A DNA stretch of 22,128 nt from a virus: positions 1 through 22,128 of the IMG/VR virus record IMGVR_UViG_3300010392_001217; one strand, written 5' to 3'. The notes under the pieces were generated by a model. The model made no database searches. It was not told the origin of the DNA and was given only the letters and a program-made list of their open reading frames with translations. Numbering within the stretch: the stretch's first letter is position 1; the number at the start of each line of letters is the position of its first letter. The position numbers were made by a program, and so were the translations under genes. This document shows, piece after piece, positions 1 through 22,128 of this stretch.

Positions 1-114
1 CTTTTCCAAATCCTGGGCGAGGGGATGCCATTTCCCTTTCTTCACGTAGTAGTAGCGCCCGTGTTTCAGGTAGACACAGGCAGGCAAGTGCCGATCTTTT
101 TTTCGTCTTCTCAT
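1..114 (-). CDS. int: Tyrosine integrase, N-terminal fragment (cut by window edge)
   Basis: Only the first 38 codons are in the window; the rest lies beyond position 1. The visible N-terminus (MRRRKKDRHLPACVYLKHGR, then YYYVKKGKWHPLAQDLEK) is the typical basic arm-binding start of phage tyrosine recombinases: an Arg/Lys-rich leader, the R-x-LP-x-x-VY-x-(K/R)-x-G-x-YY pattern and a short KGKW strand. The catalytic R-H-R-H-Y part cannot be seen, so activity is inferred. Its ATG overlaps the stop of the upstream DUF4224 gene in an ATGA, so the two are translationally coupled. It is the last visible gene of the leftward operon, nearly 4 kb from that operon's promoter. The role would be integration and excision at an attachment site, which should lie beyond the left edge. 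Confidence 0.85.
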   Translation of the reverse strand, partial: MRRRKKDRHLPACVYLKHGRYYYVKKGKWHPLAQDLEK

Positions 115-314
115 CGTGCCAGGCGTAATTGAGGTGTTTTACGTTGATGGTGATCAGCACCGCCCAGGCGCTTCTCGACCACGGACTTTAGCACTTTAAT
201 TGCGCCGTCCGCATCTGTTTCGAATCGATAGCCATGCCGGCGCAGCCAGCGGGCCTGGGCACTGGGCCGACACCTCCCGGTCAGATCGCGCAAGTCTTGT
301 TCGGCTAAAAACAT
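111..314 (-). CDS. DUF4224 family protein, putative excisionase/integrase accessory
   Basis: 67 residues beginning MFLAEQDLRDLTGRCRPSAQ and continuing with ARWLRRHGYRFE. This matches the DUF4224 pattern (FL-(T/A)-x-x-(E/D)-L-x-x-LTG-x-x-RPSAQ-x-xWL-xx-G), a short family regularly encoded directly upstream of phage tyrosine integrases. Size and placement fit an excisionase or recombination directionality factor, but this is inferred from neighbourhood; the fold is probably a small winged-helix or MerR-like DNA binder. The stop overlaps the integrase start by 4 bp. The ATG at 314 follows an A/T-rich leader with only a weak GGA ribosome-binding site, so translation may depend on the upstream gene. 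Confidence 0.8.
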   Translation of the reverse strand: MFLAEQDLRDLTGRCRPSAQARWLRRHGYRFETDADGAIKVLKSVVEKRLGGADHHQRKTPQLRLAR

Positions 315-337
315 CGAAAATTATTCCAATTTTATTC

Positions 338-547
338 CTAAGAACTTCCCGGTGGCGTCCTGCAGTTAGCAGGAATCCCAGAACAACCACAGGAAGCCGC
401 GTGCAGGCATTCCCCGTCGTCGTTGTGGTAGCCCTCGTGATGGCCACACGGACAGAGCTTTGGATTGTTGTTTGGGTAACACCATGACGGCACGTAAGGC
501 CCGTCATCAGGCGGCCCCTTATAGGAATCAGAAACTGGTCCTGGCAC
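338..547 (-). CDS. Small cysteine/histidine-rich zinc-binding protein
   Basis: 69 residues, GTG start chosen because GGGAGGA lies about 6 bases upstream. The centre holds a dense metal-binding pattern: C23, then CPCGHH (C32, C34, H36, H37), H41, C47, H49, C53, C55 and C62. The arrangement C-x-CGH-x4-H-x5-C-x5-C-x-C looks like a compact zinc-ribbon or knuckle found in small phage early proteins. No catalytic motif is visible and I do not recognise a named function; binding a nucleic acid or a host protein is the simplest guess. It sits in the distal part of the leftward operon between the ASCH-like protein and DUF4224. The long opposite-strand frames here have no ribosome-binding site or family resemblance and are treated as shadows. 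Confidence 0.6.
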   Translation of the reverse strand: MPGPVSDSYKGPPDDGPYVPSWCYPNNNPKLCPCGHHEGYHNDDGECLHAASCGCSGIPANCRTPPGSS

Positions 548-595
548 TACAATTCCTCCCAGGGATTCTCTCCCGTCTCATCAATCAGCGCCCGG

Positions 596-1144
596 CTAAA
601 TTCGTTGAAATTCAACAGCCCATACCCATGGATTAATTTTCCATGAGCCTGGCCCGTTGATTGATTCCCACAGGACAGCAAATCGGTCTATGACTTCATC
701 ACCGTCGATCTCACCATCTTCTAGTGCATTTAGCTCAATTCCCTCGGCGATAGCGTCTGCGGGGAAAATGGTTTGCAGTCTTTCAACGAATATATGGCGA
801 ATTTCCAGCCAAATACGAGCGTGTTTCTTTGGCATAAAAATTGATGGTGTCCATTTAATCTCGTTGTCAGGCTCAAGCATTCCATCGTCTTCTTCAGTAG
901 CCTTATAAATCGGCCCACCAGGACTTTCGCAAAAAGTCTCTCGCACCCATAGCAAGTCGCCCGGTTCTCCGTATGGGCATCGAATCGGTTTACTGGTTTT
1001 AAAGTCATATAGGCTGGAACCGTCGCCAAGATTGTCGAAGCAGTCTCTTTGTGGTTTCACAACTCTGCGTGTCATGGTCTTATGGCCTTGCAGGATCGCT
1101 TGTACCATTGGGGTGCTGAATAAAATCGGACGCTCTTTGCTCAA
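596..1144 (-). CDS. ASCH-like phage protein
   Basis: 182 residues from a TTG start. The start was chosen because GGAGAGG stands just upstream and TTG overlaps the previous stop in a TTGA. The N-terminus (SKERPILFSTPMVQAILQG, then HKTMTRRVVKPQ) carries the ASCH-superfamily signature: a strand, a helix ending in (L/I)-x-GxKTxTRR, then VKP. The middle has CPYGEPGDLLWVRETF, a conserved pattern in this phage group in which G-D-L-LWVRE is typical. The C-terminus ends in NPWVWAVEFQRI, also typical. ASCH domains have a PUA-like RNA-binding fold and some act as nucleases, deaminase-like enzymes or modified-base readers; the role in this phage group is unknown. It is an early leftward gene. Family assignment is fairly sure, function is not. 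Confidence 0.75.
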   Translation of the reverse strand: MSKERPILFSTPMVQAILQGHKTMTRRVVKPQRDCFDNLGDGSSLYDFKTSKPIRCPYGEPGDLLWVRETFCESPGGPIYKATEEDDGMLEPDNEIKWTPSIFMPKKHARIWLEIRHIFVERLQTIFPADAIAEGIELNALEDGEIDGDEVIDRFAVLWESINGPGSWKINPWVWAVEFQRI

Positions 1145-1575
1145 TTCACCCCTCTCCAAATAAAATCGCCCTTGTCCTCGACCATGGCGGGTTCGGTGTC
1201 TTTGCAGGGGCATACATGCCCTCTAAGATGCTCGGCAACTGGCATCCAGAAATTGCGCACGACACCGCCGGGAACGTGGTTATCTTCGTCCGCATCCTCG
1301 AGCCCGAACTGCTTTATTACAAATCGTGCGTCGTTTCTATCAGCCCGAACAATGTCGGAGCCAACGCGCCTGGATAGGCTCACGTGATACTCGGGCCCCT
1401 TGTCAATGTCGTCAGCGTCACGCGCCACTTCGACGCAAGACATCACGCAAAGCAGCCTTTCAACGTGCATCCAATAATGGCCGAAATATCCTTGGGTAAA
1501 CTCCCGGGGAATCTCTCCCAGGAACCGCCATTCAGCCGTGGTTTTAGGTGCCAGTGGTTGGATAATCACATTCAT
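1141..1575 (-). CDS. Hypothetical phage protein with C-terminal CPC motif
   Basis: 144 residues from ATG 1575 (MNVIIQPLAPKTTAEWRFLG). The frame stays open further upstream, but GGAGCGAAG sits right before this ATG and the ATG overlaps the upstream stop (ATGA), so the shorter start is preferred. The centre, EYHVSLSRRVGSDIVRADRN followed by DARFVIKQFG, resembles short phage proteins that begin with a W/Y-x-H-(V/I)-S-(V/L)-S strand (DUF7694-like), but the match is loose. Near the end stand HLRGHVCPC and acidic residues. No signal peptide or membrane segment is seen. It is tightly coupled to both neighbours. I do not recognise a function. Confidence 0.65.
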   Translation of the reverse strand: MNVIIQPLAPKTTAEWRFLGEIPREFTQGYFGHYWMHVERLLCVMSCVEVARDADDIDKGPEYHVSLSRRVGSDIVRADRNDARFVIKQFGLEDADEDNHVPGGVVRNFWMPVAEHLRGHVCPCKDTEPAMVEDKGDFIWRGVN

Positions 1576-1796
1576 AATCTTCGCTCCGTATCTTTTTCTG
1601 GCCAAACCAGCGCGTCCGCTTTGCCAGTGAAAACCAGCCAGGCCACCTTGAATCGATTCACCATCGATGGGTCTCCAAGCCTCCTGGCAGGAACCCACAT
1701 TCCGTCGATGGGCGTGGCGGCATGGTTTAGTGCCCTCTCCTTGATGAGCAAATCAGTAACTTTCTCAACACTCGGTCCCCATCGATTCAGCATCAC
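1572..1796 (-). CDS. Small hypothetical phage protein
   Basis: 74 residues, starting either at GTG 1796 (GTGA overlap with the upstream stop) or at the adjacent ATG 1793; the sequence begins MMLNRWGPSVEKVTDLLIKE. The stop overlaps the next ATG in an ATGA. It is kept as a real gene, rather than the longer overlapping frame, because this chain of 4-bp overlaps is continuous along the whole operon. It has an amphipathic N-terminal helix, a central VPARRLGDPS loop and a hydrophobic segment FKVAWLVFTGKADALVWP. No family recognised; cytoplasmic by appearance. Confidence 0.6.
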   Translation of the reverse strand: MMLNRWGPSVEKVTDLLIKERALNHAATPIDGMWVPARRLGDPSMVNRFKVAWLVFTGKADALVWPEKDTERRL

Positions 1797-2356
1797 GCCA
1801 GCACCCCAACCGCCGCCAATATAAAAATGGCCACCAGAAGCAACAATTTGGAAACCTCTAACGGATTAACTTCGGGACGGCCTGGCCGCCTCAGTCCGGG
1901 CTCCACTGCTCGGGGCACATGATTGCTGCATTCTGGAGGCGGGAATTGTTCTTCTTCGGCGTCCAAGGGAAGGCCCGTCTCAAGCCACTTCATAAACCGG
2001 CGGATCGATTTCCGATCAGCCGCTACGCAGTCCTCTCCCTGATCGTCAGAGAACCGAATCCAGAGTAAATTAAGTAGCCTGACAGGCAGGGGCTTAGGGT
2101 CGTGCTTGAGAATCTCGCGATACAGGGTCAGCATGTCCGATGGGTGCAAGCCTGGACCACCGACGCCGCGAACGCGTTCAGCCCAATCACCCAGGGATTC
2201 CAGGTGGTCGCCCATTGGCTCATTGTCACAGCAGGAACCGCATGAATTGCTAACCAGCGTCCACCAGCTATCATCTGTGGATTCGGATTCATGCCACTCC
2301 CGCCAAAGAGCTCCGCAGACCTTGCAGCGGTGTGTTGGTGCAACTTTCTGATTCAT
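1793..2356 (-). CDS. Zinc-ribbon protein with C-terminal membrane anchor
   Basis: 187 residues. The N-terminus has two cysteine pairs, CKVC (C11, C14) and CGSCC (C39, C42, C43), forming a likely zinc ribbon. A middle helical region follows, and the last 20 residues (VSKLLLLVAIFILAAVGVLA) are a pure hydrophobic segment ending exactly at the C-terminus, as in a tail-anchored membrane protein. The segment just before it is basic and proline-rich (GLRRPGRPEVNP), giving a positive-inside flank, so the ribbon should face the cytoplasm. I do not recognise a family. Membrane location and expression from the early leftward promoter make a host-interaction or exclusion role possible; that is inference. 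Confidence 0.65.
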   Translation of the reverse strand: MNQKVAPTHRCKVCGALWREWHESESTDDSWWTLVSNSCGSCCDNEPMGDHLESLGDWAERVRGVGGPGLHPSDMLTLYREILKHDPKPLPVRLLNLLWIRFSDDQGEDCVAADRKSIRRFMKWLETGLPLDAEEEQFPPPECSNHVPRAVEPGLRRPGRPEVNPLEVSKLLLLVAIFILAAVGVLA

Positions 2357-2374
2357 TGCGCGGATTCCTTATCG

Positions 2375-2677
2375 CTATCCCACTCTGGAATAAATAGCTG
2401 GCAGTGGCCGCCAGGCGACAACATAGTCATTGATGTAGACGTTGGCGTAGTCCCAGTTAAAAACGGTCTCCCACCACCCCTCGTGAAAAAAGAAGGCATC
2501 TTTTTCCTCGCAGTACTCGTCGTAGTCATCTTCCTCTCCCGTTGTCTCTTCGAAGAAGCGCGGCAGGTGGTGACCGACTACCCGGTACATCTTTCTGCGC
2601 GAATCACGGCAAAGCACCAAGACTGGCTTTCCGGGCTCTGGTTTAGTGTCGGGGGATATCCAGCCAGTTTTATTCAC
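2375..2677 (-). CDS. DUF551-like phage protein
   Basis: 100 residues from a GTG start preceded by GGGAGG with good spacing. The N-terminus GWISPDTKPEPGKPVLVLCR and the C-terminal VVAWRPLPA match the DUF551 plan: W-I-S near the start, P-E-x-G-x-x-VLV, and a W-x-P-LP ending. DUF551 proteins are short and common in phage early operons; no biochemical role is established. An acidic stretch (EETTGEEDDYDEYCEEKD) lies in the middle and is unusually dense. It follows a 40-residue membrane protein in the same operon. Confidence 0.7.
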   Translation of the reverse strand: MNKTGWISPDTKPEPGKPVLVLCRDSRRKMYRVVGHHLPRFFEETTGEEDDYDEYCEEKDAFFFHEGWWETVFNWDYANVYINDYVVAWRPLPAIYSRVG

Positions 2678-2689
2678 CGTGAAACCTCC

Positions 2690-2812
2690 CTACTCACGCC
2701 AACCGTGATCTGCGCCAGGTTCTTCATCGGTATCCAGGCCGATTAAGATGGCGAGTATCGCGGCGATCAGTGTGAAAATAATTCCAGCAAGAAATCCGAA
2801 TAAGAATTCCAT
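2690..2812 (-). CDS. Small single-pass membrane protein (40 aa)
   Basis: A 40-residue reading frame starting at ATG 2812 with GGAGG 9 bases upstream and stopping at TAG 2690. The first half (MEFLFGFLAGIIFTLIAAIL, continuing AILIG) is one strong membrane-spanning helix; the tail LDTDEEPGADHGWRE is acidic and soluble. It fills an otherwise unexplained gap between two operon genes and has one of the best ribosome-binding sites in the region, so it is likely expressed. No family recognised. Small membrane peptides in early phage operons may disturb host membranes, exclude other phages or modulate lysis; which of these applies cannot be told. Confidence 0.65.
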   Translation of the reverse strand: MEFLFGFLAGIIFTLIAAILAILIGLDTDEEPGADHGWRE

Positions 2813-2828
2813 GGTCAGCCCTCCGTGG

Positions 2829-3059
2829 TTACTCGTCAGGTTCTTCGACAATCAGGAACCGCAGGTCCAGGTCGGTCTCTTCCGGGCACACGCCCAGGAT
2901 GAGCTCACGCTCACACGCCTGGTCGGTGTCCTCTTCGTAGGGCTCGACAGCGGCAGCCGGCTCGTAGTTCCAATCCTGGAAGCAGCTGATCAAGCTGCCG
3001 TTGTCGATGAACCAGGGTGCGGTGAAGGTTGCGAAAATGATTGAGCAGAATGTAGACAT
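2829..3059 (-). CDS. Small hypothetical acidic phage protein
   Basis: 76 residues from ATG 3059, preceded by AGGAGA. The N-terminus (MSTFCSIIFATFTAPWFIDN) is hydrophobic but short and broken by Pro and Asp, so it is a doubtful signal or membrane segment. The rest is very acidic (EPYEEDTDQACERE, DLDLRFLIVEEPDE) with a few cysteines. No family recognised. It is collinear with the leftward operon, with short gaps on both sides. Confidence 0.6.
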   Translation of the reverse strand: MSTFCSIIFATFTAPWFIDNGSLISCFQDWNYEPAAAVEPYEEDTDQACERELILGVCPEETDLDLRFLIVEEPDE

Positions 3060-3089
3060 GGTGTTCTCCTGTGTTTATTGCGTTGCTTC

Positions 3090-3521
3090 CTATTGCTTGA
3101 ATTGCCTGGAACCGCCGTTCTTGGCGAATAGGCGCAGGTCCTTTGTGGCGCGCTCTGCCTCTATCGCTGTCTCGAATACAAACCCGTCCTCGGCAGCCTT
3201 CAGGTGCGCGGGCACTCCGTCGTCGAAGGTGATCTTGGTGTTGTGGTGGTCGTAATCAGAAATGTCGACAACGAAGTAGGTGCCACCCACTTCGGGATGC
3301 TCGACCGGCTCGTGCTGATAGTCGCCGTAATACCAGCTGATGGGCTTTGCTTTGATGATGGCGTCAGAGAGCCTCAGCACGTTCAGGTCGTCGAGGTCAT
3401 GCCGCTCGTCTAGCTGACCGCGTAGCCGGTATTCATACCGCGACATGACCTGCTCCAGGCTCAGGTTGGTTTTGGTCATCGTGTCCGCTATCTCGTATAA
3501 AAGATTGGCTTTATCGCTCAT
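3090..3521 (-). CDS. Hypothetical early phage protein
   Basis: 143 residues from ATG 3521; AGGAG stands about 10 bases upstream. The N-terminal 70 residues are helical and charged (MSDKANLLYEIADTMTKTNL, then RYEYRLRGQLDERHDLDDLN). The second half looks like a small alpha/beta domain (GGTYFVVDISDYDHHNTKIT), with FDDGVPAHLKAAEDGFVFET after it. No membrane segment, cysteine cluster or catalytic pattern is visible. I do not recognise the family. It is the third or fourth gene transcribed from the leftward promoter. Confidence 0.65.
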   Translation of the reverse strand: MSDKANLLYEIADTMTKTNLSLEQVMSRYEYRLRGQLDERHDLDDLNVLRLSDAIIKAKPISWYYGDYQHEPVEHPEVGGTYFVVDISDYDHHNTKITFDDGVPAHLKAAEDGFVFETAIEAERATKDLRLFAKNGGSRQFKQ

Positions 3522-3533
3522 CGGGCAGTGCTC

Positions 3534-3902
3534 CTAACAGTTCGGGGATTGATCGTTCCCCACCAGGATGTAGTGGGGAACCGCTTTCTCGCTGTCGGAT
3601 CGGTCCAGCTGATGGAACCGCAGGTGCTTACCGCAGACCTTCCGCAACGAGTTGAATTTGTCGAAATAGAAAACGCGATCTGGAAAGATCGCCGGGCCAG
3701 TCACCTGGAAGCCGGCCTGCAGAGACTCACCGCCAGGGATGACGCCGACGATCTCGCCGTAAGCCGACTGATAAGCGCCTGGCAGGACCACCAGGTACAC
3801 GTCGGATCCGGCTGCCACCAGGTAGCGATCGCGCGATCGGTCCTGTGCGATCGCCGGCAGGGTGACCAGGATTAAGATGATCAGAAACCTGGCCATGATC
3901 AC
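3534..3902 (-). CDS. Putative secreted or periplasmic phage protein
   Basis: Up to 122 residues. Either GTG 3902 (GTGA overlap with the upstream stop) or ATG 3896 could be the start; no strong ribosome-binding site separates them, suggesting coupling. MARFLIILILVTLPAIAQ is a textbook Sec signal peptide: Arg, then a long hydrophobic core, then an AIA-Q cleavage site. The mature part has mainly beta-type sequence (RYLVAAGSDVYLVVLPGAYQ) and two cysteines near the C-terminus that could form a disulfide. It is encoded second in the leftward operon, so it would be exported early. No family recognised. A periplasmic exclusion or host-modifying factor is possible but inferred only from location and signal peptide. 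Confidence 0.65.
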   Translation of the reverse strand: MIMARFLIILILVTLPAIAQDRSRDRYLVAAGSDVYLVVLPGAYQSAYGEIVGVIPGGESLQAGFQVTGPAIFPDRVFYFDKFNSLRKVCGKHLRFHQLDRSDSEKAVPHYILVGNDQSPNC

Positions 3903-4024
3903 ATCGGCGCTATCATGAGGCTGTAGGGAACCGTGGCCGCCAGGGCAGCCATGATCAGGTATTCAAGGCAGATCAGCGTCCAGCGCCAGGCAGTTGCTAT
4001 TCGTTGTTTGGTGGTGTTTTTCAT
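3899..4024 (-). CDS. Small membrane protein (41 aa), first gene of leftward operon
   Basis: 41 residues from ATG 4024 with GAGG upstream (leader GAGGTCAGAGT before ATG), ending at TGA 3899. The sequence starts with a basic stretch (MKNTTKQRIATAWRW) followed by a hydrophobic segment (TLICLEYLIMAALAATVPYS). This gives a positive-inside, single-span topology. Its stop overlaps the next start by 4 bp. It is the first gene after the leftward promoter and operator, so it is probably the earliest and most strongly expressed product. No family recognised. Confidence 0.65.
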   Translation of the reverse strand: MKNTTKQRIATAWRWTLICLEYLIMAALAATVPYSLMIAPM

Positions 4025-4049
4025 ACTCTGACCTCATTTGTTCGGGGCC

Positions 4050-4078
4050 AGAATACAAGACAAACTTGTATTTATCAA
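4050..4078 (-). promoter_or_regulatory. Leftward early promoter (PL-like)
   Basis: On the minus strand, TTGATA (4078-4073) and TATTCT (4055-4050) are separated by exactly 17 bases, a good sigma70 promoter. Transcription would begin near 4043 and reach the first leftward start (4024) after a short leader that contains GAGG. The operator palindrome fills the spacer, so repressor binding would block the promoter. Confidence 0.75.
4052..4072. promoter_or_regulatory. Operator, left (ACAAG-N5-CTTGT)
   Basis: Perfect 8-bp inverted repeat AATACAAG-N5-CTTGTATT. The core ACAAG-N5-CTTGT has the same half-site and spacing as the two sites between cI and cro (5111-5125 and 5159-5173). It occupies the spacer of the leftward promoter. 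It probably binds the CI-like repressor and/or the Cro-like protein. Confidence 0.75.
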
Positions 4079-4090
4079 TAAATAAAAAAT

Positions 4091-4106
4091 GGTTTCACGT
4101 GAACCG
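4091..4106. promoter_or_regulatory. parS-like palindrome (candidate ParB-binding site)
   Basis: GGTTTCACGTGAACCG agrees with the bacterial parS consensus TGTTTCACGTGAAACA at 13 of 16 positions, including the unbroken core GTTTCACGTGAA. It lies between the leftward promoter and the start of the rightward membrane-protein gene. It may be a host ParB site, a binding site for another regulator, or a chance palindrome. No parA or parB gene is in the window. Confidence 0.35.
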
Positions 4107-4129
4107 GTTGCCAGGAATACAATTTGCCA

Positions 4130-4480
4130 ATGGAAAATCTCGGGAAAACAGCGGGATTCGTGGCGCTGCTGCTGGCAGCCTGGGTCGGTCTTATCGTGTA
4201 CAGCAACCAGGCAGTGGATCCTGGCAGCTACGAGATCCTGGGAGGGCAGGCCATATTCACGTTTGTCGAAGTGGATCCGCAAACAGGCGTCAGTGACTCT
4301 GAACTTGCCCGGCTATCGAATCAGATTTGCGACGGGGAGCCAGTTTGTGGCGTGATGTACTGGACTGACAGGAGTGAGGCAGCCACCGAGCTGCCAATGA
4401 CTGAAGCCCAGCTCGAGTCGATGCTGGCTCAATTCAACATCAACCGGAATACTGGGCTGGAAGAACTCGTACGGTTTTGA
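4130..4480 (+). CDS. Single-TM membrane or secreted protein between PL and cI
   Basis: 116 residues from ATG 4130 (MENLGKTAGFVALLLAAWVG); a TTG two codons earlier is possible but has no better support. Residues 8-25 are one hydrophobic segment (GFVALLLAAWVGLIVYS) acting as an anchor or uncleaved signal; the remaining 90 residues face outward and contain two cysteines (NQICDGEPVCGVMYW) that could form a disulfide. It is the only rightward gene left of cI. It diverges from the leftward operon and converges with cI, with a 4-bp gap and no terminator. A weak TACAAT (4118-4123) would start RNA almost at the ATG. Its position suggests expression in lysogens (a conversion or superinfection-immunity gene), but this is inference; no family recognised. 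Confidence 0.6.
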   Translation: MENLGKTAGFVALLLAAWVGLIVYSNQAVDPGSYEILGGQAIFTFVEVDPQTGVSDSELARLSNQICDGEPVCGVMYWTDRSEAATELPMTEAQLESMLAQFNINRNTGLEELVRF

Positions 4481-4484
4481 GTGT

Positions 4485-5099
4485 TTAGGTGGTGAAGTCC
4501 TGGAACAGGACGGCATATTCCACTTTGCCGATGCACTTTGCCTCGGGGTCGGTGATCGTGCCGTAGTCTTTATTGATCGCCTGTAGGATTTTCTCCGGTC
4601 CATTTTTCCTGAAACGCCTGCATACTACCTCTCCGTCGGCCAGGTTGAATATTCCTATTTTCCCTGCCGATATGGATTTTGAGGGACGGACAATCAGGGT
4701 GGCACCTTCCGGGATAGAGCCTGCCTCGTCACCGTGCATCGAGTCATCTTGCATGATCGTGGCAAACCAGTTGCTTTCCACGACGCCGTAGAACAGCGTG
4801 AAGGTGTCGACGGATTTCAACGATCTTGGAAAGTTCGAGATTTGCTTGTCGGTGAGTAACGGCAGGCTGTTTATCTGGGGTTCCGTGTTGCCGTCCGGGG
4901 AGTGGTGCTGGTTACCGAATCGTAGCCAGCCGGCGTTGACGCCGATTACCTGTGCAATTTTCTCGATTCGTCGAGGGTTCAGGACCTCTCCTGACTCGAT
5001 TTGATTGATTGCCTGTTGTGATAAGCCAACGGCATCGCCCAGTTGTTTTTGAGTGATACCAGCCTTGATTCTGGCGTCACGAAGTCTCTTCCCTAACAT
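4485..5099 (-). CDS. cI: CI-like repressor: XRE-type HTH plus S24 (LexA-like) domain
   Basis: 204 residues, ATG 5099, preceded by AAGGTG. Residues 1-58 are an XRE/Cro-CI helix-turn-helix (ARIKAGITQKQLGDAVGLSQ, then QAINQIESGE). Residues about 100-200 are a peptidase S24 domain, with the nucleophile region MQDDSMHGDE (Ser120) and the strand DGEVVCRRFRKNG. When this strand is aligned with lambda CI (EFTFKKL, Lys192), the catalytic Lys position is Arg161 here. The linker (64-99) contains no Ala-Gly self-cleavage pair. The protein therefore looks like a DNA-binding dimer with a possibly cleavage-dead C-terminal domain, implying an inducing signal other than simple RecA-stimulated self-cleavage. 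It diverges from cro, with operators between, and should maintain lysogeny by repressing both early promoters and controlling itself through the operator in its leader. Confidence 0.9.
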   Translation of the reverse strand: MLGKRLRDARIKAGITQKQLGDAVGLSQQAINQIESGEVLNPRRIEKIAQVIGVNAGWLRFGNQHHSPDGNTEPQINSLPLLTDKQISNFPRSLKSVDTFTLFYGVVESNWFATIMQDDSMHGDEAGSIPEGATLIVRPSKSISAGKIGIFNLADGEVVCRRFRKNGPEKILQAINKDYGTITDPEAKCIGKVEYAVLFQDFTT

Positions 5100-5110
5100 A
5101 AAATCACCTT

Positions 5111-5125
5111 ACAACTTCCAGTTGT
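5111..5125. promoter_or_regulatory. Operator in cI leader (ACAAC-N5-GTTGT)
   Basis: ACAACTTCCAGTTGT is a perfect inverted repeat with the same spacing as the other two operators. It lies 12 bases upstream of the cI start, inside the expected cI leader RNA, so occupancy would lower cI transcription (autoregulation or Cro action). Confidence 0.65.
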
Positions 5126-5138
5126 GGCAGACAAAACT

Positions 5139-5167
5139 CTAATATTGGTTGCCAAAAAACAAGTCCA
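5139..5167 (-). promoter_or_regulatory. Possible cI maintenance promoter (PRM-like), weak
   Basis: On the minus strand TGGACT (5167-5162) and TATTAG (5144-5139) are 17 bases apart, each matching four of six consensus bases. The weakness is typical of promoters that need activation by a neighbouring bound repressor. Its -35 overlaps the operator at 5159-5173. Confidence 0.4.
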
Positions 5168-5178
5168 GCTTGTATATT
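5149..5178 (+). promoter_or_regulatory. Rightward early promoter (PR-like)
   Basis: TTGCCA (5149-5154) and TATATT (5173-5178), 18 bases apart, each differ from the sigma70 consensus at one position. The expected start of transcription is about 5184-5187, at or next to the cro ATG (5187). The cro message would then be leaderless or nearly so. The operator at 5159-5173 covers the spacer and the first base of the -10. Confidence 0.7.
5159..5173. promoter_or_regulatory. Operator at PR (ACAAG-N5-CTTGT)
   Basis: ACAAGTCCAGCTTGT shares the half-site and 5-base spacer of the left operator. It sits between the -35 and -10 of the rightward promoter and also overlaps the -35 of the proposed cI promoter, so bound protein could shut off cro while affecting cI. 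Confidence 0.7.
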
Positions 5179-5186
5179 TGCGACCC

Positions 5187-5402
5187 ATGGCCGATAAATC
5201 CTTTGAAGTTGAGTTCTCCAAAGCACTTGGTTTTGCCAAAAGCCAGGCACGAATTGGGGAGATCTGTAACGTCTCGCAGCAATCAGTGAGCCTGTACCGG
5301 GCTAATCGAAAGATGCCGGTGAAGCGGGCTGAGCTCCTGGTCAAGCAGTTCCCGGATCTCGACTTCAAGATCCTGATCGGGGTCGATTCCGACGATCTGT
5401 AA
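5187..5402 (+). CDS. cro: Cro-like HTH regulator
   Basis: 71 residues from ATG 5187 (MADKSFEVEFSKALGFAKSQ). An in-frame codon at 5124 would extend the frame, but it would read through the operator and promoter, so the later ATG is chosen. The helix-turn-helix lies at about residues 17-40: AKSQARIGEICNVSQQSVSL, then YRANRKMPVKRAELL. This is the YdaS/Cro-type pattern, with the recognition helix around VSQQSVSLYRANR and the conserved MP-x-xRA after it. It would compete with CI for the operators and favour lytic growth. No ribosome-binding site is seen before the ATG, consistent with a leaderless message. First gene of the rightward early operon. Confidence 0.85.
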   Translation: MADKSFEVEFSKALGFAKSQARIGEICNVSQQSVSLYRANRKMPVKRAELLVKQFPDLDFKILIGVDSDDL

Positions 5403-5461
5403 CCGGCCGCGCCTCACAGCTTTTGGCCCACGCAACCACAACAACAACCAGGAGCCCGCGT

Positions 5462-5809
5462 ATGGCCGCCAGAACCTTGAGTGTGAAAGTCATTGTCAAA
5501 ACGCCCCTGAAAAAGGGCTTGGATGAGCTGATCGACGAGCTGACCGCCCGCCTGAAGAAATCAGAAATCAGCCAGGAGGATTGCAACTACATCGTCGACG
5601 CAATGGATCGCAACATGGCTCAGCTCTACACCACGCGCCAGATAACGGTGCCGAAGGAAAAGGGCGGACCGCTGGTAGCGCTCGAGGTCGGGGCCAGCGA
5701 CACCTTCTGGACAGTTCTTTCCTTTCTCAAGTGCGGGCACATCGATTCACTTCTGACCTATGTGAAGGCAATGGATGACCGCCGTCTCAATCAATCTGAA
5801 ACAACATAA
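5462..5809 (+). CDS. Hypothetical early protein in the cII position
   Basis: 115 residues from ATG 5462, chosen because AGGAG stands 9 bases upstream; earlier in-frame codons lack one. It begins MAARTLSVKVIVKTPLKKGL and continues with a charged helical region (DELIDELTARLKKSEISQED), then a mixed second half (LEVGASDTFWTVLSFLKCGH). It has no obvious helix-turn-helix although it occupies the place where lambda-like phages often encode CII. No membrane segment. No family recognised; a replication accessory or regulatory role is only suggested by its position between cro and the replication initiator. Confidence 0.65.
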   Translation: MAARTLSVKVIVKTPLKKGLDELIDELTARLKKSEISQEDCNYIVDAMDRNMAQLYTTRQITVPKEKGGPLVALEVGASDTFWTVLSFLKCGHIDSLLTYVKAMDDRRLNQSETT

Positions 5810-5827
5810 TCAAACAGGGGCTATTCA

Positions 5828-6583
5828 ATGAAATGGTGGAAGAGTCACAGTGATCTCTATCAAACGCCGGAAATGATCAAGCTGGTAAACCGGTTCGGTT
5901 TCGCCGGTGCCGGGTTCTACAACTTCTGCAAATCGCAGATCGCCATGGACGTCAGCAAGGAGAATCTGACCTTCGAATTGCGCTATGACGTCGAGACCCT
6001 GGCGATCATGGGCAGGGCCGAGGAAACCGACTGCCAGGCCATGCTCGACTACCTGGTCGAGCTCGGTTTACTCGAGTTGAGGCAGGGGAAAATCACGTGT
6101 ATGGCGTTGATTGGTGAGATTGAGAACTCCATTGTAAAAAGCCCGCAGATCAAAGACTTGCAGGAGCGCTTAAAAAAGCTGAAGGCGGAAGGGCGGCCCG
6201 ACCCCGGAAGCGAAAAAGCAAGCCGGGATGATCCTGAACCTTCCGGGACAGTCCGGGATGATCCGGGACAGTCCGGGATGGTCCGGGAAGAGTTCGGACT
6301 AGATTTAGATTTAGATACTACTACTCCTAACTATTCAATAATCCCGCGCGCGTTTAAACCGTCGCACTTGTGCCTGAAGCTTTTGGAGGACGACCTGGTG
6401 CCTCCGTGGTTCATCGATGAGTACTTGCGGGAATTTCGGCTGTTCTGGTCCGAGTCAGGTGCCCGCAAGGCTTCCTGGTCAATGATTTTTTACCGGCAGT
6501 GCGCTGAGCAATGGCGCCTGCAACGCCCAAGTGGCGATGGGGGTGGCTATGCTGCTCGACGACAGGCAGAAGTTAATCATTGA
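5828..6583 (+). CDS. Replication initiator: Lin1244/DUF4373-like N-terminus, DnaT-like C-terminus
   Basis: 251 residues, ATG 5828. Residues 1-110 (MKWWKSHSDLYQTPEMIKLV, then NRFGFAGAGFYNFCKSQIAM) resemble the Lin1244/Lin1753 N-terminal domain of phage replication initiators: a winged-helix-like fold with F-G-x-x-G-x-G-F/Y after a short helix. Residues 110-165 form a basic then acidic linker with a Pro/Gly repeat (DDPEPSGTVRDDPGQSG), encoded by a 10-bp DNA repeat. Residues 192-232 (PPWFIDEYLREFRLFWSESG, then ARKASWSMIFYRQCAEQW) match the DnaT DNA-binding pattern: W-x-P spacing, EFR-x-(F/Y)W, and SW-x-x-xF. It likely binds the candidate origin inside its own gene and recruits host helicase, as lambda O does. 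No helicase or loader is recognised in the window. Confidence 0.75.
   Translation: MKWWKSHSDLYQTPEMIKLVNRFGFAGAGFYNFCKSQIAMDVSKENLTFELRYDVETLAIMGRAEETDCQAMLDYLVELGLLELRQGKITCMALIGEIENSIVKSPQIKDLQERLKKLKAEGRPDPGSEKASRDDPEPSGTVRDDPGQSGMVREEFGLDLDLDTTTPNYSIIPRAFKPSHLCLKLLEDDLVPPWFIDEYLREFRLFWSESGARKASWSMIFYRQCAEQWRLQRPSGDGGGYAARRQAEVNH
6222..6345. repeat. Candidate replication origin: 10-bp iterons plus AT-rich tract
   Basis: Five tandem decamers TCCGGGANNN run without a gap from 6242 to 6291; two degenerate units in the same register precede them (6222-6241). Immediately to the right is an AT-rich stretch (about 6300-6345) with repeated GATTTA. The period of 10 bp is not a multiple of three, so it is kept at DNA rather than protein level. 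Iterons inside the initiator gene next to an AT-rich element is the plan of the lambda origin. Function is inferred. Confidence 0.6.
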
Positions 6584-6809
6584 GACCGCGATGGCAAATC
6601 CGGCCCTGCTGACACGCTGGGAGCAGAGTTTCGTCAAGAACATCGACGACCTGCGCTACCGGTACCGGGCCCGGAATTATTTCCTGACCAAGGCACAAGA
6701 CGAGATTCTTGAGCAGATCGGCCGCAAGGTGGAGCACGTCTTCCCCCGGGATAAGCGCCCAGGCATCGAGGATCACCTGCTGGAACACCTGAAAAAAATG
6801 TTCGGTTAG
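6549..6809 (+). CDS. Small hypothetical early protein
   Basis: 86 residues from ATG 6549, overlapping the end of the initiator gene by 35 bp; GGGGGTGG upstream is the likely ribosome-binding site, and ATG 6537 and GTG 6531 are alternatives. It begins MLLDDRQKLIIETAMANPAL and is strongly helical and charged (RYRYRARNYFLTKAQDEILE), with no cysteines or membrane segment. It follows the replication initiator where helicase-loader genes (P or DnaC type) often stand, but it is far too short and has no Walker motif. No family recognised. Confidence 0.65.
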   Translation: MLLDDRQKLIIETAMANPALLTRWEQSFVKNIDDLRYRYRARNYFLTKAQDEILEQIGRKVEHVFPRDKRPGIEDHLLEHLKKMFG

Positions 6810-6813
6810 ACGC

Positions 6814-7290
6814 ATGGACAACGAGAAAAACTACCCGCCAGAGCTGCTGAACCAGCTGAAGTCAGCTGACAAGGGAGTAAGCGTTCGGGGAGGGTTGACG
6901 GAAGCAGGCACGCGGATCCTTACCGCCGCAGGATCTTTCCCGGCCACGTTTAACACGAACGACCTGATTATCAGGATATGGGAACAAACTGGCAGGGTTG
7001 AAAAGCGATCATGTCTCCAGTCCAGCTACGCAAGTTTGATCAGGGGCGGCTGGCTCAAGCGGGTCGAGCATGGGCGTTACCAGGTGGCTAAGAAGCTGGA
7101 TTCCGAGGGGAAGCAGGCCTCCGCGAGCCCCAAGCCGACACCACCGATCCCCGATGACCAGGTGACCCGAATCTGTGCGGAGTGTGGTGACGTGATAGAT
7201 CTGACTGGCAGGATCGGAAAGCTGGAACAGAACGGCAGGGCGTTTTGCTCTGCGCAGTGTTTGAAAGAATTCAGGCGAAGCGGGTTGTGA
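6814..7290 (+). CDS. Winged-helix protein with C-terminal zinc finger
   Basis: 158 residues, ATG 6814. Residues 28-92 look like a winged-helix DNA-binding domain: TEAGTRILTAAGSFPATFNT, NDLIIRIWEQTG, then LIRGGWLKRVEHGRYQVAKK, the last being the beta-wing with a G-x-Y end. A Pro/Ser-rich linker follows. Residues 117-153 form a treble-clef or FCS-like zinc finger: ICAECGDVIDLTGR, then NGRAFCSAQCLKEFRR (CxxC...FCSxxC). The protein probably binds nucleic acid. It lies between replication genes and the DUF1064 nuclease, so a role in recombination or replication is plausible. No close named family recognised. Confidence 0.65.
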   Translation: MDNEKNYPPELLNQLKSADKGVSVRGGLTEAGTRILTAAGSFPATFNTNDLIIRIWEQTGRVEKRSCLQSSYASLIRGGWLKRVEHGRYQVAKKLDSEGKQASASPKPTPPIPDDQVTRICAECGDVIDLTGRIGKLEQNGRAFCSAQCLKEFRRSGL

Positions 7291-7296
7291 GGATTA

Positions 7297-7794
7297 GTGA
7301 GACTGACCGAGGAAGAATACCAGGCCCTGGTGGCCGCCAGGCAGAAAAGCCAGGCTACCCCGCATCCGGACGCCGGCAAGGTCGAGGATCCCGGCACACA
7401 CCAGGTGATCGCTCGGGCCAGCACTCTGACCGGCCCGGCCGGTATGAACAAGACCGAAAAGCGCTACCTGGACGAAGTGCTGACCCCGAAGGTCAAGACC
7501 GGTGAGATATTCAGGGTCGACTTCGAAACGGTGCGGCGCCGGATCTCCATCGAGGGAGCCAGGTGCTGGTATCTGATCGACTTCGAGGTCACCTTGACCA
7601 ACGGCGCGGTGGAGTACCACGAGGTGAAGGGCCCTCACATCCACGAGGATTCCCTGATCAAGTTCAAGGCAGCAATGCAAATTTACAGACACTACCGCTG
7701 GGTGATGGCTCAGGACGATGGTGAGAAATGGGTAATCAGGCTCGACAGCCGGCAGGCAGACAGGGTGCCGGGGTTCTCAGTTGGACACGGGTAA
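7297..7794 (+). CDS. DUF1064 family nuclease-like protein
   Basis: 165 residues, GTG start at 7297 with GAGG a few bases upstream. From residue 50 it follows the DUF1064 plan: MNKTEKRYLDEVLTPKVKTG, then FETVRRRISIEGARCWYLID and FEVTLTNGAVEYHEVKGPHI, then HEDSLIKFKAAMQIYRHYRW. The D-F-E strand, the E-V-K-G strand and the downstream K are the expected residues of a PD-(D/E)xK-type restriction-endonuclease-like site (YLIDFE...EYHEVKG). Such proteins are common in phage early regions near recombination genes and are thought to be DNA nucleases; the substrate is not established. The N-terminal 48 residues are a flexible extension (LTEEEYQALVAARQKSQ). Confidence 0.8.
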   Translation: MRLTEEEYQALVAARQKSQATPHPDAGKVEDPGTHQVIARASTLTGPAGMNKTEKRYLDEVLTPKVKTGEIFRVDFETVRRRISIEGARCWYLIDFEVTLTNGAVEYHEVKGPHIHEDSLIKFKAAMQIYRHYRWVMAQDDGEKWVIRLDSRQADRVPGFSVGHG

Positions 7795-8060
7795 ATGCGT
7801 ACTACCTGGATTCCGTCGGCGGACGATATCGAATCAGCAAAATCAACGTAAGTGACGGGACGATCTACCTGGCGTTCTGCAGAGAGCGCCGGCAGTGGGT
7901 CGACGGGAACAACCCGAAGAGCTGGAGCGCGTACGACACCGGACTGATTGCAAAATGTAAGACCGCCAGGCAGGCCATGGCAGTTTGCGAGCAGTACGAA
8001 TTCGATTACCAGGCCAGCAATGTTGATGGGATGTACTATGGCGTCGGTTTTACTGGTTAA
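7728..8060 (+). CDS. Hypothetical protein with long overlap onto DUF1064 gene
   Basis: 110 residues if translated from ATG 7728, overlapping the upstream gene by 67 bp. GGTGAG lies just before this ATG, and no ATG, GTG or TTG occurs later in frame before the conserved-looking part (NAYYLDSVGGRYRISKINVS), so this start or a rare CTG at 7806 must be used. The first 20 residues (MGNQARQPAGRQGAG) look like out-of-frame sequence. The body is a small alpha/beta protein (DGTIYLAFCRERRQWVDGNN, YDTGLIAKCKTARQAMAVCE). It ends 23 bp inside the next gene. No family recognised. The ATG at 7795 in another frame opens only 18 codons. Confidence 0.55.
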   Translation: MGNQARQPAGRQGAGVLSWTRVNAYYLDSVGGRYRISKINVSDGTIYLAFCRERRQWVDGNNPKSWSAYDTGLIAKCKTARQAMAVCEQYEFDYQASNVDGMYYGVGFTG

Positions 8061-8499
8061 GTTTGATCAGGAGCGCTACAAGGAACACATGCAAGATTGG
8101 GCAGACTACGTGCGACGGGTCGATGGCCATCAGTCGGGCTCGTTCGGCACCGCCAGCGCCATGCCAAACCGCCTGGGGTTCTACCGGGGTGGCCAGGAGA
8201 ACATCCTGCGGAAGAAGCCCTACACAGCCCGAGGCAGGCAATCCGAATCCGATGCCCCGAAGCAGTTCTATCCCGAGGGCTTCGACACCGAAGAATTTAT
8301 CAGCATGGCAGTGGACAACCTGCGCCAGGCAAACCCAGGCGCCGCCGCCGCCGTTGAGCAGCAATTTCTGAAGCGTGGAGCCAGCTCTGAAAAAGCAGAG
8401 CGACTCGGCATCACCCTGCCGCTGTACAAGAATCGCTTGGCCATCGCCAAGACCTACATCTGCGCCTACATGCGTGGACTGAAGCAAAAAACGACGTAG
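8038..8499 (+). CDS. Putative Q-type late antiterminator
   Basis: 153 residues from ATG 8038 (MASVLLVKFDQERYKEHMQD); ATG 8023 is an alternative. Residues about 108-145 (EQQFLKRGASSEKAERLGIT, then LPLYKNRLAIAKTYICAYMR) form a sigma-region-4-like helix-turn-helix: G-x-S-x-x-x-A-x-x-LGI-x-x-x-x-Y-x-x-R-L-x-x-A. This is the recognisable part of phage Q-type antitermination proteins. It is the last early gene. It is followed directly by a promoter (8537-8565) and an intrinsic terminator (8608-8640), the expected target of such a protein. The N-terminal half contains a polar region without known motif. The alternative is a different late-gene activator; the downstream promoter-terminator pair favours antitermination. 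Confidence 0.65.
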   Translation: MASVLLVKFDQERYKEHMQDWADYVRRVDGHQSGSFGTASAMPNRLGFYRGGQENILRKKPYTARGRQSESDAPKQFYPEGFDTEEFISMAVDNLRQANPGAAAAVEQQFLKRGASSEKAERLGITLPLYKNRLAIAKTYICAYMRGLKQKTT

Positions 8500-8536
8500 G
8501 CCCGTCAAATCCGCGAGATTTTATTTTTTCAAACTA

Positions 8537-8565
8537 TTTACATCAAAAGATAATCTTCTTACTAT
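8537..8565 (+). promoter_or_regulatory. Late promoter (PR'-like)
   Basis: TTTACA (8537-8542) and TACTAT (8560-8565) are 17 bases apart, each one or two changes from consensus, in the only AT-rich gap of the rightward half. Transcription would start near 8572, giving a leader of about 65 bases that ends in the terminator at 8608-8640. Confidence 0.65.
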
Positions 8566-8607
8566 CAGGAGCTATATTGTCACCAGAGGTGGCGGCAGTT
8601 CCTTTTC

Positions 8608-8640
8608 AAGCCCGGTGCGCACAGCGTCCCGGGCTTTTTT
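8608..8640 (+). terminator. Intrinsic terminator in late leader (tR'-like)
   Basis: AAGCCCGG (8608-8615) pairs with CCGGGCTT (8629-8636) around a 13-base loop and runs into six T. It ends exactly at the base before the first late ATG (8641). In the absence of an antiterminator, late transcription should stop here. Confidence 0.85.
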
Positions 8641-8949
8641 ATGCCCGAAAATATGTGCTTCACAGACACCGAAAAGAGAGACCTGATCAACAAGGTCAAC
8701 CAGCACGACGCTGACCTCTCGAACATTCGGACCACTATCCGAGTCTCTGTCACGTGCGCTTCCGTGTTCATGGGAATTATCATTAGCGGAGCCAGTTGGT
8801 ACCTGAGTGACAAGCTGGAACAGTTGGATCCCCTGCTGATGAGTGATCGTGAGACCACGGTGGTTGTAGATCGTCTGGTGGAGGATGTTCGAGAACTCAC
8901 CATCCAGGTGCGAAACATCATTCAACGGCTGGGATCGCTACAACAATGA
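8641..8949 (+). CDS. Single-TM protein, putative holin or lysis accessory
   Basis: 102 residues. ATG 8641 directly follows the T-run of the terminator, and no ribosome-binding site is seen; ATG 8653 is an alternative with no better site. The N-terminus is soluble and charged (TDTEKRDLINKVNQHDADLS), residues 35-54 are one membrane span (VSVTCASVFMGIIISGASWY), and residues 60-100 form a likely coiled coil (VVVDRLVEDVRELTIQVRNI). The first late-gene position, before the DUF5675 and DUF1353 genes, fits a holin or holin partner; the C-terminal coil would lie in the periplasm. No holin family is recognised with certainty. The stop overlaps the next ATG by 4 bp. Confidence 0.6.
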   Translation: MPENMCFTDTEKRDLINKVNQHDADLSNIRTTIRVSVTCASVFMGIIISGASWYLSDKLEQLDPLLMSDRETTVVVDRLVEDVRELTIQVRNIIQRLGSLQQ

Positions 8950-9449
8950 CCGCAGAGGAATCGCCGCAAGCAGAATTCACTTACAAGTTAATGCGCTTCA
9001 GCAGCGCGCCGTGCAGCACAGAAAGCCTGCTGATGGCAGGGTGTGAAGAGGGGGACATGCTGTTCCGCTGCTTCGCCCTCGAGGATGAGCACCGAGACGT
9101 CAAGGTGGCAGGCAAGACCCGGATCCCCGCCGGCCGGTACGAAATCAAACCGCGCACCAAGGGCATGCTGTATCTGGAATTGAAGAAAAAGTACCCCTGG
9201 CACGACAAGGGCATGCTGTGGCTGCAGAACGTGCCAGGGTTCAACTGGATATATTTGCATAGTGGCAACCGCCACGGCGACACCAGCGGCTGCATCCTCG
9301 TCGGTGACAGCCTGGTGTCAAACGTTGAAGAGGTGGGCGAGGGCTTTGTCAGCTATTCGGTGAACGCCTACCGCCGGCTCTACAACGAGATCCACGGGCT
9401 GCTTGAGAACAAGGTCAGAGTGTTTCTTCTCATCGAGGACCTGGCATGA
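8946..9449 (+). CDS. DUF5675 family protein, candidate cell-wall enzyme
   Basis: 167 residues, ATGA overlap with the preceding gene. The central part matches DUF5675: FRCFALEDEHRDVKVAGKTR, then IPAGRYEIKPRTKG, then LWLQNVPGFNWIYLHSGNRH and GDTSGCILVGDSLV. Conserved features are the IPAG-x-Y strand, the NVPG-F/R-x-x-I-x-(I/L)HSGN motif (His105) and DTxGCI-x-xG (Cys116). The His and Cys with S/T-x-GC recall the active site of YkuD-type L,D-transpeptidases, although spacing differs, so a peptidoglycan-acting role is possible but unproven. It sits in the lysis position, and no lysozyme, amidase or peptidase of a known endolysin family is visible nearby. The true function of the family is not established. 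Confidence 0.75.
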   Translation: MTAEESPQAEFTYKLMRFSSAPCSTESLLMAGCEEGDMLFRCFALEDEHRDVKVAGKTRIPAGRYEIKPRTKGMLYLELKKKYPWHDKGMLWLQNVPGFNWIYLHSGNRHGDTSGCILVGDSLVSNVEEVGEGFVSYSVNAYRRLYNEIHGLLENKVRVFLLIEDLA

Positions 9450-9892
9450 CTGGTGGCGCCTACTACATCGACGAGCTGCACGCGCGAGCCGTCGACAACG
9501 GGTGGGAGCTGACCAAGAAGCTGACGTTTTATTCAGCGGAACTGAACAGGTTTATCACAGCTTTTCCCGGGTTCTTTACCGACCTGGCCAGCGTCCCCAG
9601 ACCGCTGCGCGCCATTGTCCCGGTGGCCAACAGTGTCTGGCGCCGTGCGGCGGTCACCCACGATCTGCTGTGCGACCCCATCACCCAGCAGTCCATGGGA
9701 ATTACCCAGACCCAGGCAGACGCGGTTCTGCGGGAAGCCATGATATGCCTGGGGGTGCCGGCCAGGCGGGCGCAGATCGTCTGGTTCTTTGTCCGGATCT
9801 ACCAGGCAACCTGGGGTAACCCAAAACGTAAAACAATCAGGCAGTCGACGAGGCTATGGAACAAATTTTCAAACTGGTGGCGCTCGAAATGA
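9446..9892 (+). CDS. DUF1353 family phage protein
   Basis: 148 residues, ATGA overlap with the previous gene. DUF1353 hallmarks are present: FITAFPGFFTDLASVPRPLR with the invariant TDLASVPR at 45-52, AAVTHDLLCD with HDxL at 72-75, and an acidic helix QADAVLREAMICLGVP with the AD-x-x-(F/L)-x-EA-(M/L) pattern. The C-terminus is basic and aromatic (RLWNKFSNWWRSK), possibly membrane-associated. DUF1353 genes are common near phage lysis and tail genes; the Asp and His residues suggest a metal site, but no activity is established. Its stop overlaps the ATG of the next gene. Confidence 0.8.
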   Translation: MTGGAYYIDELHARAVDNGWELTKKLTFYSAELNRFITAFPGFFTDLASVPRPLRAIVPVANSVWRRAAVTHDLLCDPITQQSMGITQTQADAVLREAMICLGVPARRAQIVWFFVRIYQATWGNPKRKTIRQSTRLWNKFSNWWRSK

Positions 9893-12429
9893 ACAAGCTT
9901 GTCTTTCTCGTGCTGATGTTGCCCTCCCTGGTGTTTGGCCAGGATGTGTGTGAGGCCATTTCCATTGGTGGACCGACAACAGTGGCAGACGGTGCCTGGT
10001 CGGATCCGGCGACCTGGGGCGGCGCTGTGCCCGGAGCTGGTGAAAACGCGGAGCTCCGTCACGCGGTTACCGTCACTGATGCCACCATCGGGCAGCTGCT
10101 GGTGTGGGGCGATCTATCCGTAAATGGTCAACTTAACGCCAGTGGTTCAGTCGTTGTTTGCCCGGGTGGCTCCCTGGCTGGTGTCCGTGGGCAGATCGCC
10201 TTCGACGTCGACGATGATCAGCTGTCCGTAGGCAATACCCAGCCTGGCCCCGTGGCATCGATGCCGGATTTCCATCCGGACGATATCGGTTTGTGGGTTG
10301 TGGGTGGCAGCGTGGATCTGGCCGGCCCCGAGGTGACCGCCTGGGTGGATGTGGATCCTGCAGGCCAGCTCACCGACTTCGAGTATGGCTTGCGGCGCGC
10401 CGAAGCAATAAGCCCTGCAGGGACAGCGACACTGGCATCGATCCCGGTGGGCTGGATCCCGGGCGACCAGCTGGTCATCACCACCGAGCAGGGCCAGAGC
10501 AGCCAGGCTACCCTGGATGCAATTGACGGCCGACAAATTGAATTCACCGCCGAGACGGCACTGACTGGCTACGCGCTCGAGTACCAGGGCACCGTGGTCG
10601 TGCCGAAGATCGGCAACTTGTCCCGTCGCTTCCAGGTAGTCAGCCGCCAGGTAACACCAGGCAGCACCAATCACCGCGCCCACGTCATTGCCATGGGCGG
10701 CGCCACGGTCAACCTGCGCTACGTTGAGTTTCGCAACCTGGGGCCCCGGGGGATCCTTGGCAGGTATCCGGTGCATCTGCACCTGCTGCAGGAGACCACC
10801 GCAGCCGTGGTGGGCAACTCGATCTGGCAGGACGTGGCAGAAGGCGGTAACCGCTGGATCTCGATCCACGCCACCCAGGGCGCCACGGTAAGTGGCAATG
10901 TGATGTTTCGCAGCCTGGGCCACGGCGTCTTCATGGAAGACCGCGCGACCTACGACAACCAGGTGACCGGGAATCTGACCGTGGACCTGCAGCACGGGCA
11001 CTTCAATCGACCAGGCAGGGGCGAGAAGGAATTTTACGAGGAAATCCCGGACATTCTGGACGAAGAAATTTTCGGCGGAACCAGCGAGGCCTCGAACCAT
11101 TTCTGGACCCGGCAGGGCAACAACCTGGACGACAACGTGTCGGTGGGTTACATCGACGACTGGCCAGGCAACCGATTCCCGCACTCAAACGGCATGGTGA
11201 TCCTGCCGAGTGACAACCCCGCGCCCACGACAGTGAACAACTACCAATGCCTGGGCTGCGGTGGTTTCGGCACCTGGTCCTACGTGGAACAGCTCGCGGA
11301 ATTCAAGGGCCTGCTGGCCACCTACAACCGCACCAATGGCTGGTACCCGGTACTGAACAACACGCAGCTGACCGATAGCCTGCTGGCCATGAATGGTCGC
11401 TCTACCTCCTGGGCTGGGCAGATATTTCTCAATAGCTCTGACGCGCGGGTAATCAACTCCCACCTGGTGGGCGGCATCGGCGTCCATAGCCATTACTTCG
11501 GCTCAACCACGTTTGAGGGTGGCAGCATCAACGCAGCCTATCCGCTCGACCAGTCATACTGGGAGACCGTGACCCGGGTCAATGGCACCGAGATTACCGC
11601 TACTCAGGATCTGTTTTATCGACGCTACCCCAACCTGAAGCGCAACTCACCGGTACCCGTCTGGTTCACAGGGGCAGCCCTCAACGGAGCGCCGCTGGAT
11701 GGCATGTACGTGCGCACCCCGGAACATGCCCGCTATTTCGAGACTATAGGCAGCCCCAAGTACAGCGGCCAGGAAGTGGTGCCCGAGCAAGGCTACTTCC
11801 TGGAAAAGGCAGTGATCCCCGGCCTGGGCTACTACGGCACCGCCTACTACCGCTCAGTGACTCCGGTCGGCGAGCAAGAGGGGCAGGCCTCCTACCCGTA
11901 CGAACACGAGGCAGGCTACAACGCCAGCATTGCCGCGGGAAATCTTGGCTACCCGCATGCGTTCCCCGCAGGGCAGTACGTGGTCCGCTACTACCGCTCC
12001 AAGGGCGGGGAGCTGGTCCGGGAAGAGACTGTGCAGCTGGGTGACGCTGCGCCGCCACCCAATACTCCACCGGTCGCTATGATCGGGTTGTCGCAATCGG
12101 TCTTTACTGACACCGACGGGGAACCCGGTGAAACGATTGATTTAGCCGGCACGGCAGAAGATGCCGACGGCGTGGTTGAGATTGTGGAGTGGCTGCTCGA
12201 CGGTGAGCTGGTCAGCACCCTCCTGGAAGCCCAAGTGCTTGTCAGTGATGGCGAGCACGACCTGGAGCTGCACGTGACGGACGACGACGGTGACACCGCC
12301 ATCGATGCCGCCACCATCACGGTGGAGCCGGCACCGGTAGAACCGCCCGAGGTGATCCTGAAGGAAGACATACTGCAGATCCTCGAGGACGGCTTCGACG
12401 GCATTCTGGATCAGATTCGGGCGCTGTAG
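9889..12429 (+). CDS. Secreted G8-domain beta-helix protein (CEMIP/TMEM2-like) with C-terminal Ig/PKD-like domain
   Basis: 846 residues from ATG 9889, which overlaps the upstream stop (ATGA); an in-frame ATG at 9856 would put 11 residues before the signal. MNKLVFLVLMLPSLVFGQ is a clear Sec signal peptide with cleavage after FG. Residues about 35-150 form a G8 domain (ADGAWSDPATWGGAVPGAGE, then IGQLLVWGDLSVNGQLNAS). Next comes a right-handed beta-helix with family landmarks GRYPVHLHLL (about 290-299) and GHGVFMEDRATYDNQVTGN (about 344-362), matching the G-(K/R)-YP-(I/V)-H-(F/L)-H and GHxxFxED-x-x-x-x-N patterns of CEMIP/TMEM2 hyaluronidases and fibrocystin. Residues about 725-815 are PKD/Ig-like (DAAPPPNTPPVAMIGLS; DLELHVTDDDGDTA). 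It probably binds or cleaves a polysaccharide outside the cell. A tail spike is less likely because of the signal peptide; a conversion or biofilm-related factor is possible. Confidence 0.75.
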   Translation: MNKLVFLVLMLPSLVFGQDVCEAISIGGPTTVADGAWSDPATWGGAVPGAGENAELRHAVTVTDATIGQLLVWGDLSVNGQLNASGSVVVCPGGSLAGVRGQIAFDVDDDQLSVGNTQPGPVASMPDFHPDDIGLWVVGGSVDLAGPEVTAWVDVDPAGQLTDFEYGLRRAEAISPAGTATLASIPVGWIPGDQLVITTEQGQSSQATLDAIDGRQIEFTAETALTGYALEYQGTVVVPKIGNLSRRFQVVSRQVTPGSTNHRAHVIAMGGATVNLRYVEFRNLGPRGILGRYPVHLHLLQETTAAVVGNSIWQDVAEGGNRWISIHATQGATVSGNVMFRSLGHGVFMEDRATYDNQVTGNLTVDLQHGHFNRPGRGEKEFYEEIPDILDEEIFGGTSEASNHFWTRQGNNLDDNVSVGYIDDWPGNRFPHSNGMVILPSDNPAPTTVNNYQCLGCGGFGTWSYVEQLAEFKGLLATYNRTNGWYPVLNNTQLTDSLLAMNGRSTSWAGQIFLNSSDARVINSHLVGGIGVHSHYFGSTTFEGGSINAAYPLDQSYWETVTRVNGTEITATQDLFYRRYPNLKRNSPVPVWFTGAALNGAPLDGMYVRTPEHARYFETIGSPKYSGQEVVPEQGYFLEKAVIPGLGYYGTAYYRSVTPVGEQEGQASYPYEHEAGYNASIAAGNLGYPHAFPAGQYVVRYYRSKGGELVREETVQLGDAAPPPNTPPVAMIGLSQSVFTDTDGEPGETIDLAGTAEDADGVVEIVEWLLDGELVSTLLEAQVLVSDGEHDLELHVTDDDGDTAIDAATITVEPAPVEPPEVILKEDILQILEDGFDGILDQIRAL

Positions 12430-13127
12430 TGACCGCCCCGGTTATCGAAAATTTTTCAACGTTCAAACAGGAAGAAACCACAGCCCTTGCCGTCAATGAC
12501 CCGTCGGGTGTCTCTGTCGGTGACCTGCTGCTGCTGCCAATCAACGCCGGTGACAGCACCGTTGCTTTCGGCGGCCTGAGCAACTTCACGTCGATAGCTG
12601 ATGACACGTATTCGTTCGGTGTCGCCCGCTCGGGGTTGTACTACCGAATAGCGGATCGGACTGCCGCCGATTCGGTGACCATCACACGGGCCAGCGCCCA
12701 GTGGACCGCCGCGACGATGTACCGGATCAGCGGCGTAGACACGGAAAACCCGATCCACAAAAGCACACTCTCTGCAGATCGGTTCAACGGGGATCCGCTC
12801 ACCTCGGACTCAGTAACAACGACGGTTGATGACTGCCTGATCATGGTCTTCTCGGGATCCTCAATCTGTAAGATTGGGTCGACCTTCACCGTCAGTGAGG
12901 GCTCACTGGACCAGCACGAAGACTGCTTCCCGTTCCTGATGGCGAATAAGGCACTTACCGGCCAGGCCACCGACGGGGACTGGGACTTTGCGGTAAGCGG
13001 CGCTGGCATCTACCAGCGGACCCAGTTTATGACCATTGCAATCGCACCTGGTGCGGCGCCAGCTGGCAGGTCGGTTAATTCAAGCCTTATTCACCGCATG
13101 CCCATGCGGCACATGCTTACGAGGTAA
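12429..13127 (+). CDS. Putative fibre or adhesin protein, beta-sandwich type
   Basis: 232 residues from a GTG whose first base is the last base of the previous TAG stop. The sequence (MTAPVIENFSTFKQEETTAL, then VSVGDLLLLPINAGDSTVAF) alternates hydrophobic and polar residues throughout, as in jelly-roll or beta-sandwich proteins found beside phage fibres. Landmarks are GDLLLLPIN and TWxxAxMYRISGVDTENPIH-like strands. The C-terminal SSLIHRMPMRHMLTR is a short basic tail of the kind seen at the end of tail-associated proteins. No enzyme motif. Coupling to the G8 gene suggests joint function at the cell surface or virion tip. Family not recognised with confidence. Confidence 0.6.
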   Translation: MTAPVIENFSTFKQEETTALAVNDPSGVSVGDLLLLPINAGDSTVAFGGLSNFTSIADDTYSFGVARSGLYYRIADRTAADSVTITRASAQWTAATMYRISGVDTENPIHKSTLSADRFNGDPLTSDSVTTTVDDCLIMVFSGSSICKIGSTFTVSEGSLDQHEDCFPFLMANKALTGQATDGDWDFAVSGAGIYQRTQFMTIAIAPGAAPAGRSVNSSLIHRMPMRHMLTR

Positions 13128-13130
13128 ACA

Positions 13131-13586
13131 ATGCGACGCTACTCCGTTTCGTTCACTGAAGTGTCAGTTACAGCCCAGCAGGACCTGTTTCAGCTGGAAG
13201 CCAACACCGTGCCGCTCATCCTGCTTGGCGTGTTTCTCAGCCAGTCGGGTGACGTGGGTGACGCCGAGGCAGAAGGCCTTTCGATTCAGATTGCCCGGGT
13301 CACTGACGCGGTGACCAACGACGTGGCAGAAGTTCTCCTTGACGGTGGTGACGGCGCTGCCAACGCGGACCTGGCAATCAACGAGACCACCGAGCTGACT
13401 ACCGGGAAAACGGTACTGCATTCGGAGGTCTGGCACGTGCAGAACGGCAGTTTTATCTACCTGCCGACACCTGAAATTCAAATTGTGGGAGAGGTGAACA
13501 ATGCCCTGGTGGTGAATCTGAACACGACGCCAGCTGATGCCCTGGTGATGAGCGGTACCTGTTATTTCGCTGAAATGGGCAGTTAA
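13131..13586 (+). CDS. Putative minor structural or fibre-associated protein
   Basis: 151 residues, ATG 13131 with GAGG upstream. The sequence (MRRYSVSFTEVSVTAQQDLF, QLEANTVPLILLGVFLSQSG) is beta-rich, with GEVNNALVVNLNTTPADALV near the end, resembling small phage structural proteins built as a single beta-sandwich. No signal peptide, membrane span or catalytic motif. It is in the fibre-like block between the G8 gene and the repeat protein. Exact place in the virion unknown. Confidence 0.6.
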   Translation: MRRYSVSFTEVSVTAQQDLFQLEANTVPLILLGVFLSQSGDVGDAEAEGLSIQIARVTDAVTNDVAEVLLDGGDGAANADLAINETTELTTGKTVLHSEVWHVQNGSFIYLPTPEIQIVGEVNNALVVNLNTTPADALVMSGTCYFAEMGS

Positions 13587-13588
13587 CC

Positions 13589-14935
13589 ATGGGTTATGGC
13601 GTTTTCCGGCGCCGGCCCTGGCATCACTACTACCTGAGACGCCGGCCTGCAACCAGGCCGTTTAAGGCTGCCACCGGCACAATCGCCAGCAGCGCGGTTG
13701 CCTCGGCATCGCTGTCGACGCTCTCTGGCAGGCTTACCCAGGTCCAGGCCCAGGCTGAAGGGGGGTTCTCGGAGCAGCACACCACTGCCAGGAACCCGGG
13801 CCTGGACACCCAGGCAGCCGGCGGCAGTGTCTATCAGCACACCAGCAGCCGCTCCCGGAGCATCAGCAGCCAGGCGCAAAGTGACGATAGTCACCAACAC
13901 GCCACGGGCAGGAATGGGCAAGGGGTTGCCGAGGCAGTCGGCTCGACCCAGGTTGTTCACACAACCGCCAGGTCAGGCCAGATTGCCAGCACGGCCAGCT
14001 CGTCGACGAGCGTCAGCGGATCCGCCGCACCATCGCGGTCTACGTCGGCCGAGGCGAGCTCGTCAACGGTCTTCGTCCACACGACGAGCCGTAGCAATCA
14101 GCTGAGCACCACGGCAGCTGGTGACGATAGTCACCAACATGCCACGGGCAGGAATGGGCAGGAGGCTTCCGAGGCAGCAGGCTCGACCCAGGTTGTTCAC
14201 ACAACCGCCAGGTCAGGCAGCATTGCCAGCTCAGCAACAGCGACGGCAGCGCTGTCCACGTCGGCCGAGCCGGCGCGCACAACGTCAGCCACCGCGTCTG
14301 GCAGCTCGTCGTTCGCGCACACCACCAGCCGATCTAACCAGGTTGTCACCGCCGCCGACGGTGAGCACACGCTGGAGCACGCCACTGGCAGGACAGCGGC
14401 GACCAGCTCCCAGGGGTCTGGCAGCGGCACTGTGCAGCACAGCCCGGGCAAGACTGGGCAGAGCTCGACCCAGGCAGCCGATGGTAGCGCCCTGGCCCAC
14501 ACGACTGGGCGATCAGGCCAGATTGCCAGTTCAGCCAGCTCAAGTACGAGCATTGAAGGCAGCACTGCGGTCATTGCCTTTGGCAGCATCAGCAGCCAGG
14601 CCACGGCACAGGCATCGCTATCGCATGTTGCCGGCAGGCAGGCCTCTGCCGTCAGCGAGGCGCAAGGCAGCTCGACGAGTGCTCATGAGACCGCCAGGTT
14701 TGGCACGGTCACGACGGCGGCCACTGCTGCCAATGATGAGACCGTCACCACAAGCCGCAGCGGATCCACGGCAAGCCAGGCGTCGGGTGGTTTCGCCTTC
14801 ACCTACATTGGCTACAACGAAGCCGATGTGATCAGCACCATCGCGCTGACCGGCTCGATTGTTTCGGCGGTGAGTGTGACAGGAACAATTACGCAGGAAA
14901 TCGCCGTGAATGGATACCTGGAACCCGCCGCATGA
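13589..14935 (+). CDS. Ser/Thr/Ala/Gly-rich repeat protein (about 20-aa repeats), putative fibre or adhesin
   Basis: 448 residues, ATG 13589. After a basic head (MGYGVFRRRPWHHYYLRRRP) almost the whole chain is repeats of about 20 residues, consensus H-(T/A)-(T/S)-x-R-(S/N)-G-Q-x-(A/S)-(S/T)-x-A-x-(G/S)-S-x-x-x-x. Clear copies begin HATGRNGQGVAEAVGSTQVV, HTTARSGQIASTASSSTSVS and HATGRNGQEASEAAGSTQVV. Two units form a higher-order period of 240 bp; one 110-bp stretch occurs twice at DNA level. The C-terminus (YNEADVISTIALTGSIVSAV, then SVTGTITQEIAVNG) is non-repetitive and beta-like. Such composition suggests a rigid stalk or solenoid in a tail fibre, perhaps a receptor-binding arm whose length can vary. 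No signal peptide, so it is more likely virion-attached than secreted. Recombination between copies could change repeat number. Confidence 0.6.
   Translation: MGYGVFRRRPWHHYYLRRRPATRPFKAATGTIASSAVASASLSTLSGRLTQVQAQAEGGFSEQHTTARNPGLDTQAAGGSVYQHTSSRSRSISSQAQSDDSHQHATGRNGQGVAEAVGSTQVVHTTARSGQIASTASSSTSVSGSAAPSRSTSAEASSSTVFVHTTSRSNQLSTTAAGDDSHQHATGRNGQEASEAAGSTQVVHTTARSGSIASSATATAALSTSAEPARTTSATASGSSSFAHTTSRSNQVVTAADGEHTLEHATGRTAATSSQGSGSGTVQHSPGKTGQSSTQAADGSALAHTTGRSGQIASSASSSTSIEGSTAVIAFGSISSQATAQASLSHVAGRQASAVSEAQGSSTSAHETARFGTVTTAATAANDETVTTSRSGSTASQASGGFAFTYIGYNEADVISTIALTGSIVSAVSVTGTITQEIAVNGYLEPAA
13881..13990 (+). repeat. 110-bp direct repeat, copy 1
   Basis: Differs from copy 2 (14121-14230) at about 10 of 110 positions. 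The offset is exactly 240 bp, four 60-bp (20-codon) units. Each copy begins with the perfect hairpin GTGAC-GATA-GTCAC. The identity at third codon positions suggests recent duplication or gene conversion inside the fibre-like gene. Confidence 0.85.
14121..14230 (+). repeat. 110-bp direct repeat, copy 2
   Basis: Second copy of the repeat at 13881-13990, in the same reading frame, beginning with the same GTGAC-GATA-GTCAC hairpin. Confidence 0.85.
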
Positions 14936-15246
14936 TTGAGATCTACGAGAACGAGAAAATAGTTTTCTCCGTGACCACGGACGAATCGATCACCGGCGCC
15001 ACCGAGCTGAAGTATGTGCTGGCCAAGCAGCGCAAGAGCCCCACGGCTGTGATCACTAAGACCCTGGGCAGTGGCGTGACCATCACTGGCTCAAACACCT
15101 TCACTGTCGAGCTGGATCCGGAAGACACCGACGGCAAGGCCGGCACCTACCAGCACCAGGCCAGGGTGACCGATGCCACCGGAGATCCCAACACCATCAG
15201 GTTGACCGATGAGGTCGTGAAGATTCACAAAACATACGCAGACTGA
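14932..15246 (+). CDS. BppU-like Ig-fold phage structural protein
   Basis: 104 residues, ATGA overlap with the repeat-protein stop. The sequence IYENEKIVFSVTTDESITGA, TELKYVLAKQ, then TITGSNTFTVELDPEDTDGK and AGTYQHQARVTDATGD follows the BppU/phage Ig-like plan: an ITGATELKY strand, a V-x-L-x-x-x-DT turn, and a (A/G)-G-(T/K)-Y-x-(H/Y)-Q-x-x-x-x-D strand near the end. Such domains connect receptor-binding proteins or fibres to baseplates. A role as adaptor for the fibre-like proteins encoded next to it is plausible, but not proven. Confidence 0.65.
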   Translation: MIEIYENEKIVFSVTTDESITGATELKYVLAKQRKSPTAVITKTLGSGVTITGSNTFTVELDPEDTDGKAGTYQHQARVTDATGDPNTIRLTDEVVKIHKTYAD

Positions 15247-15261
15247 CCGAGGACGAGAAAC

Positions 15262-15855
15262 ATGCCTTTTACAATTGCAGGACTGAACAAGATGCTGGAC
15301 AACCTGGGTGCCGTGGAAGCGAGGTTGCACGATGGCTACCCGGATGACGCTGGTGACAACGAGCTGACGATTGCCTCACCTGAGATCTACAGCCGCCAGT
15401 CAATCGCGTTTTCTGCCGCATCAGCAGGAGCCATCGATAGCAGCAGCCAGCCTGCCTTCGATGTGCCAGCCGGCACGACACTGCGCTGGGTTTCACTGTG
15501 GGATAACTCCAGCCCACAGACCTGCCTGCAGTTCGCTCCCCTGGGAGAGAGCCAGCTGACCTACACGGTCGACTCTGGCGCAGACACCATTGACTCCACG
15601 TCCCACGGGCTGAGCAATGATGACCTGGTGGTGTTCTATGCAGGCACTGCACCAGGTGGGTTGACGGAAGGCCAGGTCTATCACGTGATCAATGCCAACG
15701 CCAATGACTTCCAGGTGGCAGCCACGCAGGGTGGCTCGGCCATCAACCTGACCGACACCGAGAACGGCTCCAAGCTTTCGCAGATTGTTCCGGAGACCTA
15801 CGGCGCCCAGGGTACCTTCACCCTGTCTGATGCGGATCTGTCACTGACTCGCTAA
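15262..15855 (+). CDS. Putative tail-fibre or virion surface protein
   Basis: 197 residues, ATG 15262 with GAGG before it. The N-terminal half (MPFTIAGLNKMLDNLGAVEA, then ELTIASPEIYSRQSIAFSAA and FDVPAGTTLRWVSLWD) matches a recurrent small phage structural protein in which a short helix, an ARLHDGYP-like loop and a VPAG-x-T strand occur. The C-terminal half (DTIDSTSHGLSNDDLVVFYA, GGLTEGQVYHVINANANDFQ, VAATQGGSAINLTD) is a tail-fibre repeat-like domain seen in many phage fibres (HGL-x-x-x-D-x-V; G-x-x-YxV-x-x-A-x-x-x-F). It closes the fibre-like block before the HNH gene. Confidence 0.7.
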   Translation: MPFTIAGLNKMLDNLGAVEARLHDGYPDDAGDNELTIASPEIYSRQSIAFSAASAGAIDSSSQPAFDVPAGTTLRWVSLWDNSSPQTCLQFAPLGESQLTYTVDSGADTIDSTSHGLSNDDLVVFYAGTAPGGLTEGQVYHVINANANDFQVAATQGGSAINLTDTENGSKLSQIVPETYGAQGTFTLSDADLSLTR

Positions 15856-15859
15856 GCCT

Positions 15860-16198
15860 ATGCCAAAGGCCATCCCCCTCTACCGCAACCTGTTTGCTAA
15901 GACCAAGCCGAGGCGACGCCACGGCTGGGATCACGGCCGCAGGACGACAACCAGTCGAGGGTATGGCTACCAGTGGCAGCGGCTGCGTAAGCAGATCCTG
16001 GTCAGGGATTCGTACCTGTGTCAGCCCTGCAAGCGGCGGGGTGTGTTGCGTCAGGCCACCGAGGTCGACCACATCAAGCCCAAGGCCCAGGGCGGGCAGG
16101 ACAACGAAGAGAACCTGCAATCTATCTGCAAAGCCTGCCATCAGAGCAAGACTGGCAGCGAACAGAGGGTCGAAAGTGGCACCGCTACAGCCCAGTAA
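15860..16198 (+). CDS. HNH endonuclease
   Basis: 112 residues. RGYGYQWQRLRKQILVRDSY precedes CQPC (C54, C57), followed by EVDHIKPKAQGGQDNEENLQ (D70-H71, then the N85-L motif) and SICKACHQSKT (C90, C93, H94). This is a complete HNH/beta-beta-alpha-metal site with a structural zinc ribbon. HNH proteins directly upstream of the small terminase in HK97-type phages stimulate cos cleavage by the terminase in several studied systems, so it is probably part of packaging. The next gene starts 100 bp downstream, after a structured GC-rich gap. Confidence 0.9.
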   Translation: MPKAIPLYRNLFAKTKPRRRHGWDHGRRTTTSRGYGYQWQRLRKQILVRDSYLCQPCKRRGVLRQATEVDHIKPKAQGGQDNEENLQSICKACHQSKTGSEQRVESGTATAQ

Positions 16199-16298
16199 CC
16201 ATGCGGGGTAGGGGCGGGTCAAAACTTCAGACGGGTACCCGGACTGACCGCCGCCCAGTCTAATTTTTTTGTCGACAGAATTTTAGGATCAGCCAATT
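16199..16298. other. Structured GC-rich gap between HNH and terS: candidate cos region or terminator
   Basis: The gap contains GGGGCGGGTC (16211-16220) and its near inverted complement GACCGCCGCCC (16246-16256), with the perfect palindrome CGGGTACCCG (16232-16241) in the loop and a run of seven T at 16264-16270. Phages with an HNH-terS-terL order often have their cos site in this gap. The same bases could form an imperfect terminator hairpin, although the T-run is displaced by seven bases from the stem. The terS ribosome-binding site AGGA is at 16285-16288. Confidence 0.4.
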
Positions 16299-16847
16299 TT
16301 GGGACGCCACCGACAACCGAGAGAAAAAGCGAAGGCCAACGGGGCGTTCGATGAGCACCCGGGCCGGTACGGCGAGGAAGAACCGCCGAAGCATTCCGAG
16401 CCGCTTGGCGATCCGCCGAAGTTCCTGACCGCTGCACAGAAAAAACTCTGGCTCGAGATCGCCGACTGCGGGCTGCCCGAAGTTTTTACCAAGGGCGACA
16501 GGCTCTCGGTGGAGCAGGCCGTGCTCCTGCTGGCCGAAGTGCGCGACGCGGAGAAACACAACAAGACCGTGCCCCGCCAGCGAAAGGCCTGGAACGAACG
16601 GCTCAAGCAACTGGAGGCCAAGTTCACAGCCGAGAAAACAGCAACCGGGCGGAAGGCCGCCCAGGCAGCAATCAAAAACCACCACAAAATCTATCCACTC
16701 TACCAAAGAGTGCCGACTGCGAGGCTTCAGCTGCTTCGCGGGTATTTCGCCACGTTCGGCATGAACCCGACAGACCGCCAACGGCTGCGGGTTCCGGAGC
16801 TCGGCGACAAACCTGGCAAGACTGATGGTTTTATCCCGCTGCACTAA
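16299..16847 (+). CDS. terS: Terminase small subunit (P27-like)
   Basis: 182 residues from a TTG start with AGGA 10 bases upstream. The N-terminus is the usual flexible basic stretch of phage small terminases (MGRHRQPREKAKANGAFDEH). It is followed by PLGDPPKFLTAAQKKLWLEI, where the P-P-x-x-L-(T/D)-x-x-x-(Q/R)-x-xW motif is diagnostic of the P27 (Terminase_4) family. Its C-terminal part (TARLQLLRGYFATFGMNPTD, then RQRLRVP) matches the family's terminal L-x-x-FGM-(T/N)P-x-x-R-x-R-(L/V). It recognises the packaging site and presents DNA to the large subunit encoded 12 bp downstream. A TTG start may lower expression relative to the large subunit. Confidence 0.85.
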   Translation: MGRHRQPREKAKANGAFDEHPGRYGEEEPPKHSEPLGDPPKFLTAAQKKLWLEIADCGLPEVFTKGDRLSVEQAVLLLAEVRDAEKHNKTVPRQRKAWNERLKQLEAKFTAEKTATGRKAAQAAIKNHHKIYPLYQRVPTARLQLLRGYFATFGMNPTDRQRLRVPELGDKPGKTDGFIPLH

Positions 16848-16859
16848 TGAGTCGTAGCG

Positions 16860-18503
16860 ATGAAATCAGGTGTCGAGCGGTGCAACGACTTCGTGGAGGC
16901 CGTACTCAGCGGCAAGCTGGCTGCCCCGGAAACAGTCAAGCAGGCCTGCGCCAGGTACCGGGCCGATTTCGATAATCCCAAATTCATCTTCGATGAGTTC
17001 GCCGCCGATGCGGCTGTCCACAATATCGAGCGGTTCAAACACCCGAAAGGGCGGTGGCAGGGTAAGCCGGTGGTTCTTGAGAACTGGCAGTGCTTTGTCG
17101 TGTGCAATTTATTCGGCTGGAAGCGCAGGGCAACCAAGCTGCGCCGGTTCAGACGGGGTTACCTGCGGGTGCCTCGAAAAAATGGAAAGACGATGCTGGC
17201 AATTCTGATAGCCCTGGTGATGTTCGGGCCCGATATGGAGCCCGGCGCGGAAGTCTACCTGGGCGCCACGGGCCAGGACCAGGCTGACGAGCTGCTGTTC
17301 TACCCGGCTAAATTCATCGTCGAGCAGTCACCGGAGTACAAGAAGCATTTCGGCGTCGAGGTACGTGCAAAAAGCCTGGTGATTCCGGCCAACTTTTCAA
17401 AGTTCCGGTCGGTCATCCGCAAGCCACCGGATGGCAGTAACCCACACTGCGCCATCGTGGATGAATACCACCTGCATGACGACTCGAGCCAGGTGGACAC
17501 GTTCGACACCGGCATGGGTGCGCGTGAAGAGCCCTTGATGCTGATCACGACTACGGCTGGCAGCAACTTGAGCGGACCGTGCAAGGAGTACGACGACGAT
17601 TGCCTCGATCTACTCGAGGGTAAGTTCGAGCACGACTCCCGCTTCGTGATGATCTATGCCCTGGATAAAGACGATTCCTGGGAAGATCTCGAGAGCTGGC
17701 TGAAGGTCAATCCGAATGCCGGCCTGACGGTGGACGTTGAGTTCCTGCAGGACCAGCTCGCCGAGGCCAGGCGTAACCCGAGTAAGCAGAATGAGCTGCG
17801 GACCAAACATGCCAATGAATGGGTGGGGGCAGCCACCACCTGGTTGAACATCCTGCTGTGGCAGCGGCAGTCGAAGCCCAGCCTGTTCGAGAAATTCAGG
17901 GACTGTCCCTGCTACGGCGGGGTTGACCTGGCCACCCGGAACGACGCCAACGCGGTCAGCCTGATTTTCAAGAACGAAGACGGCGAGTATTTCCAGTACA
18001 TCAGGCTCTATGTGCCCGAAGGGGCAGTGCGGAAAAATCCGAAATACAAAACATTCGTCAACAGCGGGGAAATGATTGTCACCCCGGGTGAGGCCACCGA
18101 CCAGGCGCGGATCGAGGAAGACATTCTGGCCATGCAGGAAGAATTCGATGTGCGCGGCTGGGGCTTTGACCCCTACCAGGGCGCGTACATCATGCGGCGC
18201 TGCTACGAGCAGGGCTTGGAGGTCGTTGAGTACGGGAACACGGTGAAGAATATCTCCCCGCCCATGAAAGAGGTCGAGGCCCTGGTCGAGGAAGGCACGT
18301 TCTACAACGACGGCAACGCCGCCATGACCTGGATGGTCGGCAACGTGGTTTGCTTCGTGGACGTGAAAGACAACATCTTCCCGCGAAAGCAGAATCGACA
18401 CGACAAGAAATCCAAAATCGATGGCCCGGTTTCCATGTTCATGGGCGTAGGGATGTGGCTTGCCGACGAAGGCGATGACGAGATCGGGATGACCTATGTT
18501 TAA
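16860..18503 (+). CDS. terL: Terminase large subunit
   Basis: 547 residues, ATG 16860; in-frame upstream extension is blocked by a stop. ATPase domain: Walker A VPRKNGKT (104-111) is the classic HK97/P27 form, and Walker B is CAIVDEYH with D201-E202. A C-motif LITTTAGSN follows. Nuclease domain: GGVDLATRNDANAVSLIFKN (about 351-370) and GFDPYQG (about 434) carry the RNase H-like Asp residues. Length is normal for the family. It cuts the concatemer and drives DNA translocation into the prohead through the portal. The stop overlaps the portal start by 8 bp. Only a weak ribosome-binding site is seen. Confidence 0.95.
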   Translation: MKSGVERCNDFVEAVLSGKLAAPETVKQACARYRADFDNPKFIFDEFAADAAVHNIERFKHPKGRWQGKPVVLENWQCFVVCNLFGWKRRATKLRRFRRGYLRVPRKNGKTMLAILIALVMFGPDMEPGAEVYLGATGQDQADELLFYPAKFIVEQSPEYKKHFGVEVRAKSLVIPANFSKFRSVIRKPPDGSNPHCAIVDEYHLHDDSSQVDTFDTGMGAREEPLMLITTTAGSNLSGPCKEYDDDCLDLLEGKFEHDSRFVMIYALDKDDSWEDLESWLKVNPNAGLTVDVEFLQDQLAEARRNPSKQNELRTKHANEWVGAATTWLNILLWQRQSKPSLFEKFRDCPCYGGVDLATRNDANAVSLIFKNEDGEYFQYIRLYVPEGAVRKNPKYKTFVNSGEMIVTPGEATDQARIEEDILAMQEEFDVRGWGFDPYQGAYIMRRCYEQGLEVVEYGNTVKNISPPMKEVEALVEEGTFYNDGNAAMTWMVGNVVCFVDVKDNIFPRKQNRHDKKSKIDGPVSMFMGVGMWLADEGDDEIGMTYV

Positions 18504-19794
18504 GATTTTCAGAGCGTCCAAGCTGGAGCAGCGACTCGAAGAGCTCGAGGGCCAACTGAGAGAAAAAGAGGAACAGGGCGGCCGCGACTTCCTGGAAGTG
18601 ATCGAAGCGCTGGATGAGCAATTCTCATCGTCAAACCCGAGCGGGATCCACGTGACCACCGCGCGCGCCATCCAGCAGCCCACCGTCTGGGCTTGTGCGC
18701 GGATTATCTCGGAGATCATGGCATCACTGCCTATCCTGGTGCAGACGCGCCAGGGTGGCAGCTGGAAGACGGCAGAGCAGCACGATGCCCAGGAGCTGCT
18801 GTACGAGCCGAATGAGTGGATGACCAAGCACGAGCTGATCTCGTTCCTGGTGGTCTGGTCGGAGCTGCGGGGTAACAGTTTCCTGTTCAAGAACACGGTG
18901 GCCAGCGGCAAGGTGAAGCGCTTGCTGCCCCTGGAAGGCAACTCGGTGACCGTGGATATGTCCTCGGACTGGAAGCTGAGATACCAGGTCGGCTCGCTCC
19001 AGCAAAGTGGAATCTACGACGGCCGGAAAATTTTCCATCACCGCAACTTCGGCGTCGAAAGCCACGTGGGTCTATCCACCATCGGCAACCACCGAATGGG
19101 TATTTCCGTGGCGCTTCAGCTCCAGGAGCACGCTGCGTCGGCCTACAAGAACGGCCTGCAGACCAGTAAATGGGTATCCGGTAACAAGCCTGCCGGCAAA
19201 GATCGGGTCGAGGACCTGAAAAAGCAGCTGGCCAAGTTCCAGGGAGCCACTAACGCCGGGAAGATCCCCTTTATTCCCCACGACTTCACGCTGAATGAGG
19301 CCAAGGGCATCAGTGAGGTGGACGCCCAGTACATCGAATCCAGGAAGATGCAGAAACAGGAAATTGCCTCGATTTTCGGTGTGCCGCTGTTCCTGCTGAA
19401 CGACACGGAGAAATCAACAACCTGGGGATCCGGCCTCGAGGAGTTAAGCCGCTCATTCGTGCGGTATTCCCTGGGTCCCCGCTTTAACCGCCTGTCGGAA
19501 ACCCTGGTCAAGCAGCTGATTTCCGCCAGAGAAAAGCGGACCACACGCTTTAAGTTTGATACCACCGAATTCACGCTGGGTGAGTTCAAGGAACGGATGG
19601 AAGGCTACAAATCCAGCATTGAAAGCGGTGTTTTCAATCCGAACGAGGCACGGCAAATCGAGGGTTACAACCCACGGGAAGGCGGTGATGAGTACCGCAA
19701 GCCCCTGAACATTGGCATGGACGGTGAGGATCCGGACGACGAGCCTGAACCAGAGCCGGTGCCGGTACCCGACGACGATGAAGACGAAGACTGA
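18496..19794 (+). CDS. Portal protein (HK97 family)
   Basis: 432 residues, ATG 18496. Residues 5-45 are an amphipathic coiled coil (ASKLEQRLEELEGQLREKEE), an unusual extension before the portal core. From about 55 the HK97/phage portal pattern appears: TTARAIQQPTVWACARIISE, IMASLPILV, PNEWMTKHELISFLVVWSEL and RGNSFLFKN. Later GVPLFLLNDTEKSTTWGSGL, then EELSRSFVRYSLGPRF, is the clip/stem-wing region, where the VP-x-x-L and (E/Q)-x-x-xFV-x-xxL-x-P motifs are diagnostic. The C-terminus is very acidic (DGEDPDDEPEPEPVPVPDDD). It forms the twelve-subunit DNA gate at one capsid vertex and binds the terminase. Confidence 0.95.
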   Translation: MFKIFRASKLEQRLEELEGQLREKEEQGGRDFLEVIEALDEQFSSSNPSGIHVTTARAIQQPTVWACARIISEIMASLPILVQTRQGGSWKTAEQHDAQELLYEPNEWMTKHELISFLVVWSELRGNSFLFKNTVASGKVKRLLPLEGNSVTVDMSSDWKLRYQVGSLQQSGIYDGRKIFHHRNFGVESHVGLSTIGNHRMGISVALQLQEHAASAYKNGLQTSKWVSGNKPAGKDRVEDLKKQLAKFQGATNAGKIPFIPHDFTLNEAKGISEVDAQYIESRKMQKQEIASIFGVPLFLLNDTEKSTTWGSGLEELSRSFVRYSLGPRFNRLSETLVKQLISAREKRTTRFKFDTTEFTLGEFKERMEGYKSSIESGVFNPNEARQIEGYNPREGGDEYRKPLNIGMDGEDPDDEPEPEPVPVPDDDEDED

Positions 19795-19805
19795 CAGGTG
19801 AAGCT

Positions 19806-20462
19806 ATGAAAAGAAGGTACGCCGTAAGGCCGCTCGAGATCAAGGCAGCTGATGACGAGGGCAAATTCAGTGGATACGGCTCGGTGTTCGATGTCATCGA
19901 TTCCTATCACGACATTATCGTGCCTGGTGCGTTCGAACAAACCATTGAAGAGCACAAAAAGGCCGGCACGGCGCCGGCGCTGCTGTGGCAGCACCAGTCC
20001 GACAAGCCCATCGGTGTCTGGGAGAAGTTTTCCGAAGACGAGACAGGCCTGCTGATGGAAGGGCAGCTGTTGATGGACGTGCAGCTTGCCAAAGAAGCCA
20101 AATCACTGATCAAGGCCAAGGCAGTGCGCGGCCTGTCGATAGGCTTCACCGTCCCGAAAGGCGGTGAGGAATACGACAAGGAACGCAACGTCTGGATTAT
20201 TAAACAGGTTAACCTGTGGGAGACGTCCATTGTGACGTTTCCTGCCAACAAAGACGCCCAGATTCAGGAGGTAAAACACCTCATTGAATCTGGGCAATTC
20301 CCATCCATTCGCGAATTTGAACGCTATCTCATGCACGACGCTGGGTTTAGTCGGTCACAGGCGCGGACGGTTTTAAATGACGGCTACAAATCGTTACTCA
20401 AGCACGACGCTGAAGACGAAATCTCAGCCAAAATTGATGAAATGATTAAGGAGTTAAGCTAA
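19806..20462 (+). CDS. Prohead maturation protease (HK97 family, S78)
   Basis: 218 residues, ATG 19806 with AGGTGAAG before it. Family landmarks: FSGYGSVFDVIDSYHDIIVP (the G-Y-(A/G)-x-xF-x-x-x-D start), GTAPALLWQHQSDKPIGVWE with catalytic His63, KAVRGLSIGFTVPKGGEEYD with catalytic Ser111 in GLSIGF, and VNLWETSIVTFPANKDAQIQ with the conserved E-T-S-x-V-xFPAN. It cleaves the delta domain from the major capsid protein before DNA packaging. The C-terminal 60 residues (SIREFERYLMHDAGFSRSQA, then DEMIKELS) are a helical tail of the sort used for encapsidation. Its TAA overlaps the capsid ATG (TAATG). Confidence 0.95.
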   Translation: MKRRYAVRPLEIKAADDEGKFSGYGSVFDVIDSYHDIIVPGAFEQTIEEHKKAGTAPALLWQHQSDKPIGVWEKFSEDETGLLMEGQLLMDVQLAKEAKSLIKAKAVRGLSIGFTVPKGGEEYDKERNVWIIKQVNLWETSIVTFPANKDAQIQEVKHLIESGQFPSIREFERYLMHDAGFSRSQARTVLNDGYKSLLKHDAEDEISAKIDEMIKELS

Positions 20463-21763
20463 TGCCAGATCCAGTATTGGAAAAGCTTGGCGAGCTGGAT
20501 AAAACCTTCCGGGGCTTGAATGACAAGACCATGGAAGAGCTCAAAGAGCATGGGACCCAGCTCTCGACCACGGTCGAGAAGCTGGAAAACGTCGAGAAAG
20601 ATATCGACAAACTGGAAGAAGAACACCAGAAGCGCCTGGACGATATCGAGCTGCGTCTCGATACGCCGGCTCAGGATCGCAGTGACATTTCCGACGCGGA
20701 GAAGAAGCACGTCGATGCCTGGGAGGCCTGGATGCGGGCACCGCAAAGCCAGAAGGCCATCAACAGCCTGCTGGAGGCCACCGAGGAAGTCGACCGCGAG
20801 TTCGGCAGGAAAGAGGTCACCACGACCGTCACTGCCTCTGGTGGCTACGCTGTCCCGGAAGTGATCGCCCGCAAGATCGGCGAGAAGGTCCAGGATATCT
20901 CTGACATGCGCCGGCTTGTCCGGGTTCAGCAAGTCGGCACCAGCGACTACAAGGAACTGGTGGACGTCAACGGCGAAGAGTCCGGCTGGGTTGGTGAGAC
21001 CGGTACGCGCAGCGAGACCGGCACACCGCAGCTCGCCGAGTGTGCGCCCACCATGGGCACGCTCTATGCCTATCCCAAGACGACGGAAGAGTCGCTCGAC
21101 GATATCTTCTTCGATGTGCAGGCCTGGCTGATCAGAAAGGCCTCCGTGTCGTTCGCGATCAAGGAAGGCGAAGCGTTCATTACCGGCAACGGCACCAACA
21201 AGCCTACCGGCTTTCTGAATGGTGCCCCGTCGGTACTGGGTGATGAAGAGAGCTCTGGCTCACCGCTGACCCCACGTCCCTACGGCACGATCCAGTACGT
21301 GCCCACCGGATCCGCCTCGGGTTTTCTCAACAACCCGACCGGCTCGCCGCTCTCGTTCGGTGGCGATGTGTTCATCGATATCGAGCAGGAAATGAAGCCC
21401 GCCTACCGGCGCAATGCACGCTACCTGATGAACAAGTCCACGCTGAAGCTTGTGCGCAAGTTCAAGGATTCAGACGGTAACTACGTCTGGCAGCGGAGCA
21501 TGATCCTGGGCCAGCCCAGCACGATCAACGGCTACGCGGTCGAGGAAATGGAAGCGATGCCCAGCGTGGGCTCGAATGCGTTTCCGGTGGCGTTCGGTGA
21601 CTTCGAGGAGGGCTACCTGGCAGTGGATCGGACCGGTCTTCGAATCAGCATCGATTCGAACATCACCACGCCTGGTTACGTGAAGTACTACCTGCGCAAG
21701 CGCCAGGGCGGCAGAGTCTACAACGACGATGCCATCAAGGTGATGAAGTGCGCCACGAGCTGA
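20462..21763 (+). CDS. Major capsid protein (HK97 fold) with N-terminal delta domain
   Basis: 433 residues from ATG 20462 (AGGAG upstream). Residues 1-65 form a long coiled coil (LEKLGELDKTFRGLNDKTME, VEKLENVEKDIDKLEEEHQK), the scaffolding delta domain removed by the protease. The mature part probably begins near 113-120 (GRKEVTTTVTASGGYAVPEV). Core family motifs are GGYAVPEVIARKIGEK, GWVGETGTRSETGTPQLAEC, LYAYPKTTEESLDDIFFDVQ and EAFITGNGTNKPTGFLNG, the last being the F-x-xG-(D/N)-G-x-x-x-P-x-G-(F/I) loop. The P-domain strand GDFEEGYLAVDRTGLRISID lies near the end, and YYLRKRQGGRVYNDDAIKVM is the C-terminal strand. It forms the icosahedral shell. Highest-expression structural gene, followed by a terminator. 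Confidence 0.97.
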   Translation: MPDPVLEKLGELDKTFRGLNDKTMEELKEHGTQLSTTVEKLENVEKDIDKLEEEHQKRLDDIELRLDTPAQDRSDISDAEKKHVDAWEAWMRAPQSQKAINSLLEATEEVDREFGRKEVTTTVTASGGYAVPEVIARKIGEKVQDISDMRRLVRVQQVGTSDYKELVDVNGEESGWVGETGTRSETGTPQLAECAPTMGTLYAYPKTTEESLDDIFFDVQAWLIRKASVSFAIKEGEAFITGNGTNKPTGFLNGAPSVLGDEESSGSPLTPRPYGTIQYVPTGSASGFLNNPTGSPLSFGGDVFIDIEQEMKPAYRRNARYLMNKSTLKLVRKFKDSDGNYVWQRSMILGQPSTINGYAVEEMEAMPSVGSNAFPVAFGDFEEGYLAVDRTGLRISIDSNITTPGYVKYYLRKRQGGRVYNDDAIKVMKCATS

Positions 21764-21796
21764 TCAGCTAACAACTGATAAATCAACGTCAACAAC

Positions 21797-21827
21797 AAAG
21801 CGGGCTCCGGAAGGGGCCCGCTTTTTT
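21797..21827 (+). terminator. Intrinsic terminator after the capsid gene
   Basis: AAAGCGGGC (21797-21805) pairs with GCCCGCTTT (21816-21824) around a 10-base loop and runs into six T. It lies between the capsid gene and the next virion gene in the same direction, so it would reduce downstream transcription unless antitermination overrides it. Confidence 0.85.
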
Positions 21828-21840
21828 ATTGGAGAACACA

Positions 21841-22128
21841 ATGATCAAAGCAAAGGTGACCAAGAAATTCCGTGGCGTGATCGATGGGCAGTGCTTGCCC
21901 CAGGATATCCACCCGGGCACACAGATTACCGGTGATTTGGCTCGTGTCGCGATCCAGGAGGGTTGGGCCGAGCGGGTTGAAACCGGTGAACCAGACAGGC
22001 TGAAAGGCCAGGCAAGCGACCCGGGGAGCGACGATTCCAAGAGTCAGGAAGGCGACCAGGGAGACGACGATTCCAAGAACCAGGCAGGCGACCAGGCAAG
22101 CGACGATTCCAACGGCCAGGAAGGCGAC
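21841..22128 (+). CDS. Head-region protein with acidic repeat tail (cut by right edge)
   Basis: 96 codons are visible from ATG 21841, which has GGAGAA 6 bases upstream; no stop occurs before the window ends. Residues 1-46 (MIKAKVTKKFRGVIDGQCLP, QDIHPGTQITGDLARVAIQE, GWAERV) form a small basic-to-mixed domain typical of short phage proteins encoded after the capsid gene, in which G-D-L-A-x-x-A-x-x-x-GxAE is conserved. The remainder is a low-complexity acidic tail with a 12-residue repeat (DDSKSQEGDQGD, DDSKNQAGDQAS, DDSNGQEGD). Its function is unknown; a decoration or head-completion-related protein is a guess from location. Confidence 0.7.
   Translation, partial: MIKAKVTKKFRGVIDGQCLPQDIHPGTQITGDLARVAIQEGWAERVETGEPDRLKGQASDPGSDDSKSQEGDQGDDDSKNQAGDQASDDSNGQEGD
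22030..22128 (+). repeat. 36-bp tandem repeat in acidic tail
   Basis: GACGATTCCAA begins units at 22030, 22066 and 22102, exactly 36 bp apart, each encoding 12 residues of the form DDS(K/N)-x-Q-x-GDQ-x-x. The array is cut by the window edge, so the total number of units is unknown. Confidence 0.8.

Follow-up and report, generated by a model that had tools for sequence, protein, structure and literature searches.

The window, the whole 22,128-base IMG/VR record IMGVR_UViG_3300010392_001217, encoded a G8/CEMIP-like protein of 846 aa at 9889–12429 (+). With an alternative in-frame start (ATG at 9856), this protein would be 11 residues longer; the start at 9889 was preferred because it overlaps the upstream stop codon (ATGA), as in the neighbouring genes. 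Overlaps of 1–4 bases joined all genes between 8641 and 13127, and those at both ends of the CEMIP-like gene were ATGA or TAGTG. At the start of this run, a small protein with one hydrophobic segment (8641–8949, +) was holin-like by position and composition, with no confident family match in Pfam or PHROGs. It was followed by a DUF5675 protein weakly resembling Tlde1/YkuD (8946–9449, +; ATGA-coupled) and a DUF1353 protein (9446–9892, +; phrog_1158, 'tail assembly chaperone'), whose stop codon overlaps the CEMIP-like start in an ATGA. Elsewhere, DUF1353 occurs as a 'tail fiber assembly protein' in Caulobacter phage DMCA and, in Pseudomonas phage Bjorn, between lysozyme and terminase. On the other side, the start of a gene for a protein of unassigned family (12429–13127, +) overlapped the stop codon of the CEMIP-like gene. 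Further downstream were a long, repetitive Ser/Ala/Thr-rich protein (13589–14935, +), fibre-like judging from the sequence itself, and a protein with a tail-fibre module at residues about 90–190 (15262–15855, +). The former (448 aa) carried degenerate repeats (HTTSRS..., HATGRN...) and had no family match. The CEMIP-like gene was placed among tail-fibre genes, with DUF1353/phrog_1158 before it and the tail-fibre-module gene after it. Five genes lay between it and position 15855, followed by HNH, TerS (assigned by position and size), TerL (16860–18503, +), portal (18496–19794), protease (19806–20462) and capsid (20462–21763) genes.

A consensus scan, the only promoter search, placed promoter-like sites within 8400–13700 at 8518–8565 alone, just upstream of the holin-like gene, and found none between 8566 and 13700. 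Since these sites are the sole ones and its neighbours overlap it, the CEMIP-like gene is a member of the late operon rather than a self-contained insertion. A moron (lysogenic conversion gene) with its own flanking promoter and terminator was not supported, given the empty stretch 8566–13700 in the consensus scan and the start and stop overlaps. The record was a genuine phage fragment, as evident from its repressor, terminase, portal, protease and capsid. The HTH/S24 repressor was encoded at 4485–5099 (−), and a DnaT-like gene lay ahead of the holin-like gene. No integrase was identified in the 22,128-base fragment, which ends before the genes 3' of the capsid gene. The earlier note had placed the gene in the late operon of a temperate phage; the location between lysis and fibre-like genes was borne out, whereas 'temperate' is therefore a label taken from the repressor only. 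A protein of 122 aa encoded in the early region (3534–3902, −) began with a strong signal-like segment (MIMARFLIILILVTLPAIAQ) and had no Pfam match. Terminase searches gave no indication of the host: they matched D3-like Pseudomonas phages at 43% and a 5.7-kb viral contig, L008 (IMGVR_UViG_3300010430_002673), whose TerS, TerL, portal, protease and capsid were 99.5–100% identical to those of the window. By this identity, L008 is the same phage species, sampled again. In two regions with related terminases (L101, L102), no gene lying between lysis and TerS matched the fibre block of the window.

The Pfam domain CEMIP_beta-hel (PF24606) matched residues 264–420 of the CEMIP-like protein (10678–11148, +) with an E-value of 2e-24 and 87 bits, against a curated cut-off of 27.3 bits. 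The previously noticed motifs GRYPVHLH (residues 291–298) and GHGVFMED (residues 344–351) were both within this match. The Pfam G8 model did not match the protein at E ≤ 0.1. With a profile restricted to bacterial relatives, a match was obtained at residues 30–83 (9976–10137, +; sequence E 7e-7), corresponding to the N-terminal half of G8 and the first beta-helix turns (pLDDT 84–97 over residues 21–100); the best E-value among 2000 shuffles was 2.1. In addition, plasmid-borne homologues annotated 'G8 domain-containing protein' aligned with the window protein from residue 27. The G8 region described earlier was thus recovered as an N-terminal half by the bacterial-only profile and not by Pfam. 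A PKD/Ig-like beta-sandwich at about residues 726–815 (12064–12333, +), also noticed before, was weak by sequence (E 0.002; Pfam Big_7, E 0.03) but was predicted to fold PKD-like (TMt of about 0.8 against PKD1 of PrtV); in the model it was followed by a C-terminal helix (826–845). The TMEM2 structure 8c6i was also matched, and the family profile found TMEM2 with an E-value of 1.8e-101. Of the CEMIP/TMEM2/fibrocystin superfamily to which the protein had been assigned, the CEMIP/TMEM2 branch held, and fibrocystin in particular was unsupported. PHROGs contained no family for the protein.

An AlphaFold2 (AF2) run with 77 sequences was used for the structural model; the single-sequence run had a pLDDT of 33. 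The pLDDT was mostly 67–97 over residues 20–370, with a low loop at 109–125, and about 85 at 400–420. Residues 425–720 had values <50, and the model was not interpretable there. Residues from about 20 to 420 were predicted with good confidence as a right-handed beta-helix. The comparison with TMEM2 suggested in the earlier note gave the longest structural match found with VIA-align (ectodomain, 8c6i; 452 residues aligned, Z 21.0, 19% identity). TMEM2 belonged to a top group at Z 21, together with AlgG (Z 21.4) and the Dettilon tailspike, and was its most sequence-similar member. Other structural neighbours were PL6 and chondroitin lyases, phage tailspikes and the pneumococcal adhesin PfbA. TMEM2 was absent from the first 50 Foldseek matches and was recovered by VIA-align on the same candidates.

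All 12 residues of the family's polar cluster were kept by the window protein (H265, R292, Y293, H296, H298, R322, H327, H345, E350, N357, N411 and N416), and all of these except H345 were kept in four of four viral proteins, the window protein being about 20–28% identical to the other three. The spacing of H265, H298, H327 and E350 (about 23–33 residues) fits neighbouring beta-helix rungs, and these four residues may face one cleft. The cluster may be structural rather than catalytic. Bacterially conserved positions 205, 227, 240, 354, 398 and 478 were lost in the window protein, so its activity may be altered or gone.

The claim of a signal peptide held by composition: residues 1–35 contained a 10-residue stretch with a mean Kyte–Doolittle value of 2.59, while this value was <1.4 in all except three of the 29 other window genes checked. 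The Sec-type signal was assigned to residues 1–18 (MNKLVFLVLMLPSLVFGQ; 9889–9942, +) from this composition and from comparison with relatives, most of the bacterial ones having equivalent stretches; by the −3/−1 rule, cleavage would occur near residue 17–18. A hydrophobic N-terminal stretch preceded G8 in 72 of the 84 alignment rows, window and L005 counted in. The window protein and its viral relative L005 are mutually 27% identical, and both had a signal-like N-terminus, L005 having lost the start of G8. The retention of this segment in so diverged a pair is the main argument for the predicted export.

L005 was one of three further viral CEMIP proteins (L005, L006 and L007) recovered by an alignment-based motif scan of IMG/VR (about 2.9 million viral contigs). 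This type of scan was needed, as searching viral and genome collections with single proteins gave no relatives. With five queries (the window protein, L005, L006, a proteobacterial and a planctomycete relative), no CEMIP match was found in 50,697 phage records; L006 matched phage tail-fibre proteins solely through an inserted module (residues 207–310). A phage G8/CEMIP protein was likewise not found in the open-access literature. The supposition that described phages lack such a protein thus agreed with the phage records, PHROGs and this literature.

In L005, the CEMIP-like gene lay upstream of TerS/TerL, in the order CEMIP-like, DUF5662, homologue of the window's 12429 protein, fibre-like protein, TerS, TerL and portal, the last three assigned by position and sequence. 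The 12429 homologue was situated some 1 kb downstream of the CEMIP-like gene and was 27% identical over 172 residues (pairwise E 4e-8); searches with the window's 12429 protein recovered L005 again and nothing else. No sequence homology was found between the window's 14932 gene product and its L005 counterpart (E 0.95), so the synteny consists of the TerS/TerL order together with the CEMIP-like gene and the 12429 homologue. The earlier note had asked whether the CEMIP-like gene is always preceded by DUF1353; it is not, since L005 has no such gene directly before its CEMIP-like gene. The L006 and L007 proteins (L006:6329–9364, L007:8945–11992) combined G8 with CEMIP but had no signal-like N-terminus, and their genes came after those for TerL, portal and a fibre-like protein. 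In both, which belong to TerL–portal structural modules, the CEMIP domain was fused to a tail-fibre module, so these relatives may act in the virion. The L006 module also occurred in the window's 15262–15855 product and in tail fibres of Rhizobium, Sinorhizobium, Bradyrhizobium and Leptospira phages. In both contigs, the gene immediately downstream of the CEMIP-like one (L006:9364–9666, L007:11995–12300) encoded 101 aa beginning with a signal-like segment (MKTLLILSLLSFTALAADQ...), and the two products were 93% identical.

A motif scan of genomes gave 303 matches, 273 of which encode relatives; the best 80 were mainly from Planctomycetota. Phage-protein queries found no match in the flanks (within 10 kb) of these best 80. 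In the phylogenetic tree, the window and L005 grouped in one clade (100/99) with long branches, the window's end branch being 2, and L006 and L007 formed a separate clade far from it. Two separate captures by phages are the simplest reading, the long branches leaving the exact placement unsure, and those of the window/L005 clade suggest long residence in phages. A derivation of the window gene from exported bacterial G8/CEMIP proteins was supported.

The earlier observation was confirmed as real, unusual and correctly read in its main lines, and its mechanism is put forward here as a proposal. Our preferred explanation, at about even odds, is that the window protein is a Sec-exported, polysaccharide-directed beta-helix protein, produced together with the products of the lysis genes and late structural genes and freed at lysis. 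Going by gene anatomy only, the CEMIP-like gene would be transcribed in the late operon, its translation coupled to that of its neighbours. The N-terminal signal would carry the product through the inner membrane ahead of holin action, and in the periplasm it would fold into the predicted beta-helix with its conserved R/Y/H/H/H/E cluster, the function of which is putative. At lysis, the protein would reach the surroundings and could bind or cut capsule, exopolysaccharide or another glycan on the surface of the producing cell or its neighbours, which might make the release and spread of progeny easier.

The main rival, possible but less likely, is a tail spike or fibre: the beta-helix would be carried on the virion to bind a receptor or act as a depolymerase, its hydrophobic N-terminus being a vestige or serving for attachment. 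The position between the DUF1353 'tail assembly chaperone' and fibre-like genes is consistent with it, as are the tailspikes among the structural neighbours and the occurrence of the domain in L006 and L007 without a signal and with a module known in phage tail fibres. A genuine Sec signal, however, would take the protein out of cytoplasmic virion assembly, the diverged sister L005 retains the signal-like start, and no known particle-binding N-terminal domain was found with Pfam or PHROGs. It is unlikely that the protein changes the surface of infected or lysogenic cells by means other than polymer cleavage, such as glycan binding, epimerase-like modification or exclusion of competing phages. 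The repressor points to a temperate phage, but a gene that has neither a promoter-like site nor a gap to itself is not expected to be expressed in a lysogen; and although the periplasmic epimerase AlgG had the highest structural Z, tied with TMEM2, and the adhesin PfbA also matched, beta-helix matches are common and uninformative on function. A captured host gene of no function for the phage would fit the rarity of such genes (three further viral contigs in IMG/VR), but is very improbable given the intact 846-codon frame, the tight operon coupling, the long branches shared with L005 and the retained cluster.

Extending the proposed release of an exported protein at lysis to its relatives, we tentatively envisage a phage lineage of Sec-exported CEMIP-type depolymerases that are produced alongside the lysis proteins and are free and non-virion, plus a separate signal-less recruitment as a tail spike, giving soluble and virion-bound forms of the same module for cell-surface polysaccharide. 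To our knowledge, most of the known phage means against polysaccharide barriers are virion-bound β-helix depolymerases, and an exported CEMIP/TMEM2-type protein would widen this set. The R/Y/H/H/H/E cluster, kept across viral lineages at about 20–30% identity, offers candidate residues for mutation in soluble relatives expressed in bacteria.

Phage tailspike depolymerases (P22, HK620, CBA120 TSPs, APK16 gp47) share with the window protein the beta-helix fold and the location near fibre-like genes. They carry, as far as we know, no Sec signal, whereas the window protein has a signal-like N-terminus by composition, and no sequence relation between them was found in PHROGs or the phage records. 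The L006 and L007 proteins have the same CEMIP_beta-hel domain as the window protein and differ in their missing signal, tail-fibre module and separate clade. The likeness to animal CEMIP (HYBID/KIAA1199) and TMEM2 (CEMIP2) lies in the G8 start (in the window protein, the N-terminal half recovered by the bacterial-only profile), the predicted right-handed beta-helix and the motifs GRYPVHxH, H-x-T and GHxxFxED. In contrast to both, the window protein is phage-encoded and carries a C-terminal PKD-like domain, and it has a predicted Sec signal instead of a membrane anchor. All reported activity-abolishing substitutions in TMEM2 are in its lectin-like domain 1 (R265/D273/D286; PMC10206443). A counterpart of this domain was absent, TMEM2 residues 167–334 being unmatched in the family profile alignment, and the hyaluronidase activity of TMEM2 is itself disputed (PMC10206443 and PMC10276149 versus PMC10474455); for both reasons, hyaluronan is not supported as a substrate. 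Bacterial exported G8 domain-containing proteins (Planctomycetota, Verrucomicrobiota, Acidobacteriota, Deinococcota, Pseudomonadota) have, like the window protein, a signal-like N-terminus and a CEMIP beta-helix, with G8 between them (its N-terminal half in the window protein), and are mostly 650–900 aa; compared with them, the window protein is highly diverged and its G8 domain is reduced.
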